Shown here: piece by piece, positions 1 to 64,000 of the stretch
Numbering within the stretch: the stretch's first letter is position 1
How the letters are laid out: every line of letters starts with the position of its first letter
Source of the DNA: an uncultured Clostridia bacterium
GTDB taxonomy: Bacteria; Bacillota; Clostridia; Oscillospirales; Acutalibacteraceae
Direction of reading: 5' to 3'
Assembly: GCA_944384835.1 (NCBI GenBank)
Contig: CALWUU010000028.1
Location: 1-64,000, forward strand
DNA: 64,000 bases
Position numbers and translations under genes: made by a program
The notes under the pieces: model-generated
What the model saw: the letters and a program-made list of their open reading frames with translations, nothing else
Databases searched by the model: none
What the model was told of the DNA's origin: nothing

Positions 1-2
1 CA

Positions 3-2309
3 ATTGATGATATTGTGGCTCGTGCCGAAAAAGAAAATGAAGACGCAAAACAGGAACAACTCACTGCAAAGCGTGCGGAAGCTATACAAAAGCTGGAAGA
101 ATTGACCTATCTCGGCGATAAAAAACAGCAGTATATAAATGAGATTAACGCAGCTGATACTGAACAGAAGATTGATCAATTGGTAGCTGAAGCTCAGCAG
201 GAAAACGAAGAGCTGAAAAAACAGGCAATCGAAAATGCACGTACACAAGCTTTGGAAACTCTCAACACGCTGACCTACCTAGGTGATGCAAAACAAGAGT
301 ATGTTCAAAAAATAACCAACGCGGCTACTGAACAGGAAATTGAAACCTTCCTAAATCAGGCCAAAGCGGAAAACGAAACGAAGAAACAGCAAGCAATTGC
401 CGCAAAACGTGAAGAAGCAAAACAACAACTGGATACCCTAAGCTACTTGACCCCAGAGGAAAAAGCAGAATATACGGAACAAATTGAGAATGCTGATTCC
501 GAGGACGCAATTACACAAATTATGTCCGATGCAGAAGCTGCTAATGCCAAAAACAAAGCCGATTTACTGGCTCAGGAGCAGGCAAAAGCAAAGGAACATC
601 TGGAAACACTTCAATATTTGACTCCGGAACAAAAAAATGACTTTATTGCAAAAATTGAAGCTGAACAGGAACCGGCGGCAATCTCCGGTATCATGGAACA
701 GGCTGACGCAATCAATGAACAACAAAAACAGCAGGCACTGGATGCCAAAAAGGAACAAGCGTTGATTTCCTTGGAAAACCTTGATTATCTGGAAGCGGAC
801 GCAAAGCAGAATTATATCAACAGCATAAACGCTGCAACTACCGAACAGGAGATTGACAATATTCTGGCACAAGCCCAAACAGAAAATGAAGCGAAAAAAC
901 AAGAAATCCTTAACGCTGCAAGAGAAGACGCTAAACGACAGCTGAATACATGTACACATTTAGGCAGCGAAAAAATGCAATCGTATTTAGAGCAAATTGA
1001 ATCTGCAAATTCTGTGGATGAGATAACAAATCTGGTAGAAGCTGCTCTCCGGGAAAATGAAGCGTTAAAAGCACAGGCACTGGCTGATAAAAAAGCTGAG
1101 GCAAAACAAATTCTCAATACCTTCACTTACTTGGGAACAGAAAAAATCCAGAATTATTCAAATCATGTCGATTCCTTACAAACAATAGATGAAATTGATG
1201 CCTTTTTACAACAGGCACAACAAGAAAATGATCAGCTAAAAGCACAAGCTGACGCTCTTAATGCGAAGAAAGCGGAAGCGAAAAACGCACTTTCTTCCAT
1301 GACAAGATTGAGCAATGCTCAACGTCAGGCATATGAAGCCCGTGTGGATGCTGCTGATACCATTGAAGCGATAGACACAATTTTAATTGAGGCAAAAGCA
1401 GAAAATGACAGATTAGACGCAATCGCTGTGCTTGAAGAAGCCAAAACAAATGCTAAAGCAACAATCGATACTCTAACATACTTACCGGAAGCAGATGTTT
1501 TACAATACAAACAAAGTATTGATTCCGCTACGGATACAATGATGATCGATTCGATTATTGCTCAAGCACAAGCACAAAATTCACAGCTTCAGGAAGCTGC
1601 CAGATTGGTACAGAAAAAAGCAGAGGCAACAGAAGAGCTCAATACCATGTCCTACCTTGACTCAGCTGCTGTCCAAAAATACAGAACACAAATTGAAAAC
1701 TCGCAGACAGTTGCCGATGTAGAGGCTGTTTTGCTGCAAGCTCGCAATGAAAACAATACGCTTGAAGCGGCAGACCAGCTCAAAACTGCAAAAGCACAAG
1801 CCAAAGCTTCCTTACAACAGTTTGTATATTTAAGTCCAAACATGCTGCAATCCTATCAAAATCAAATCGAGGCTGCTGCTTCTGTTGCGGCAGTAAACAA
1901 TATTTTAGAACAGGCCAATACAGAAAATACGCAGTTACATCAACAGAAACAACTGGCGGACAGCAAGGAACAGGCAAAAACAGTAGTCAACGGACTAACT
2001 ACATTCTCCGAATCTGAAAAGAACCAGTTGATACAACAAATTGAACAAGCTCAAACTGTTTCTGCAATACAAGCCATTATAGAAGACGTCCAGGCAAAGG
2101 AACAACAAAATTTAAATCAGTCACCGGCTCAGGATAATAACAATAGCGCAAATATGGTAAATCAGGCTGATTCAGAGCAAAACACCATGAACGCGCCTCA
2201 AACAGGAGATCAGATTTCTTTCTATCCCTTGTTCATATTACCTGCCAGTGCTGTGGTAATAGGTATTTTAATTTTAATCAGATTTATCAGAAAAACAACC
2301 AAAGAATAA
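3..2309 (+). CDS. Partial wall-anchored protein with 12 GA-like helical repeats
   Basis: The frame is open at the left edge, so the N-terminus and any signal peptide lie outside the window. About 12 degenerate repeats of roughly 56 residues follow each other, each with an Ala/Lys/Glu-rich helix, a core such as LxTLTYL or LDTLSYL, then an AxxxxEIxxIxxQAxxEN helix. This pattern resembles the three-helix GA module of protein G-type surface proteins (family knowledge); albumin binding is not shown. A Gln/Asn-rich linker leads to NAPQTGD, a hydrophobic segment of about 22 residues and a basic tail (RKTTKE), which is a sortase-type anchor with Leu replaced by Ala. Repeats become more divergent towards the C-terminus. 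It is probably a secreted surface adhesin or spacer. Coding is certain, the ligand unknown. Confidence 0.85.
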   Translation: MDDIVARAEKENEDAKQEQLTAKRAEAIQKLEELTYLGDKKQQYINEINAADTEQKIDQLVAEAQQENEELKKQAIENARTQALETLNTLTYLGDAKQEYVQKITNAATEQEIETFLNQAKAENETKKQQAIAAKREEAKQQLDTLSYLTPEEKAEYTEQIENADSEDAITQIMSDAEAANAKNKADLLAQEQAKAKEHLETLQYLTPEQKNDFIAKIEAEQEPAAISGIMEQADAINEQQKQQALDAKKEQALISLENLDYLEADAKQNYINSINAATTEQEIDNILAQAQTENEAKKQEILNAAREDAKRQLNTCTHLGSEKMQSYLEQIESANSVDEITNLVEAALRENEALKAQALADKKAEAKQILNTFTYLGTEKIQNYSNHVDSLQTIDEIDAFLQQAQQENDQLKAQADALNAKKAEAKNALSSMTRLSNAQRQAYEARVDAADTIEAIDTILIEAKAENDRLDAIAVLEEAKTNAKATIDTLTYLPEADVLQYKQSIDSATDTMMIDSIIAQAQAQNSQLQEAARLVQKKAEATEELNTMSYLDSAAVQKYRTQIENSQTVADVEAVLLQARNENNTLEAADQLKTAKAQAKASLQQFVYLSPNMLQSYQNQIEAAASVAAVNNILEQANTENTQLHQQKQLADSKEQAKTVVNGLTTFSESEKNQLIQQIEQAQTVSAIQAIIEDVQAKEQQNLNQSPAQDNNNSANMVNQADSEQNTMNAPQTGDQISFYPLFILPASAVVIGILILIRFIRKTTKE

Positions 2310-2361
2310 ATTTCGTTTATAGATTATCGTTTGTTCCATACCACGTTCTCTTTCAAGAAAG

Positions 2362-2424
2362 AAAAACCCTAATTGTCTATATGCAAAAGCTACTACATTG
2401 TGCATATAGCAATTAGGGTTTTTT
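2362..2424 (+). terminator. Intrinsic terminator of the repeat surface protein
   Basis: A long inverted repeat (AAAAACCCTAATTG with CAATTAGGGTTTTT, extended inward by CTATATGCA/TGCATATAG) ends in a T-run about 55 nt after the surface-protein stop. The rest of 2310-2634 shows no convincing gene. Confidence 0.85.
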
Positions 2425-2634
2425 ATTTCTTTTTTTTAGCTTTATTGATAACAATTGTCACTCGTAACACACCAAATTCCATAAGAAGATACGTTTTGAC
2501 GGTATTTCTGCAAAGAGAATTGCAGATGGATCTCTGTGGTTCTCTTTCTGAAAAGCTTTCCATCATTTTTGTAAAACGTTTATGTCATTACCCGGTATTT
2601 TCCATATAAAACAGAACTGTCCTCTACTATTCTT

Positions 2635-3207
2635 CTACATAGCAGAAAACCCAAAATAACTGAGTAATCCATTGTAAATTCCTTGTGCAAAGCCTCTTTG
2701 GTCATCCCGAAGTTTCTCAGCGTCAGAAGTATTGCTTAAATATCCCAACTCTACCAGCACAGCAGGCATGGTAGTACGTCTTAATACATAAAGTGACGGA
2801 TTCAGCCGTACGCCGTTGTCCTTAGTGCCAACACGTTCTACAATTGCATTGAGAATATGCTGTGCCAGCCAATAAGATTGGGTATTGCTGCGATAGACAT
2901 AAACTTCACTGCCATTAATTGCAGGATTTGTATTGGAGTTGCAGTGGATACTGATAAAATAGTCTGCGGGCCAAGAATTTGCCATATTGACTCTGGCCTG
3001 TAAACTGGTTGAGTTACTGGTTCCCAGTACCGTTTCAGGAGTTGGGCGTGACACTCTTGCCGTAAATCTTGGATCATCGTTCAATAAATTTGCTAAATAA
3101 ATTCCCACATGATAGGTAACGTCTTGCTCACGCAGACCATTTCCCTCTGCTCCTGCATTGTGACCGCTGGGATTATGTCCTTGATCAATAAAAATTCGAA
3201 TTGCCAA
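2635..3207 (-). CDS. N-acetylmuramoyl-L-alanine amidase (Amidase_3)
   Basis: The 190-residue protein is a single Amidase_3 domain, a zinc enzyme that cuts the bond between MurNAc and the stem peptide. Visible landmarks are IDQGHNP with the first zinc His (H11), GLREQD with the likely zinc Glu (E27), SIHCNS with the second zinc His, and VELGYLSN with the catalytic Glu near the C-terminus. There is no signal peptide or binding domain, as in mother-cell lysis amidases such as CwlC, so a cytoplasmic enzyme released by lysis is possible (inference). The start is TTG, chosen because AGGAGG lies at normal spacing. It stands alone between terminated neighbours. Confidence 0.9.
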   Translation of the reverse strand: MAIRIFIDQGHNPSGHNAGAEGNGLREQDVTYHVGIYLANLLNDDPRFTARVSRPTPETVLGTSNSTSLQARVNMANSWPADYFISIHCNSNTNPAINGSEVYVYRSNTQSYWLAQHILNAIVERVGTKDNGVRLNPSLYVLRRTTMPAVLVELGYLSNTSDAEKLRDDQRGFAQGIYNGLLSYFGFSAM

Positions 3208-3518
3208 GCTATCGCCTCCTAGTATGCTCTGCCTTATCTTATTCCAGCCTTGGAGTAAAGGTGAATTGATTCCTAAATCAATTCCATCAGGAATATTTAT
3301 AAACCACTATTGACGTACATAGCAGTATTTGTTAAATTATTTTTCCTCGTTTTAATTTAGTGTTTCTTTTCTCTGAACACACTGCAGCCGCTTACAAGTA
3401 TAAAACAGAACACAGAAAAAAGAGAATGAATTTGGAATACTCAACTTTTCTTCCAAATTCATCCTCTTTCAAAAGAAGTCTTTATTATATAATCAGCATC
3501 GCCGCAGAAGCGTCATTA
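3208..3518. other. Intergenic region
   Basis: It holds the leader of the amidase gene and, at 3419-3469, the terminator of the vWA locus. No ORF or RNA is recognised in the remainder. Confidence 0.5.
3419..3469 (-). terminator. Terminator downstream of the vWA locus
   Basis: The stem AAAGAGAATGAATTTGGAA pairs with TTCCAAATTCATCCTCTTT with one G-U, around a 13-nt loop. Read on the minus strand it is followed by a run of T. Confidence 0.85.
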
Positions 3519-4920
3519 TTAGAGAATGGTAACGATTGAATCACAGCATCTGTAATCAGTATCAATGTTATGCGCAATGAAACGGGCTTTAAAATTTCTT
3601 TCATTACACATTGCATTTGGATTTCCTCCGGATACGTCTAAATCTTCAGGAAGAACAAACTTGATACATCTTACCAAAACATCCCGGCAAGTAGGAAAAT
3701 TGTGTGCAGGAATCGTAAATGTTTTCACTCCTCGCTGATATTCCTCTCCGTTAGAATCAACTTCCGTTAGAATCAACTTCCGTTAGAATCACAGCCAATG
3801 CAACACGTTTGCCTGGACAGACATTTTTCACCGTTACATCCAACTGAAGAATTCGTCCCAAAGATTCCAAATAGGTGCTTCCCATATCAATGACCATAGA
3901 ATCCTGACATCCGCCGATAGAGAGTTCTACCGGAATCGGACATGGTTCAGGATTGACCACAACACCGCATTCTACCAGCACTGAAGGTGATGGAAAAGTA
4001 ACAGCGTTGCCTTCATCATCGGAATAAGTGATGGATTGGTTCACTTCTTTTTCTCCGGAAGTCTGCGCAATATGCTTAATATAAAATTCTAAAGAAGCTC
4101 CTTCGTTTGCGGTAACGCCCAGTTCATCGATCTTCCATTGAATGTTATTTGAATCTATCATTTCAGCCGTTCCCTTTGTCGGAGGGGTTAAACTGATAAT
4201 CATAAAATCAGGATTTACCACTTCATCTATTTAGATATTAGTAGCGCCTGTTTTGGAAATGTTCGCTGCAAGATCTTTAAACAACTCCTCTAAATCTGCA
4301 TCGTCAGGTGTCACTGCCACATGGGACGCATCAGGATCCGTTGCCCAATCGTTCAGGACAGCTACGTCTATTCCATCTGATCCAATTAAACCAATGCAGT
4401 AAATAATAATGCCTGACGCCCTTGCTGCAGCGGCCACCGGGGCAGGCGGAGCGCCTGCCGTTGTCTTTCCGTCCGTAAACATAACAATTACTTTTGCATT
4501 TGCAGAAAGCGGATCAAACAACTGCATTGCTGTTGTAAAGGCATCTGCATGATTGGTAGAGCCGCCTGCTGTTAGATCGTCAACAGCATCTTTTAATGTT
4601 GCAACGGAAGTAATTAACTGCGTATCTGCTGTAGCAGTATCGGAAAAGCTCACGATACCAATTCGGCTTCCGGAACCAATATTTCCATCCTGAGTATCGT
4701 CTGTCGCTTCGTCAATAATATCGATAAAGGTTTTAGCGCCTGCTTTCATATTAGCAAGAGGACTTCCTGCCATACTGCCGGAACGATCCAGTAGCAAAAC
4801 AATGTCTGTAGGGTTTGAAGCGATATCCGGAGCCGCCGAAAGCGCCAGCGTAACTTTTAGAATTCCATCGCAGCCAATCTGGTCTGCATTAATTTGTTTA
4901 TTTGAGTTTGTAATCCCCAT
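3519..4920 (-). pseudogene. vWA-domain protein gene broken by a stop codon and a 16-bp duplication
   Basis: Three consecutive open segments (4231-4920, 3757-4221, 3519-3776) form one gene of about 461 codons. The first segment is a von Willebrand A domain with an intact MIDAS motif (DRSGS, about residues 45-49) and FTDGKT. The second and third look like an all-beta Cys-containing domain. Lesion 1: at 4231-4233 a TAA interrupts one continuous frame (TNI-stop-IDEVVNPD). Lesion 2: a 16-nt tandem repeat at 3747-3791 (two full copies and part of a third) shifts the frame after EVDSNG; removing one copy restores EVDSNGEEYQRG. The start has a GGAGGAAGG ribosome site and no signal peptide is seen. 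Function is unknown, and sequencing error cannot be excluded. Confidence 0.8.
3747..3791. repeat. 16-bp tandem repeat, about 2.8 copies
   Basis: The unit TCCGTTAGAATCAACT occurs at 3747-3762 and 3763-3778, with a 13-nt partial copy at 3779-3791. It lies inside the vWA gene and causes its frameshift. Losing one unit would restore the frame. Confidence 0.95.
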
Positions 4921-5714
4921 AATACCTTCCTCCAGAATTTATAGTCAAAAGGGGCGTGTCCCCTTATGTTCTATATACTATGCTGTGAAAGCTATACGGG
5001 ACACTGTTATAACCTATTTGGCTTCTGTTTGCCAATATCCCACGGCAGACACGTAAAAATAAGATTTTCTGCCAAATTCAAAAAACGATTTGAACTTACT
5101 TTGTAATATCTCCCTGTGTAATTTACTTATAAAAATAATGTGAAACCATCAAGCGCCCGGATTGAAAAATAACAGCAATATCAATATTAAAACCGTGAAA
5201 TTTCTACGATTTACTGCTAATTCCGATAAAAGCATCTTTTGATTCTCACATACTTAAATTTTTAGACTACCAAAACATAAGAAAAATTCTGTATTGAGTC
5301 TGTCCGGTTCATGATATTTCAAACGAATTCTTTTGCTGGTTCATTTCCATCAAAAAGATATTCACAATGAATATAAATACAAGACGATACATAAGCACCC
5401 AAAAATACGGATTCTGCGTTAAGAGTTTCGGCTGGGAAGCATTGACAAAATGAATGACCGATTTAAACAAGAGTGATAAAATAGAAGAAAAAGCCGAGCC
5501 TGAAATACAAATGGCATCTAGGTTCAGTCTGAATTTACACTGCAAAAAAGATACCCGCTGAAAAGGAAAAATAAAAAGCTGAGCCCGGAACGCAAATTGT
5601 GTCCGGGCTCAGCCTGGTGGGAAGCGTTGACGAAAAAGATACCCACTATAAACGCGAGCGGCAAGGCAAAAGAAAAAGCCGAGCCCGGGACGCGAATTGC
5701 GTCCCGGCTCAGCC
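4921..5714. other. Long intergenic region
   Basis: It contains the vWA leader, a small hairpin near 4950 (AAGGGG/CCCCTT) and, from about 5429, degenerate terminator units next to tRNA-Arg. The 78-codon minus-strand ORF at 5309-5545 overlaps these units and is not credible. Confidence 0.5.
5429..5714 (-). repeat. Three degenerate tRNA-tail plus terminator units
   Basis: On the minus strand, tRNA-Arg(CCG) is followed by a strong GC-rich terminator (stem around 5678-5710). A similar terminator lies at about 5580-5612, and a decayed third at about 5480-5525. Between them, 5617-5633 reads on the minus strand as CGCTTCCCACCA, like the 3' end of a tRNA acceptor, and 5431-5443 is a near copy of part of that. 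The tails GGGAAGC(G/A)TTGAC and the hairpins recur in the same order, suggesting repeated duplication of a tRNA 3' end with its terminator. Confidence 0.6.
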
Positions 5715-5791
5715 TGGTCCACCCGGAGGGATTCGAACCCCCGACCTCCAGAATCGGAATCTGTTGCGATATCCAGCTTCGCTACGGATGG
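5715..5791 (-). tRNA. tRNA-Arg (anticodon CCG)
   Basis: The minus strand gives a cloverleaf: acceptor CCATCCG with CGGGTGG, D stem GCGA/TCGC, anticodon stem CAGA/TCTG around loop TTCCGAT (anticodon CCG), T loop TTCGAAT, and encoded CCA. A U-tailed terminator follows directly. Confidence 0.92.
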
Positions 5792-5887
5792 TAATGAACT
5801 TATAAAGTATACCATAAAAAACATGATGTTGCAATTTTTATTATTAATATTATAACATTTATCATTTTAATAGTTTGTCATAAAATG

Positions 5888-5913
5888 AAAGGTCGGAGCA
5901 TGCTCCGACCTTT
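5888..5913. terminator. Terminator between the phosphoglucomutase gene and tRNA-Arg
   Basis: The perfect palindrome GGTCGGAGCATGCTCCGACC, extended by AAA/TTT, sits just after the phosphoglucomutase stop. Confidence 0.75.
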
Positions 5914-5917
5914 TATT

Positions 5918-7612
5918 TTATATTCCTAATAATTCATTTGCACAATTTTTAAAAGCACGAATGACCTCTTGAGAAGCTTCTCTTGTCTGACCTTTTGCGG
6001 ATAGATATAATTTTAATTTTGGCTCTGTTCCTGACGGACGTACAATTAACTTGCTGCCATTTTCCAAACGATATTCCAAAACATTGGATTTAGGAAGCGT
6101 AATCTCACTTTCCATTGTACCGTCCAAACGTTTGGAGGTTTTATAGTCGCTCCATCCAATTACCGTAAAACCTGCAATTTTAGTTGGAGTATAATTACGC
6201 AAACGCTCCATAATCTCTTGCATTTTATTCATGCCATCTTGACCTTCAAAGGTAAAATTCATCAGTTCGTTTAGGAAATAACCATGCTTTTCATAAATGT
6301 CATGAATCGCATCTACCAAAGTTTTTCCTTGTTTTTTATAGTCAACCGCCATTTCGCATACCAACATGCTGGCATTCACTGCATCTTTATCACGGACATA
6401 ACTGCCGGATAAATAGCCGTAGCTTTCTTCAAAACCAAAGATATACCGGTTTTCCTCCCCATTGGCTTCCAAACCTGCTATTTGATCGCCAATGTATTTA
6501 AATCCGGTCAATACACTTCTCAATTCCACACCGTATTCTTGAGCAACACTATCTGTTAAATCAGTAGAAACAATGGTTTTGATGGCAACCGGATTTTTTG
6601 GCATAGTTCCATTTGCAATACGATTGCGGGCAATAAAATCTAATAATAATACGCCCACCTCATTGCCGTTTAACAATTGATAGGTACCGTCATGCCTTAC
6701 AGCAATACCCATACGGTCACAGTCAGGATCCGTTGCTACCAATAGATCCGGTTGTATATTTTCACAGAGTTCCAATCCTTTTTGCAGTGCTTCTTTAAAT
6801 TCAGGATTGGGATAAGGACAGGTTGGAAAATTGCCGTCCGGTTCTGATTGTTCCGGAACAATTGTAACATCCTTAATGCCAATCATATCAAAAATACGTG
6901 TTACACACATTTTTCCGCTGCCGTTGAGAGGAGTGTACACCACTTTTAAATCAGAATCACTGCAATCTAAAATGCTTTGTGATTTTACAGCATTTAAAAA
7001 CGCGGTTACAACATCTTCTCCAATAGCTTTGATGCTCCCCTGAGCTACTGCCGCATCATAATCCATATGCTTTACATCATGAAAAATATCCAAACGGTTA
7101 ATTTCAGCCAGAATAGCATCCGCCATTTCCAAAGCAACCTGACAACCGTCGCTTCCGTATGCCTTGTATCCGTTATATTTTGCTGGATTGTGACTTGCAG
7201 TAATACAAATGCCTGCATCGCATTTTAAGTAACGAACCGCAAATGACAGTGCGGGAGTAGGCATAAGCTGAGGATATAAATGTGCTGTAATTCCATTGGC
7301 CGCTAAAACCTCAGCTGCTGCTTTTGCAAATACGTCTGACTTAATACGGCTGTCATATGCAATCGCAACAGATGCCTGAGCTGTTTTTTTATTTAAATAA
7401 TTCGCCAGTCCTTGTGTCGCTTTCCTCACTGTATAAATATTGATCCGATTGGTACCTGCCCCAATCACACCGCGCAAGCCGCCTGTTCCGAATTCCAGCT
7501 CACGGTAGAAACGGTCGTTGATTTCCTCTGCATTCCCCTCAATTGCGTTTAATTCCTCTGTTAAATCGGGGTCATCCAGCTGCATAGAATGCCATCTCTC
7601 ATATTCAGTCAT
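5918..7612 (-). CDS. pgcA: Phospho-sugar mutase (phosphoglucomutase/phosphomannomutase)
   Basis: This alpha-D-phosphohexomutase (564 residues) interconverts glucose 1-phosphate and glucose 6-phosphate, and often the mannose forms. All four family motifs are present: TASHNPAKYNGYK with the phosphorylated Ser, DPDCDRMG for the metal, GFEESYGY for the sugar, and RPSGTEPKLK for the phosphate. GTGGLRG near the N-terminus is typical. I chose the second ATG (MTEYERW) because GGAGAG lies at good spacing; a start five codons earlier is possible. It links the glycogen phosphorylase and GH13 activities at 42-47 kb to glycolysis (inference). Exact sugar preference cannot be read from sequence. Confidence 0.93.
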   Translation of the reverse strand: MTEYERWHSMQLDDPDLTEELNAIEGNAEEINDRFYRELEFGTGGLRGVIGAGTNRINIYTVRKATQGLANYLNKKTAQASVAIAYDSRIKSDVFAKAAAEVLAANGITAHLYPQLMPTPALSFAVRYLKCDAGICITASHNPAKYNGYKAYGSDGCQVALEMADAILAEINRLDIFHDVKHMDYDAAVAQGSIKAIGEDVVTAFLNAVKSQSILDCSDSDLKVVYTPLNGSGKMCVTRIFDMIGIKDVTIVPEQSEPDGNFPTCPYPNPEFKEALQKGLELCENIQPDLLVATDPDCDRMGIAVRHDGTYQLLNGNEVGVLLLDFIARNRIANGTMPKNPVAIKTIVSTDLTDSVAQEYGVELRSVLTGFKYIGDQIAGLEANGEENRYIFGFEESYGYLSGSYVRDKDAVNASMLVCEMAVDYKKQGKTLVDAIHDIYEKHGYFLNELMNFTFEGQDGMNKMQEIMERLRNYTPTKIAGFTVIGWSDYKTSKRLDGTMESEITLPKSNVLEYRLENGSKLIVRPSGTEPKLKLYLSAKGQTREASQEVIRAFKNCANELLGI

Positions 7613-7771
7613 GATTACTCTCTCCATTCCCCGCCTTTATCCTAATGCTCACATGTCTGTCTATTCCGGCGGCGGTATATAATTTATCTATAAGTATCAA
7701 CGGAATATCATAAATATACGGTTTCTAACTTAGCCTATCATGCCAATATATACAATGTCAAGAAACGAATT

Positions 7772-8236
7772 TTAAACTTTAATAATTTGTACAGAAACGC
7801 CGGTATCTGTAATATCTATGATTCCATAGGTACCGTCAGCGTGCCTTAAAGAACCCGGATTCAACAAATACAGACCATTGTCATATTCTGTTATAGGCAG
7901 GTGCGTATGCCCAAAAAGCACAATATCCGCATTTCTTTTTCTGGCTTCCATCTTGATATGATGTAAATTTGTTTTTACCTTGTATTCATGTCCATGTACA
8001 AAAAAAATTGCTTTATTTTCAACATTTAATTCTCCTTCAAGCGGCAATGAAGAACCCCAGTCGCAATTGCCGGCTACCTGATAGAATTGCTTATCTCTAT
8101 AAACAAATTCCAAATCCACAATATCATCGGCTCCGTCTCCTAAATGTATGATAATATTGGCTTCCGGTTGTTTTTCCAATGCACGCTCTATATTCCTTGT
8201 ATTTCCATGGGAATCGGAAATAACTAAAATTCTCAT
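7772..8236 (-). CDS. Metallophosphoesterase, YfcE/MJ0936 family
   Basis: This 154-residue calcineurin-like phosphoesterase has the dimetal motifs in order: SDSHGN, GDGADD, GNCDW, HGHE and GHTH. Family members hydrolyse small phosphodiesters or phosphomonoesters in the cytoplasm, and the native substrate is usually unknown. The length fits the family. It is a monocistronic gene between the mutase gene and the divergent Gln/Asn-rich cassette. Confidence 0.88.
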   Translation of the reverse strand: MRILVISDSHGNTRNIERALEKQPEANIIIHLGDGADDIVDLEFVYRDKQFYQVAGNCDWGSSLPLEGELNVENKAIFFVHGHEYKVKTNLHHIKMEARKRNADIVLFGHTHLPITEYDNGLYLLNPGSLRHADGTYGIIDITDTGVSVQIIKV

Positions 8237-8379
8237 AAAAACCCCCTTGGCTCCATATACAATAATTAGTATCTACCCATTTTACCGCATATGTATATTT
8301 ATCTAATCATATTATATATGGAAACACATGAAGGAATCCAGTCTTTTTTTATTTTTTACTTTGAAAGGTGTGAAACACT

Positions 8380-8616
8380 TTGCCTAACAACGAAGAATTA
8401 CAGAAACTATTAAATGCAGCGGCACAACGTTTGGGTACGCAGCCTGACCAACTGAAACAACAAGCAGAAAACGGTACCCTGCAAAAAATGTTAAATAATT
8501 TAAATGCCAACGACGCTGCAAAACTTCAGCAAGTATTAAGCGATAAAGAAGCAGCGAATAAGCTGTTGAGCTCACCACAGGCACAAGCGCTGATGAAAAA
8601 ATTTTTGGGCAAATAA
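8380..8616 (+). CDS. Small hypothetical protein, cassette gene 1
   Basis: The product is 78 residues, Gln/Asn/Ala-rich and predicted all-helical, with no signal peptide or Cys. It starts with TTG behind GAAAGGTG. The C-terminal half (LQQVLSDKEAANKLLSSPQ then ALMKKFLGK) looks like a compact helical domain. It is the first of three closely spaced genes with their own terminator. I recall similar arrangements of small unknown proteins in clostridial genomes but can assign no function. Confidence 0.7.
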   Translation: MPNNEELQKLLNAAAQRLGTQPDQLKQQAENGTLQKMLNNLNANDAAKLQQVLSDKEAANKLLSSPQAQALMKKFLGK

Positions 8617-8634
8617 GAAATGGGGTGACGGTCC

Positions 8635-9174
8635 ATGGATGACTTAGCCGGAAAATTAAACGAAATTTTGAATAATCCTGCGGAAATGGCAAAATTTCAG
8701 CAAATGGCTAACAATTTATTGGGACAAATGAATACCGAACAACAAAATAATCCCCCCTCTGGGCAGCAATCGCAGCAATCTGCACAGCAACCTCAAAGCA
8801 ATTCTGCCGGTGGAATTGATTTCAGCCAGCTTGCCGGTTTGCTGGGACAACAAGCAGCGTCTGTGCAAACGCCCCAAACAAACAATAATCCACTGGGCGC
8901 TTTGTCTTCTCTAGGTAATTTGGGAAACACTCTGGGGGCATTGGGCGGCACAGGAAACGGTGTCTCTCCTGAAATGCTCAATATGATTATGAAAATAGCG
9001 CCTTTGCTGGGAACCATCAATCAAGAAGACAACAATACCAGATTGCTGAACGCTTTGCGCCCTCTATTGAAAAGCGAACGGCAGAAAAAGCTGGATGAAG
9101 CAATTAAAATTATGAGAATGCTGAAGTTTTTACCTCTTTTAAAAGAACAAGGTATTCTTCAGGGGATTCTATGA
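8635..9174 (+). CDS. Hypothetical protein, cassette gene 2
   Basis: The 179-residue product has an N-terminal helix, a low-complexity Gln/Ser/Asn/Gly middle (about residues 35-100) and a well-formed C-terminal helical region (NTRLLNALRPLLKSERQKK, then a basic amphipathic stretch ending LPLLKEQGIL). It begins 18 nt after gene 1, with GGGGTGA as ribosome site. No signal peptide is seen. The conserved-looking C-terminus suggests an interaction domain. Function unknown. Confidence 0.75.
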   Translation: MDDLAGKLNEILNNPAEMAKFQQMANNLLGQMNTEQQNNPPSGQQSQQSAQQPQSNSAGGIDFSQLAGLLGQQAASVQTPQTNNNPLGALSSLGNLGNTLGALGGTGNGVSPEMLNMIMKIAPLLGTINQEDNNTRLLNALRPLLKSERQKKLDEAIKIMRMLKFLPLLKEQGILQGIL

Positions 9175-9182
9175 GGTGAAAC

Positions 9183-9596
9183 ATGGCCAACGACAATATG
9201 GATATGAAGCGTATGCAGGAAGAAGCCATTCATAGAGTACAGGAAATGCAGAACCGCGCAAATCAACAATTGCGCAGCGCACCGCCTTTTGCTGTTCCGC
9301 CAAGAACAAACCGGCCAAACAGCGGACCGCCTTCAAGCGGAACTCACGGAAAGCATGCCGAAGAGTCCTCCCGCCATACGTCAAATGAACAAGGCGGTCC
9401 TTTACATGGGCAAAACGGAGGTGTTCCAGCAAACGAACCTCCTGTTCCTGCCGGACCACAGAACATTGTGGAAAACTTATTGGACGGAGTTATGAAGGAC
9501 AGTGAACGAACTTTAATTATGATACTGCTGCTTGTACTGTTCAATGAACAGGCTGACACCAGCGTGATTTTCTCTCTGTTATACTTACTGCTCTAA
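9183..9596 (+). CDS. Hypothetical protein with hydrophobic C-terminus, cassette gene 3
   Basis: The 137-residue product has a short helical N-terminus (MQEEAIHRVQEMQNRANQQL), a Pro/Gly/Ser/Asn-rich disordered middle, and a hydrophobic C-terminal third (MILLLVLFNEQADTSVIF then SLLYLLL) that could be a membrane hairpin or oligomerisation element. The start follows GAGGTGAAAC and lies 8 nt after gene 2, so translation is probably coupled. Function is not recognised. The three genes look like one conserved but undescribed module. Confidence 0.75.
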   Translation: MANDNMDMKRMQEEAIHRVQEMQNRANQQLRSAPPFAVPPRTNRPNSGPPSSGTHGKHAEESSRHTSNEQGGPLHGQNGGVPANEPPVPAGPQNIVENLLDGVMKDSERTLIMILLLVLFNEQADTSVIFSLLYLLL

Positions 9597-9614
9597 TACA
9601 CATTTAGGTGAAAG

Positions 9615-9645
9615 AAGATACCTGATGATAAAATTCAGGTATCTT
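9615..9645 (+). terminator. Terminator of the three-gene cassette
   Basis: AAGATACCTGA pairs with TCAGGTATCTT, followed by a T-rich tail, about 20 nt after the last stop. Confidence 0.8.
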
Positions 9646-9930
9646 GCTTTATTATATATATGGACAAGATAACGATTTATGACAAGCACAATATAAAATA
9701 AAAAACGGATACCGAAGGGTATCCGTTTCTGCTTGTGAAAAACTACTATCAAAAAAGAAACAAAGGAAGCCATACACCATTTGCATTTGTCCTTTTCAAG
9801 AAGCGGTCTCTTTTTATAAAGCAAACAATCTAGCCTATGGAAAGAAAATTCCAGCAAGGGATTCTGGGTTTGACAGCCTGTGTCATTTCTAAGAGAAGCC
9901 CTTTTTTCGTCAGAAATACACATAAGCATT
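9646..9930. other. Intergenic region with 3' untranslated segment
   Basis: About 200 nt between the stop of the minus-strand membrane gene and its terminator at 9703-9728 contain no convincing gene. The 131-codon ORF at 9585-9980 runs through the terminator and is rejected. Confidence 0.5.
9703..9728 (-). terminator. Terminator of the minus-strand membrane-protein gene
   Basis: AAACGGATACC pairs with GGTATCCGTTT, and on the minus strand TTTTTTATTTT follows. Confidence 0.8.
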
Positions 9931-10902
9931 TCAAGCAGATTCAATGGAGGATAAATATGGAGTTCCGCTAAGAGAATCAAATTCCAAAATATAGCGGTAT
10001 GTGTCCACTTCAGATCCCTGCTCAGCGGAAGAAAATCCTACCGTAACAACGATGGCGCCGTTCTCCTTTTTTACCTCTTGTATTTGCGGTACTGTGCTTG
10101 TAACACTGCTCTGAGGCAATATGCGGTAAGTATCGGAAGATTCATCATAAACAAAAAAAGAAGCATTTTGCGGCTGTTTGAAGGGAAGCTGATAGGTGCT
10201 TCCAAACAGCTCTCTGGAAGCGGTTTGTACATCTTTTGAGGGTACAATGATTCTTCCTTGTTCATCAATTTCTTTATAGTTTGCTTGATTTTGTGTCACT
10301 GCCCTCCACACGGAAGCTTGCAGTGTCATATCTCCGCTGGCCTGTGACAATGATGAAAATGGTTCCGGATTCTGCATCATAACAGGCGCTAAAAAAGCAT
10401 TGATTTGTTCTGTATCTTGTACCAAATCGACACCGCCATAAATACAAAAGCATATCACTCCCGCAAATGCAGCCACTAAAATCATAATCCCCGGAATAAT
10501 TCCCTTTGGCTTTGAATTACTTATCCCTTCCTTATACATTTCTTCTTCCTGCTGCTGCGCAACTCGGGGATTGGCAGGATAAAACAATCTTGACGGCTGA
10601 TTATTTCTTTTCCATAACGGAAATCCCTCTATTTCCGGCTGGATTTCCTCCGGTTCCGGCAGGGGCAAAGATTCGGATTTTTCTTTTTCTTCCTGTTCTG
10701 TTTCTATCATATTGGAATCATCTAATTTCACATGTATTGTTGGTATTGTTTCATTAAAAGACTCTGATGAAGGATGTTCTTCAGGTTCTTTTGCCGAATG
10801 CATCTGAAGCTGCGGCAGAAATTCAGTGGACTGTTCCTCTCGGTAGTCGCATACAAACTGCGCTGTTTTTTTCGGTGTTTGTTCTTTGTTTTCTGAATTC
10901 AT
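9931..10902 (-). CDS. Hypothetical single-pass membrane protein
   Basis: In this 323-residue protein about 130 polar, Glu/Pro-rich residues come first and are probably cytoplasmic. One transmembrane helix follows near residues 135-157 (GIIPGIMILVAAFAGVICF). The last 165 residues form a mixed alpha/beta extracytoplasmic domain ending in beta-rich sequence (IVVTVGFSSAEQGSEVDTYR). I recognise no named family. The ribosome site is weak: AAGGGG lies about 14 nt before ATG. It is a single gene between terminators. A signalling or envelope role would be a guess. Confidence 0.75.
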   Translation of the reverse strand: MNSENKEQTPKKTAQFVCDYREEQSTEFLPQLQMHSAKEPEEHPSSESFNETIPTIHVKLDDSNMIETEQEEKEKSESLPLPEPEEIQPEIEGFPLWKRNNQPSRLFYPANPRVAQQQEEEMYKEGISNSKPKGIIPGIMILVAAFAGVICFCIYGGVDLVQDTEQINAFLAPVMMQNPEPFSSLSQASGDMTLQASVWRAVTQNQANYKEIDEQGRIIVPSKDVQTASRELFGSTYQLPFKQPQNASFFVYDESSDTYRILPQSSVTSTVPQIQEVKKENGAIVVTVGFSSAEQGSEVDTYRYILEFDSLSGTPYLSSIESA

Positions 10903-10951
10903 TTGTTATGATTCAACCCCTTATTTTGTACTTTACCTAATATATAAGTAC

Positions 10952-11005
10952 AAAACAGTGCCGGCAGAACTTTTTTATTAAAAAGAAATCTGCCGGCACT
11001 GTTTT
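10952..11005 (-). terminator. Terminator of the proBA operon
   Basis: CAGTGCCGGCAGA pairs with TCTGCCGGCACTG, flanked by A and T runs, between proA and the next minus-strand gene. Confidence 0.85.
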
Positions 11006-11101
11006 TTAGGGATTTATGTAATTTTCTTAGGAATAAAAACCTTACTTTTTCGCATTTTGCTGCAATAATCAGAATGTGCATACTACCATTTGCAATGCTA
11101 T

Positions 11102-12346
11102 TTATACACGAATTTGTCCATTGCCATTGACAATAAATTTTACAGACGTCAACTGTTCAATACCCATTGGTCCTCTTGCATGAAGTTTTTGAGTAGAGAT
11201 ACCGATTTCCGCCCCTAATCCGAACATGCCGCCATCTGTGAATCTGGTAGATGCATTCACGTAAACAGCCGCCGCATCTATTTGAGAAGTAAACAACATA
11301 GCATTGGCATAGCTTTCGGTTACAATACATTCGCTGTGACCGGTTGTATAAGTCATAATATGATCAATTGCTTGATGAATATCGTCCACCACGCGAATTG
11401 CGACGGTATAACCTAAATATTCTGTCGCCCAATCTTGTTCCGCTGCCGGTACTGCAGAAGGCAATATTTTACAAACCGTTTGGCATCCTCTAATTTCTAC
11501 TTGTTTTTCTTTCAGCCTGTTCTCAATGACAGGAAGCGCTTTTTCAGCAATATTTTTATGTACCAATACTGTTTCAATTGCATTACAAACGGAAGGACGC
11601 GATGTTTTCGCATTAAAGATGATATCTGCCGCCATATCAATATTTGCTGATTCATCCACATATACATGGCAGTTACCGGAACCTGTCTCTATAACAGGAA
11701 CTTTCGCATTCTCTACAACTGCTTTAATCAAACCTGCGCCGCCTCTTGGAATCAATACGTCCAAATAACCGGTTAAACGCATCATCTCATTGGCGGAATC
11801 CCTGCTGGTATCCTGTACAAGCTGAACACAATTTTCAGACAGTCCCGCCTGCCCTAAAGCAGTACGCATTATATTGGTAATGCATTGATTGGAGTGAAAC
11901 GCTTCTTTTCCGCCTCTTAAAATCACCGCATTGCCAGATTTTAAACAAAGCGCCGCTGCGTCAGAAGTAACGTTTGGTCTGGCTTCATAAATCATACCAA
12001 TAACACCCAACGGTACACGTACTTTTTCAATTTTAAGTCCATTGCTTTGCACCATACCATCCAATACGGTACCGATAGGGTCTTTCAGCGCCAAAACCTC
12101 TTCTACGCCTTTTGCCATACCTTCAATTCGTTCAGATGTTAAAGTGAGACGATCCAATAAAGAAGCGGACATGCCGTTTTGTTTTGCAGCCTCAATATCC
12201 AAAGCATTGGCCTGTATGATGGTATCTTTCTGTTCTCGCAGAGCCTTTGCAATTGCAGCAAGTCCCTGATTTTTTTTATCACCTGCAAACGCAAGTTCAC
12301 GTGCCGCTTCTTTTGCACGTTTTCCCATTTGTTCCAGTTCGGTCAT
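11102..12346 (-). CDS. proA: Glutamate-5-semialdehyde dehydrogenase
   Basis: ProA (414 residues, normal length) reduces gamma-glutamyl phosphate to glutamate semialdehyde with NADPH, the second step of proline synthesis. The aldehyde-dehydrogenase core, the catalytic Cys in SRPSVCNAIET, and the ETGSGNCHVYVD segment are visible. It lies 29 nt after proB on the same strand, with AGGAGG before the ATG, so it is the second gene of a proBA operon. Confidence 0.96.
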   Translation of the reverse strand: MTELEQMGKRAKEAARELAFAGDKKNQGLAAIAKALREQKDTIIQANALDIEAAKQNGMSASLLDRLTLTSERIEGMAKGVEEVLALKDPIGTVLDGMVQSNGLKIEKVRVPLGVIGMIYEARPNVTSDAAALCLKSGNAVILRGGKEAFHSNQCITNIMRTALGQAGLSENCVQLVQDTSRDSANEMMRLTGYLDVLIPRGGAGLIKAVVENAKVPVIETGSGNCHVYVDESANIDMAADIIFNAKTSRPSVCNAIETVLVHKNIAEKALPVIENRLKEKQVEIRGCQTVCKILPSAVPAAEQDWATEYLGYTVAIRVVDDIHQAIDHIMTYTTGHSECIVTESYANAMLFTSQIDAAAVYVNASTRFTDGGMFGLGAEIGISTQKLHARGPMGIEQLTSVKFIVNGNGQIRV

Positions 12347-12375
12347 AGCTATGCCTCCTTACAATATTTCTACAT

Positions 12376-13176
12376 CTATAATGCGGCAAATATAGTGCCT
12401 ATTTGGATACCGTCCAATAATTGATATAAATTTTTAGGATGCGTGCCGCTCATAACACAGCAGGAAATACCTGCTTCATTTGCAATTTGCGCAGCGCGTA
12501 TTTTTGTCACCATGCCTCCGGTTCCTCTGTTTGTACCGGCTTGACCTGCCAGCGCCTTAATTTCGTCTGTAATATGAGCAACATAGGGAATACGTTTAGC
12601 ATTTGGATTTTCCCTTGGATCCGTATCGTAAAGTCCATCAATATCTGTTAAGATAATTAACAAATCTGCTCTTACCAGTGTGGCAACTACTGCGGATAAT
12701 GTATCATTATCTCCAAAATGAGGACCGTCCAACTCGTCAACACTGACAGTGTCATTTTCATTTACAACTGGAATAATATCCATATTAAGCAGTTCTCTAA
12801 AGGTATTTTCTACATTGCGTTTGCTGTTTTCGCTGGTTGTTACATCTGCCGTGAGTAAAACCTGGGCAACCATACAATTATATTCCCCAAACAGTTTATC
12901 GTACATAAACATCAGTTCACATTGCCCTACAGCGGCAATTGCCTGTCTTTTTTCTGTTTCTGTGGGACGTTCCTTAATGCCCAGTTTTCCCATTCCAACA
13001 CCCACAGCGCCTGATGAAACAAGTACTACTTCAAGACCGGAATTATGCAGGTCGCTTAACACTTTGCAAAGCTCTTCCGTTCTTCTTAAATTTAATTTTC
13101 CGTTTTCATAAGTTAATGTAGATGTACCTACCTTAACTACAATGCGTTTTGCCTGTGTCACCGCGGACATTTCCAC
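12376..13176 (-). CDS. proB: Glutamate 5-kinase
   Basis: ProB phosphorylates glutamate with ATP, the committed step of proline synthesis. The 266 residues cover only the amino-acid-kinase domain; the C-terminal PUA domain found in E. coli ProB is absent, as in many Firmicutes. Motifs include VVKVGTSTLT near the N-terminus, VSSGAVGVG, NENDTVSVDEL and GTGGMVTKI. The GGAG-type ribosome site and proA downstream define the operon. The region upstream carries a tandem pair of structured repeats. Confidence 0.95.
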   Translation of the reverse strand: MEMSAVTQAKRIVVKVGTSTLTYENGKLNLRRTEELCKVLSDLHNSGLEVVLVSSGAVGVGMGKLGIKERPTETEKRQAIAAVGQCELMFMYDKLFGEYNCMVAQVLLTADVTTSENSKRNVENTFRELLNMDIIPVVNENDTVSVDELDGPHFGDNDTLSAVVATLVRADLLIILTDIDGLYDTDPRENPNAKRIPYVAHITDEIKALAGQAGTNRGTGGMVTKIRAAQIANEAGISCCVMSGTHPKNLYQLLDGIQIGTIFAAL

Positions 13177-13731
13177 CCGTCTCCTCTGTACTTATAATAA
13201 AATGGAACTGTATCTACATAATAGTGTAGATATTATAACATAAGAGAAATTGCAAAGCAATTTCTCTCCCAAAAATGTTAAAACATTCTTGCCAATAATC
13301 AAAATCTTTGATTTTGTTATGATTGCAAGGTTGTTATAGCATAAAAAAATTGCTGTGCAATTTTCATCACACAGGAGCTAAAACGTTCTTGTCAACAACC
13401 AAAATTTTTTGTTATTGTTGCAAGGTTGACATAGCATATTCTATTGTAAATGTTCAGTGTTTTTCTAATTTCTCCGGAGAGGTTCCCTTTCTATGCAAAG
13501 TCCTCTGAAATATGGCCATTACACTTACTTAAATTACTTTCTTTTCCTGTCCGTTACCATAAGAACATTTCAAACTGTACAAGCATAAAATCAAACGGAA
13601 GTCTCTTTTCATAGCCACATGTTTACATATGTGCAAAAATGAAAAATTTTACTTGTTAAGCAATGAATATCGACAGAATATGGATAAACATTTATAATAT
13701 AACTATAAAATACAGGAGGAAAGTACCAATC
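13177..13731. other. Divergent intergenic region with repeat pair
   Basis: Between proB and the amidohydrolase gene. It holds two copies of the two-hairpin repeat (13231-13436), then about 290 nt with no recognised gene, ending in an AGGAGG site for the plus-strand gene. Confidence 0.5.
13231..13436 (+). repeat. Tandem pair of a roughly 100-bp two-hairpin element
   Basis: Each unit has a first hairpin (13243-13267, AGAGAAATTGC/GCAATTTCTCT; 13346-13364, AAAATTGC/GCAATTTT) and a second, larger one (13288-13329; 13388-13424) in which CTTG and CAAG close an outer stem. Units are bounded by TATARCATA. Bases that pair differ between copies but pairing is kept (CAAT with ATTG in copy 1, CAAC with GTTG in copy 2). 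The same element occurs at 35741-35931. Confidence 0.8.
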
Positions 13732-14625
13732 ATGGATGAGTTTCAAATTTGGGACAGTCATGTTCATATATTTCCCCCGGAAATATATGAACATTGGGAA
13801 ACATACGCTGCCCGCGACCCATACTTCGGTATGTTAACCAAACCATCAGAAAACGGCACAGGTACAGAAGAAGCATGGGCAAATGCAGAAGAAGCTTTGC
13901 AATGTGCCCAATTAGCCGGTATATACGGTTTGGTCATGCAGGGATGGTATTGGAATGACATTGGTCTTATGCATCTGCATAATGATTATATGGCACAGGC
14001 AATCAAAAATCATCCACAGCGTTTAAAGGCATTTGCTTCCATAAATCCCACGTTTGGCAAAGAAGCCATTGCTGAAATAGAACGCTGTGTCTCTCTTGGT
14101 TTTTGCGGAGTTGGCGAATTAGGCCCCGGCGCAAACGGATATGACTTTGAGTCGCCGCAATTTTTGGATGTGTTAGAATGTGCCGTACATTATCATTTGC
14201 CCGTATGTATCCATTGCGGAGAACCAATTGGACATACCTATCCCGGAAAAGATACCACATCATTGGCACCGATTCCTCAGCTATTAAAAAGATACCCCGG
14301 TTTAAAACTGATATTGGCACATATGGGCGGCGGCCTTCCTTTTTATGAACTAAATCCCCGCTACAAGGGATTATTTCAAAATGTACGCTATGACACTGCC
14401 GCCAATCCCTTGCTGTACCATATCAAAAGTATAAAAGCGGTTATCGCAATGATTGGTCCGGAGCGACTGCTTTACGGCAGTGATTTTCCTTTGTTATTAT
14501 ATCCTTCTGTCAAACGGGAAATGGATTTCTCTTTATTTATCCATGATATACGTCAAAACGCAAATCTCACAGAATATGAATGGAACCGATTCATGGGCAA
14601 AAATTTGCTGGAATTTCTCATATAA
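13732..14625 (+). CDS. Amidohydrolase family protein (TIM-barrel hydrolase)
   Basis: A 297-residue amidohydrolase_2-type protein. The N-terminal DSHVHIF supplies the HxH metal pair, VCIHCGEP and LILAHMGGG supply further His ligands, and LLYGSDFPLLL supplies the C-terminal Asp. Such enzymes are metal-dependent hydrolases or decarboxylases; the substrate cannot be told. I chose the ATG at 13732 (MDEFQIWD) because AGGAGG precedes it, by a rather long 12 nt. It is followed 21 nt later by a TIGR04076 gene, probably co-transcribed. Confidence 0.85.
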   Translation: MDEFQIWDSHVHIFPPEIYEHWETYAARDPYFGMLTKPSENGTGTEEAWANAEEALQCAQLAGIYGLVMQGWYWNDIGLMHLHNDYMAQAIKNHPQRLKAFASINPTFGKEAIAEIERCVSLGFCGVGELGPGANGYDFESPQFLDVLECAVHYHLPVCIHCGEPIGHTYPGKDTTSLAPIPQLLKRYPGLKLILAHMGGGLPFYELNPRYKGLFQNVRYDTAANPLLYHIKSIKAVIAMIGPERLLYGSDFPLLLYPSVKREMDFSLFIHDIRQNANLTEYEWNRFMGKNLLEFLI

Positions 14626-14646
14626 TATAAAAAGGAGAGATAAAGA

Positions 14647-14991
14647 ATGAAAAAAGTAAAAATAACAGTACTAAAAACAACGTTGGACAAAGAATTGGCC
14701 AAAGAATACGGAGCAGAAGGCTTGACTTCATGTCCCATGCTGAAAGAAGGGCAAGTATTTTATGCTGACTATGCAAAACCGGAAGGGTTTTGCGATGAAG
14801 CCTGGAAAGCAATTTACCAGTATGCGTTTGCATTATCTCATGGAGCCGAGAAAGAATTGTTTTATTATGGAGATTGGATCAGAAAGCCCGGTGTTGCCAT
14901 TTGCAGCTGCAACGACGGTTTAAGACCTGTCATTTTTAAGTTAGAAGCAACAGAAGAAGTATCTGAGCTTAATTACACACCTGTCCGCTGA
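14647..14991 (+). CDS. TIGR04076 family protein
   Basis: A 114-residue cytoplasmic protein. KVKITVLKT at the start, SCPMLKEGQVF, PEGFCDEAW and CNDGLRPVIFKLE match the TIGR04076 pattern as I remember it, including the spaced Cys residues. The biochemical role of the family is unknown. It shares a transcript with the amidohydrolase gene; a start site GGAGAG precedes ATG. Confidence 0.8.
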   Translation: MKKVKITVLKTTLDKELAKEYGAEGLTSCPMLKEGQVFYADYAKPEGFCDEAWKAIYQYAFALSHGAEKELFYYGDWIRKPGVAICSCNDGLRPVIFKLEATEEVSELNYTPVR

Positions 14992-15013
14992 CATACGGTA
15001 TACTGATATAAAT

Positions 15014-15044
15014 AAAAAGAGGCATTCTTTCGATGCCTCTTTTT
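15014..15044. terminator. Bidirectional terminator between the TIGR04076 gene and pdxS
   Basis: AAAAAGAGGCAT pairs with ATGCCTCTTTTT between convergent genes. Confidence 0.85.
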
Positions 15045-15090
15045 ATCTAATAACTGCGGAACAAATTTGTTACAGTCCTATCTATGCCAT

Positions 15091-15969
15091 TTACCAGCCT
15101 CTGTTTGCATATAGGCTGTCCTGGGGAATTTCAGAAATCTCCAATCCCTTCATAGCTTCTCCCAAACCTTCGCTTACTTCTGCCAAAATTTCAGGGTTAT
15201 TGTAGTTTGCGGTAGCAGTTACAATTGCTTTTGCTCTTAATTCAGGATTTGCAGATTTAAAAATACCTGAGCCAACAAATACCCCCTCACTTCCAAGCTG
15301 CATCATCAAAGCAGCATCTGCCGGAGTTGCAATACCGCCTGCCGCAAAATTTACAACAGGAAGTTTGCCGTTTTGCGCTACATATACTACCAAATCATAC
15401 GGCGCGTCATTTTCTTTTGCAAACGTCATCAGTTCTTCTGAAGGCATGTTTTGTAAACGGCGGATTGCCGCCATCATGGTTCGCATATGCCTTACTGCCT
15501 CTACCACATTTCCTGTGCCGGCTTCCCCTTTGGTACGAATCATGCAGGCGCCTTCTCCAATCCTCCTTAACGCTTCACCAATATTTCGTGCTCCGCATAC
15601 AAACGGAGTTTTAAATGCAAATTTATCTAAATGGTACATATCGTCTGCCGGTGTAAGCACTTCACTTTCATCAATATAATCAATGTGCAGCGCTTCCAAA
15701 ATCTGAGCTTCCGCAATATGCCCGATTCTGGCTTTGGCCATAACCGGAATAGACACTGCCCTTTGAATTTCCTTTATCATTTTCGGGTCGCTCATACGAG
15801 CCACTCCGCCCTGTTTGCGAATATCAGACGGTACTCGCTCCAAAGCCATTACGGCAACCGCTCCTGCTTTCTGGGCAATTTCCGCTTCCTTTGCATTTGT
15901 AACATCCATAATAACGCCGCCTTTAAACGACTCTGTTAATTTTATGTTTTGCTCCAATGGTTGATTCAT
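15091..15969 (-). CDS. pdxS: Pyridoxal 5'-phosphate synthase, PdxS subunit
   Basis: PdxS (292 residues) condenses ribose 5-phosphate, glyceraldehyde 3-phosphate and ammonia to PLP in the DXP-independent pathway. The barrel is typical: [26 protein letters not shown] with the Lys, [13 protein letters not shown] with the second Lys region nearby, and [16 protein letters not shown]. The ammonia-supplying PdxT glutaminase normally adjacent is not in this window. The MocR-type regulator gene is divergent, and the shared 109-bp gap has a candidate operator. AAAGGAG precedes the ATG. Confidence 0.97.
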
Positions 15970-16039
15970 TGCTATTTTGCTCCTTTACTTCAATATTTAT
16001 CTTGCAAATATCATTGTATTTGAGTATGATTATAAAAGA

Positions 16040-16067
16040 AAACTGATTCTATTTAAACAGTCAGTTT
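16040..16067. promoter_or_regulatory. Candidate PdxR operator between pdxS and pdxR
   Basis: Inverted repeat AAACTGA (16040-16046) and TCAGTTT (16061-16067), 21 bp centre to centre. It lies upstream of a minus-strand TATAAT (16029-16034) likely serving pdxS. Position fits a MocR activator site; unproven. Confidence 0.5.
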
Positions 16068-16078
16068 AAATATTTTTA

Positions 16079-17497
16079 ATGATGTCAGATTGGAGCTTTG
16101 CAATGAATGTTCATACAAGCGGGAAAGAACCTTTATACTACCGTCTATACCTTTCTATGATAAAAGATATCCAGCAAGGTATTTACAAGGAAAATGAAAA
16201 ACTGCCTTCTAAACGGGCATTTGCAGACCATTTGGGAGTAAGTCAGAATACGATTGACACCGCATACCAAATGTTGGTGACAGAAGGTTATATCCGCGCT
16301 GTTCCTCGCAGCGGATTTTATGTAAATCCGCTGGACGCTTCTTTAACTGTCCGGCAGGAACCTATGAATGATATATCTATTGTTGAAACAGCTGGAGTGC
16401 AGGACAAATATCAATTCCAGCTTTCTACCAATTCCGTAGACGTTGGAACATTCCCATACGCTACTTGGGCCAAACTTTCTAAAGAAATTATGTATTCTCA
16501 GCCGGATTTAATTTACCCCGGTCATCAACAAGGAGATTTATGTCTGCGGCAGGCAATTGCGGATTATTTGCATAAATATCGTTCGGTTCACTGCACTGCC
16601 GCACAAATTATTGTGGGAGCCGGTATTGAATATTTGATTATGCTATTAAATGTATTATTTGATTCTAACAGCATGTTTGCAATGGAAAATCCCGGATATC
16701 CCAAGGTATATCAAACCATTACCAATTGCGGCCGAACTGTTGAGCCCATTGACGTAACAGACACCGGAATTGATATTGCATCCCTTGCGCGCAGCAAAGC
16801 CGATATTGTATACGTCACACCTTCTCATCAATTTCCCACAGGAGTAGTAATGCCCATAGGAAAACGTTTGGAATTGCTGCGCTGGGCTTATGAAAAAACA
16901 AATCGCTATATCATTGAAGACGACTACGACAGTGAACTGAAATTTACAGGAAAACCTATACCATCGTTACAAGGAATTGATAATACAGGAAAGGTAGCTT
17001 ATGTAGGTACATTTTCACGCAGTATTGCGCCTTCTGTTCGTATTGCATATTTGGTTCTTCCCCCAACATTACTGCAAAAATACCAAACGCTTTGTTCTTA
17101 CTATTCTCCCACTGTATCTCGTTTTGAGCAGCATACACTGTTTCAATTTATCAAAGGCGGTCATTTTGAACGAAATATCAACCGCAACCGCAACACATAC
17201 CGCAAAAGAAGAGATGCTTTTGTTTCTGCGTTAAAGTCCTCTCCTTTTGCAAACCAAATCACAATTATGGGAGCCAATGCAGGTTTGCATTTTTTACTTT
17301 ATGTGCAAAACGGAATGTCTGAACCGGAACTGATTGCAAGCGCGAAAGCACACGGAATCTGCTTGCAAGGTATCTCACCTTATTATTTGAAGAACAGCAA
17401 ACCTGCGGAAAGTACCGTTTTGTTAGGATTCGCACATCATACACCTGAAGAATTGCAGCAAGCGGCCCGTTTGCTGGCCTCCATATGGAAAACCTAG
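16079..17497 (+). CDS. pdxR: MocR/GntR-type regulator with aminotransferase domain (PdxR-like)
   Basis: The 472-residue protein joins an N-terminal GntR winged helix (KLPSKRAFADHLGVSQNTID) to a class I aminotransferase-like domain with NPGYP, VTPSHQFPTG and EDDYDSE. PdxR proteins sense PLP and control pdxST; the divergent pdxS supports that role. Oddly, the GTFS-K-S motif that carries the PLP Lys reads GTFSRSIAP, with Arg (codon CGC near 17022), so a Schiff base at that spot is unlikely. The start is uncertain: ATG 16079 keeps a family-like first strand but lacks a ribosome site; ATG 16103 has TTGGAG at good spacing. Confidence 0.88.
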   Translation: MMSDWSFAMNVHTSGKEPLYYRLYLSMIKDIQQGIYKENEKLPSKRAFADHLGVSQNTIDTAYQMLVTEGYIRAVPRSGFYVNPLDASLTVRQEPMNDISIVETAGVQDKYQFQLSTNSVDVGTFPYATWAKLSKEIMYSQPDLIYPGHQQGDLCLRQAIADYLHKYRSVHCTAAQIIVGAGIEYLIMLLNVLFDSNSMFAMENPGYPKVYQTITNCGRTVEPIDVTDTGIDIASLARSKADIVYVTPSHQFPTGVVMPIGKRLELLRWAYEKTNRYIIEDDYDSELKFTGKPIPSLQGIDNTGKVAYVGTFSRSIAPSVRIAYLVLPPTLLQKYQTLCSYYSPTVSRFEQHTLFQFIKGGHFERNINRNRNTYRKRRDAFVSALKSSPFANQITIMGANAGLHFLLYVQNGMSEPELIASAKAHGICLQGISPYYLKNSKPAESTVLLGFAHHTPEELQQAARLLASIWKT

Positions 17498-17600
17498 TAT
17501 TTATGCATATACTTTATTGTTCTTTTGATTTACATGTTCGGTTTTTTGGGGACGGACACTAAAACAAATGCGTTTTTTCCAGAAAGATGAAAGTTAACAA

Positions 17601-18428
17601 CTAAAGAACCGATTCTGAAGAAAACCATCGTTGTTCTAATTGATTCCGTACTCCGTCTTGTTCTGCCTGCTCTATGGTTTGTTCTACAAACTTGATTTCT
17701 TCTTCATTTCCTCCTGAAAACAATACTACATATCCGCTTGTACCAACAGTCTGAATCGTTTCATCCTGCTTTGACAATAAACGGTACTGGCCGGGTTCTT
17801 GCTTTTGGTAATAAACAGCAGTTTCCTGATCTAAAATCACTGCCTGCACTTTATGAGACTTTAACTGCTGTATCGATTGTGTATTAGATTCTGTTTCAAC
17901 AATTCCTTGCAAAGAATTGCGAAACAGTTGACTTTGTTTTAATTCATAATCTGCAGCTGAGTTTTTTCGCACTGCTACGGTTGCTCCTTCTAAATCTACT
18001 AAAGTTTCAAAATTTTGCTCTGACAAATATAATATTACTTGATCGCTTTCCAAATAGACTGGACTGGATATGATGTTATCCGGCAGTTTTTGCTCGTTTG
18101 GAAATCCGCTCCAGTAACATGCTACCTTTCCTGTCTGCAAATAAGAAAATTCTTGGTTAGGAGGCACCGACACAAATTTAGGCTGTACTCCCATACGGCG
18201 ACATATTTCTCTGGCATAATCTATATCAAATCCGGTGTAAGCTCCGGTTTCATCCACAAAGGCCATCGGGGCCAAATCTTCATTCACCCCAATGACAAGT
18301 TGTTTGCTTTGACTTACATACATACGATCCATAATACCTGTACTGGTAAGACCAAAGCAACCCATTCCTACAAAAGAAGCAACAAAACATATTGCGCATA
18401 CCATAACCACGATTGCCCTTTTTTTCAT
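17601..18428 (-). CDS. Solute-binding protein, amino-acid ABC type (SBP_bac_3)
   Basis: The 275-residue exported protein has a signal or anchor segment (KKRAIVVMVCAICFVASFVG) followed by a bacterial extracellular solute-binding domain: LVIGVNEDLAPMAF, GFDIDYAREICRRMG and LEGATVAVRKNSAADYEL are family-typical. It probably binds a polar amino acid. No permease or ATPase gene is adjacent, so it is an orphan or serves a transporter elsewhere. ATG 18428 is chosen because GGAGG lies 9 nt upstream. Confidence 0.85.
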   Translation of the reverse strand: MKKRAIVVMVCAICFVASFVGMGCFGLTSTGIMDRMYVSQSKQLVIGVNEDLAPMAFVDETGAYTGFDIDYAREICRRMGVQPKFVSVPPNQEFSYLQTGKVACYWSGFPNEQKLPDNIISSPVYLESDQVILYLSEQNFETLVDLEGATVAVRKNSAADYELKQSQLFRNSLQGIVETESNTQSIQQLKSHKVQAVILDQETAVYYQKQEPGQYRLLSKQDETIQTVGTSGYVVLFSGGNEEEIKFVEQTIEQAEQDGVRNQLEQRWFSSESVL

Positions 18429-18666
18429 CAAGCATGACCTCCAATCTACATTGTATATGGGATAATGGCAAAAATTTACATTCCATTATTTACCATTATC
18501 TTACAGGAAGTCATGGGATATAGCAAGGCAAATAAAGCATTTTTCTCTGTAATTTGTAAAACTGTAATATAATGCATATAATCTCATAAAATAGCCGTTT
18601 TCTCAACAAAAAACGCACGATAAAAAAATACAAAAATCTCTTTTTTTCACAAATAGTGACTGAAAA

Positions 18667-18698
18667 AAATCCGACCTGCTACAAAACAGGTCGGATTT
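18667..18698 (-). terminator. Terminator of the cysteine hydrolase gene
   Basis: AAATCCGACCTG pairs with CAGGTCGGATTT. It lies just after the minus-strand gene at 18718-19269, with T-run on that strand. Confidence 0.85.
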
Positions 18699-18717
18699 TT
18701 CTATTCTTCTATTTCGT

Positions 18718-19269
18718 TTATTTTATTTCGTCAGAAGACAATATAATTGCCCCATAAACTGTTTTTAAATACGCAATATCCGTTTCATATTCTTCAGCAG
18801 TAAACGCACTGACACAATCCTTTGGAATATAAATTTGATATCCCCAGCAAAAGGCATCTGCTGCTGTATGACGTACGCAAATGTTGGTGTATAATCCCGT
18901 AATAATCAAATTTTCAATCCCTAATGAAGTAAGAATCCATTGTAAGTCCGTTTGGAAAAAAGCGCTGTAACAATGCTTTGGTATGACATAATCATCTTTC
19001 TGCGGCGCTAATTCCGAAACAATTTCCGCGCCTTCCGTACCCGCAATGGCATGATCTCCCCACAGTTTTAGCTCAGGATCTATTCCCGGCACATGACAGT
19101 CATTACAATAAAACACAGGTGCTCCTTTCTGACGTGCCGACGACAGCAAAGATTGTATCGGAGGTACAATGGCTCTGGACTGTTCCCAAGACAACTCTCC
19201 TTTTACAAAATCATTGAGCATATCTACAACAATAACTGCTGTTTTACTGTGAAAAAGAGACTGTTCCAT
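18718..19269 (-). CDS. Cysteine hydrolase, nicotinamidase/isochorismatase family
   Basis: The 183-residue protein has the catalytic triad of the family: Asp in VVDMLNDF, Lys in IPKHCYSAF, and Cys in TNICVRHTA. The NDCH and WGDHAIAGTEGAEI segments match the metal-binding and substrate region of nicotinamidases, so deamidation of nicotinamide in NAD salvage is the best guess. A related ureidohydrolase role is possible. The start at 19269 (MEQSLF) has GGAGG 8 nt upstream; longer starts have none. Confidence 0.85.
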   Translation of the reverse strand: MEQSLFHSKTAVIVVDMLNDFVKGELSWEQSRAIVPPIQSLLSSARQKGAPVFYCNDCHVPGIDPELKLWGDHAIAGTEGAEIVSELAPQKDDYVIPKHCYSAFFQTDLQWILTSLGIENLIITGLYTNICVRHTAADAFCWGYQIYIPKDCVSAFTAEEYETDIAYLKTVYGAIILSSDEIK

Positions 19270-19351
19270 CGTTTTAACCTCCAATAAATAATTCAACAAT
19301 GTAATCATACCATATTTTATTTCAACAAGATTGTGTCATATCTTCTATATG

Positions 19352-19391
19352 ATATAAAAAGACCACTTTAGCACAAGTGATCTTTTTATAT
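19352..19391. terminator. Terminator between two minus-strand genes
   Basis: AAAAAGACCACTT pairs with AAGTGATCTTTTT around a 6-nt loop, downstream of the surface-protein gene. Confidence 0.75.
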
Positions 19392-19407
19392 TATTGCTTA
19401 TGATAAA

Positions 19408-21056
19408 TTATTTTGCTTTTTTCTTGCTGACCAAGAACAGAGTACCTGCAATGGCACCTGATATTGCAATTGCCAGTGAAGACCACAAAACTACATGATT
19501 ACTGTCCCCAGTTTGCGGAGAAACAGTATTGCTGCCAGATGTACCTGTCGCTTGTGCCCCAACAGTAACTGTGTGGATACTTCGCCATCTGTGTATACCA
19601 TTGTTAGTGTATGTGTACCCTCCGCTAAACCATTCAAATAAGATGCATTTAACGTTACTACTGTACTGCCGCTTACTGCTGTATAGTTTTCCGTCCCTAC
19701 TTCTGTTCCATCTACTTTAATCCCTGTAAATTTGGTAAAGTCGCCGTTTGATGCAATTGTTAATCCTTCTGTATTGCCTTTGTTCCAAACAGCATTGGCG
19801 CCTTGTATGATTTCATAACCAGTCGTTACAGATGCTTCAACCGGTTTCACTGTAAACGTTACCTCAGTTGGATCTGCAACCAAATTAAGCAAACTATCTT
19901 CTTTTACTTCTACAGCATAAGTATTGTTACCAACAATTTCATAGCCTTCAGGAGCCTCAACTGATTCAATACCGCTGCCTACATTCAGGTAAGATTTTTC
20001 ATAGCTTAACTCCGGTAATAAAGTTCCGTCTTCCAAAGCAAATTGAATGTTAACGGTTGCTACGCTTTTAGCCACTACAATTTCCACATTTGGCACAGTA
20101 GCTTGCCATTGACCGTTAATATACTCTAAGCTGGTAGGATAGAACCAATCTTCACCAGGATGGGCAGGGGGAATAGCTCTATATCCATATGGCAATATAA
20201 TATTGTCTCTTTCATACACACCAATATCATCAAAGAAAATATCTCCTCCGCCTGCAATAGGGTTTCCTGCTAGGTCAACATAGGTTACCTGAAAAGAAAC
20301 CGTAGTTGGATCAACAGTTGGCTGCACATAAAAGTTAACAATATTCACATCTGCTGTCAATTGTCCGCCATCATTTGTAACATTTACTTCTTGTGAATTT
20401 GCCGCAGCATCTACCAATTCATAGCCCAGATTTTCATAGTTGGCTGCTTGGGCATTAATGGTATGAGTTCCTTCTGCTAAGTATTGTGTTTCTTCATAAA
20501 TAATATTATCGCCGTATACACCATTGTAAACATATCTTACAGATACCCCAACAGAACTTGGATCTTTTTTAAAGTTTGCAGTAACTTGATACTCTAAATG
20601 CTCCTGACCTTGTGCAAAGTCTTGCAGAACTACATAATTAACCCTTAAGGTTGGGTCATTTGCATCATATGCTGCGCTTCCGTCTGAATTAGTAAATGCC
20701 AGCTGACCTGCATCATCTTGATACGCAGCCCCTAATTCCTGCCGTGATCCGTCTTGTTTTACAAGAAAAAGATTTACGGTCCAACTGTCAAATAAGTAGC
20801 CCACTGGGCTTTCAGCTTGATATTTGATATAATCCCCTGCAACTGTCATACCATTTCCTGTCATCTGCGCATCAAGCTGCTTAATGTTACCATTGCATTC
20901 TGTATTGTCTAGATTAATTACTTCCAACGCTACAGATGCGTTCTCCCTTGGCACAGTTGGAATCACTTTTGCTAATGCCGGAACTGCACAAACGGCAAAA
21001 GCAAATACGCAAGTGACCAACGCGGCCAACACTTTTTTGTTTTCATTTCTAATCAT
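19408..21056 (-). pseudogene. Sortase-anchored surface protein, frameshifted before the anchor
   Basis: A signal peptide (KKVLAALVTCVFAFAVCAVP to ALA) is followed by repeated beta domains of MucBP type (about residues 170-390) and a CBM_X2-like domain (AVWNKGNTEGLTIASNGDF, GTHTLTMVYTDGE). The annotated frame stops at 19491 with an unrelated tail. One missing base near 19573-19580 (TCCACACAG) explains this: the next frame continues as VTVGAQATGTSGSN, then SPQTGD, a membrane helix and KKKAK, ending at the TAA at 19408-19410. So the gene would encode a complete wall-anchored protein if one base were added. This could be real inactivation, phase variation, or a sequencing error. Confidence 0.85.
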
Positions 21057-21270
21057 TCCTCCTGCATAAATATATTTTTAACATTGTTTTTTGTATTCTT
21101 TTATACGCAAAACAATTGTTAAATCCCCTTTTTATATCTATGTTCTGCCGGTAATAAGAGATTACTTTTCTTGCTAACTTGGTATATCAACAAATAATAG
21201 TACGGCAAAACAGAATGATTTGTTTGATACGTCATTAACACTAAGATAAACTGCCTAAAAATATTATCTA

Positions 21271-21936
21271 TCAACCTTTTCCAGGTTCACGTGACAAATA
21301 ATCCCACATATCTGAACTATACGGCTGTTCCATAGGAAAGGTAATATTCAAATCTGTTAACTCCAGTGCTTTATCCCCTTCCATGCAATAATAAACATTT
21401 AAGCCGGTAGGATCACCTAAATTGGAGTCAATTGTATTATTTTGCAGTGTTTTTTGAATGCTGTCCAAAATTGTTCTGTCTAATTGTTCCGCGTCATACA
21501 TATGAAACTCATCTTTTTGCTGTTCCGGTGGTCCTGTAAACAACGCGCACTCTTTTGCAAAGGATACTGTGATTCCGCCTTTGCCAGAGGTTGTAATATC
21601 TGCCAATGTTAAATTCCAACCGGTTGTATCCGCAATTGCCTGAATTAACAGAGCAGGTGTCGGATCCTCTGAAAATGTGTAGGGATACTCCTTAAACTGA
21701 CCATTAGCACCAATATACAAGGTAGCTGTTACGTTCTTACTGTCTGATGCTGTGGTAGATTCAGTCTGTCCGGATGAGACAGGCACATCTGTATTTTGAG
21801 TATGGCTGCCGGTTTCACTTTGCACATTAGAGGTATTCGTATCCGACTGGGAAGAACTTGATTGCTGAGAGCAGCCTACTCCCATTGCCAATACCAAAGC
21901 ACATACTGTTGCACATAAAATTACTTTCTTTTTCAA
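21271..21936 (-). CDS. Lipoprotein of unknown function
   Basis: The 221-residue product begins at TTG 21936 behind AAGGGGAAAG. The signal (KKKVILCATVCALVLAMG) ends in a lipobox AMGVGC, so a lipid-anchored Cys is likely. A Ser/Thr/Gln-rich linker follows, then a folded domain (VTATLYIGANGQFKEYPYTF, GKGGITVSFAKECALF) whose strand order recalls GerMN-type domains, but the match is weak. A role at the outer face of the membrane is inferred. The ORF could be extended upstream, but only this start gives a normal lipoprotein signal. Confidence 0.8.
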   Translation of the reverse strand: MKKKVILCATVCALVLAMGVGCSQQSSSSQSDTNTSNVQSETGSHTQNTDVPVSSGQTESTTASDSKNVTATLYIGANGQFKEYPYTFSEDPTPALLIQAIADTTGWNLTLADITTSGKGGITVSFAKECALFTGPPEQQKDEFHMYDAEQLDRTILDSIQKTLQNNTIDSNLGDPTGLNVYYCMEGDKALELTDLNITFPMEQPYSSDMWDYLSREPGKG

Positions 21937-22255
21937 AAAAACTTTCCCCTTTCTCCTGAAATGTAAAGCCTTCAAGTAACAATAAATTAATTGCAATATG
22001 CAATTAATTTTCATTGTTTTTTTTAAAAATTTGTTGAATTCTTATAATAAAATTATAAACGAAAGCAAATCAAATTACTAGTTGTTTAAACTATTTCAAT
22101 ATAAAATAAAATGTGGTATTTTTATGCAAAATTACAATATATCCCAATATTCAAATAAAGTGTTTGTATACCTTAAAAACTCAGTCATATTACTTTTTAA
22201 CATCTCAATATCAAAATAATGTGACCTAAAGAAAAAGTTGCAGCTTATAAAACAA
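21937..22255. other. AT-rich intergenic region
   Basis: Very AT-rich leader and promoter region of the lipoprotein gene. No gene, RNA or strong repeat is seen before the tRNA terminator. Confidence 0.4.
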
Positions 22256-22291
22256 AAAACGGAGCAAGCAAAAAAATGCTTGCTCCGTTTT
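22256..22291 (-). terminator. Terminator of tRNA-Arg(ACG)
   Basis: AAAACGGAGCAAGCA pairs with TGCTTGCTCCGTTTT, immediately after the tRNA CCA on the minus strand, with a T-run. Confidence 0.9.
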
Positions 22292-22367
22292 GGCGTGCCT
22301 GAAGGGATTCGAACCCCTGACCTTTTGGTTCGTAGCCAAACACTCTATCCAGCTGAGCTACAGGCAC
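22291..22367 (-). tRNA. tRNA-Arg (anticodon ACG)
   Basis: Cloverleaf with acceptor GTGCCTG/CAGGCAC, anticodon stem TTTGG/CCAAA, loop CTACGAA (anticodon ACG, read as inosine), T loop TTCGAAT, discriminator G and encoded CCA. Confidence 0.96.
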
Positions 22368-22746
22368 AAATTGTTTGCTGATATAAACTGCCTAACTATA
22401 ATATCATAATCAATATAAAAAGACAAGTCTTTTTTTCAGCAAGACATATTTTTTCTATTTTTATAAATATTTTCTGTAACATTCAAAAATTTTTATGCAA
22501 AATGTTTTATCTGCTTTCTATAATAAAATTAAGTCCTATACTAAGAAAAATACCATATATAAGCAAACTGACTGCACCGCATAAATATAACATATGAATC
22601 AGATTCTGTTTGAATATGCATAGAATAAGAAAATCCGCAATACATACAACAACGCTGATTCATTGCATATTTTGCCGGTTACCGGTGAATTTCCGAATAT
22701 TGCTGCCGGTAACATGGATAGAACACTATAACGGTTCCAATCCTCT

Positions 22747-22863
22747 TCAAACCAAATTGGTCAGGAAATTTCCCATTGCAGCCATTTGTCCCAGTGCAAA
22801 CTTATCCTGTAATTTTCCACACTTCCCCAAATACTGCTGGCTCGTTTCCTGAAATGTAGCACT
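22747..22863 (-). pseudogene. Possible C-terminal gene remnant
   Basis: A 38-codon open segment without a start codon. Its translation (TFQETSQQYLGKCGKLQDKF, then ALGQMAAMGNFLTNLV) has ordinary amphipathic-helix composition and looks like the end of a lost gene. It is short, so chance is a real alternative. Confidence 0.3.
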
Positions 22864-22887
22864 TCATCAAATACGTATGCATACAAA

Positions 22888-22918
22888 AAAAGAGCAGACA
22901 TTCCGGTGTCTGCTCTTT
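22888..22918 (-). terminator. Additional terminator beyond the tRNA cluster
   Basis: AAAAGAGCAGACA pairs with TGTCTGCTCTTT, with a T-run on the minus strand. It lies about 60 nt past the tRNA-Tyr terminator. Confidence 0.75.
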
Positions 22919-22978
22919 GGAAGGGGCAAATGATTTAGATGCTGCCCTCATCCCAAGCGTCCCGACCAAACAAAAGAA

Positions 22979-23009
22979 AAAAGTCTGAACGTAAATTCCG
23001 TTCAGACTT
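22979..23009 (-). terminator. Terminator of the tRNA Pro-Thr-Tyr operon
   Basis: AAGTCTGAACG pairs with CGTTCAGACTT, followed on the minus strand by TTTTTTCTTTT. Confidence 0.88.
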
Positions 23010-23013
23010 AGTC

Positions 23014-23098
23014 TGGTGGGAGAAGATGGATTCGAACCATCGAAGCATGACGCAACAGATTTACAGTCTGCCCCCTTTGGCCACTCGGGAATTCTCCC
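23014..23098 (-). tRNA. tRNA-Tyr (anticodon GTA)
   Basis: Acceptor GGGAGAA/TTCTCCC, anticodon stem CAGA/TCTG with loop CTGTAAA (GTA), a long class II variable arm, T loop TTCGAAT and encoded CCA. Confidence 0.96.
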
Positions 23099-23102
23099 CT
23101 AT

Positions 23103-23178
23103 TGGAGCTGGTGGACGGACTTGAACCCCCGACCTGCTGATTACAAATCAGCTGCTCTACCAACTGAGCTACACCAGC
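23103..23178 (-). tRNA. tRNA-Thr (anticodon TGT)
   Basis: Acceptor GCTGGTG/CACCAGC, anticodon stem GCTGA/TCAGC with loop TTTGTAA (TGT), T loop TTCAAGT, encoded CCA. Confidence 0.96.
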
Positions 23179-23252
23179 GTATTGCTACGATTGTGATTAT
23201 ATCACTAACCGCAGAATGTGTCAATGTCTAGACACAGATTACCTTACGGTAA

Positions 23253-23329
23253 TGGTCGAGGTGACAGGGTTCGAACCTGCGGCATCTTGGTCCCAAACCA
23301 AGCACTCTACCAAACTGAGCTACACCTCG
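23253..23329 (-). tRNA. tRNA-Pro (anticodon TGG)
   Basis: Acceptor CGAGGTG/CACCTCG, anticodon stem CTTGG/CCAAG with loop TTTGGGA (TGG), T loop TTCGAAC, encoded CCA. First gene of the Pro-Thr-Tyr transcript. Confidence 0.96.
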
Positions 23330-23527
23330 ATTTATGTTGCAATAGCCATCTGCTTTTGAACTCGCCTGTTGATTATATCGCATATTAAACGTTTCGTCAA
23401 CCCCCTTTTTTTAAAATTTTATATAAAACTGTGTTTTTTTATGTTTTATTATGCTTTACTGCTTGCAAGTAACGTTTTGAAATGGTAAACTATAGGAATG
23501 CTACACTTGTCTTTTGGGGGCGAAATA

Positions 23528-23965
23528 TTGGACAAACTAAGCAAATCTATCAGAAAAATCATTAATAAAGAAACTATTTTATATCTTGTATTCGGCGTAC
23601 TTACTACCATTTTGAATATTGCTATCTGCGGACTGCTTTATGATATTTTGCATTGGGACGTTATTGTTGCAACCGTCATAGCATGGATTGCTGCGGTAGT
23701 ATTCGCATTCATTACCAATAAATTATTTGTATTTAACAGTAAAACCACTGATAAAAAGCTATTACTGAAAGAAACTGTTTCTTTTTTAATTGCCCGTTTG
23801 ATTTCACTGGGATTTGATGTTCTGATTACATGGCTGATGGTAGATGTCGGCGGCATAAATGTATGGGTGACAAAAGTGGTTTCAAATATTGTCGTTGTCA
23901 TTTTAAATTATATTTTCAGCAAATTATTTATATTTAATCATAAACAGCATACAAAACAAAAGTAA
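23528..23965 (+). CDS. GtrA family membrane protein
   Basis: The 145-residue protein has four transmembrane helices and the GtrA/DPMS-associated pattern: LVFGVLTTILNIAICGLLY, a FAFITNKLFVF segment after helix 2, and NYIFSKLFIFNHK at the end. GtrA proteins are thought to flip or help transfer prenyl-linked sugars in envelope polysaccharide assembly. TTG 23528 with GGGGG upstream is preferred over ATG 23498, which lies close to a promoter-like TTGCAA-17-TAAACT. The gene precedes glyQS by 18 nt and may be co-transcribed. Confidence 0.85.
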   Translation: MDKLSKSIRKIINKETILYLVFGVLTTILNIAICGLLYDILHWDVIVATVIAWIAAVVFAFITNKLFVFNSKTTDKKLLLKETVSFLIARLISLGFDVLITWLMVDVGGINVWVTKVVSNIVVVILNYIFSKLFIFNHKQHTKQK

Positions 23966-23983
23966 GCGTGGAGGAAAATAAAT

Positions 23984-25357
23984 ATGTTGAACAGCGAAAA
24001 AACCATGGAAAAAATTGTGGCTCTTTGCAAAAACAGAGGCTATGTGTATCAAGGTTCGGAAATTTACGGAGGACTATCCAACACTTGGGACTATGGACCT
24101 TTGGGTGTTGAATTCAAAAACAATGTAAAAAAAGCATGGTTAAAAAAATTCGTACAGGAAAGTCCTTATAATGTAGGACTTGATTCCGCTATTTTAATGA
24201 ATCCGCAGGTTTGGGTTGCTTCCGGACACGTGGGAGGATTTTCTGATCCTCTTATGGACTGCCGTGATTGTAAAACACGCCACCGTGCGGACAAATTAAT
24301 TGAAGAGGTCGGCGGTGACGCAAATGGTATGACCTTTGAGGAAATGGCTGACTATATTCGCGAACATAAAGTGGCCTGCCCTGCTTGCGGTTCTACCAAT
24401 TTTACAGATATTCGTAAATTTAATCTAATGTTTAAAACATTCCAAGGCGTAACGGAAGATGCAAAAAATGAAATCTATCTGCGTCCCGAAACAGCTCAAG
24501 GTATTTTTGTAAACTTTGCAAATATTCAGCGTACCACACGTCGCAAACTTCCTTTCGGCGTAGCGCAAATCGGAAAATCCTTCCGTAACGAAATTACTCC
24601 AGGCAACTTTGTTTTCCGTACTCGCGAATTTGAACAAATGGAACTGGAGTTCTTCTGCAAACCGGGCACTGACCTTGACTGGTTCTATTATTGGAAAGAT
24701 TACTGCAAACAATTCATTTTGAATTTGGGTATTGCAGAAGAAAACATTCGTTTGCGTGACCATAGCGCTGAAGAGCTGTCATTTTACTCCACTGCTACAA
24801 CCGATATCGAATTTTTATTCCCATTCGGCTGGGGTGAACTATGGGGTATTGCAGACAGAACAAACTACGACCTCACACAGCATCAAACACATTCCGGCAA
24901 AAGCCTGGAATATTTTGACCCTGAAACAAACGAGCGTTACATTCCTTATGTCATTGAACCATCTTTGGGCGCTGACCGTATTGCACTTGCATTTTTATGT
25001 GACGCTTACGATGAAGAAGTCATTGACGAAAAAGACACCCGTATCGTGCTGAGACTGCATCCGTTTCTTGCTCCGTATAAAGCAGCTATTTTGCCTCTTT
25101 CCAAAAAATTAGGTGAAAAAGCCGAAGAAGTCCGCGCAATGTTATCAAAACACTTTATGGTGGAATATGACGATGCAGGCTCCATTGGTAAACGTTACCG
25201 CAGACAGGACGAAATTGGTACTCCTTTCTGTATTACTTACGATTTTGACAGTTTAGAGGATCAATGCGTTACTGTCCGTGACCGTGATACCATGCAGCAA
25301 GAACGTATTGCAATTGATGACTTGGTGGCTTACATTAATAAAAAATTAGAGTTTTAA
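23984..25357 (+). CDS. glyQS: Glycyl-tRNA synthetase (alpha2 type)
   Basis: This class II synthetase (457 residues) charges tRNA-Gly and is the homodimeric form. Landmarks: [20 protein letters not shown] at the N-terminus, a zinc-type insertion with CRDC and CPACG, motif 2 around [11 protein letters not shown] and [14 protein letters not shown], motif 3 [12 protein letters not shown], and a C-terminal anticodon-binding domain. AGGAGG-like GTGGAGG precedes ATG. No T-box leader is visible; gtrA lies just upstream. Confidence 0.96.
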
Positions 25358-25481
25358 TTTATCAAGAGACTTTTATATAAAAGTCTCTTTTCTTTTTTCA
25401 TCGTATTAAAGGCAGGAAAAGTTATTTACGCAAGATACACCATGTGATAAAATAAAGACTATAAACAAAGAGGTGACTTTT

Positions 25482-26207
25482 ATGCCAAGATTTTTCATCA
25501 ACGAATCTCCGGACAAGCAAGCGATTATTACAGGAGAAGACAGCAAGCATATTGCAAAATCTTTACGTATGAAGGTCGGAGAATCTTTAATTTTGTGCAA
25601 CGGACAAGGTACGGATTATCACTGCACCATTTCCTCTATAGATGAACACCAGATTGTCGTATCTGTAAACAGTTCTGTTCCTACGGTCAGCGAACCCACT
25701 GTATCTGTAACGCTGTATCAAGGGCTTCCCAAATCAGATAAAATGGACAGTATTGTACAAAAGGCAGTAGAAATGGGCGTTACCCGTATTGTACCCGTAT
25801 TAACACAACGGTGCGTATCACGTCCCGACCAAAAATCTGCTCAAAAAAAGGTAGAACGCTGGCAAAAAATTTCTGCTGAAGCTGCAAAACAATGCGGCAG
25901 AGGTATACTTCCTCCCGTAAGCCCCGTAACGGACTTTTCATCTGCACTGGGACAAGCTGTTTTGGAAAGCTCTGTTCTCTTTTTCTACGAAGGCGGAGGG
26001 CAGTCTTTGCAGCAGTGTATTGACCCTTCCTGTAAAACATATTCTATTTTTATTGGACCTGAAGGTGGATTTGCAGAGGAGGAGGTACAGCATGCACTGA
26101 ATTTAGGAGTAAAAAAAGCAACCTTAGGACCACGTATTTTAAGAACAGAAACAGCGCCTATTGCTGCGTTAGCGGCAATTATGCTGACAACAGGTAATAT
26201 GACATAA
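25482..26207 (+). CDS. rsmE: 16S rRNA (uracil1498-N3)-methyltransferase
   Basis: RsmE (241 residues) methylates U1498 of 16S rRNA. PRFFIN at the start, DSKHIAKSLRMKVG in the PUA-like domain, and the SPOUT knot (IGPEGGFAEEEV, LGPRILRTETAPIAAL) are diagnostic. ATG 25482 is used because AGAGGTGA precedes it; GTG 25473 overlaps that site. The SDR gene follows by 19 nt. Confidence 0.95.
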   Translation: MPRFFINESPDKQAIITGEDSKHIAKSLRMKVGESLILCNGQGTDYHCTISSIDEHQIVVSVNSSVPTVSEPTVSVTLYQGLPKSDKMDSIVQKAVEMGVTRIVPVLTQRCVSRPDQKSAQKKVERWQKISAEAAKQCGRGILPPVSPVTDFSSALGQAVLESSVLFFYEGGGQSLQQCIDPSCKTYSIFIGPEGGFAEEEVQHALNLGVKKATLGPRILRTETAPIAALAAIMLTTGNMT

Positions 26208-26226
26208 CCCTTCAGGAGGTGTTTTT

Positions 26227-26970
26227 ATGATTTATCCCACCGCACTGGTAACCGGCGGTTCCCGCGGTATTGGAAAAGCGATTGTACAGCAATTATTTGA
26301 GCAAGGTTACAATGTAGCCATTAATTATTTCCGCAGTGAAGCCTGTGCAGTAGAACTTGCCGCAGAGTTAAACAAGCATTCCCTTGGAAATACTGCAATT
26401 GCAATTTGCGCAGATGTGTCTGACGCTTCTCAAGTAGAAATTATGTTTGAGGAAACAAAAAAGCATTTGGGTACTGTTTCTTTACTGGTAAACAATACAG
26501 GCATTTCCCAGCAGAAATTATTTACAGATATTACAGAAGCAGAATGGGACGCTATGTTTGCAGTAAATGTAAAGAGCATGTTCTTATGCTGCCGGCAGGC
26601 ATTAACGGATATGATTCACAACAAAAATGGAAAAATCATTAATATTTCTTCTATGTGGGGGCAAGTAGGAGCTTCTTGTGAAGTTCATTATTCAGCTTCC
26701 AAAGCAGCTGTAATCGGTTTTACAAAAGCGCTGGCAAAAGAAGTAGGACCCTCCCGTATTCAGGTAAACTGCGTAGCACCCGGCGTGATAAAAACTGCTA
26801 TGAACAGCCATTTGGATAAGAAAACTATGGAGCTGTTAAAAGAAGAAACTCCTTTGGGAGTAATTGGAACAACCGAAGATGTTGCCCACATGGTAGGATT
26901 TTTAGCTTCGGACCATTCTGATTTTATTACAGGCCAAGTATTTGGCATTAACGGCGGTATGGTGATTTAA
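26227..26970 (+). CDS. SDR-family oxidoreductase (FabG-like)
   Basis: A 247-residue classical short-chain dehydrogenase. TGGSRGIGKAI binds the cofactor, LVNNTGIS carries the structural Asn, and ISSMWGQVG with YSASKAAV gives the Ser-Tyr-Lys catalytic set. It resembles 3-oxoacyl-ACP reductases, but with no fatty-acid genes nearby the substrate is open. CAGGAGG precedes ATG. Confidence 0.9.
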   Translation: MIYPTALVTGGSRGIGKAIVQQLFEQGYNVAINYFRSEACAVELAAELNKHSLGNTAIAICADVSDASQVEIMFEETKKHLGTVSLLVNNTGISQQKLFTDITEAEWDAMFAVNVKSMFLCCRQALTDMIHNKNGKIINISSMWGQVGASCEVHYSASKAAVIGFTKALAKEVGPSRIQVNCVAPGVIKTAMNSHLDKKTMELLKEETPLGVIGTTEDVAHMVGFLASDHSDFITGQVFGINGGMVI

Positions 26971-27051
26971 CCAAATTGCAAATGATAAAAAGCATGGCGC
27001 CACATTTGTGAGCACCTATATGTTTAAAAAATTTAAAATGGAGGAATTCTC

Positions 27052-27333
27052 ATGATTACCATCAACGTACTATTAAAAGTCAAAGCGGAAAAAGAACAAG
27101 ACTATCTGGCATTTTTAGAAGATATGGTGCAAAAATCCCGTCAGGATGAAGGTTGTTTATTTTATGACCATTTTCGTAATGTAAATTATCACAACGAATA
27201 TATCATTGTAGAAAATTGGGCTGATGATGAAAGTGTGGAAAAACATAATGAAACCGCACATTTAAAAAACTTTTTAGAAAAAATTCCTGCATATTTAGAA
27301 AAAGAACTTGAACTAAAAATCAGCCGCAGCTAG
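27052..27333 (+). CDS. Antibiotic biosynthesis monooxygenase-domain protein (YgiN-like)
   Basis: A 93-residue ferredoxin-like ABM domain: ITINVLLKVKAEKEQDYLAF, SRQDEGCLFYDHF and VENWADDESVEKH. Members are small oxygenases or quinol-modifying proteins, some without known activity. ATGGAGG precedes the start. It follows the SDR gene, perhaps on the same transcript. Confidence 0.85.
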   Translation: MITINVLLKVKAEKEQDYLAFLEDMVQKSRQDEGCLFYDHFRNVNYHNEYIIVENWADDESVEKHNETAHLKNFLEKIPAYLEKELELKISRS

Positions 27334-27351
27334 ACACTTTTCTTGTATGAT

Positions 27352-27384
27352 AAAAAATCCCCTCCGCAGCGGAGGGGATTTTTT
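27352..27384. terminator. Bidirectional terminator between the ABM gene and pckG
   Basis: AAAAAATCCCCTCCGC and GCGGAGGGGATTTTTT form a perfect hairpin between convergent genes; the right T-run touches the pckG stop. Confidence 0.92.
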
Positions 27385-29152
27385 ATTTTGCCAAGCGTTC
27401 TTTTAAAGAAGTTAACTGATTTTTCAATTCAGCAGGAAGTTTATCTCCAAATTTTTGGTAGAATTCTTCAATACCTGCCGCTTCACCTAACCATTCTTCA
27501 TTATTAACAGTCAGAATTTTTTCTAAGGTTTCTTTTTCAATATCCAAACCTTCTGTATTAATATCGTCAGCATATGGTAAGTAGCCAATTGGTGTTTCTC
27601 TTGCGTCTACTTTATCTTCACAACGCTCTAAAATCCAATCCAGGACCCTTAGATTATCGCCAAAGCCCGGCCACATATATTTACCGTTTTCATCTTGACG
27701 GAACCAGTTGACGTTAAAGATTTTCGGAGCTTTCTCTCCAAGAATCTCACCCATTTCAATCCAGTGAGCAAAGTAGTCGCCCATATGATAACCACAGAAC
27801 GGCAGCATTGCCATTGGGTCACGGCGAACCACACCAACTTGACCGGTAGCCGCGGCAGTTGTTTCAGAAGCCATAATAGAGCCTACAAATACACCATGGT
27901 TCCAATCGCGGGACTGATACACCAGCGGAGTTGTTTTCTGACGGCGGCCGCCAAAAATAATTGCTGAAATAGGAACACCGGCCGGTGAGCTGAATTCCTT
28001 ACTGATACAAGGACAATTTTCTGCAGGCGCTGTAAAGCGGCTGTTGGGATGTGCACCTTTTTCTTCTGCAGTGGTACCGTCCCAAGGTTTTCCTGTCCAG
28101 TCCACACCATTTTTCGGCGGGTTTTTGTCCAGACCTTCCCACCAAACAGTGTTATTATCCAAATTCAGCGCAACATTGGTATAAATGGTTCCTTTCTGAA
28201 CCGTTGCCAACGCATTTGGATTGGATTTTTGGTTGGTACCCGGCGCAACGCCAAAAAAACCGTTTTCAGGATTGATAGCCCATAATCTGCCGTCAGGACC
28301 TTTTCTCATCCAAGAAATATCGTCGCCTACCGTCCAAACTTTATATCCTTTTCTGCGGTAACCTTCCGGAGGAATTAACATGGCAAGGTTTGTTTTTCCG
28401 CAAGCAGATGGGAACGCAGCGGTAATATATTTTACTTCACCTTTTGGATTTTCCACACCTAAAATCAGCATATGTTCTGCCATCCATTGCTCATTCTTTC
28501 CTTGGAAAGAAGCAATGCGAAGTGCAAAGCATTTTTTGCCCAGCAAAACATTGCCGCCATAACCGGAGTTTACAGAGATAATCGTATTATCCTCCGGAAA
28601 ATGACATATGTAACGTTTTTCCTCATCAATATCACAACTTGCGTGCAAACCGCGTACCCAATCATTATTGGTATCCCCAAAATGAGCAAGCACATCTTTG
28701 CCTACACGGGTCATAATTGCCATGTTGAGTACAACATAGATAGAATCTGTTACCTCAAGTCCAACCTTTGCATACGGAGAAGTAATCGGACCCATGGAAT
28801 AAGGGATTACATACATCGTTTTTCCTTTGTAGCTGCCTCTTGCAATATCGTACAGCATTTTATAAGTTTCAGCAGGCTCTCTCCAATGATTGGTAGGACC
28901 TGCATCCTCTTCTTTTTTAGAACAGATAAAAGTTCTTGCCTCTACACGCGCAACGTCGTTAAGAGCCGTACGGTGCAAATAGCAACCCGGAAGTTTTTCT
29001 TGATTCAATTTGATTAAGTCACCATCATTGCAAGCTTTCGCGCGAAGAGCTTCCAGCTGTTCCTGCGAACCGTCAATCCAAACAACTTGATCCGGCTGTA
29101 CCAGCTCTCTCATCTCGCCAACCCAATTTAACATGGTTTCATTTTTTGTCAT
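27383..29152 (-). CDS. pckG: Phosphoenolpyruvate carboxykinase (GTP)
   Basis: The 589-residue enzyme interconverts oxaloacetate and PEP with GTP/GDP. The P-loop FPSACGKTN is near residue 252, followed by the GDDISWM metal segment. The protein has the GTP-family rather than ATP-family layout (CISKEFSSPAGVPISAIIF, then GGRR). In anaerobes it often runs towards oxaloacetate (family knowledge). ATG 29152 is chosen because GGAGGA lies 8 nt upstream. Monocistronic. Confidence 0.95.
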   Translation of the reverse strand: MTKNETMLNWVGEMRELVQPDQVVWIDGSQEQLEALRAKACNDGDLIKLNQEKLPGCYLHRTALNDVARVEARTFICSKKEEDAGPTNHWREPAETYKMLYDIARGSYKGKTMYVIPYSMGPITSPYAKVGLEVTDSIYVVLNMAIMTRVGKDVLAHFGDTNNDWVRGLHASCDIDEEKRYICHFPEDNTIISVNSGYGGNVLLGKKCFALRIASFQGKNEQWMAEHMLILGVENPKGEVKYITAAFPSACGKTNLAMLIPPEGYRRKGYKVWTVGDDISWMRKGPDGRLWAINPENGFFGVAPGTNQKSNPNALATVQKGTIYTNVALNLDNNTVWWEGLDKNPPKNGVDWTGKPWDGTTAEEKGAHPNSRFTAPAENCPCISKEFSSPAGVPISAIIFGGRRQKTTPLVYQSRDWNHGVFVGSIMASETTAAATGQVGVVRRDPMAMLPFCGYHMGDYFAHWIEMGEILGEKAPKIFNVNWFRQDENGKYMWPGFGDNLRVLDWILERCEDKVDARETPIGYLPYADDINTEGLDIEKETLEKILTVNNEEWLGEAAGIEEFYQKFGDKLPAELKNQLTSLKERLAK

Positions 29153-29289
29153 CTCAGTCTCCTCCTGGCTGTGTGGAACCAGCCAAAATTTTCTATTCAA
29201 TAGTTTATAGTATAATACATCTGCTTATATTAATCAATGAGTATTTTATGAATTTTGATTTATAATCTCATAATTTTTAGTCAAATTTG

Positions 29290-30303
29290 CTAAAAATTGT
29301 TATCTATCGGCATTGCCGCGCAAGCATTTAAATCCATTCCTGCAATTTTGCCTGCCAAAAATTCATAATAAGCTTGGGCACCTACCATAGCTGCGTTATC
29401 CCCGCATAAATTCAAATCCGGCATATGAATTTCCCAGCCTTTTTCCTTGCATTCTTGCTGCAGCTTTCTTCTTAATAAAGAATTTGCAGAAACACCGCCT
29501 GCAATGACCAATTTTCTATAATTGGTTTCGTTCATTGCCAAAATCACGTTTTTCAGAAGACAATCCACCACTGCCTTTCGGAAAGAGGCAGATAAATCTG
29601 CAATGGGAAGCTCCTCCCCTTTTTGAGAAGCATTGTGTATCAAATTAATCACTGCAGTTTTTAATCCGGAAAAACTAAAATCCAAAGGCGACCCTTGTAC
29701 AGTAGGATGGGGCAATGTAAACGCATCTTCATTACCTTGTTCTGCAATTTTATCCAAATGTACGCCTCCCGGATAAGACATTCCCATGGCTCTCGCAGCT
29801 TTATCAAACGCTTCACCGGCCGCATCGTCTCTGGTCTGTCCAATGACATGCAAATCTGTATAATCTTTTACATCTATGATATGTGTATGTCCGCCGGATA
29901 CAACCAGGCACAAAAAAGGAGGCTTTAATTCCGGAGAGGTAATATAGTTGGACGCAATGTGAGAACGCAGATGATGTACAGGTATCAACGGCAATCCTGT
30001 CGAAAGCGCTAATCCTTTGGCAAAGTTTACACCTACCAACAGCGCTCCAATCAATCCGGGTGCGCAGGTGACGGCAATTGCATCCAATTCGTTTAATGTG
30101 ACATTTGCTTGTTCCAATGCTTGTTTTGTAACACCAACAATTGCCTCACTATGCCGCCGGGAGGCAATTTCCGGAACAACTCCGCCATACAGCTTATGTT
30201 CTTCAATTTGAGAAGCAACCACAGAAGAATGTACCGTTCTGCCGTTTTCTACAACAGCAGCCGCGGTTTCATCGCAGGAGCTTTCAATTGCTAATATTTT
30301 CAT
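29290..30303 (-). CDS. tsaD: tRNA N6-threonylcarbamoyladenosine transferase TsaD
   Basis: TsaD (337 residues) transfers threonylcarbamoyl to A37 of ANN-decoding tRNAs, usually with TsaB and TsaE. The ASKHA fold is clear: LAIESSCDETAAAVV, VHHLRSH with metal His residues, LVVSGGHTH and VAGGVSANSLLR. It lies 12 nt after rimI, the usual partner; tsaB and tsaE are not in this window. Confidence 0.97.
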   Translation of the reverse strand: MKILAIESSCDETAAAVVENGRTVHSSVVASQIEEHKLYGGVVPEIASRRHSEAIVGVTKQALEQANVTLNELDAIAVTCAPGLIGALLVGVNFAKGLALSTGLPLIPVHHLRSHIASNYITSPELKPPFLCLVVSGGHTHIIDVKDYTDLHVIGQTRDDAAGEAFDKAARAMGMSYPGGVHLDKIAEQGNEDAFTLPHPTVQGSPLDFSFSGLKTAVINLIHNASQKGEELPIADLSASFRKAVVDCLLKNVILAMNETNYRKLVIAGGVSANSLLRRKLQQECKEKGWEIHMPDLNLCGDNAAMVGAQAYYEFLAGKIAGMDLNACAAMPIDNNF

Positions 30304-30315
30304 ATTATCTCTCCC

Positions 30316-30771
30316 TTACTGAGTTTTGAGCTCTTTTGTCATAATCAAACCATCTTCCACAGGCGCTGCATAAAAATTTTTTCTACAACCGACTTCACAA
30401 AAACCAAGTTTCCGATAAATAGAAATGGCCTGTTGATTGGAAACGCGTACTTCCAGGGAAATAAAAATTCCATTCCTCTGTATTGCCTGCTCAATTAGCG
30501 TTTGTACCAATTGGGTACCAATGCCCATACCTCTAAACTGTGGAAAAACTGCAATATTATTGATATAACATTCACCCATGACACACTGCATGCCGGCATA
30601 ACCCAGCACTTGTCCGTTTTGCTCTGCAACGCAAAAAACAGCGAGCTTATTGTGAAGTTCGCTGCGCAAGCTGTTTTCAGACCATGGCTGGGAAAAGCAA
30701 ATCCGCTCCAGCTGAGCCAGAGCGGGAATATGCTGTTCCTGCATAGGTACCATTTGAATATTGTCATTCAT
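30316..30771 (-). CDS. rimI: Ribosomal-protein-alanine N-acetyltransferase RimI
   Basis: A GNAT acetyltransferase (151 residues) of RimI type: ICFSQPWSENSL, YINNIAVFPQFRGMGIGTQL for acetyl-CoA, and LEVRVSNQQAISIYRKLGF. Adjacent to tsaD as in many Firmicutes. The ATG at 30771 is preferred as it does not overlap the upstream phosphatase gene; an ATG five codons earlier does. Substrate by family inference only. Confidence 0.88.
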   Translation of the reverse strand: MNDNIQMVPMQEQHIPALAQLERICFSQPWSENSLRSELHNKLAVFCVAEQNGQVLGYAGMQCVMGECYINNIAVFPQFRGMGIGTQLVQTLIEQAIQRNGIFISLEVRVSNQQAISIYRKLGFCEVGCRKNFYAAPVEDGLIMTKELKTQ

Positions 30772-30773
30772 AC

Positions 30774-31229
30774 TTATTTTTTCCATGCCTGTTTTGCCTG
30801 TGTAAACAGCACATGATCCAAATCTGCAAAGGAGGCAACCATTTGGTCTCTTACGGAACGGAATTCTTCCACGTCTTTTTTGTATGGGTCGGGAATTCCT
30901 TCCGGTCCGCCCAATAGATACACTTGGTCAGGATCAATGCCTGCTTCTACCAGAATTTGTCTGTGTACAGGTTCCATTACCACAAAAAAGTTTCCCTTCA
31001 TTAAATCCTTTCCTCTGAGTCTATGAGCAATATGGTTGGAAATATCAACATCCAACTCTTTGCAAGCTTCTACGGCGTTATCGCTTACTTTGTCGCCTTC
31101 ATAAGCCGCCAACCCGCCGCTTTCCACTTGTATATAATTAATCCCGTTATCATTTAAATGCTTATAGTAAAGAGCTGCTGCCATTGGACTGCGGCAAGTA
31201 TTGCCGGTACATATAAAATAAACTAACAT
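30774..31229 (-). CDS. Low-molecular-weight phosphatase, YwlE-like (possible protein-arginine phosphatase)
   Basis: The 151-residue protein has the LMW-PTP P-loop CTGNTCRS near the N-terminus and the acid DPYKKDVEEF near the C-terminus. In this family a Thr in the loop (CTGNT, as in YwlE) marks arginine phosphatases, whereas tyrosine phosphatases carry Ile (CxGNIC). The partner kinase McsB is not in the window. ATG 31229 has AAGGAGAGG upstream. Its stop abuts rimI, so the genes are coupled. Confidence 0.87.
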   Translation of the reverse strand: MLVYFICTGNTCRSPMAAALYYKHLNDNGINYIQVESGGLAAYEGDKVSDNAVEACKELDVDISNHIAHRLRGKDLMKGNFFVVMEPVHRQILVEAGIDPDQVYLLGGPEGIPDPYKKDVEEFRSVRDQMVASFADLDHVLFTQAKQAWKK

Positions 31230-31320
31230 AGTGAACCTCTCCTTCATGTTCTGCTTTTCCGCCATTTTTCTTTATTATACACGAAATCATTCTTTTTTTA
31301 AAGTACCTTACAGCATTTCT

Positions 31321-32145
31321 CTATCGTCCCAACTGTTTGCCTGTACAAATATCTAAAAAGCATTTTATTTCATCCTGCAGTTGTTTTTGTTCCTTTTTGA
31401 AGTAATAAGAATGCCAGGATCGCTGCAAATATACCAATCTGTGATAAGGACAGTGGGTAAGTCCTTTTTCTATGGTTTCCGCACTGCGCCACAACACTGC
31501 TTCATCATTGCGGGACTGGGTAATCAATACCGGAACAGTCACCTTAGGCAAATTTTTCACCGCAAGTCTGGACAAGCGTGTTAAGTCAACAACTCTGGGC
31601 AGCCAGCCTACGGTATAAAGGATATTATCTACTGTTACACTATTATTTTCCCGGTAATAACGGTCAATGCGATTATAAATCGGATTCCTGCTGAAAAAAT
31701 TCTTCGTGGAATACAACGAGCTGCGGCTTTTCAATCCTATTTTAATAGCCGTATTGAGTAAAATCAAACCTTTCACATTGGCTTTGGAACAGACGCTTTC
31801 ATTAATTGCAAGCAGTCCTCCCATAGAATGTCCCACCAAATACACATTGGGATACAACTCTGCATAGCGCTGTACTTCTTTATGGACTTGTTCCGTCCAT
31901 TGATTCTGCGAACTGTGCGCAAAATCCTTTGCTGTGCCGCCATGTCCCGGAAGCAGCAAAGCTGCACATGCATATCCCATATGAGATACAAAATCGGCGA
32001 GTCCAACAAATTGATGAGGACTTCCTAAAAAACCGTGAATAAAAATCACAATGGTATCTGTATCTTTTCTTAATGTTTCAAAAGCCTTATGGGGATTGAA
32101 CGGTTTGTATTCCAAAGGTTTTAACGGTCGCTTTTGTTTGTCCAA
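31321..32145 (-). CDS. Alpha/beta hydrolase (lipase/esterase-like)
   Basis: A 274-residue alpha/beta hydrolase: IFIHGFLGSPHQF for the oxyanion region, VGHSMGGLLAIN with nucleophile Ser, LITQSRNDEAV with the Asp, and a late His in LQRSWHSYYF. It resembles carboxylesterases and monoacylglycerol lipases. No signal peptide, so cytoplasmic. GGAGG precedes the start; it lies 15 nt after the rlmA-like gene. Confidence 0.85.
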   Translation of the reverse strand: MDKQKRPLKPLEYKPFNPHKAFETLRKDTDTIVIFIHGFLGSPHQFVGLADFVSHMGYACAALLLPGHGGTAKDFAHSSQNQWTEQVHKEVQRYAELYPNVYLVGHSMGGLLAINESVCSKANVKGLILLNTAIKIGLKSRSSLYSTKNFFSRNPIYNRIDRYYRENNSVTVDNILYTVGWLPRVVDLTRLSRLAVKNLPKVTVPVLITQSRNDEAVLWRSAETIEKGLTHCPYHRLVYLQRSWHSYYFKKEQKQLQDEIKCFLDICTGKQLGR

Positions 32146-32160
32146 GGCAATTCCTCCTTT

Positions 32161-32985
32161 CTATATTCTCTTATAAACCAAAAAATCAAAATGAATTTCT
32201 GTTTTCAGCGTCTCCGTATCTTTCAAACGCTCGCTGCCCTGTATGGTAGTCTTCCAATAATAAGGCGTCATTGCAAATAAGTCGGCAATGATGTCATGTT
32301 GGTCAATGTAAATTTCATCTTTTACGGTGACGCGTTTTTGAAACGTAAAGCCGTCGTAAAAAGTATCTTTTTCTTCGTTTTCATAGGGGTGTTCATACAA
32401 AATCTCTTTTAAACCATACAAATGGCGTGCTCCCGGGACAGCAAGTATCATAACACCGCCACGCTTTACGATCCTTTGGAACTCTTCAGGTACAATGGGA
32501 GCAAAAATATTCAGCAAACAATCTGCGGAACTGCTTTCAATGGGACTGTCAAAAATACTGCCTACTGCAAATTTGATATCACGGTACTTTTTTGCCGCTG
32601 CTTTTACAGCAAATTTGGAAATATCAAATCCTGCAAACTGTGCCTTAATTCCCAATGCATCCAAGTGCGCTTTTACACGCCCTGTATAGTAACCTTCTCC
32701 ACAGCCTGCATCCACAATGACAGGCTGTGTTTTACCCCCAACCGCTTCTTCCACCAAATTGTTGAGTTGATTGCTGAACGGAAGGTAAAGTCCTGTTTCC
32801 AAAAATTCTCTGCGGCACGCAACCATTTGGCGGTTATCTCCCGGAATTTTGGAATGCATTTTATTGGGCGGCAGCAAATGAACATAACCTTGCGCAGATA
32901 CGTCATAACTATGTCCGTTTTCACAGCGGTATGTATGAGCCGTTTCTTCTAATTTTTTCTTACAAATAGGGCAAATAAAAACCAT
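32161..32985 (-). CDS. Putative 23S rRNA (guanine-N1)-methyltransferase, RlmA-like
   Basis: A 274-residue SAM methyltransferase with an N-terminal zinc site (CPIC near residue 5 and CENGH near residue 21), followed by GYVHLLPPNK, typical of RlmA/RrmA. The SAM motif VIVDAGCGEGYYTG is clear. RlmA(I/II) methylate G745 or G748 in helix 35; the latter confers tylosin resistance in some Gram-positives. Which G is modified cannot be said. AAGGGG precedes ATG. Confidence 0.87.
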   Translation of the reverse strand: MVFICPICKKKLEETAHTYRCENGHSYDVSAQGYVHLLPPNKMHSKIPGDNRQMVACRREFLETGLYLPFSNQLNNLVEEAVGGKTQPVIVDAGCGEGYYTGRVKAHLDALGIKAQFAGFDISKFAVKAAAKKYRDIKFAVGSIFDSPIESSSADCLLNIFAPIVPEEFQRIVKRGGVMILAVPGARHLYGLKEILYEHPYENEEKDTFYDGFTFQKRVTVKDEIYIDQHDIIADLFAMTPYYWKTTIQGSERLKDTETLKTEIHFDFLVYKRI

Positions 32986-33017
32986 ATCTGTTCCCCTTAT
33001 CTACTTATGTAATAGGA

Positions 33018-33049
33018 ATACACCGAGAGATGATTGACTCTCGGTGTAT
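33018..33049. terminator. Hairpin after polA
   Basis: ATACACCGAGAG pairs with CTCTCGGTGTAT downstream of polA. No T-run follows, so termination is only probable. Confidence 0.45.
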
Positions 33050-33088
33050 CATGCAATTTATCCAGCTGTTTGTATGCAAAAGCAGTCT

Positions 33089-35683
33089 TTAAGCTTTCGC
33101 GTCATACCAAGTTTTTCCCACGGTTGCTTCCGCTACCATTGGCACAGACAAGTGAATGGCCTGTTCCATTTCTTCTGTCAGCAGCTGCTGAACCAGCGGC
33201 GCTTCTTCTTCCGGAGCTTCTACAATCAACTCATCGTGCACCTGCAAAATCAGGCGTGCGCGCAAACCTTCTTGCTCCAATCTGCGTACCACACGAATCA
33301 TAGCAATTTTGATGATGTCCGCAGCAGTACCCTGAATTGGCATATTCATGGCAACACGCTCTCCAAAGGAACGCAAATTGAAGTTGGACGAACTCAATTC
33401 CGGAAGATAACGGCGGCGTCCGAATAACGTTTCCACATAGCCGGTTTCTTTTGCATGTTCCACCACATTTGTCATATAATTGCGCACACCGCTGAAGTGA
33501 TCCAAATACGTTTTGATATATTCCTCTGCTTCTTTACGGGTAACGCCTATATTTTTTGCAAGCGAAAACGCGCCTATCCCGTAAATGATACCAAAGTTAA
33601 CTGCTTTTGCACGGCTTCTCATCAAAGGCGTTACCATTTCACGAGGCATATGGAACACTTGTGCTGCAGTATTGCGGTGAATGTCATCATTTTCTTTGAA
33701 CGCTTGTATCATACCGGAATCATTTGCCACATGCGCCAATACCCGCAGTTCAATTTGAGAATAGTCTGCATCTACTAAAACACAGCCGTCTTTTGCAACA
33801 AAAAATTTGCGCAGTTCTCTGCCAACGTCAGTACGGACAGGAATATTCTGCAAATTAGGTTCTGTTGAGCTAATGCGGCCTGTCCGTGTTTCTGTCTGGT
33901 TAAAACTGGAATGGATGCGTCCGTCTTCCTCCACCACTTTTAACAAACCGTCGCAATACGTAGACTTGATTTTTGCCAATGTGCGGTATTCCAAAATCAG
34001 TTCCACCACAGGATGTTCATAACGAAGCTTTTCCAATACTTCCGCATTGGTGGAATACCCTGTTTTTGTCTTTTTCCCAGCTGGCAGCCCTAATTTTACA
34101 AATAAAGCTTCTCCCAATTGTTTTGGTGAATTTAAATTAAATTGATAGCCGACTTCCTCGTACACTAAGTTCTGCAACTGATCAATTTTTGTCTGCATAA
34201 TTTCCCCGTATTGAGCAATGCCCTCTTTATCGACGGCAAATCCCAGTTCTTCCATTTGTGCCAATACTTTGGCAAGGGGAAGTTCAATGTCATGCAGTAA
34301 TTTATGCTGTGTATTCTGAGAAATTTTATCATCTATCACTCTATATAAACCAGGATAGATTGCCGCCCATTTTATCATAGGCTCTTGTTCTGTCAGCTGA
34401 GTATCGATTTGAGGCTGCTCCACACCGTATTCTGTTGCCATACGCTCTATTTCATAATTGGAAGAGGAAGGATTGAGCAAATATCCTGCAAGCATAGTGT
34501 CCATTTCCACTTGAACTAAGCCAATATTCTGTCTATATAACGCGGCATACAGCGGTTTTACATCATGAGTATACTTTTTGATATCTTCACTTTCACAAAA
34601 CGCTTTCAAAAAGTCAGCATGTTTTGCCGTATTTACCATACAAATCGTATTCTCTAAATGGAAATATAATGTTTCAATTTGTTTGTCCTGATAGGACACC
34701 AAAAAATAAGCACTGCCTGTTTGTTGTAATTGCTGCAGTAAACTATGGGTATCGTCACATTCTTTGATTTGCAGCGATTGTTCTGTTATCAATGCTTCTT
34801 GCTCTGCTTCAATTTGGTCCAATCCCCATTTTTTAATCAGACTGAATAATTCTAATTTCGCCATCAATCGTACGGCTCCTTGAAGATCACCTTCTGCAAT
34901 ACGATAATGTTCCAAATCAGTATCAATCGGCGCTTGCAGGCAGATGGTTCCCAGCTTATAACTTAAGAAAGCAGACTCTTTTCCTTCTTCCAGTTTTTTA
35001 CGCATGGCAGGCTTTAAATCCAGCTGGTCAAAATTTTGATAAATTGCTTCAATACTGCCATAGGTCTGAATCAAATCCGCAGCGCCTTTTGCTCCAATTC
35101 CGGCAACACCCGGGATATTGTCCGAGCTGTCTCCTTGCAATGCTTTTATGTCAATTAACTGGTGCGGCGTCACACCGTAATCTTCTTTTACTTTAGTTTC
35201 ATCGTATACCGTTACAACCGGCTGCCCAAACTTTGTAGCCGCCAAACGCACCGTAACCGCCGGACCAACCAACTGCAGGCTGTCTCTGTCTCCCGTAGCT
35301 AATACGCATTCATGGCCTTCTTCCGTGCATACGCGTGCTAACGTTCCTAAAATATCGTCGGCTTCGTATCCTTCACATTCCACAATTTGATAGCCAAGCA
35401 ACGTTAAAAGTTCTTTTAAAATTGGCAGCTGCTGCGCCAATTCCGGCGGCATACCTTTACGCTGAGCTTTGTAACCATCGTACTCTTTGTGACGAAATGT
35501 TGGCGCGCGCATATCAAATGCTGCCGCTACCGCATCCGGATTGGTGTCCTCCTTTATTTTTTGCAGCATAGTTAAAAAACCATATATTGCATTTGTAAAC
35601 GTACCGTCTTTGGTCGTTAGCAGCTTAATTCCATAAAAAGCCCGGTTCAATATGCTATTTCCGTCCAGCACAAGTAACTTCAT
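33089..35683 (-). CDS. polA: DNA polymerase I
   Basis: PolA (864 residues) has the 5' nuclease domain (residues 1-285, LLVLDGNSILNRAF, YKAQRKGMPPELAQQLP), a central 3'-5' exonuclease-like domain without the usual DxE triad, and the polymerase domain with motif A DADYSQIELRV, motif B RSRAKAVNFGIIYG and motif C QVHDELIVEAP. As in many Firmicutes, proofreading is probably absent. It fills gaps in repair and Okazaki maturation. The upstream region carries a second pair of structured repeats. Confidence 0.97.
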   Translation of the reverse strand: MKLLVLDGNSILNRAFYGIKLLTTKDGTFTNAIYGFLTMLQKIKEDTNPDAVAAAFDMRAPTFRHKEYDGYKAQRKGMPPELAQQLPILKELLTLLGYQIVECEGYEADDILGTLARVCTEEGHECVLATGDRDSLQLVGPAVTVRLAATKFGQPVVTVYDETKVKEDYGVTPHQLIDIKALQGDSSDNIPGVAGIGAKGAADLIQTYGSIEAIYQNFDQLDLKPAMRKKLEEGKESAFLSYKLGTICLQAPIDTDLEHYRIAEGDLQGAVRLMAKLELFSLIKKWGLDQIEAEQEALITEQSLQIKECDDTHSLLQQLQQTGSAYFLVSYQDKQIETLYFHLENTICMVNTAKHADFLKAFCESEDIKKYTHDVKPLYAALYRQNIGLVQVEMDTMLAGYLLNPSSSNYEIERMATEYGVEQPQIDTQLTEQEPMIKWAAIYPGLYRVIDDKISQNTQHKLLHDIELPLAKVLAQMEELGFAVDKEGIAQYGEIMQTKIDQLQNLVYEEVGYQFNLNSPKQLGEALFVKLGLPAGKKTKTGYSTNAEVLEKLRYEHPVVELILEYRTLAKIKSTYCDGLLKVVEEDGRIHSSFNQTETRTGRISSTEPNLQNIPVRTDVGRELRKFFVAKDGCVLVDADYSQIELRVLAHVANDSGMIQAFKENDDIHRNTAAQVFHMPREMVTPLMRSRAKAVNFGIIYGIGAFSLAKNIGVTRKEAEEYIKTYLDHFSGVRNYMTNVVEHAKETGYVETLFGRRRYLPELSSSNFNLRSFGERVAMNMPIQGTAADIIKIAMIRVVRRLEQEGLRARLILQVHDELIVEAPEEEAPLVQQLLTEEMEQAIHLSVPMVAEATVGKTWYDAKA

Positions 35684-36131
35684 AAGTATTGTCCGTACCT
35701 TTCCAAATAGTTAAAATCTTGTATAACCATTATTTGTTTTATTATAGCATTTAAAAAATTCCTTTGCAATTTTTAACGTATTAATGCTAAAACGTTCTTG
35801 TCAACAATCAAAATCTTTGATTTTGTGCTTGTTACAAGGTTGTTATAACATAAAAAAAATTGTGAAACAATTTCCAGCCAATAAATGTCACAATGTTCTT
35901 GCCGCTACATCTAGGTTATAACAAAAAGCAATTAAATATCATATAATAGCGTTTTCACAATCAGTGAAATTTTAACTGATTCCAATTCATGACACAATTT
36001 TTGATAGAAAAATTCTTAATATAACCGCTTTTTATCCATAACAAAAATTGCGTTATTCCTTGTTTTATGATAGAATAACTCAATATTAATATTTTATGTA
36101 TTTAATTTACTTAGAAACGGTAGGGTTTGAT
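35684..36131. other. Divergent intergenic region with repeat pair
   Basis: Between polA and dus. It contains two copies of the two-hairpin repeat (35741-35931) and an AT-rich promoter region. No gene is seen. Confidence 0.5.
35741..35931 (+). repeat. Second tandem pair of the two-hairpin element
   Basis: Unit III has a second hairpin at 35797-35838 (CTTGT with ACAAG, AACAA with TTGTT, and the inner CAAAATCTTTGATTTTG). Unit IV has a first hairpin at 35857-35873 (AAATTGT/ACAATTT) but a decayed second one. Sequence and order match 13231-13436, and the T-A pair in unit IV replaces the C-G pair of units I and II. Confidence 0.8.
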
Positions 36132-37115
36132 TTGAAAATCGGCAATATTTCTTTTGATGGAAAAGCAATTTTGGCGCCCATGGCAGGTGTTTCGGATAAA
36201 TCTTTTCGTGAACTGTGCACTTCCTTTGGCGCGGCATACGTAGTCTCTGAAATGGTAAGCTCAAAAGGACTGCAATTCAGCGACCGAAAAAGCAAAGAGT
36301 TAATGGAACTATCTCCGGCTGAGCGTCCTGCGGCAATTCAAATTTTTGGTGACCAGCCTGAAATAATGGCCAGAGCAGCTGAAAAAGCAATGGAATTCCA
36401 CCCCCAAGCCATTGATATTAATATGGGTTGTCCTGCCCCTAAAATCAGCAACAGCGGAGGCGGTTCCGCTTTGATGAAACGTCCCGATTTGTGCGGAGAA
36501 ATTGTCTCGGCAGTGAAAAAAGCAGTAGAGGTTCCTGTAACCGTGAAAATCCGAAAAGGATGGGATAAGAATAGTATCAACGCGGTAGAAGTGGCATGTA
36601 TTTGTGAACAAGCGGGAGCCGATGCGATTGCTGTACACGGCAGAACCAGAGAGGATATGTATACGCCGCCTGCCGACTGGGATATTATCCGTCAAGTAAA
36701 ACAAGCTGTTTCTATTCCTGTCATTGGAAACGGGGATGTCAACACTGCCCAGGACGCTGCCAAGATGATAGAAGAAACCGGCTGCGATATGGTGATGGTT
36801 GGCCGCGGCGCATTGGGCAATCCATGGATTTTTTCACAGATTAATGCATATTTATCTGATCATTGTACTATCCTTCCTTCCCCTTCTATTATGGAACGCA
36901 TGCTGGTTATGCGAAAGCATATGGAAGCTTTATGCAGTCATAAAACAGAACATCATGGAATGAAGGAAGCCCGTAAACATGTCGGCTGGTATGTAAAAGG
37001 AATCCATGGGGCGGCAGAATTCAGACGAAGAGCGGGATATTTGTCTTCTTTGGCAGAACTGGATTTGTTAATTGAAGATATTCTAAAAGAAAATTTATCG
37101 TATATTGAAAGATAA
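36132..37115 (+). CDS. dus: tRNA dihydrouridine synthase
   Basis: The flavin enzyme (327 residues, DusB-like) reduces uridines in the tRNA D loop. LAPMAGVSD, DINMGCPAPK with catalytic-Cys context, VTVKIRKGWD, AVHGRTRE and GNGDVN are the family signatures. TTG 36132 is chosen because the product then starts KIGNISFDGKAILAPMAG, like other Dus proteins, and GTAGGG precedes it; the upstream ATG extension is atypical. Confidence 0.94.
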   Translation: MKIGNISFDGKAILAPMAGVSDKSFRELCTSFGAAYVVSEMVSSKGLQFSDRKSKELMELSPAERPAAIQIFGDQPEIMARAAEKAMEFHPQAIDINMGCPAPKISNSGGGSALMKRPDLCGEIVSAVKKAVEVPVTVKIRKGWDKNSINAVEVACICEQAGADAIAVHGRTREDMYTPPADWDIIRQVKQAVSIPVIGNGDVNTAQDAAKMIEETGCDMVMVGRGALGNPWIFSQINAYLSDHCTILPSPSIMERMLVMRKHMEALCSHKTEHHGMKEARKHVGWYVKGIHGAAEFRRRAGYLSSLAELDLLIEDILKENLSYIER

Positions 37116-37122
37116 GACAGAC

Positions 37123-37154
37123 AAAAAGACAGAAGTAAAAACTTCTGTCTTTTT
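37123..37154. terminator. Terminator between dus and the bacteriocin ABC gene
   Basis: AAAAAGACAGAAGT pairs with ACTTCTGTCTTTTT around AAAA, between convergent genes. Confidence 0.88.
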
Positions 37155-37158
37155 TGTG

Positions 37159-37815
37159 TTAATGCACGACTTTTTTATCCTGTACGTGAAATACCTTAGA
37201 ACAGTAAGATGCTACTACCGGGTCATGTGTAACAATTACCACTGTGATACCATGTTTATGAAAGGATTTTAAAAAAGAAATAATCAAATCCCTGTTTTTC
37301 TCATCTAAAGAGCCTGTCGGTTCATCTGCCAGCACCAGTTTTTTGGGATGTACCAAAATTCTGGCAATAGCGACACGTTGTTGTTCACCGCCGCTAAGAG
37401 AAAATACCGGTGTTTTTTCATACCCTGTAAGACCTACTTCCTCCAATGCTTTCTGAATTCGTATACGCTTTTCTTTTTCGGTAATTTTCACATACTTCAG
37501 CGCTATCATTAAATTATTCAAAACCGTTTCATTATGAATCAATGCAAAATTCTGAAATAAGTAGCAAATATAATTGCGAATCAATTTATTTGCTTTTGAT
37601 GAGTTTATTTTTACAGGTTTTTCTCCTAAAATAGAAATTTCTCCGTGTGTAGGCGGTTCTATCAAGCCTATCATGTTCAAAAGGGTAGTTTTACCGCTTC
37701 CGCTGGCACCGGTAATGGCAATCATATCTCCTTCTTCAATAGCAAGGGAACAATTGGATATAATTTGTTTCTTTCCAAATGTTTTTGTCACATTTCGCAG
37801 TTCTATTGCATGCAT
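37159..37815 (-). CDS. ABC transporter ATP-binding protein of the bacteriocin locus
   Basis: A 218-residue MacB/LolD-like ATPase with Walker A GASGSGKTTLLNMIG, signature LSGGEQQRVAIAR, Walker B LVLADEPTGSLD and the switch His (VIVTHD). The start overlaps the stop of the upstream membrane-protein gene (TAATG), so the two are coupled. With that DUF1430 protein it is expected to form the export or immunity machinery known from lactococcin 972 loci. Confidence 0.93.
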   Translation of the reverse strand: MHAIELRNVTKTFGKKQIISNCSLAIEEGDMIAITGASGSGKTTLLNMIGLIEPPTHGEISILGEKPVKINSSKANKLIRNYICYLFQNFALIHNETVLNNLMIALKYVKITEKEKRIRIQKALEEVGLTGYEKTPVFSLSGGEQQRVAIARILVHPKKLVLADEPTGSLDEKNRDLIISFLKSFHKHGITVVIVTHDPVVASYCSKVFHVQDKKVVH

Positions 37816-40106
37816 TACTCATCCCTCCTAATAGATAAATTAATATTTTTTCGTTCAAAACATAAAGTAGTGCCAAACAAAACAATGGCATCTAACCCTA
37901 TAATAAGAAGCGCAACCAGAAAAACTGCAGGATTTATGGTTCCTCCTTCTACGGATACTCTTCCGGACTGTACTGCAATAAAAATCAAAACAGATGCTAA
38001 CCACTGGAAAAACCAAGCAATGCCGTATATCAACATTTCTTTTCCGTATTTACCCGCAAAAGAAAAGCCAAATAATTTTTTCACGGCTATTTTTTTGCCA
38101 ATCATTTGCATACGGGTTGCAACTGTTTGTATACTAATGAAAACAGCAAAGATAAATAGTACGCATATCAACCCAATGGATGTATATAAGCCAAATTTAA
38201 TTTCTGAAATCCGGGCTTCAAAAGAGACTCTGATACTTTCCAATCCTGTTATATTACCATCTAAGCCATAGGTTTGCAGAGCAGGCTTCATCATTTCATA
38301 TTGCTGCTCAGGAGTTCCGTAGTTTAAGTCGAATTTTACATATGCATTCACACGATTGCTGAATATATCATGTTTATCTAAAAATAATCCATTTTCTTTT
38401 GTCATAATAGAAAAAATGGGATTTTCCACAGTATAATCTGAATCTTCTCCTACTCTCGTATCAAACGTAAATACATCAACGCCGGACTGATAATAAATAA
38501 TTTTAACATTCATACTTTTTTCCTCTTCTATACCAGGCGCAAATGCCTGAGAGGATTCCACCTGTGTTCTTCTTTCTGCCTCCAGTATTTTTTTCATATT
38601 ATCATGATTCTCTTTATATATATCCGGAAGCAAATACACCCCATCTTGCTCTTGCTCTGAAATCAAAATTTGATTTCCGTTTTCATCGGTTAACGGAAAT
38701 GTTGATAAATAATTCACGTTGGCTTTGTAAATATACGGATTAAAATTTTCCGGAACCCACTCTGGGTCAAAATACTCTGGATATGTTAACGCGCCTGTGG
38801 ATGTATCTGTTACAAACCGTAAACTTAGCAAAGGGTCATATTGATTCACATTGGTATATATAGCTCCATGTTCAATGGCATATTCATCATAAAAATCAAC
38901 ATTTTTTCTGTCATAAACATGGGTATTATTGACTTGGTCGGTATGCATATCATCAGTAAACTTTATTTTTGCTACGGCATATCTATCACCGTAGGTATCC
39001 CATTTTTCATAAACGCCATATTGCCGTTCCATATCTTGAATGACCGGGATGATATTAAATAAATTTACACAAACAAAAGTTAATAACAAAACGCGGGCCG
39101 CCATATTTACGATAAATATGGAACGAATGGGTTTGCGGTTTTTCAGCAAATCGGATATTTTATAAGAACGTATCAGGACTAAAAAAATCAAACAAACCAA
39201 ACAGGTAATACCTAATATGATAATACCTAAAAACAAATATTGCAGCAGATAAGCAAAGGGAGCATTGGCAGCTAACTTTAACGTAAGAATGACAAAAGCA
39301 ATTGCCGCAGCCTGCGCTGCAAAAATTCCTCCGGTCATTGAACCCCAAATGGAAAAACTTGTAAAACCAAATAACTTTTTAATTCCTATTTTTTTAAATT
39401 GCTGCACTACGTAATAGGACATTAAAATTGCAAGCAATACAACACAAATGATAATCGCCAAAATTCCCACCGCAACAAAAAAGTTTGAATTGATTGCAGC
39501 TGCAACTACTTTCGAAGAAGTAAGGTCTTCTTGATTCATAGAAAGTTCCTGTGCCAGTTGTTCCAAAAAGCTTTCTTTTTGGCTAAGATCTTCCATTTCT
39601 ACAACATAAGTTCCCCGAGAAGACTGGTCTGCGTTACTCAAAGCAAAAATCGGCTGTATTCTTACATTTGACGCATGAAAAAAGCTGTATATGGTACCCG
39701 CTTTGGAAAAATCTGCGGGGAGCGCTGTATGTTCTGTTTGTAAACAAACGGCACTGTTCATATCCTGGGGTGTCAGCATACGGCCTTCACTTAATATACT
39801 GTTGTCATAAGTGGGACTGTTATATGTAATATAAACAGATTTTACAGTAATGCTTTGTTCCCCTTCCTGTACATTATCCGTTTTCATAAGATTCGCGCGA
39901 TATTTATCCGCATTGGACTGTAATGTTTGTATTACCTGGAGATTTGGTATTTGTTCATCAGGGGTTACATAAATTTGGAAGCTTTTTGTGCTGCTTCCAT
40001 ACTGCTGCCAAAATGTTTTCTCCGTTTGAATATGGACAAATACAAATGACAGACTGGAAAGCACTATGGCAAGCGCAGAAACTATAATCATAATTGTCTT
40101 TTTCAT
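37815..40106 (-). CDS. Bacteriocin-associated integral membrane protein (DUF1430)
   Basis: The 763-residue FtsX/MacB-like membrane protein has one N-terminal helix, a large extracytoplasmic domain, three helices around residues 210-330, a second external domain and C-terminal helices. The motif IKKLFGFTSF recurs as VKKLFGFSFA, a DUF1430/TIGR01654 hallmark I recognise. The family accompanies lactococcin 972-type bacteriocins and is thought to act with an ABC ATPase in secretion or immunity. The ATG at 40106 follows GGGAGA. The upstream precursor gene and downstream ATPase gene complete the set. Confidence 0.88.
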   Translation of the reverse strand: MKKTIMIIVSALAIVLSSLSFVFVHIQTEKTFWQQYGSSTKSFQIYVTPDEQIPNLQVIQTLQSNADKYRANLMKTDNVQEGEQSITVKSVYITYNSPTYDNSILSEGRMLTPQDMNSAVCLQTEHTALPADFSKAGTIYSFFHASNVRIQPIFALSNADQSSRGTYVVEMEDLSQKESFLEQLAQELSMNQEDLTSSKVVAAAINSNFFVAVGILAIIICVVLLAILMSYYVVQQFKKIGIKKLFGFTSFSIWGSMTGGIFAAQAAAIAFVILTLKLAANAPFAYLLQYLFLGIIILGITCLVCLIFLVLIRSYKISDLLKNRKPIRSIFIVNMAARVLLLTFVCVNLFNIIPVIQDMERQYGVYEKWDTYGDRYAVAKIKFTDDMHTDQVNNTHVYDRKNVDFYDEYAIEHGAIYTNVNQYDPLLSLRFVTDTSTGALTYPEYFDPEWVPENFNPYIYKANVNYLSTFPLTDENGNQILISEQEQDGVYLLPDIYKENHDNMKKILEAERRTQVESSQAFAPGIEEEKSMNVKIIYYQSGVDVFTFDTRVGEDSDYTVENPIFSIMTKENGLFLDKHDIFSNRVNAYVKFDLNYGTPEQQYEMMKPALQTYGLDGNITGLESIRVSFEARISEIKFGLYTSIGLICVLFIFAVFISIQTVATRMQMIGKKIAVKKLFGFSFAGKYGKEMLIYGIAWFFQWLASVLIFIAVQSGRVSVEGGTINPAVFLVALLIIGLDAIVLFGTTLCFERKNINLSIRRDE

Positions 40107-40185
40107 AGAATTCTCCCAACATCTGCTGAATATCATTTGATACACAGCAATATCTCAAATAAAACAACCGGCATCCCATACCAAA

Positions 40186-40224
40186 AACAAAGGGTAGCTG
40201 CACATTGTTCAGATACCCTCTGTT
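40186..40224 (-). terminator. Attenuator-like terminator between bacteriocin and export genes
   Basis: On the minus strand AACAGAGGGTA pairs with TACCCTTTGTT, followed by a short TTTTT. A leaky stop here would give more precursor than transporter mRNA. Confidence 0.7.
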
Positions 40225-40252
40225 TTTGATATGAGGCAGATTATGATTTGAT

Positions 40253-40561
40253 CTACCAAATATGATAGTAAGAATATCCTTGATCCCACGGATAAGGAGT
40301 GCCTTGACTTGCATATACTGTGATTCCCGGTTGTCGGTCGCCGGAGTAATGAGACACTCCTGAAATAACTGCCGTAGTATTTTTCCAACGACTGGAACTG
40401 GCTAGATTGGAATATGTTATTTTGCCTAAGCCGCCTCCCCAGCCCCAACCGCCGGCATAAGAACCATAGGACCAGGAGCCTCCGTATTCCACGGTTACGG
40501 TTGCAGCCTTTACAGGAGATGCTGTTGCCATAGCAAGCGCAACCCTTGCAATGAAAGACAT
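40253..40561 (-). CDS. Lactococcin 972-family bacteriocin precursor
   Basis: A 102-residue secreted peptide. The signal (FIARVALAMATASPVKA) is followed by a Gly/Trp/Tyr/Ser-rich, Cys-free mature part: VEYGGSWSYG, YSNLASSS and a C-terminus SYYHIW. Lactococcin 972 itself has the same Gly-Trp start, YSNYHH segment and YYNFW end. Lactococcin 972 blocks septum formation by binding lipid II (family knowledge). The ATG lacks a ribosome site. Upstream codons TVIAA read as a normal signal N-region after a TGA, and the ATGAAC just before is two bases out of frame, so the natural start may be MKTVIAAMS disturbed by a 2-nt loss. Confidence 0.82.
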   Translation of the reverse strand: MSFIARVALAMATASPVKAATVTVEYGGSWSYGSYAGGWGWGGGLGKITYSNLASSSRWKNTTAVISGVSHYSGDRQPGITVYASQGTPYPWDQGYSYYHIW

Positions 40562-40902
40562 TGCCGCTATAACCGTTCATATCCTCTTGAATGAAACACT
40601 GTTTTCTTAATATCATAAAAACGTTTCATCTTTACAAACCGAACCCTGTTGAAGTGTCTTCCGACAAAATACTATAAACTTTACTAAGTTTCATATATGT
40701 TGATATTACCGAACAAAATGTATGCAAACAATATCTATTATAAAAAAGCGTTAATACCTCCCTTATTTTATCAATTTCATGTCTATAATGCATATATTTT
40801 TGTCTTAATCATATTATTTCAATAGAATTACTGTGATATATGTATAATACGCTCCATATAGTTTACTGCTTATCCGTTATGCAATTTAAATATCTTCCAA
40901 AT
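40562..40902. other. AT-rich region upstream of the bacteriocin gene
   Basis: It has a 16-bp inverted repeat, AAACTT-TACT-AAGTTT, at 40676-40691, touching a minus-strand TATAGT at 40671-40676. This is a possible operator over a promoter, but no good -35 is seen. No gene is evident. Confidence 0.4.
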
Positions 40903-40940
40903 AAAAAACAGCAGCCTGTGATCACAGGCTGCTGTTTTTT
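40903..40940. terminator. Terminator of the alcohol dehydrogenase gene
   Basis: AAAAAACAGCAGCCTGTG and its exact complement form a perfect hairpin just after the stop. Confidence 0.9.
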
Positions 40941-40941
40941 A

Positions 40942-41997
40942 TTATTCAAAATCAATAATAACTTTTAAAGCATTTTCTCTTGCAGCATTTCCAAAAGTAT
41001 CGTAAGCGTCCATAATTTCGCTGAATTTAAAGTGATGTGTAACCAGCTGCTGTGGCTGAATTTTACCGGAAGATACGGTTTTCAACAGCATTGGTGTTGT
41101 GTTTGTGCTAACCAAACCGGTTGCAATTGTGATATTTTTAATCCAGAGGTCTTCCAAATGGAGTTCAACAGATTTACCGTGAACGCCTACGTTTGCAACA
41201 TGACCGCCTTTTGTAATAATCTTTTGGCAAATATCAAATGTTTGAGGAATACCAACAGCTTCGATTGCAACATCAACGCCAAGACCATCTGTCATTTCGT
41301 ATACTTTTTTGATTGCAGCATCCATATCTTTGGAGTTTACAGTATCTGTAGCGCCAAATTTTAAGGATTCTTTCAAGCGGTTATCATCAAGGTCAATCAT
41401 GATGATACGTGCAGGTGAGTAGAATTGAGCTGTTAACAATGCGGCAAGTCCAATTGGGCCGGAACCTACGATTGCAACTGTATCGCCCGGTTTTACTTGG
41501 CCGTTCAATACGCCGATTTCAAATCCTGTAGGCAAAATATCGCTGAGCATTACAGCAGCATCATCTGTAATGGAATCCGGAATGTGATACAAGCTGTTAT
41601 CAGCATAAGGGATATGTACATACTCTGCTTGCGTACCGTCAATCATGTATCCTAAAATCCAGCCGCCGTCATCGCAGTGAGCATACAGACCCTTTTTGCA
41701 ATAAGGGCATGAGCCGCAGGAAGTAACGCAGGAAACAATTACTTTATCACCAACTTTAAAGTTGCTTACATTTTCTCCCACAGACTCAATAATGCCAATA
41801 CCCTCATGGCCCAGTACTCTGCCTTCTTCAACTTCCGGAGTATCTCCTTTTAAAATATGAAGATCCGTACCGCAAATGGTTGTTTTTAACATTTTTACAA
41901 CTGCTGCCTTGCTGTTTTGCGGTGTCGGTTTTGGTCTTTCTAAAACTTCTTTTTTACCTGGTCCTAAATATACCATTGCTTTCATAGTCTCACTCAT
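40942..41997 (-). CDS. Zinc-dependent alcohol dehydrogenase
   Basis: A 351-residue medium-chain dehydrogenase. Catalytic zinc ligands are in TTICGTDLH and GHEGIG, the structural zinc site is CGSCPYCKKGLYAHC, and the cofactor fold reads VAIVGSGPIGLAA. It resembles secondary-alcohol, sorbitol or threonine dehydrogenases; substrate open. ATG 41997 follows AAAGGAGG; upstream residues of the longer frame lack family likeness. A single gene. Confidence 0.92.
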   Translation of the reverse strand: MSETMKAMVYLGPGKKEVLERPKPTPQNSKAAVVKMLKTTICGTDLHILKGDTPEVEEGRVLGHEGIGIIESVGENVSNFKVGDKVIVSCVTSCGSCPYCKKGLYAHCDDGGWILGYMIDGTQAEYVHIPYADNSLYHIPDSITDDAAVMLSDILPTGFEIGVLNGQVKPGDTVAIVGSGPIGLAALLTAQFYSPARIIMIDLDDNRLKESLKFGATDTVNSKDMDAAIKKVYEMTDGLGVDVAIEAVGIPQTFDICQKIITKGGHVANVGVHGKSVELHLEDLWIKNITIATGLVSTNTTPMLLKTVSSGKIQPQQLVTHHFKFSEIMDAYDTFGNAARENALKVIIDFE

Positions 41998-42165
41998 GTT
42001 TCTTCCTCCTTTAATGTGGTTAAGGTGTTTTGATGAGTACATCATATAACAAAAAAATGATTTTGTAAATAATAAATAAAAAGTTAACAATATGTGTTAT
42101 ATTTTTAACTAAATTGGTTTATTTTATCACAAACTTTATCTTGGTTACAATGTATCAACAACAAT

Positions 42166-42199
42166 AAAAAAGACGCCTCGAATCCGAGGCGTCTTTTTT
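42166..42199 (-). terminator. Terminator of the alpha-glucan operon
   Basis: AAAAAAGACGCCTCG pairs with CGAGGCGTCTTTTTT downstream of the GH13 gene. Confidence 0.9.
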
Positions 42200-42221
42200 C
42201 ACATTTAGATAATATCAAAAT

Positions 42222-44093
42222 TTATTTCCCTGAAAATAATAAAGCATAGCCATAAGGTTCTAAGGTCAGCGTATGATTCCAAACAGCTTTTCCAAGAAGC
42301 GCCGACGCAGTTTCCCATTCCTGGGACACACACAGTTGTTTTCGTTCAGTTGTTCTGTTTACTGCTATGAGCAATTTTTGACCCACCGTTTTATCCGAAC
42401 GTATATACGCAAAACAATCGCCATCTGCATAATACGGTTCCAGCGTTCCCTGTTTTAATACTGCGCAGCTGTGACGTATTTTTCCTAAACTGCGATACCA
42501 GTTTACCAATTCTGTATTTTCATGCCCCCACGGAAAGCAACCTCTGTTAAATGGGTCACGATACCCCTCCATTCCTGCTTCATCTCCATAGTAAACGCAA
42601 GGAATTCCCGGCAGGGTATATTGCATAAGGGAAGCCAGCTTTAATAAAGCCAATCCTTTTTCGCGCTGTTCTTGGGATAGTTTTGTTTTGCTTTGCCATT
42701 CTCTGTCCCGTCCGTTTAGCGGCTCTCCTCCCAAAACAGTTAAAATACGTTCCGTATCGTGGGTTCCTATATGATTCATTAATAAATGGATTGCCGTAGG
42801 CGGATAGTGTTCCAGTACCGTCATAATCATCTCCATCATTTGCGCAGGGTTTTTACCCGTTAAAAATCCTACGATTGCTTCACGAAACGGATAATTCATT
42901 ACACTATCCAGCTGCCTGCCGAGCAAGTACCTTCTGCGCTGTCCGTAAGCCATCTTATTGGAGGCATCTTCCCATACTTCTCCCAATATCATGGCAGTTG
43001 GTTTTACCTGTTTTGCCGCTTTGGTGATCTCATCTAAAAAGACATCCGGCAGTTCATCGGCTACATCCAGCCGCCATCCGTCTGCTCCTGCTTTCAGCCA
43101 TGTTTGTATCACTCCATTTGGTCCATTGATAAAAGAATTGTATGATTCATCAGTTTCATTCACATTGGGGAGCGTGTCAAAGTTCCACCAACAGGCATAC
43201 TGATTCGGCCATTGATAAAATTGATACCAGTCATAATAAGGAGACTCCTGAGATTGATAAGCGCCCAATGATTCATATCTGCCCTTACGATTAAAATAGA
43301 CGCTGTCGCTGCCTGTATGATTAAATACGCCATCCAATAGGATACGCATTCCTCTTTTATTTGCTTCTCGGCACAGACATGTAAAATCTTCTTTGGTACC
43401 CAACAACGGATCTACCTTTGTATAATCGGCGGTATCATAACGATGATTGGTGTGGGATTCAAAAATAGGATTCAAATAGATGCAGGTAACACCTAAGCTT
43501 TGTAAATAATCCAATTTTTGGATTATGCCTTGCAAATCTCCGCCGAAATAGTCAGAGTTTATAATTTCTCCCTGATGATTGGGCCGCCATTCCGGCTGTG
43601 CCCCCCAGCGTTGATGCAGGTAGCGGTCTTGAGGTACATTATGTTTTGGAATATCTGAATGATAAAACCGGTCGGGGAAAATTTGGTACATAATTCCTCC
43701 CCGTAACCAATCAGGCGTTTCATACTGAGATTCATATACTGTCAGCTGCCAGCATTCTCCTGCAGGTACGCCATGCTCATCAATGCCGCTTTCACCTCCA
43801 AAGCGGCTGGTAATGCCAAGAGTTCCCCTCCAGGTATCAATTTCAAAACGATAAAAGTAAAGTCCTGCTTGTTCGGGAATAAAATCACATTCCCACCATT
43901 CATGGTCATCTCCATTCATTCCGCACCAAAACAGACCAAGTGTTTTTACTTGTTTTGTAAACTCTTCCCCTACCATAAGGCGCGCCGCACTGCATCTGAA
44001 TTCTCTTGGAACCAATAATTTAAAATGAATATTTGTATGAGCTTGAACCGCTCCTGTTGGATTTCGGTAAATAGGATTTCTGGAATGAAACAT
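42222..44093 (-). CDS. GH13 alpha-glycosidase (neopullulanase/cyclomaltodextrinase type)
   Basis: The 623-residue protein has an N-terminal CBM34-like beta domain (to about residue 120) then the GH13 barrel: nucleophile Asp in GWRLDVADE, acid/base Glu in ILGEVWEDA, transition-state Asp in HIGTHDTERIL, and DGVFNHTG. No signal peptide, so it probably acts on maltodextrins inside the cell. The third of three ATGs is used because GGAGAG then has normal spacing. It follows the glycogen phosphorylase gene behind a hairpin with T-run, suggesting attenuated co-expression. Confidence 0.91.
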   Translation of the reverse strand: MFHSRNPIYRNPTGAVQAHTNIHFKLLVPREFRCSAARLMVGEEFTKQVKTLGLFWCGMNGDDHEWWECDFIPEQAGLYFYRFEIDTWRGTLGITSRFGGESGIDEHGVPAGECWQLTVYESQYETPDWLRGGIMYQIFPDRFYHSDIPKHNVPQDRYLHQRWGAQPEWRPNHQGEIINSDYFGGDLQGIIQKLDYLQSLGVTCIYLNPIFESHTNHRYDTADYTKVDPLLGTKEDFTCLCREANKRGMRILLDGVFNHTGSDSVYFNRKGRYESLGAYQSQESPYYDWYQFYQWPNQYACWWNFDTLPNVNETDESYNSFINGPNGVIQTWLKAGADGWRLDVADELPDVFLDEITKAAKQVKPTAMILGEVWEDASNKMAYGQRRRYLLGRQLDSVMNYPFREAIVGFLTGKNPAQMMEMIMTVLEHYPPTAIHLLMNHIGTHDTERILTVLGGEPLNGRDREWQSKTKLSQEQREKGLALLKLASLMQYTLPGIPCVYYGDEAGMEGYRDPFNRGCFPWGHENTELVNWYRSLGKIRHSCAVLKQGTLEPYYADGDCFAYIRSDKTVGQKLLIAVNRTTERKQLCVSQEWETASALLGKAVWNHTLTLEPYGYALLFSGK

Positions 44094-44105
44094 CATCATC
44101 TCTCC

Positions 44106-44144
44106 AAAAAAGAGCAGGAAACAGATTGCGTTCTTCCTGCTCTT
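44106..44144 (-). terminator. Attenuator-like hairpin between glgP and the GH13 gene
   Basis: On the minus strand AAGAGCAGGAA pairs with TTCCTGCTCTT, followed by TTTTTT and at once by the GH13 ribosome site. It may cut down GH13 transcription. Confidence 0.7.
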
Positions 44145-44163
44145 GCTTGATATTTCCTATCAC

Positions 44164-46692
44164 TTAGGAATTGGTGTCTTTTTTTGTGGACTTTGCCGCT
44201 CTTTTTGCAGCAGTTGATTTTACGGCTGTTGTTTTAACAGTCTCTTCTGCTTTCCCAGCTGTTTTCGCACTTATGCTTTGTTCCTCTTCCGGAACAGGAG
44301 CAGCTCCCCAAATATTTTCCGCATATTCGTGAATGGCACGGTCTGCGGCAAAACGACCTGCTCCGGCAATATTAACCAGCGCCATCTGCTGCCATTTTTG
44401 TTGGTTTGCATACAGTTTTTCTGCTTTTTGATGTACCCTGCTGTAAGAATCAAAGTCAGCCAGCACCATATAAGGGTCTGAATCAACCAGATTATTTGCA
44501 ATATCATGGAATTCAAACCCGTTCAGACCGGAACGCATTTCTTCAATCGCGTGTTTGATGACAGGATTGTTGTCATAAAACAGTTTAGCATGATACCCAT
44601 TTTTTGATAATGACTGTGCTTCCGGAGTAGTCATACCGAACAGCAGCATATTTTCATCGCCTACTGCTTCATGTATTTCAACATTTGCTCCATCCAGCGT
44701 ACCTAGTGTAATAGCGCCGTTAATCATAAATTTCATGTTTCCCGTACCGGATGCCTCCGTGCCTGCCAGCGAAATTTGTTCACTGATATCCGCTGCCGGT
44801 ATCATCAACTCAGCCAATGTTACACGGTAATCCTCTAAATAAATTACCTTCATTTTATCATTTACTCTTGGGTCGTGGTTGATTACTTCGCCAAGTTCCA
44901 CAATAAAGCGAATCATTTGTTTTGCAAAATAGTAGCCCGGAGCCGCTTTGGCACCAAAAATATACGTATGTGGAGTAAAGTCTGCATTTGGGTTTTCCCT
45001 GAGCCACTGGTAAGTAGCCAAAATATGAAGCGCATTTAAATGCTGACGCTTATATTCATGCATACGTTTGACTTGGACATCAAAAATAGAATTCGGGTCT
45101 ACTGCAATATTGTTGCTCTTTTTGATATACTCTGCCAGCCGCTGTTTATTATGAAATTTAATAGTTTCTAATTTTTCAAGAGCAGCTTTGTCATTTTTAT
45201 AAGACAAGAATTTAGATAGCTGGTTTGCATCATGGATATATCCATCTCCAATGGTTTCAGTTAAAAAGGCAGCCAGTTCCGGATTGGACTGATTCAGCCA
45301 TCTGCGGTGCGCAATACCATTGGTCACATTTTTGAATTTTTGCGGCATAACCTGATAAAAATCTTTAAATACGGTTTCTTTTAAAATATTACTGTGTAAT
45401 TGAGAAACACCATTTACGGAATGACTTGCAATCACTGCCAAATTTGCCATTTTTACAAATCCGTCATTCAAAGGAGCCATACGTCCTACCTGATATCCAT
45501 CAATTCCTTTTTCATGCATTTGCGCGCAGAAACGGCGGTTGATTTCCTCTATAATTTGATAAATACGAGGCAATCTTCTTTTAAACAGCTCTATGCCCCA
45601 GCATTCCAACGCCTCTGCCATAACCGTATGGTTGGTGTAAGCAATGGTGCGGGTCACAATATTCCATGCCGCATCCCAGCCGTAGCCGCATTCGTCCAGC
45701 ATAATACGCATCATTTCCGGCACTGCTAAAACAGGATGCGTATCATTTAAATGAATGGCAGCCAACTCAGGCAAATTATCCAACGAACTGTAAGTAAACA
45801 AATGGCGGCGGATAATATCCTGAATGGTAGCGGATACCAAAAAATATTGTTGGGTCAACCGTAAGCTTTTACCCTCTTCATGGTTATCTCCCGGATATAA
45901 CACCTTTGTAATTGCTTCCGCAAGCGCATTCTGTTCCATTGCACGCAGATAATCACCGTCATTGAATAACTGCATGTCAAAATCGGCAGACTTGGCTTTC
46001 CAAATGCGTAATACGCTGACGCCTTTACCGTCCATACCTGCAACATACATATCATACGGCACCGCGATTACTTTTTTATAATCCTTATGATTTACCATAT
46101 GATACTGATTGTTCCATGATTCCTCAATATAACCGTCAAAGTGTACTTCCACCGCTTTATCCTGCTGAGGAGTCATCCAAATTTTACCGCCCGGGAGCCA
46201 TAAGTCAGGTAATTCCGTTTGCCAGCCATCCACCAATTTTTGATGGAAAATACCGTATTCATAACGTAGGGAATATCCCATGGCAGGATAGCCGTCTGTT
46301 GCTAACCCATCTAAAAAGCACGCTGCCAAACGTCCTAATCCGCCGTTGCCCAAACCTGCGTCCGGTTCCTGTTCATAAACATTATCTAAGTTAACGCCCA
46401 TATTTTTCAAGGCTTTGCGAAAATCTTCTTCTATGCCCAAATTAAACAGGTTATTTTTTAGAGAACGACCCATTAAAAATTCCATACAAAGATAATAGAT
46501 TTTTTTTGTTTTTGCTTTTTGTGCGCGGTTTAAAAATTTACCGCGACCTTCCATCAGCATTTCTTTTACCATAAGAGCAACTGCTTTATAATACTGCGAG
46601 TCTGAAGCTGTTTCCGCTTTTTCACCAAATTGATGCGCCAGCTTCTCTTCAATGCCTGCCTGAATTTCTTTCACAGATTGTTTATAATTCAT
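44164..46692 (-). CDS. glgP: Glycogen/alpha-glucan phosphorylase
   Basis: The 842-residue GT35 phosphorylase cleaves alpha-1,4-glucan with phosphate to glucose 1-phosphate. PLP Lys lies in GTGNMKFMINGA; EPDAGLGNGGLGRLAACFLD and HVFPRY-equivalent segments match. The last 35 residues are an Ala/Lys/Thr-rich tail (TAAKRAAKSTKKD), unusual for the family and reminiscent of basic nucleic-acid-binding tails. Start ATG 46692 follows GGAGGG. With GH13 downstream and the phosphoglucomutase gene elsewhere, it forms an intracellular glucan-use route. Confidence 0.95.
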   Translation of the reverse strand: MNYKQSVKEIQAGIEEKLAHQFGEKAETASDSQYYKAVALMVKEMLMEGRGKFLNRAQKAKTKKIYYLCMEFLMGRSLKNNLFNLGIEEDFRKALKNMGVNLDNVYEQEPDAGLGNGGLGRLAACFLDGLATDGYPAMGYSLRYEYGIFHQKLVDGWQTELPDLWLPGGKIWMTPQQDKAVEVHFDGYIEESWNNQYHMVNHKDYKKVIAVPYDMYVAGMDGKGVSVLRIWKAKSADFDMQLFNDGDYLRAMEQNALAEAITKVLYPGDNHEEGKSLRLTQQYFLVSATIQDIIRRHLFTYSSLDNLPELAAIHLNDTHPVLAVPEMMRIMLDECGYGWDAAWNIVTRTIAYTNHTVMAEALECWGIELFKRRLPRIYQIIEEINRRFCAQMHEKGIDGYQVGRMAPLNDGFVKMANLAVIASHSVNGVSQLHSNILKETVFKDFYQVMPQKFKNVTNGIAHRRWLNQSNPELAAFLTETIGDGYIHDANQLSKFLSYKNDKAALEKLETIKFHNKQRLAEYIKKSNNIAVDPNSIFDVQVKRMHEYKRQHLNALHILATYQWLRENPNADFTPHTYIFGAKAAPGYYFAKQMIRFIVELGEVINHDPRVNDKMKVIYLEDYRVTLAELMIPAADISEQISLAGTEASGTGNMKFMINGAITLGTLDGANVEIHEAVGDENMLLFGMTTPEAQSLSKNGYHAKLFYDNNPVIKHAIEEMRSGLNGFEFHDIANNLVDSDPYMVLADFDSYSRVHQKAEKLYANQQKWQQMALVNIAGAGRFAADRAIHEYAENIWGAAPVPEEEQSISAKTAGKAEETVKTTAVKSTAAKRAAKSTKKDTNS

Positions 46693-47107
46693 GCCTTTCC
46701 CTCCAAAGTAAATCAAAAAGCCTGCTTTTTGATTTTGGGCTATAAGTACCTATTTTATATTTATGTCCAGTATATACCAAAACTGACCATTTTTCAACTA
46801 CAATACAACACATAAACTAAAATGTATCAATATTGACAAAATCCGCATATCTACATTGGTTTGGCGGTATTCTTTCTCTATGTAAACGTGTTTTTACATT
46901 CAGGGAAATGTGCTGTTTTTTTGTACAATATCTATAAAATCCGTCCAATAGATCCATTGCAGAATGATTGGGATATAAAAATGAAACTAAATATACGATC
47001 CATGTGCAAAAATACGGAAAATACGTGAAAACCTCTTTTAAAAGAACCTATTTTATACTATAATAATAGTTATTATCCGTTAAACCTTGGCACTAAGGAG
47101 GTATTCC
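46693..47107. other. Divergent intergenic region of glgP and zapA
   Basis: It contains an inverted repeat TGTAAA-CGTGTT-TTTACA (46881-46898), possibly an operator, and a TATAAT-like box near 47060 for zapA. No gene is seen. Confidence 0.45.
46881..46898. promoter_or_regulatory. Inverted repeat, candidate operator
   Basis: TGTAAA and TTTACA separated by 6 bp. LacI-family sugar regulators use similar half-sites, but the spacing is longer than a standard cre. Placed about 190 bp from glgP. Confidence 0.3.
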
Positions 47108-47968
47108 ATGGACAAGACCAAAGTAAAGTTACGTATTTGTGACATAGACTGTACCATTACAAGTGATGACAATGAAGAGTATGTACGTACCATCGGCAAT
47201 GAAATTGACCGTGCTATTTCTGCCGTTTTAAAGAAGAACAACCGTATCTCCCTTTCTATGGCCGCCATTATCACCGCCATGACTTATTGTGATGAATCTG
47301 CCAAGGCAAAGGCTGAGTTAGCAGAATTAAAAACACTTGATAAAAATCGGGAAAACGAATATGACCGTTTAAAACAGGCCGCAGAAACAGCACAAATTGA
47401 AGCAGAGCAATTACGCTCTGAACTTCAGGTACTTCATGCGTTTTTAACAGAAGATAAAGATTTGGAAAAAATACCGGGATTCAAAACTGCTCTGCACACA
47501 GCTGATAAAAATCTTACTTTGGAGCAAAACATGATTCCTCATAATACAAACAACGCTTCGGAGAACGCTCCAATCACAACGGAAGAAATACAGGAGCAGG
47601 AAATTACGGAAACTGCCGCCTCTGGTTCCTTAGAAGATGCGCACACATTAGAAGAACTGCGCAACTCTATTGATACACAAGAAATAGATCGAATTGCAGA
47701 CAGTCCTTTCGAGGGAAACCCCTCAGCTGTAAACAAAACACAGACGAAACACAGCAAACACAGCCGCCACCAGAAAAAACAACAAAAAATGACACAAAAG
47801 GCAGCAGAAAAAGAAGGACCACGCCATATACCGCCATATTCGCCTGTTCAGCGTGCGGAACATCCTATACCGGACCTATTAACAGGAAGCTATACACGGC
47901 CAAAATCACCAATTGAGCCTGAATTGCCGTCTGACGACACCTTTATTGGCTATTTTGAAAAGAAATAA
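47108..47968 (+). CDS. zapA: Cell division protein ZapA with long C-terminal extension
   Basis: The first 100 residues match ZapA: KVKLRICDIDCTITSDDNEE, YVRTIGNEIDRAI and SMAAIITAMTYCDES, then a coiled coil. ZapA stabilises FtsZ filaments. The usual protein is about 90-140 residues; this one has 286, the rest being acidic, disordered sequence, then a basic stretch (KHSKHSRHQKKQQKM) and a Pro-rich tail. The ATG at 47108 follows AAGGAGG. The U32 peptidase gene is next, as commonly in Firmicutes. Confidence 0.9.
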   Translation: MDKTKVKLRICDIDCTITSDDNEEYVRTIGNEIDRAISAVLKKNNRISLSMAAIITAMTYCDESAKAKAELAELKTLDKNRENEYDRLKQAAETAQIEAEQLRSELQVLHAFLTEDKDLEKIPGFKTALHTADKNLTLEQNMIPHNTNNASENAPITTEEIQEQEITETAASGSLEDAHTLEELRNSIDTQEIDRIADSPFEGNPSAVNKTQTKHSKHSRHQKKQQKMTQKAAEKEGPRHIPPYSPVQRAEHPIPDLLTGSYTRPKSPIEPELPSDDTFIGYFEKK

Positions 47969-48063
47969 TCCATATATAACAGCACAATGAACACATGCAC
48001 TCCCTGATAAAGGGAGTGTATTTTTCAATCACACTGAAAATCATTTATCGAAAGGATGCTTAC

Positions 48064-50163
48064 ATGAAACAATCTAAATTAGAACTGTTATCTCCGGCAG
48101 GTTCATGGGAAGCTTTGGAAGCTGCCGTGCGAAGCGGCGCCGATGCTGTATATTTAGGCGGCAGTCTGTTCAGTGCCCGTGCCAACGCACAAAATTTTGA
48201 ACATGATGCGCTCAAACAAGCCGCTGCCTATTGTCATGCTCGTGGTGTAAAAATACATTTGGCTGTAAACACCATTTTATTGAATCATGAACTGGAACAG
48301 GCACTGGATTTTGTTGCGTTTGCCTGTTCGCTTCCAGTAGATGCAGTCATTGTGCAGGACACAGGTTTGCTGCACCTGTTACGTCAGGCTGCGCCGACGC
48401 TGCAAATCCATGCCTCCACACAGATGTCCGTACATACTCCGGAAGGTGCAAAACTGCTGGCACAACAAGGCGTTTCACGGGTCGTATTGGCTCGGGAATT
48501 ATCTTTAAAAGAAATTAAAGAAATTTCCAAGGCATTAAAAGACAGTGGTTTTGCCCATGTGGAAATTGAGCATTTTGTACACGGCGCATTGTGCATGTCT
48601 GTTTCAGGTCAATGCTATTTCAGCTCTCTGCTCGGTTCCCGCAGCGGAAACAGGGGACAATGCGCACAAACTTGCCGTCTGCCTTTTTCTGTAAAGGGCG
48701 GGACAGGCTATGACCTGAGTTTAAAAGATTTATCTATGATCGAACGTATTGGAGAGCTTGTGGATGCAGGCGTTACTTCCTTTAAAATTGAGGGTCGTAT
48801 GAAACGTCCCGAGTATGTAGCGGCAGCAACATCCGCCTGCCGTTTTGCTTTAGACCGGCAGACAATTCCTCAAAGCTTAACTGAAAATTTGGAAGCGGTA
48901 TTTTCCCGCTCCGGATTTACAACAGGATATCCCGATGGAACATTAGGCCGTGATATGTTCGGCATCCGTAGAAAAGAAGATGTGACCAGTGCTACCAATA
49001 CCGTATTTCAGCAGCTGCACAGCTACTATAAAAATGAACGTCAGTCTATTCCCATAACGTGCTCTCTTATCATAAAAAAAGGGACTCCTGTTACCTTAAC
49101 AGTTTTTGACCATGCACAACACTCTGTTACAGTAGAAGGAGACATTCCTCAGCAAGCCATCCATCGCCCAATAGACGAAGCGCGTTGTTTGGAACAATTA
49201 AAAAAGACAGGGGGAACCCCATTTTATTGCACAAACGTAACCTGCTCCATCGATCCTGATTTGTCCATTCCCATTTCTCTGCTGAATCAACTGCGCAGAG
49301 ATGTGTTGGAACAATTGCTCCGTCTAAGAGAACAGGCGCCGGCAATTCCGTTTCATTCTGTCTCCTTACCCATAAAACCACAGCACCAAGACATACAGCC
49401 CCTTCCTTTACGTGCTGTATTTACCAGAGTGCATAGCGCAGACGATATTCCGGACTGTACCAATATATGTCAAAAGGTTTATATTCCTATCAATACCAAA
49501 GAACGCGTTGTCAAAGAACTGCAGGACCGCGGTCTGTCATTAGCAGTTACTATGCCCCGGGGCATGTTTGGAACCGAACATGCCATTGCTTCCAAACTGG
49601 AACAGTTCCTAAAATGGGATATTTCTCATGTTTGGGCAGGCACCATAAACAGCGTTGCTCTGGCAAAGACATTAGGATGCCGCATTCACGGGGGATATTC
49701 TCTGAATGTAACAAACACAGCGGCTCTTGCGTGGTACGAAGAATTGGGACTGACAGACATGGAACTTAGCTATGAACTGACACTGAAACAAAGCGTTAAG
49801 ATAGGAGGAAGCATTCCACGCGGTTTATTGCTGTACGGAAGGCTGCCTTTGATGCTATGCCGTAATTGCCCGGGAAAAAATGACGGCAAACACTGCAAAA
49901 ATTGCAACGGTACTACATGGCTGACGGACAGAAAAAACATAAAATTTCCTGTTCAGTGTGATTATGGATGCAGTGAAGTTTTCAATGCAGTTCCTTTGAC
50001 AATGTCTGATAGAATTTCGGATTTATCCGGTATGAATTTTGGAGTATTACGATTCACTGTTGAAAACTCTGTTGAAATTGAGGAAACTTTTCAGCAATTT
50101 TTGTATCAAAAAACACCTTTAGGGCATTATACTCGTGGTTTATACGATAAAGGAATCAAATAA
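48064..50163 (+). CDS. U32 family peptidase-like protein (RlhA-type)
   Basis: The 699-residue protein has the U32 signature EHFVHGALCMSVSGQC and further Cys (SGNRGQCAQTCR), an adjoining DUF3656-like region, and a C-terminal Cys cluster (CRNCPGKNDGKHCKNC). Large U32 proteins with this layout include RlhA, which hydroxylates a cytidine of 23S rRNA; smaller ones act on tRNA or collagen. An RNA-hydroxylation role is likelier than proteolysis. ATG 48064 (MKQSKLELLSPAG) follows AAAGGA. Confidence 0.88.
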   Translation: MKQSKLELLSPAGSWEALEAAVRSGADAVYLGGSLFSARANAQNFEHDALKQAAAYCHARGVKIHLAVNTILLNHELEQALDFVAFACSLPVDAVIVQDTGLLHLLRQAAPTLQIHASTQMSVHTPEGAKLLAQQGVSRVVLARELSLKEIKEISKALKDSGFAHVEIEHFVHGALCMSVSGQCYFSSLLGSRSGNRGQCAQTCRLPFSVKGGTGYDLSLKDLSMIERIGELVDAGVTSFKIEGRMKRPEYVAAATSACRFALDRQTIPQSLTENLEAVFSRSGFTTGYPDGTLGRDMFGIRRKEDVTSATNTVFQQLHSYYKNERQSIPITCSLIIKKGTPVTLTVFDHAQHSVTVEGDIPQQAIHRPIDEARCLEQLKKTGGTPFYCTNVTCSIDPDLSIPISLLNQLRRDVLEQLLRLREQAPAIPFHSVSLPIKPQHQDIQPLPLRAVFTRVHSADDIPDCTNICQKVYIPINTKERVVKELQDRGLSLAVTMPRGMFGTEHAIASKLEQFLKWDISHVWAGTINSVALAKTLGCRIHGGYSLNVTNTAALAWYEELGLTDMELSYELTLKQSVKIGGSIPRGLLLYGRLPLMLCRNCPGKNDGKHCKNCNGTTWLTDRKNIKFPVQCDYGCSEVFNAVPLTMSDRISDLSGMNFGVLRFTVENSVEIEETFQQFLYQKTPLGHYTRGLYDKGIK

Positions 50164-50221
50164 GTTATGTAAAGTTCAAATTCTTGTGGAAATGTTGAAA
50201 GTTTAGAAAAAGGAGAACACT

Positions 50222-50821
50222 ATGTTATATTTAGCTTCCGCTTCCCCCCGCCGCAGAGATTTATTGAACCTTGCAGGGTTTCGGTTTACAGTAGAACCTG
50301 CCCAAATTGACGAAGTCATGTCTCAGGACGATCCTGCATGTTTGGTACAAAATCTTGCATTAAAAAAAGCAAGAGCCGTTGCGAAACTGCATCCGGATGA
50401 CGTCATTTTGGCAGCAGACACAGTTGTTGCATTGGACAACCATATTCTTGGAAAACCACAGGATAAGGAACAAGCAAAAAAAATGCTTCGTATGCTGTCC
50501 AATCGGGTGCATCAAGTATATACAGGTTACTGTATTTTAAAACAAAGCCGCTGTGAAATCGGCGTATGCTGTACTTCTGTTGAATTTTATCCTTTATCCG
50601 ACCAAGATATTGAAAGCTATATTGCAACAGGCGAACCCTTTGACAAAGCTGGCGGATACGGCATTCAGAGCTTAGGTTCCTTATTGGTCCGTAAAATTGA
50701 CGGAGATTTTTACAATGTGGTCGGTCTGCCCATTGCGGAAATCAGCCGTTTGCTTCGTACCTTTGGCTCTACAAAAAATACAGAAGAATCGAACAACGGA
50801 AAAGGGAGTCTAACCCCGTAG
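50222..50821 (+). CDS. maf: Maf family nucleotide pyrophosphatase
   Basis: Maf (199 residues) hydrolyses non-canonical or TTP/UTP nucleotides. LASASPRRRDLL, ILAADTVVALD, GKPQDKEQAKKML and DKAGGYGIQ are family signatures. AAAGGAG precedes ATG. It sits directly before mreB, a common arrangement linking it to division genes. Confidence 0.94.
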   Translation: MLYLASASPRRRDLLNLAGFRFTVEPAQIDEVMSQDDPACLVQNLALKKARAVAKLHPDDVILAADTVVALDNHILGKPQDKEQAKKMLRMLSNRVHQVYTGYCILKQSRCEIGVCCTSVEFYPLSDQDIESYIATGEPFDKAGGYGIQSLGSLLVRKIDGDFYNVVGLPIAEISRLLRTFGSTKNTEESNNGKGSLTP

Positions 50822-50873
50822 AATATTTACTGAAATTGTGTTAATGTTTTGAATTTGTTTACAAAATTTTTAG

Positions 50874-50902
50874 TTGAGAATTGACTGAGAAAAGGTTATA
50901 AT
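50874..50902 (+). promoter_or_regulatory. Predicted sigma-A promoter of mreB
   Basis: TTGAGA at 50874-50879, a 17-bp spacer, and TATAAT at 50897-50902, about 110 bp before the mreB start. Confidence 0.7.
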
Positions 50903-51010
50903 AAATTGGAATAGAAATTTCTAATCTATACCATAATATAAAATAGAGATAGATTGTTTCAAATACTTGAACGGAATACCGTCTGTAAGACGGATGAAAG
51001 GGGAAAATCA

Positions 51011-52024
51011 ATGTTTTCAAAGGATATTGGAATTGACTTGGGTACAGCAAACACCCTTGTGTATATGAAGGGTAAAGGTATTGTTATGCGCGAGCCCTCT
51101 GTTGTAGCAGTAGATGTGCGTACCGATACCGTACTTGCAGTCGGTTCTGAAGCGAAAAATATGATAGGCCGTACACCCGGCTCTATTGTAGCAGTGCGTC
51201 CGTTAAAAGACGGCGTCATTGCAGATTTTGACATTACTGCTACCATGCTGAAACATTTCATACGCCAGGCAACTAAATCCAATTCTTTTGGCCGTCCGCA
51301 CATTGTTGTCTGCATTCCATCCGGCGTTACAGAGGTTGAACGCCGTGCTGTTGAAGATGCTGCCCGTCAAGCAGGCGCCAATCATGTGGACTTGATTGAA
51401 GAACCAATGGCGGCCGCTATCGGCGCAGGCTTGCCTGTGGGAGATCCCTGCGGCAGCATGGTTGTGGATATCGGCGGCGGTTCTACGGAAGTTGCCGTTA
51501 TCTCTTTGGGCGATATTGTTACATCTTGTTCTGTACGCATTGCGGGCGATAAATTTGATGAAGCAATCATTAACTATGTAAAACGTAAATACAATTTGCT
51601 GATTGGTGAACGCACTGCGGAAGCCATCAAAATAAGTTTAGGCTCCGCATATCCCAATGAAGAAATTGACAATTCGGCATTGGATATCAAAGGCCGCAAT
51701 ATGGCCGACGGACTGCCGAAAAATGTTACCATTACAGGTCCTGAAGTGCGGGAAGCACTGGCAGAACCTTTGGGTTATATTGTAGATGCAATTAAAAATA
51801 CATTGGAAAAAACGCCACCTGAATTAGCGGCGGATATTATAGACAACGGCATTATGCTGACCGGCGGTGGTGCTCTGATTCGCGGTTTAGACCGTTTGAT
51901 TACGCAAGAAACAGGTATGCCTGTTCATGTGGCAGAAAATGCAATCGACTGTGTTGCGGAAGGCACCGGCAAACGTTTGGAAATTGAGCTTCCTACTCAA
52001 TACTACAAATCTCGCCGTAAATAA
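51011..52024 (+). CDS. mreB: Rod shape-determining protein MreB
   Basis: MreB (337 residues) is the actin-like scaffold of lateral wall synthesis. [47 protein letters not shown] and [15 protein letters not shown] are diagnostic. The ATG at 51011 has AAAGGGG upstream. It opens the mreBCD-pbp2 locus. Confidence 0.97.
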
Positions 52025-52120
52025 ATTACGTTTTAAAACGAAAATGGAAGCGGAGGGTTTGTACCCTCTGCTTATTTTCACTCTTATCATCTTTTGGTTT
52101 ACAGTTAAAGGAGGACGCTT

Positions 52121-53005
52121 GTGAAGGCTTTTTTTCGCAGTAAAAATTTTATTGTACTTGCCGCAGTTACTTTTGCTTTGGTAGCTGTTATCATCTATTC
52201 CGCCTGTACGGGAGGAGGAGCTATCGCTAATCTGTTTGGTGCAGTTGTCTCTCCTATGCAAAAAGTAACCGCCGTTGCTGCAAACAACGCACAAGCAAGT
52301 CTTTCTCAGGCAACTCTCTCTTATGAAGATTTGGTTGCTGAAAACGAAGAATTAAAACAGCAAGTCAATGAGTTAAATCAGCAATTGGTTGAATTTTATC
52401 AATATAAACAGGAAAACGCCCAATTAAAAAATTATTTGGAATTAAAAGAAAATAATCCGGATTATCAGTTTGTATCTGCATCTGTTATCAACCGTGATCC
52501 AAATAACTTATACTATACCTTTACACTGGATCAGGGCAGCAATGCTGGAGTAAAAGTGAATGATCCCGTTATTACCGATCAAGGCGTTGTAGGTTGGGTA
52601 TCCCAAGTCAGTGCAATGTACTGCGAGGTAACAACCATTCTGTCTCCGGATACCAATATTTCCGCAACAGACAAAGTAAATCGGGAAAGCGGTATTATCA
52701 GCAGCACCGCACAGCTGGCCGACCAAGGATTAATTAAATTGGGGTTGTTGGAATCAGGCACAACTGTTCAGGCAGGAGATATCATTGTTACCAGCGGTAT
52801 TGGAGGAAGATTTCCAAAAGATTTGATGATAGGAAAAGCTGTGGAAGTGCAGCCGGAAGAGAACAATGTTTCTCTGTATGCAACAGTGGAACCTTTCGTT
52901 GACATTAAAACTGTGCGAGACGTCATTATTATTACCAGCTTTAACGGTCAAGGTGAAGTGGCAGACAACACAGATTCAAACAGCGCTTCCTCCAATGGAG
53001 GGTAA
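52121..53005 (+). CDS. mreC: Rod shape-determining protein MreC
   Basis: A bitopic protein (294 residues): N-terminal helix (FIVLAAVTFALVAVIIYSA), coiled coil (ENEELKQQVNELNQQLVEF), then the external beta domain (NNLYYTFTLDQGSNAGVKVN, GDIIVTSGIGGRFPKDL). It links MreB to wall synthases. Start is GTG behind AAAGGAGG; mreD starts 3 nt after its stop. Confidence 0.95.
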   Translation: MKAFFRSKNFIVLAAVTFALVAVIIYSACTGGGAIANLFGAVVSPMQKVTAVAANNAQASLSQATLSYEDLVAENEELKQQVNELNQQLVEFYQYKQENAQLKNYLELKENNPDYQFVSASVINRDPNNLYYTFTLDQGSNAGVKVNDPVITDQGVVGWVSQVSAMYCEVTTILSPDTNISATDKVNRESGIISSTAQLADQGLIKLGLLESGTTVQAGDIIVTSGIGGRFPKDLMIGKAVEVQPEENNVSLYATVEPFVDIKTVRDVIIITSFNGQGEVADNTDSNSASSNGG

Positions 53006-53008
53006 GCA

Positions 53009-53527
53009 ATGAAGCATTTTCGAGTATTAAGATACATTGCGTATACCATTGAAATAATCGTATTTTTTATGATACAGCAAACCCCTGGGCTCATACCGTC
53101 TTTTTACGGAATTCTTCCAACACTGCTAATTCCCATTGCATGTTCTGTCGCTATGTTTGAAGGACCGGTTTGCTCTTTGCTTTATGGTGTATTCAGTGGA
53201 TTCTTATTAGACTATGGCGCCAACTCCACCTTTGGATTTCACGCCCTGATTTTGGGGTTGATTTGCTTTATCATCTCTTATTTGGTACAGGACGTATTCC
53301 ATAATAACTTTTTGACCGGCCTGATTATGATATTGGCTGCAATTCTTATTGTTATACTTCTGCAATGGTTGTTTTTATATATTGTAAAGGGATACGATTC
53401 TATTGGATATGTACTCTACCGCCATTACTTACCACGTGCTGCCTATACCTTTTTATTGGTTCCTTTGTTTTACTATTTTAATCGTGGACTTTTTTATCTT
53501 TTACGGGAAAACCGTTCCAAATCTTAA
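53009..53527 (+). CDS. mreD: Rod shape-determining protein MreD
   Basis: A 172-residue polytopic membrane protein with about five helices and the MreD pattern (LLIPIACSVAMFEGPVCSLL, YGVFSGFLLDYGANSTFGFH). Coupled to mreC, 3 nt away. Confidence 0.9.
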   Translation: MKHFRVLRYIAYTIEIIVFFMIQQTPGLIPSFYGILPTLLIPIACSVAMFEGPVCSLLYGVFSGFLLDYGANSTFGFHALILGLICFIISYLVQDVFHNNFLTGLIMILAAILIVILLQWLFLYIVKGYDSIGYVLYRHYLPRAAYTFLLVPLFYYFNRGLFYLLRENRSKS

Positions 53528-53647
53528 AGCATAAAATACTCTCTTTACTGATTTTTTCTCTTTTGTTCACTCATCCGTCATATTGCTATGCAAAAATAAA
53601 CATATTTACAGTAATGCTTTCGTTTAGTAAAGAAAGGAGCCGCGCAT

Positions 53648-55765
53648 TTGAAATTTCGTAAATCCGGAAAAAGACAACAAAGAACTTTAAAAGATCGTAT
53701 GAAATTACGTTATGCTACATTGAGCGGTATCCTTTTGTTTTGTATGGGCGTATTTGTATACAGACTGGTTGATTGGCAGCTGATCAATGGCGAACTGTAT
53801 TTACAGCAAGCAGACGCAACCTATGTTTCTACTGTAAATTTAAGCGCTGCCCGCGGAGAAATTGTCGATACAAACGGCGAACCGCTGGCTGTAAACAAAA
53901 CCGAATACAATGTTACATTCGACCAAACTTATTTAGACAGCGACAATCAAAATGATGTGATTTTGAATCTAATTCATCTGCTTGACCAAAGAAATGAACC
54001 TTGGGTAGACGAGCTTCCCATTGTGATAAACGATAATGGTGAATATGAGTTTGTAGAAGGAAAAGAAGCAGAAATAGAAGAATTAAAAGGAAAGAACTTT
54101 TTAAATCTGAACTCTTACGCTACGGCAGAAATGTGCATGCAGCAATTAATGGAATTATACCATATTGAAGGGTACTCCCCTGAAGATACCAGAGATATTT
54201 GTTCCGTGCGCTATAATATGACCCGTAAAATGTTCAGCATTTCCAATCCTTATACATTTGCTGAAGATATTTCGAGAGATACCGCCTCCATCATCCAAGA
54301 AAATTCTACCAATTTAGCAGGCGTCACCATTGAAATTACCACTGTAAGAGAGTATGCAGACGGAACGTTGGCTCCCCATCTGATTGGAACCATAGGTTCT
54401 TTGACAGAAGATGAATATAATACTTTAAAAGATGAGGGATATGCCTATAATGATACAATAGGAAAAAGCGGTATTGAAGCTGCGTTTGAAGAAGAATTAA
54501 GAGGCACTGACGGCACCAAAGTGGTGGAAACAAATCCTGACGGAACAGTAAATTCTGATACTGTTACCCAGCAGCCTGTGGCCGGAAATACAGTTTACAC
54601 TACTTTAGACAGTAATTTGCAAAAAGTGGCTAATGTATCTCTTTCAAATAATGTACAGGCTGCTCAAAGCGCCGGCGCTTCTACTTCAACGCAGTATGAT
54701 GGTGAAGATTGCGTAGCAGGTGCTGCCGTTGTTCTAAATGTAGAAGATTTTTCCATATTGGCAGCGTCATCTTATCCAAGCTACGATTTGACCCAATATT
54801 TGGAAGACAGCAATTACTATACATCATTGGCAACAGATGAAACAAACAAACCGCTGCTAAACCGCGCATTTGACGGAAACTATGTTCCCGGTTCTGTATT
54901 TAAACCGCTGGTTGCAGCTGCAGCATTGCAGGAAGGAACTATTGATACCAACACACATGTGGTATGTAACCATTATTATACCTTTTACGCTCCAAGCTAT
55001 ACTCCAACTTGTTTAGGATGGCACGGCAGTGTAAATTTACAAGAAGCAATCCAAGTGTCCTGCAACGTATTCTTTTATGAAGTAGGACGATTGCTGGGCA
55101 TTGATAATATCGACTTATACGCAAAACAATTCGGTTTAGGAGAAGCAACCGGTGTAGAAATAGGGGAAAGCACAGGTACGTTGGCAAGTCCTGAGTACCG
55201 CACCAGCAATGGGGGAGTTTGGCAGCCCGGTGACGTGATTCAGGCCGCAATCGGACAGTCAGATAATGCTTTTACACCACTGCAGCTTGCAACTTATTGT
55301 GCTACCATTGCCAATAATGGTACTCGCCTGAAAACACACCTTGTAAAACAAGTAACCAACTATAATCGGGATCAAGTCATTTCAGAAACGGAACCTGAAG
55401 TGGTTTCTCAAGTTGATATTTCTGAGGAAAATCTTAAAATTGTTCAGGAAGCTATGAAAACAGTAACACAGTCAGGCGGTACGGCAAATTCTGTATTTGG
55501 TGATTATGGAATTACCATTGCCGCAAAAACAGGTACCGCTGAAAACCCGGGACATTCAGACAATGTAACGTTTATCGCTTATGCGCCTTATGACGACCCG
55601 GAAATTGCCGTTGCGGTGGTATTGGAATACGGTTCAAGGGGTACTTATGCTATGAATGTTGCCAAAGACATTTTTGACGCTTATTTTTATGGCAAAACCG
55701 TGGACGAAAACGGAAACTTAGTTATGCCGGAAGAAACCGATAGTTCTAGCACAGCAAATGAATAA
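53648..55765 (+). CDS. mrdA: Penicillin-binding protein 2 (elongation transpeptidase)
   Basis: The 705-residue class B PBP has an N-terminal anchor (LSGILLFCMGVFVYRLVDW), a dimerisation domain, and the transpeptidase domain with PGSVFKPL (nucleophile Ser), SCNVFF and KTGTAEN. It cross-links lateral-wall peptidoglycan with MreBCD. TTG start at 53648 behind GAAAGGAG. RodA is not adjacent. Confidence 0.95.
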   Translation: MKFRKSGKRQQRTLKDRMKLRYATLSGILLFCMGVFVYRLVDWQLINGELYLQQADATYVSTVNLSAARGEIVDTNGEPLAVNKTEYNVTFDQTYLDSDNQNDVILNLIHLLDQRNEPWVDELPIVINDNGEYEFVEGKEAEIEELKGKNFLNLNSYATAEMCMQQLMELYHIEGYSPEDTRDICSVRYNMTRKMFSISNPYTFAEDISRDTASIIQENSTNLAGVTIEITTVREYADGTLAPHLIGTIGSLTEDEYNTLKDEGYAYNDTIGKSGIEAAFEEELRGTDGTKVVETNPDGTVNSDTVTQQPVAGNTVYTTLDSNLQKVANVSLSNNVQAAQSAGASTSTQYDGEDCVAGAAVVLNVEDFSILAASSYPSYDLTQYLEDSNYYTSLATDETNKPLLNRAFDGNYVPGSVFKPLVAAAALQEGTIDTNTHVVCNHYYTFYAPSYTPTCLGWHGSVNLQEAIQVSCNVFFYEVGRLLGIDNIDLYAKQFGLGEATGVEIGESTGTLASPEYRTSNGGVWQPGDVIQAAIGQSDNAFTPLQLATYCATIANNGTRLKTHLVKQVTNYNRDQVISETEPEVVSQVDISEENLKIVQEAMKTVTQSGGTANSVFGDYGITIAAKTGTAENPGHSDNVTFIAYAPYDDPEIAVAVVLEYGSRGTYAMNVAKDIFDAYFYGKTVDENGNLVMPEETDSSSTANE

Positions 55766-56009
55766 AATATTCCAAAAAATTACAAAAATAGCTGTGTTTT
55801 ATAAAAACCTGTGCTATAATATAGGTTATGAAAAATAAAGCAGTCACTTTATGAAATGGTCAAAAAGATTCAAAATTTTTCAGCATTATTACTGTGATAT
55901 CCTGAGTTTTTATGAATCTTTTGTGAATTTATCTTTATTAACTCTAAAACTATACAAAAAATTTTGACTGCTATACTGAATTATGGTAAAATATTGATGA
56001 GGTTTTTAT

Positions 56010-56765
56010 ATGGGATTGGTAACAGTTATTACATCCGGCAAGGGCGGAGCAGGCAAATCTACTATTAGCGTAGGCTTAGGCTGTACTCTTGCGAAAAACG
56101 GAAAAAGAGTTCTCTTAATCGACGGAGATGCAGGTCTTCGCAGCTTAGATGCCATGCTCGGCATAGACAAACAACTGGTATTTGATATTTCTGACATTGT
56201 AAACGGAAATTGCGAACCGATTAAAGCAATTTATTCTTGCCAGGAATTTACTGGGTTAAACAATCTATTTGTGCTGCCGGCACCCGCTTTGGAAAAAAAC
56301 ACAATTCATCCGGAAGTGATGAAGCAATTGGTTCCTATTTTATCCAGATATTATGACCATGTGATTATCGACTGTCCGGCAGGTATTGGTAAAGGTTTTA
56401 TTTCCGCTGTAGCGGCCGCAGACCGTGCTTTGGTAATAAGTACGCCCGACCATATTTGTATTCGTGACAGTGATAAGGTTCGTCAATTATTAGAGGAACA
56501 AGGTATACGCCAACAACGTTTGGTGATAAATCGTTTTAGTTTTGAGGCATTTCGTAAAATGCAGCATTTTCAGGATATTGATACGATTATTGATGAAACC
56601 GGCATTCGTTTAATTGCTGTACTGCCGGATGATTTTCTTTTGCAGGCTAATCCGGCAAAAGCTGTGGTAAATCATCCGCGTTGCTCCGGAACAATGGCTT
56701 TACAGCGTTTGGCGGCGCGTCTTGAAGGTGAGTCTGTTCCTCTATTCCCATTAGAAAGATTATAA
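56010..56765 (+). CDS. minD: MinD-like septum-site ATPase
   Basis: A 251-residue ParA/MinD ATPase: deviant Walker A SGKGGAGKSTISVGLG, DGDAGLRSLDAMLGI, and VIIDCPAGIGKGF. The place in the mre-pbp2 locus supports MinD. Two things are odd: the C-terminus ends VPLFPLERL without the usual basic amphipathic membrane-targeting helix, and neither minC nor minE is present nearby. Its own promoter lies in the 244-bp gap upstream, which contains no gene. A ParA-like role cannot be excluded. Confidence 0.85.
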   Translation: MGLVTVITSGKGGAGKSTISVGLGCTLAKNGKRVLLIDGDAGLRSLDAMLGIDKQLVFDISDIVNGNCEPIKAIYSCQEFTGLNNLFVLPAPALEKNTIHPEVMKQLVPILSRYYDHVIIDCPAGIGKGFISAVAAADRALVISTPDHICIRDSDKVRQLLEEQGIRQQRLVINRFSFEAFRKMQHFQDIDTIIDETGIRLIAVLPDDFLLQANPAKAVVNHPRCSGTMALQRLAARLEGESVPLFPLERL

Positions 56766-56807
56766 TCATCTTCCGTTTCAATTTTATATGTAAAAGGAGG
56801 GGCGATC

Positions 56808-57215
56808 GTGAACATTGCTTTAATTGCACACGACGCGAAAAAAGAATTAATGGTACAGTTCTGTATTGCGTATTGCGGGGTACTTAGCCGCCATAATTTA
56901 TGTGCCACCGGTACTACAGGTAAAATGGTAACCGAAGCAACCGGACTTAAAATTCAGCGCTTTTTATCCGGCGCGCAAGGAGGCGACCAGCAAATTGCTT
57001 CCCGCATCGCATGTAATGAAATTGACATGCTTCTGTTTTTCCGTGACTCTTTAACACCAAAGCCGCACGAACCAAGCGACATGCATTTATTGCGCTTATG
57101 CGATGCGCACAATATTCCATTTGCAACGAATATTGCAACTGGTGAAGTTCTGATTCATGGTCTGGAACGCGGAGATTTGGAATGGCGTAACTTGTTAAGA
57201 GAACCCGGTATGTAA
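56808..57215 (+). CDS. mgsA: Methylglyoxal synthase
   Basis: MgsA (135 residues) converts dihydroxyacetone phosphate to methylglyoxal plus phosphate, a phosphate-stress bypass of glycolysis. NIALIAHDAKKELM, ATGTTGKMV, SGAQGGDQQIASRI and FFRDSLTPKPHEPSD contain the catalytic His/Asp set. GTG start behind AGGAGGGG. It follows minD by 42 nt, as in other Clostridia. Confidence 0.96.
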   Translation: MNIALIAHDAKKELMVQFCIAYCGVLSRHNLCATGTTGKMVTEATGLKIQRFLSGAQGGDQQIASRIACNEIDMLLFFRDSLTPKPHEPSDMHLLRLCDAHNIPFATNIATGEVLIHGLERGDLEWRNLLREPGM

Positions 57216-57233
57216 TGAAACTGAATCAATAAC

Positions 57234-57274
57234 AAAAAGAGTTTTTGCTGATTTTATTAGTAAAAACTCTTTTT
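57234..57274 (+). terminator. Terminator after mgsA
   Basis: AAAAAGAGTTTTT pairs with AAAAACTCTTTTT about 20 nt after the stop, followed by T-rich DNA. Confidence 0.8.
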
Positions 57275-57398
57275 TGTTTATAGATATTTTAAACATATAT
57301 TTTCTATACAAATTTAGTATACATTAACAAAATTATTCTTTTTATACGCTTTTTTCATTTTTTATATTGTCAATAGAAAAAATCTATGCTATATTTTG

Positions 57399-57495
57399 AG
57401 TTACCTTTAGCTAACTTCTATATTATTTCTGTAAAATACTTTTGTCTTGTCGAATAAAAAGACTTACACACACATGTAAGTTAGCATACACTAAC
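57399..57495. promoter_or_regulatory. Candidate iron-regulator sites before the siderophore importer
   Basis: Three inverted repeats: AGTTA-CCTTTAGC-TAACT (57399-57416), CTTACA-CACACA-TGTAAG (57463-57480) and GTTAG-CATACA-CTAAC (57480-57495). The TTAG/CTAA half-sites resemble DtxR/IdeR-type boxes. Unproven, but position and content fit iron control. Confidence 0.45.
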
Positions 57496-57511
57496 AGGTT
57501 TGGGGGTAATC

Positions 57512-58555
57512 ATGAAAAGCAGACTTTTAACCATCATTTTAGCCGTCACCTTATTTCTTTTGGCAATTCTTTCCCTTTTTGTGGGCGTGATGGATATCAA
57601 CTTAGCTTCTTTATTTTCCGGTGATGCAAAACAATGGGAAATTTTTATAGTTTCCAGATTACCCAGACTATTGGCAATATTGTGTACCGGCGTTGGTATG
57701 AGCGTAGCCGGTTTAATCATGCAGCAGCTTTGTATGAATAAATTTGTTTCACCTACGACAGGAGCAACCATTTCATCCGCTCAATTGGGCATTTTGCTGG
57801 CATTATTATTTATGCCGGGCTCTACTTTGTGGGGACGGGCGATGTTTGCATTTGCTACCGCGATTCTTGGCACATGGCTATTTGTCTGGTTTATTCAAAG
57901 AGTAAAGTTTAAAGATGTTGTTATGGTTCCTCTGGTTGGTATCATGTTCGGCAATGTAATCGGCGGTATTACCAATTTTCTGGCCTATAAATTTGAAATG
58001 ACACAGGCATTATCCTCTTGGTTAGTCGGTCATTTCTCTCTTGTCATAAAAGGCAGATACGAAATTGTTTATTTGGTTGTTCCCCTTGTAATCATTGCAT
58101 TTATTTTTGCCAATCATTTTAATATTGTTGGTATGGGCAAAGACTTTTCAAAAAACCTGGGTGTAAATTATAACGTGATTTTATTTATGGGGCTCACCAT
58201 TGCCGCTGTGATTACCGCATCTGTAGTGGTAGTAGTAGGTGCTATTTCGTATATTGGTCTGATTGTGCCAAATGTGGTAGCCATGTTTAAAGGAGATAAA
58301 ATACGCGGCACTTTGGTAGATACTGCTTTGTTTGGAGCAATATTTGTACTGGTTTGCGATATGATAGGCAGAGTGGTAATTGCTCCGTATGAACTGCCAA
58401 TTGAGCTGATTGTAGGTATTTTAGGAAGCATTTTATTCATCGGTCTGCTATTATACCGTTTGAAAAACGGGAGAAAGGCAATCAGGCTCACAGGCTCCGG
58501 AACCACAGGATGCGGCAATTCCAGTTCCCACTTAGATGGAGGTAATCAAACATGA
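57512..58555 (+). CDS. Iron-siderophore ABC permease (FecCD, YclN-like)
   Basis: The 347-residue FecCD-family permease has about nine helices, with RLPRLLAILCTGVGMSVAGL near the N-terminus and AISYIGLIVPNVVAMF, the ATPase-contact loop, later. Order and size match the first permease of yclNOPQ (petrobactin import in B. subtilis). The ATG at 57512 has GGGGG upstream. The stop overlaps the next gene by 4 nt. Confidence 0.92.
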   Translation: MKSRLLTIILAVTLFLLAILSLFVGVMDINLASLFSGDAKQWEIFIVSRLPRLLAILCTGVGMSVAGLIMQQLCMNKFVSPTTGATISSAQLGILLALLFMPGSTLWGRAMFAFATAILGTWLFVWFIQRVKFKDVVMVPLVGIMFGNVIGGITNFLAYKFEMTQALSSWLVGHFSLVIKGRYEIVYLVVPLVIIAFIFANHFNIVGMGKDFSKNLGVNYNVILFMGLTIAAVITASVVVVVGAISYIGLIVPNVVAMFKGDKIRGTLVDTALFGAIFVLVCDMIGRVVIAPYELPIELIVGILGSILFIGLLLYRLKNGRKAIRLTGSGTTGCGNSSSHLDGGNQT

Positions 58556-59529
58556 ATAAAGCCGTATTCCAATCGAACCTTACAAAAATGATCATTTTAT
58601 CTATTTTGGCTTTGAGCGCTGCTGCTGCTTATATGCTGATAGACGTGAATTTTACCAATGAAAAGCTGTTCTTATATGCAATGAAAATTCGTACGCCTAA
58701 GTTGATTGTCATGATCATTACTGCCTTTGCCATTGGCGGAGCTTCTATTGTGTTTCAATCTGTAATCAACAATCGCATTGTAACCCCATGTTTGCTGGGC
58801 ATGAATTCGCTTTATACTTTAATTCATACCGCTGTAATCTTTTTTGCTGGTTCAAGCAGTATTCTTGCGGTAAATGCCAACCTTGCGTTTGCTGCTGATT
58901 TAATCATTATGGGGGTAACAGCAACGTTAATTTATAGTTATTTTTTTAAAAAAACAAAACACAATGTATTATATGTATTACTGATAGGCACTGTCCTTAC
59001 TTCTTTGTTTTCCAGCATTCAGTCCACTCTGACAAGGGTTATGGATCCAAATGAATATGATAATCTATTAAATACCCTTGTAGCCAGCTTTAGTAATATC
59101 AACACAGAAATTATTATTTTTTCCGTCATCGTTTTAGGTGCAGTGATTGCTTTTTTAGGAAAGGATTTGTCTGTTTTAAATGTTCTCACACTTGGAAAAA
59201 ATCAGGCAATTAATCTTGGCGTAAATTATGACAGAAGCGTACGCCGCCTGCTTTTGGGCGTGACCTTATTTATTGCTGTTGCTACTGCCATGGTAGGACC
59301 AATTTCTTTTCTTGGATTGATTATTGCCAACCTGTCAAGACAATTGCTAAAAACATATAAACATAGTTTCTTAATGTTAGGGTCTGCTTTGTTTGGAATC
59401 ATTGTACTTGTGGGAGGACAATTGATCGTAGAACAAATTTTTACTTATTCCGTTCCTATCAGTGTTTTTATAACAGTAGGAGGAGGCCTTTACTTCCTGT
59501 ATCTTCTATTAACGAGAAGGAGTGTATGA
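58552..59529 (+). CDS. Iron-siderophore ABC permease 2 (FecCD, YclO-like)
   Basis: The second FecCD permease (325 residues): IRTPKLIVMIITAFAIGGAS, NRIVTPCLLGMNSLY and VGPISFLGLIIANLSRQLL. Its ATG overlaps the first permease stop, and its own stop overlaps the ATPase start region, so the operon is translationally coupled. Confidence 0.92.
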   Translation: MNKAVFQSNLTKMIILSILALSAAAAYMLIDVNFTNEKLFLYAMKIRTPKLIVMIITAFAIGGASIVFQSVINNRIVTPCLLGMNSLYTLIHTAVIFFAGSSSILAVNANLAFAADLIIMGVTATLIYSYFFKKTKHNVLYVLLIGTVLTSLFSSIQSTLTRVMDPNEYDNLLNTLVASFSNINTEIIIFSVIVLGAVIAFLGKDLSVLNVLTLGKNQAINLGVNYDRSVRRLLLGVTLFIAVATAMVGPISFLGLIIANLSRQLLKTYKHSFLMLGSALFGIIVLVGGQLIVEQIFTYSVPISVFITVGGGLYFLYLLLTRRSV

Positions 59530-59531
59530 TA

Positions 59532-60284
59532 ATGCAAATAAAAGATTTGACAAAAAAATATAATGGAAATCCTGTTGTAGACTCGGTTGACCTGGAAATT
59601 CCAAAAGGAAAGGTAATTTCTTTTATTGGTCCCAACGGTGCAGGAAAATCTACTGTTATGGGAATGATTTCACGGTTAATTGCCCGTGACAGCGGATTGG
59701 TTGCCTTTGACGGCACAGATATTGAAAAATGGAAAAGCAAAGAGCTGTCAAAACGTCTGGCAATTTTAACGCAAAGCAACAATATCCAAATGAAACTGAC
59801 AGTACGGGAACTGGTAGCTTTTGGCCGTTTTCCTTATTCGGGAAATCGAACCACCAAAGAAGATGAAGAAATCATTCAGCAGGCAATTGCTTATATGGAG
59901 CTTGAGGAGTTTCAAGACAGATTTATTGACGAATTATCCGGCGGACAGCGTCAGCGTGCTTTAATCGCTATGGTTATTGCTCAGGATACGGATTACGTTT
60001 TATTGGACGAACCTACGAATAATCTGGATATTTACCACGCTACCAATATGATGAAAATCGTGCGCCGCCTTTGCGACGAATTAGGGAAAACCATCATATT
60101 GGTACTGCATGAAATCAATTATGCCGCATTTTATTCGGACTATATCTGCGCTTTTGTAGATGGTAAAGTAGCCAAATTCGGGACTGTGAAGGAGGTGATG
60201 ACAAAGGAAACTTTGTCAGAAATTTATAAGGTAGATTTTGAAATCCTGGAAATAGAGGGAAAACCTTTATCCATTTATTATTAA
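59532..60284 (+). CDS. Iron-siderophore ABC ATP-binding protein (YclP-like)
   Basis: A 250-residue FepC/FecE-type ATPase with Walker A GPNGAGKSTVMG, Q-loop ILTQSNN, signature LSGGQRQRALIA, Walker B VLLDEPTNNLD and switch His (VLHEIN). The ATG at 59532 has AAGGAG at 9 nt; an ATG two codons earlier overlaps the permease stop too closely to that site. Confidence 0.94.
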   Translation: MQIKDLTKKYNGNPVVDSVDLEIPKGKVISFIGPNGAGKSTVMGMISRLIARDSGLVAFDGTDIEKWKSKELSKRLAILTQSNNIQMKLTVRELVAFGRFPYSGNRTTKEDEEIIQQAIAYMELEEFQDRFIDELSGGQRQRALIAMVIAQDTDYVLLDEPTNNLDIYHATNMMKIVRRLCDELGKTIILVLHEINYAAFYSDYICAFVDGKVAKFGTVKEVMTKETLSEIYKVDFEILEIEGKPLSIYY

Positions 60285-60318
60285 ACAAACGAATATTATA
60301 TTAAAAAGGAGTATCAGT

Positions 60319-61317
60319 ATGAGACATATGAAAAAATTTTTTGCTCTTGCAATCGCAGTCGTTATGGCAATCAGCTTAGCTGCTTGTTCCAGCAGCACAT
60401 CAGGTTCTTCAGAAACAACTACAGACTCTGCGCAAAGCAGTCAGCCTGAAACAGTAACCATTAAGAGTTTAAATGCCAACGGTGAAGAAGTAGACTTAGA
60501 AGTGCCTTATAATCCTCAGCGCATTGCGATTTTAGATATGGCATCTTTGGATATTTTGGATGCTTTGGGAGTTGGAGACCGTGTAGTAGGTTCCGCCACT
60601 ACTTCTCTGGACTACTTACAAAGCTATGTAACCAACACGGAAGCAGCGAATTTAGGCACCATTAAAGAGGCTGATATGGAAGCAGTCATGGCCTGCGAAC
60701 CGGATGTTATTTTTATTGGCGGTCGTCTGTCCGCATCTTACGATGCTTTGAGTGAAATTGCTCCTGTTGTATATCTGGCAACGGACTCTGAAGCAGGGGT
60801 GGTAGAAAGCGTAAAGAAAAACGCAAATACAGTTGCTGCTATGTTTGGTCTTGAAGATAAAGCAGAAAGTTTAATGGCTGATTTTGATAGCCGCATTCAA
60901 ACACTTGCTGATTTTGCAAAAGACAAAACAGCTATTGTGGGATTATGTACAAGCGGAAGCTTTAATGTATTAGGCAATGACGGTCGCTGTTCTATAATCG
61001 GCCGTGAAATTGGATTTGATAATGTTGGAGTAGACGCTCAAAATCAAACTTCCACTCATGGCAATGAAGCTTCTTTTGAATATATTGTAGAGAAAAATCC
61101 TGATTATATCTTTGTTATGGACCGTGACGCTGCAATCGGAACCGACGGTGCAAAACTTGCGCAGGAAATTATGGAAAACGAACTGGTTATGGGTACCGAT
61201 GCATATAAAAACGGGCATATTGTTTATCTTGCACATCCGGCTGTATGGTATACCGCAGAAGGAGGCATCACTGCATTGGATCTCATGCTGCAAGATTTAG
61301 AAACAGCCTTGCTGTAA
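60319..61317 (+). CDS. Siderophore-binding lipoprotein (YclQ/FatB-like)
   Basis: A 332-residue exported lipoprotein: signal FFALAIAVVMAISLAAC with a lipobox (SLAAC), then the two-lobe periplasmic-binding fold. LEVPYNPQRIAILDMASLDI, STHGNEASFEYIVEKNPDY and FVMDRDAAIG closely follow YclQ, the petrobactin receptor, so catecholate-type siderophore import is likely. AAGGAG precedes ATG. Confidence 0.92.
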   Translation: MRHMKKFFALAIAVVMAISLAACSSSTSGSSETTTDSAQSSQPETVTIKSLNANGEEVDLEVPYNPQRIAILDMASLDILDALGVGDRVVGSATTSLDYLQSYVTNTEAANLGTIKEADMEAVMACEPDVIFIGGRLSASYDALSEIAPVVYLATDSEAGVVESVKKNANTVAAMFGLEDKAESLMADFDSRIQTLADFAKDKTAIVGLCTSGSFNVLGNDGRCSIIGREIGFDNVGVDAQNQTSTHGNEASFEYIVEKNPDYIFVMDRDAAIGTDGAKLAQEIMENELVMGTDAYKNGHIVYLAHPAVWYTAEGGITALDLMLQDLETALL

Positions 61318-61380
61318 AACTAAAATGTAATAAACGGTTAAAGTAACACCTGCAGGATTTTTATATAAAACTATTATCAA

Positions 61381-61418
61381 ATAAAACAGGCATCTTGGAA
61401 CCAAGATGCCTGTTTTAT
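61381..61418. terminator. Terminator of the siderophore operon
   Basis: ATAAAACAGGCATCTTGG and its complement around AA, followed by a T-rich tail. Confidence 0.9.
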
Positions 61419-61470
61419 TATTTTTATTTTATTTTCCTGAGGAACGCCGATAGTTTTTCAGAGTGACCTT

Positions 61471-61708
61471 TTAAAAATAAGTATTGCTTTTTCCTAATGT
61501 TTCCTTGTATATATCATCGGGAACGGTAGAAAAAACAGCGTACTGATCTCTTTTACGGGAAAGTTGAGAGATAGGAACACGTTTCTTTGTCCCAAAGAAA
61601 AAGTCACGAAAAATGAATTCTTCCACACTCCTAAGTTTTTTCTTATCCGGCCTTCTTATATTCTTCTAATCTTTCCGGGGTGAATTGGCGGTATTTCAGG
61701 AGGCCTGC
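61471..61708 (-). pseudogene. Remnant or frameshifted small gene
   Basis: After the GNAT stop the minus strand continues with protein-like sequence: LLKYRQFTPERLEEYKKAG to a TAA at 61643-61645, then, one frame over, DKKKLRSVEEFIFRDFF then FGTKKRVPISQLSRKRDQYA and a C-terminus DIYKETLGKSNTYF ending at 61471. Together about 75 codons have normal amino-acid content but no start codon. I do not recognise the family. A broken conserved gene or transfer remnant is likely. The rest of 61318-61470 holds only the operon terminator. Confidence 0.4.
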
Positions 61709-62149
61709 CTATTTTTGATAAATTTTGCGAAAGCCGACTACGCCGTCTGTATAACCAATACGCTCATAAAAGCTGTGTGCTTCCGTTCTGAAATCTGAAG
61801 ATACCAAAAATGAATAAGCGCAGCCTTTTTCTTCCGCAAATTTATCAAGAGCTTCCATCAGCATTCGTCCGACACCTTTTCCACGTTGATCGCTGCGTAC
61901 AATTACGTCTTCCACCACCAAAAAGGGATTTACCAAGCATTGACAGCAAACGCCTAACGCTGAACCTACAATTTCTCCATTTTCTTTTGCTACTGCCAAA
62001 AAGCTGCGGTCGTCCCGCTCCATTGTTTCGTATGTTTTTAAACAGCGTTCCAGAGAAGTATTAAACTCTATATGCGGCGGTATCAACTCTTTATAAAGTT
62101 CAATTAACTGCGGCATATCTTCCTGTTTTAAAGCCTCTATCGTAATCAT
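61709..62149 (-). CDS. GNAT family N-acetyltransferase
   Basis: A 146-residue acetyltransferase with the acetyl-CoA motif VIVRSDQRGKGVGRMLM and the C-terminal HSFYERIGY element. The substrate is unknown. ATG 62149 follows AGGAGGG. It lies convergent to the siderophore operon. Confidence 0.88.
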   Translation of the reverse strand: MITIEALKQEDMPQLIELYKELIPPHIEFNTSLERCLKTYETMERDDRSFLAVAKENGEIVGSALGVCCQCLVNPFLVVEDVIVRSDQRGKGVGRMLMEALDKFAEEKGCAYSFLVSSDFRTEAHSFYERIGYTDGVVGFRKIYQK

Positions 62150-62207
62150 GAAATCCCTCCTGGTTTTATTGTACCATATCTTTATGTATGGCAACAGAGA
62201 AAAATAT

Positions 62208-62243
62208 AAAAATACCTCCCATAGTTACATGGAAGGTATTTTT
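62208..62243 (-). terminator. Terminator of aspS
   Basis: AAAAATACCTCCCAT pairs with ATGGAAGGTATTTTT just after the aspS stop, with T-run on the minus strand. Confidence 0.85.
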
Positions 62244-62247
62244 ACAT

Positions 62248-64000
62248 TTAGTCTATATTTTCTTCACTCTGTTCTTGTTTGCAAATAGCAATTCCTAATT
62301 CAACCAATTGTTTTTCATCTACGGTTGAAGGAGAACTTGTCATAAGTTCACCGGAGTTTGCTACTTTCGGGAATGCAATTACATCACGTATGCTTTCACC
62401 GCCCAGCATCAGCATAACCAAACGGTCAAGACCAAATGCCATACCGCCGTGGGGCGGAGCACCGTAACGGAAAGCGTCTATTAAAAACCCAAAGCGTTCC
62501 TGTGCTTCTTGCTCAGTAAAGCCTAACGCTTTGAACATACGCTGCTGCAGCTCCGGATTGCTGATACGAATAGAACCGCCGCCTATCTCATTGCCGTTAA
62601 GAACCATATCATATGCTCTTGCGCATACCTTACTTGGATCTGTTTCCAGCAATTCCAGTCCGTCTTCTTTTGGTGCTGTAAACGGATGATGCATTGCAAC
62701 ATAGCGGTTTTCTTCTTCGTCAAACTCGAATAACGGAAAATCTGTTACCCAAAGAAGATTTGGAGCAGAGGTATCAATCAAATCAAAGCGTGCCGCCAGC
62801 TCACAGCGCAATGCACCCAAAGAATCGAACACCACTTTGGATTTTGGACTTGCCACTAATAACAGCACATCTCCTGTTTCCGCTCCCAAAGCCTTACGTA
62901 CGGCAGTTACCTCATCCGGCGCTAAGAATTTTTCATAACTGGAGGTCTCTCCTTGTTCCGTCAGTCTGGTCCAAGCAAGACCCATAGCGCCGTATGCTTT
63001 AATCCATTCGGTTAGTTTATCAATTTCTTTACGGCTTAATTGATCGGCATGTCCTTTTAAGTTAATACCGCGCACACTGCCGCCTGCGGAAAGCGCTCCG
63101 CCAAATACTCGAAACTCCGTCCCCTGCAAAGCCTGACTTAAATCTACCAGTTCCAGACCAAAACGAAGGTCAGGTTTATCCGATCCAAACCGTTCCATTG
63201 CTTCATGCCATGTCATTCGGCGAAATGGGGTAGGAATATCAATATCCAGTACCTTTTGATATACTTCCCTGATAAATCCCTCGCCTATTGCCATAACGGT
63301 ATCTTCATCTACAAATGACATTTCCAAATCAATCTGTGTAAATTCCGGCTGGCGGTCCGCACGTAAATCTTCATCACGGAAGCAACGGGCAACCTGCATA
63401 TAACGATCAAATCCTGAAAGCATCAACAGTTGTTTATATAACTGAGGAGACTGCGGCAATGCAAAAAAGTTTCCCGGGAAAACACGGGACGGAACCAAAT
63501 AATCTCTCGCGCCTTCCGGTGTGGATTTGATTAGATTCGGCGTCTCTATTTCGATAAAACCATGATTGTCAAAGTAGTCGCGGGCTGCTTTCACAATTTT
63601 ATGGCGGCCGATAATTTTTTCCTGCACATCAGGACGGCGTAAATCCAAATAACGATGTTTTAACCGCAGCTCTTCTTTTACATTGGAATTTTCTGTAATT
63701 TCAAACGGCGGTGTTTCACTCTTTGCCAAAACACGCAGTTCCGTAACAGCAATTTCCACCTCTCCTGTTGGAAGTTCCATGTTTTTTGCAGAACGCTCTT
63801 TCACAATTCCTTTTGCCGCCAATACAAATTCTGCACGAGCTGTAAATGCTTTTTCAAAAATATCCCGATCCGTACTGTCATCAAACGCAAGCTGCAAAAT
63901 ACCGGTTCTGTCTCTCAAATCTATAAAAATCAGTTGTCCCAAGTCACGCTGACGCTGTACCCAACCGCATACTGTTACTTCTTTTCCCACATCTGACAAA
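62248..64000 (-). CDS. aspS: Aspartyl-tRNA synthetase, N-terminus outside the window
   Basis: About 583 C-terminal residues of a bacterial-type AspRS of roughly 600. OB-fold (GWVQRQRDLGQLIFIDLRDR), class II motif 2 (ARCFRDEDLRADRQPEFTQI), the bacterial GAD insertion, and motif 3 (GMAFGLDRLVMLM) are visible. The frame runs off the right edge, so start and promoter are unknown. Neighbour is the GNAT gene downstream. Confidence 0.95.
   Translation of the reverse strand, partial: LSDVGKEVTVCGWVQRQRDLGQLIFIDLRDRTGILQLAFDDSTDRDIFEKAFTARAEFVLAAKGIVKERSAKNMELPTGEVEIAVTELRVLAKSETPPFEITENSNVKEELRLKHRYLDLRRPDVQEKIIGRHKIVKAARDYFDNHGFIEIETPNLIKSTPEGARDYLVPSRVFPGNFFALPQSPQLYKQLLMLSGFDRYMQVARCFRDEDLRADRQPEFTQIDLEMSFVDEDTVMAIGEGFIREVYQKVLDIDIPTPFRRMTWHEAMERFGSDKPDLRFGLELVDLSQALQGTEFRVFGGALSAGGSVRGINLKGHADQLSRKEIDKLTEWIKAYGAMGLAWTRLTEQGETSSYEKFLAPDEVTAVRKALGAETGDVLLLVASPKSKVVFDSLGALRCELAARFDLIDTSAPNLLWVTDFPLFEFDEEENRYVAMHHPFTAPKEDGLELLETDPSKVCARAYDMVLNGNEIGGGSIRISNPELQQRMFKALGFTEQEAQERFGFLIDAFRYGAPPHGGMAFGLDRLVMLMLGGESIRDVIAFPKVANSGELMTSSPSTVDEKQLVELGIAICKQEQSEENID

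Follow-up and report, generated by a model that had tools for sequence, protein, structure and literature searches.

What kind of sequence is the tandem repeat that lies upstream of proB, and what keeps its hairpins paired while their bases change? The original prediction placed here (13231-13436) units of about 100 bp, each folding into a short and a long hairpin, and took paired base changes across four units as the mark of selection on structure or of inverted mobile repeats. We followed the units through the window (the whole stretch of DNA analysed, 64 kb), through the genome to which it belongs and through related genomes, and compared the promoter regions in which they sit.

Two arrays of units in the window

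Pattern searches, for which 0.00-0.03 matches are expected by chance, together with a covariance model built from 23 units located two arrays in the 64-kb window: a pair of ~102-bp units upstream of proB and, upstream of polA, one full unit joined to a degenerate one. The tandem two-hairpin repeat is thus real and recurs in a second array; in both, adjoining units overlap by ~10 bp. Its meaningful reading strand is the minus strand, on which the short hairpin overlaps a predicted promoter. The features are as follows.

13233..13343, minus strand: unit I, full and proB-proximal, made of left -10, long hairpin, spacer, short hairpin and promoter (covariance model 114.9 bits, E 7.6e-20)
13334..13438, minus strand: unit II, full, upstream and in tandem with unit I (pattern and model)
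13232..13242, minus strand: extended -10 TATGTTATAAT of the predicted gene-proximal proB promoter, which is the right array boundary (promoter pattern, 0 mismatches; empty-site alignment)
13244..13266, minus strand: short hairpin of unit I (GAGAAATTGC-TTT-GCAATTTCTC), which extends over the -35 box (fold; conserved in 41 promoters)
13255..13260, minus strand: -35 box TTGCTT of the predicted proB promoter (sequence; TTGC lies 17 bp from TATAAT in 41 sites)
13275..13342, minus strand: long hairpin of unit I (minimum-energy fold; covariation)
13333..13343, minus strand: internal -10 copy TATGCTATAAC, final T changed to C, common to units I and II (promoter-pattern search)
13346..13364, minus strand: short hairpin of unit II, AAAATTGC-ACA-GCAATTTT (sequence)
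13376..13437, minus strand: long hairpin of unit II (model alignment)
13428..13438, minus strand: native -10 remnant (TATGCTATGTC), which is the left array boundary (aligns to TATGGTATAAT of the empty proB promoter in the relative G004)
12376..13176, minus strand: proB, glutamate 5-kinase, downstream of the array (NCBIfam TIGR01027, E 8.9e-98)
35742..35852, minus strand: unit III, polA-proximal (model 110.4 bits, E 5.7e-19)
35843..35925, minus strand: unit IV, degenerate, upstream in the polA array (model E 5.0e-6 genome-wide; 24.4 bits in the window scan)
35741..35746, minus strand: -10 TATAAT of the predicted polA promoter, at the end of unit III (2 mismatches to the promoter pattern)
33089..35683, minus strand: polA, DNA polymerase I, downstream of the second array (NCBIfam NF004397, E 1.9e-302)

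The unit is short, non-coding and multi-copy, with no ORF of at least 80 aa inside it in the ORF list of the window; in the same list proB is followed by a proA-like ORF (11102-12346). A weak model match at 2317-2427 was considered as a further unit and rejected as a terminator-like hairpin. Separately, a perfect 16-bp inverted repeat with a 3-nt loop lies at 13760-13794, within the start of an amidohydrolase-like ORF (13663-14625).

Dispersed copies in the genome and its nearest relative

The genome of the window (G000) is a 1.77-Mb draft of 46 contigs, 92% complete. The covariance model found 48 matches in it at E<=0.001, which we counted as ~44 sense units at no fewer than 33 loci and 4 antisense echoes of palindromes. 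A pattern for the promoter end matched 65 times, versus 0 for the reversed-pattern control. The nearest relative compared, G004 (MAG 'uncultured Clostridia bacterium isolate E25__bin135'), has a ProB 90% identical; since Caproiciproducens, Gallacutalibacter and Ruminococcus bromii are further close ProB relatives, G000 probably belongs to the Acutalibacteraceae. We sampled 98 genomes up to order level; copies of the G000-type pattern were abundant in G000 (47) and G004 (18) only, with 0-1 in the other four congeners, and the strict pattern had no match in the GTDB genome set. The wider search that the original prediction called for thus yielded many further units in the genome, and relatives in the family. 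In some G000 units (ndk, murC and GNAT promoters; L024, L050, L076) the long hairpin is extended and contains an additional palindrome (GGAAAGGAATGTCTTTCC-like) in its interior.

The unit ends in a predicted promoter

Read on the minus strand, the unit ends in GAAATTGC-NNN-GCAATTTC-TTT-TATGNTATAAT, that is, a TTGCNN box, 17 bp and an extended -10 TATGNTATAAT, with the palindrome over the -35; this layout is sigma-70-like. We analysed the 41 gene-proximal sites lying within 2 mismatches of the promoter consensus. In these the extension TG never varies, TATAAT departs from invariance at a single base of a single site, and 41/41 keep the last T. A codirectional start codon follows in every one of the 41, at a median distance of 48 bp, so that orientation is fixed towards the gene. 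Downstream ORFs were chosen by a simple script and individual gene assignments may be wrong; ten were checked with NCBIfam (proB, polA, exodeoxyribonuclease III, thyX, pyrC, mnmG, a PepV-like dipeptidase, tig, phosphoribosylformylglycinamidine synthase and rlmB) and the remainder named by eye from translations. Most are housekeeping genes. The -35/-10 layout is strong and, with its position, suggests a putative promoter.

The internal junctions of arrays differ from the gene-proximal ends: they read TATAAC or TATAAG (ten in G000, including C5:30867, C5:30969, C28:13333, C37:18608 and C43:30659), versus TATAAT next to the gene, and TATAAC occurs in G004 too. In sigma-70 promoters, losing the final T of the -10 should weaken the promoter. 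Because the internal boxes carry C or G at this position, only the gene-proximal promoter of an array is probably strong in the G000 genus. The internal copies look as if upstream promoters were being switched off.

Partial forms occur as well. Several G000 and G004 genes have half-units, with the promoter and no recognisable long hairpin; conversely, at C16:19843 of G000 (L021) a long hairpin alone, with no promoter half, occupies the leader of the following gene, right behind a TATATGCTATAAT promoter that is intact. One palindrome may also serve two divergent promoters: extended -10 motifs flank ATTGCGAAGCAAT on both sides in G004 (L111, C79:1673-1719).

These features could suggest a transcription-factor regulon, in which the palindrome ATTGCNNNGCAAT over the -35 would be an operator evolved at ~40 promoters and the rest of the repeat incidental. 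The palindrome is indeed the best conserved part of the unit and keeps a fixed position over the -35, and a few sites show palindrome and -10 only. However, the ~100-bp similarity extends far past an operator and is found in tandem copies, and the downstream genes come from unrelated pathways. Two further results given below, the empty sites and the relatives in other genera, bear on the same reading.

Arrays are insertions at -10 boxes

Orthologous upstream regions were compared in G004, G003, G002 and G005. G004 has empty sites at four loci, those of proB, thyX, ispG and the gene at C43:88118. At each of them the left flank in G000 ends in a -10-like motif and the right flank continues the same ancestral promoter. 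Once joined, the flanks aligned to the G004 promoter with scores of 57, 81, 96 and 82, respectively, whereas the best non-orthologous promoters, used as control, scored 34-39. The inserts measure 196, 259, 222 and 97 bp in the same order. The more distant congeners lack arrays at these genes as well, which makes it more likely that G000 gained them than that G004 lost them.

The same event is found in a second genus. In G007 a 129-bp unit stands directly after TATGGTATAAT upstream of polA, and the congener G180 has the same promoter without the unit (joined score 100, versus 27 and 34 for unrelated controls). Three other comparisons between congeners were less clean: the 'empty' site of an alpha-galactosidase gene, TATAATACCCTC, may hold a remnant, only the right flank aligns for a LytTR regulator, and the flanks differ for addB. 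Insertion at the -10 box is thus documented by empty sites in two genera. That arrays are insertions relative to such sites speaks against the regulon reading.

The boundaries point to the same target. Over 17 arrays or copies, whose left boundaries were chosen by hand, these boundaries match TATGNTATAAT at a mean of 7.6 of 10 positions, versus 5.5 for shuffles with a maximum of 6.5 in 2000. The -10 copies at the two ends have no more than about TATAA(T) in common, which may be element-borne, and a target duplication is therefore indistinguishable from an element-borne -10. At older loci, several G004 orthologs (hisS, lepA, pyrC, exoA and others) retain the TTGCNN-17-TATAAT end with the long hairpin decayed or absent. 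The -10 box appears to be new as an element's target; we found no description of a -10-targeting element, nor of this element family, in the open-access literature.

Stem pairing is kept while stem bases change

Unit I folds with -35 kcal/mol (z = -7.5) and unit II more weakly (z = -3.0). Across the 23 aligned units 84.5% of cells pair, in an alignment that leans towards structure, the structure having been drawn from the same sequences. Cells changed on both sides number 55 versus 25.4 +/- 3.7 shuffled (0/500), a margin to be read knowing that related sequences exceed shuffles easily, and slid controls, with 8-14 such cells, agree with the shuffle result. The covariation score over the 23 units is 0.199 versus 0.131, and the clearest covarying pairs are C-G/T-A (12 and 9), G-C/A-T (11 and 6), T-A/C-G (10 and 7) and T-A/C-G/G-C (7, 4, 3). 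The G004 stem has another sequence and still pairs (CCCGTAACAG with CTGTTACGGG). The paired base changes first noticed over four units are therefore genuine, and the two outcomes named at that time as counting against them, no further copies and no significant covariation, are contradicted by the copies in G000 and by the 23-unit alignment.

Fold, covariation and relatives all place hairpins near both ends of the unit. Between them, the arms of the long hairpin make an imperfect inverted repeat that begins in the left -10, but on its right the unit closes with the predicted promoter and not with its inverse.

Covarying stems could reflect selection on RNA structure, in a structured RNA such as a leader or small RNA, and with insertions of the G007 type, transcripts started at the native promoter would indeed carry the long hairpin at their 5′ end. 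Yet G.T versus A.C mismatches show no clear strand preference, and hairpins in DNA are for this reason as likely a basis for the covariation as RNA. Moreover, the G000 hairpin lies upstream of the gene-proximal promoter and hence outside the gene-proximal mRNA, and the upstream -10 copies are degraded. Rfam 15 gave tRNAs only in the window at gathering scores, and no match in nine related loci even at E<=1. We hold a structured RNA to be very improbable. The two readings first offered, selection on structure or inverted mobile repeats, each have support, in the significant covariation and the dispersed copies, and a structured RNA as the main product finds none in Rfam or in the mismatches; the predicted promoter on the minus strand, the single orientation before genes and the insertion at a native -10 had escaped the original prediction.

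Relatives across the family

Weak model matches in other genera were at first candidates for chance similarity, which we rejected, the sequences sharing the plan of the unit: TATAAT, AACCTC, A, stem-loop-stem, GAGAACATTG, a spacer with a hairpin, -10 and gene, here too with tandem arrays. Units in relatives are about 70-142 bp long. Long hairpins from 14 genomes mostly fold alike (clamp, bulged A, outer stem, short bulge, inner stem, short loop) with stems that differ in sequence; some extracted matches, e.g. from G114 and G170, lack this common fold. The tag TATAAYAACCTCACGRAA, with at most 1 mismatch, was found in 25/250 genomes and 18/135 genera of the family, with controls near zero, and is multi-copy in several genomes (4-16 copies). 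When 394 genomes of the order were sampled, a stricter tag occurred outside the family in just 2.

Other genera keep the long hairpin but have a very different sequence in the short one, which counts against the regulon reading, and with all the evidence considered we judge a regulon unlikely. It would be compatible with a mobile element if a factor had later adopted the palindrome.

Certain sites recur. The polA promoter region carries the element in G000 (35742-35925 of the window), G007, G213 and G056 (L289, L388, L389), and tags also lie upstream of a DnaD-like gene in three genera (G007 C22:88492, G056 C3:769830, G185 C38:6515). These are either favoured targets or old shared insertions. 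A plasmid search gave no match to the element and a phage search only one 41-base match (E 0.3); in viral contigs a single tag matched, lacking the hairpin, and the G000 type had no match.

A candidate mobile promoter element

The ~100-bp unit is probably a non-autonomous mobile promoter element, which would target -10 boxes and restore a promoter; its promoter activity and its mobilising enzyme are inferred. Each unit spans from -10 to -10: TATAAT or TATAAC, AACC, long hairpin, GAACRTT, spacer, short hairpin over the -35 (TTGCNN), 17 bp and TATGNTATAAT. It inserts at the -10 of an existing promoter, with its own predicted promoter pointing at the gene. The native -10 would then become the left boundary and the element's own -10 part of the new promoter, and the gene would stay transcribable; such a landing may be tolerated thanks to the -35 and -10 that the unit carries at its end. 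Since this fresh -10 would itself be a target, tandem arrays could arise. A putative enzyme reading the hairpin ends would join the unit at TATAA(T), possibly on DNA opened by RNA polymerase.

For that enzyme, one candidate is a Y1 HUH transposase, in which case the unit would be a hairpin-ended, single-strand-transposed element of IS200/IS605 type, palindrome-associated or REPIN-like, with TATAAT as flanking target. Our units have a hairpin lying subterminally at either end, a conserved flanking target, a fixed orientation and no clear target duplication, which matches the description of IS200/IS605 ends (PMC6006769), and their covarying stems fit recognition of a folded end. However, the Y1 family (PF01797) had no match in eight carriers (G000, G004, G009, G014, G056, G151, G155 and G185), of which the main ones, G000 and G004, are incomplete drafts, and in other carriers the ~1.5 kb flanking the Y1 genes contain no element ends. 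A Y1 transposase as driver was rejected as not linked to the element in carriers. Though the HUH route fits the anatomy, we do not file the element under IS200/IS605 because this test failed, and consider such an origin possible but doubtful. On one chromosome of G289 (C1), eleven Y1 transposase genes of equal score and ORF length (L348, L355, L359, L361-L368) are not associated with repeat ends.

A bolder form of the mobile promoter element would be a new kind that targets the promoter open complex: a candidate enzyme would recognise the folded hairpin ends and join the element to a -10 held open by RNA polymerase, and the element would persist by rebuilding the promoter. This we regard as rather unlikely, and any connection with the -10 as it stands single-stranded in the open complex is offered as a hypothesis only.

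Significance and comparison with known systems

If the mobile promoter reading holds, ~33 mostly housekeeping transcription units of one lineage have had their upstream promoter region exchanged, yet were not destroyed, by a small selfish DNA element that landed on the -10 box and supplied a new promoter. This would be a natural example of rewired promoters and of promoter-specific insertion in bacteria. It would also carry a warning, that a palindrome common to many promoters may have been left there by a mobile element and need not point to a regulon, and the older mobile-promoter proposal would become testable through resolved insertion sites.

That proposal, of putative mobile promoters and promoter propagation, reportedly goes back to Matus-Garcia et al. 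in 2012 and van Passel et al. in 2014. Mobile promoters are presented, in the part of the source cited, as repeated intergenic sequences before unrelated genes, which are taken to serve as promoters and to propagate (PMC8049555). Our element is alike in being a similar non-coding sequence before non-homologous genes, at 33 loci, and in having moved, as filled and empty sites at four G000/G004 loci and at polA in G007/G180 attest. Compared by second-hand description, it differs in its resolved -10 insertion sites, two-hairpin anatomy, tandem units and family-wide relatives.

Correia repeat enclosed elements of Neisseria are, in the passages cited, short non-autonomous mobile repeats of 107 and 155 bp (PMC2649163; PMC2229807) that can make promoters at their ends and alter the expression of neighbours (PMC2649163), with 24-bp terminal inverted repeats, TA ends and target duplication (PMC2229807). 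Both are short non-autonomous mobile repeats that bring a promoter, here a predicted one; judging by these descriptions, ours is set apart by its -10 box target and its fixed orientation towards the gene. With IS200/IS605-derived elements, REP/REPIN and PATE, as the cited passages portray them (PMC6006769; PMC3116915; PMC8266576), it shares hairpins near both ends, a specific flanking target, TATAA(T), and small non-coding dispersed units. Unlike IS200/IS605-derived and REP/REPIN sequences, it has no linked Y1 transposase in carriers, and its units bear a predicted promoter and sit in 5′ regions. Finally, RUP and MITE-like sequences resemble it, as far as the cited passage goes, as ~100-bp dispersed intergenic repeats with no ORF whose transcripts would form stable stem-loops (PMC2229807). 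RUP is said there to insert at TA and to have inverted repeats resembling IS630-Spn1 (PMC2229807), whereas the element described here, known without a partner insertion sequence, targets TATAAT.
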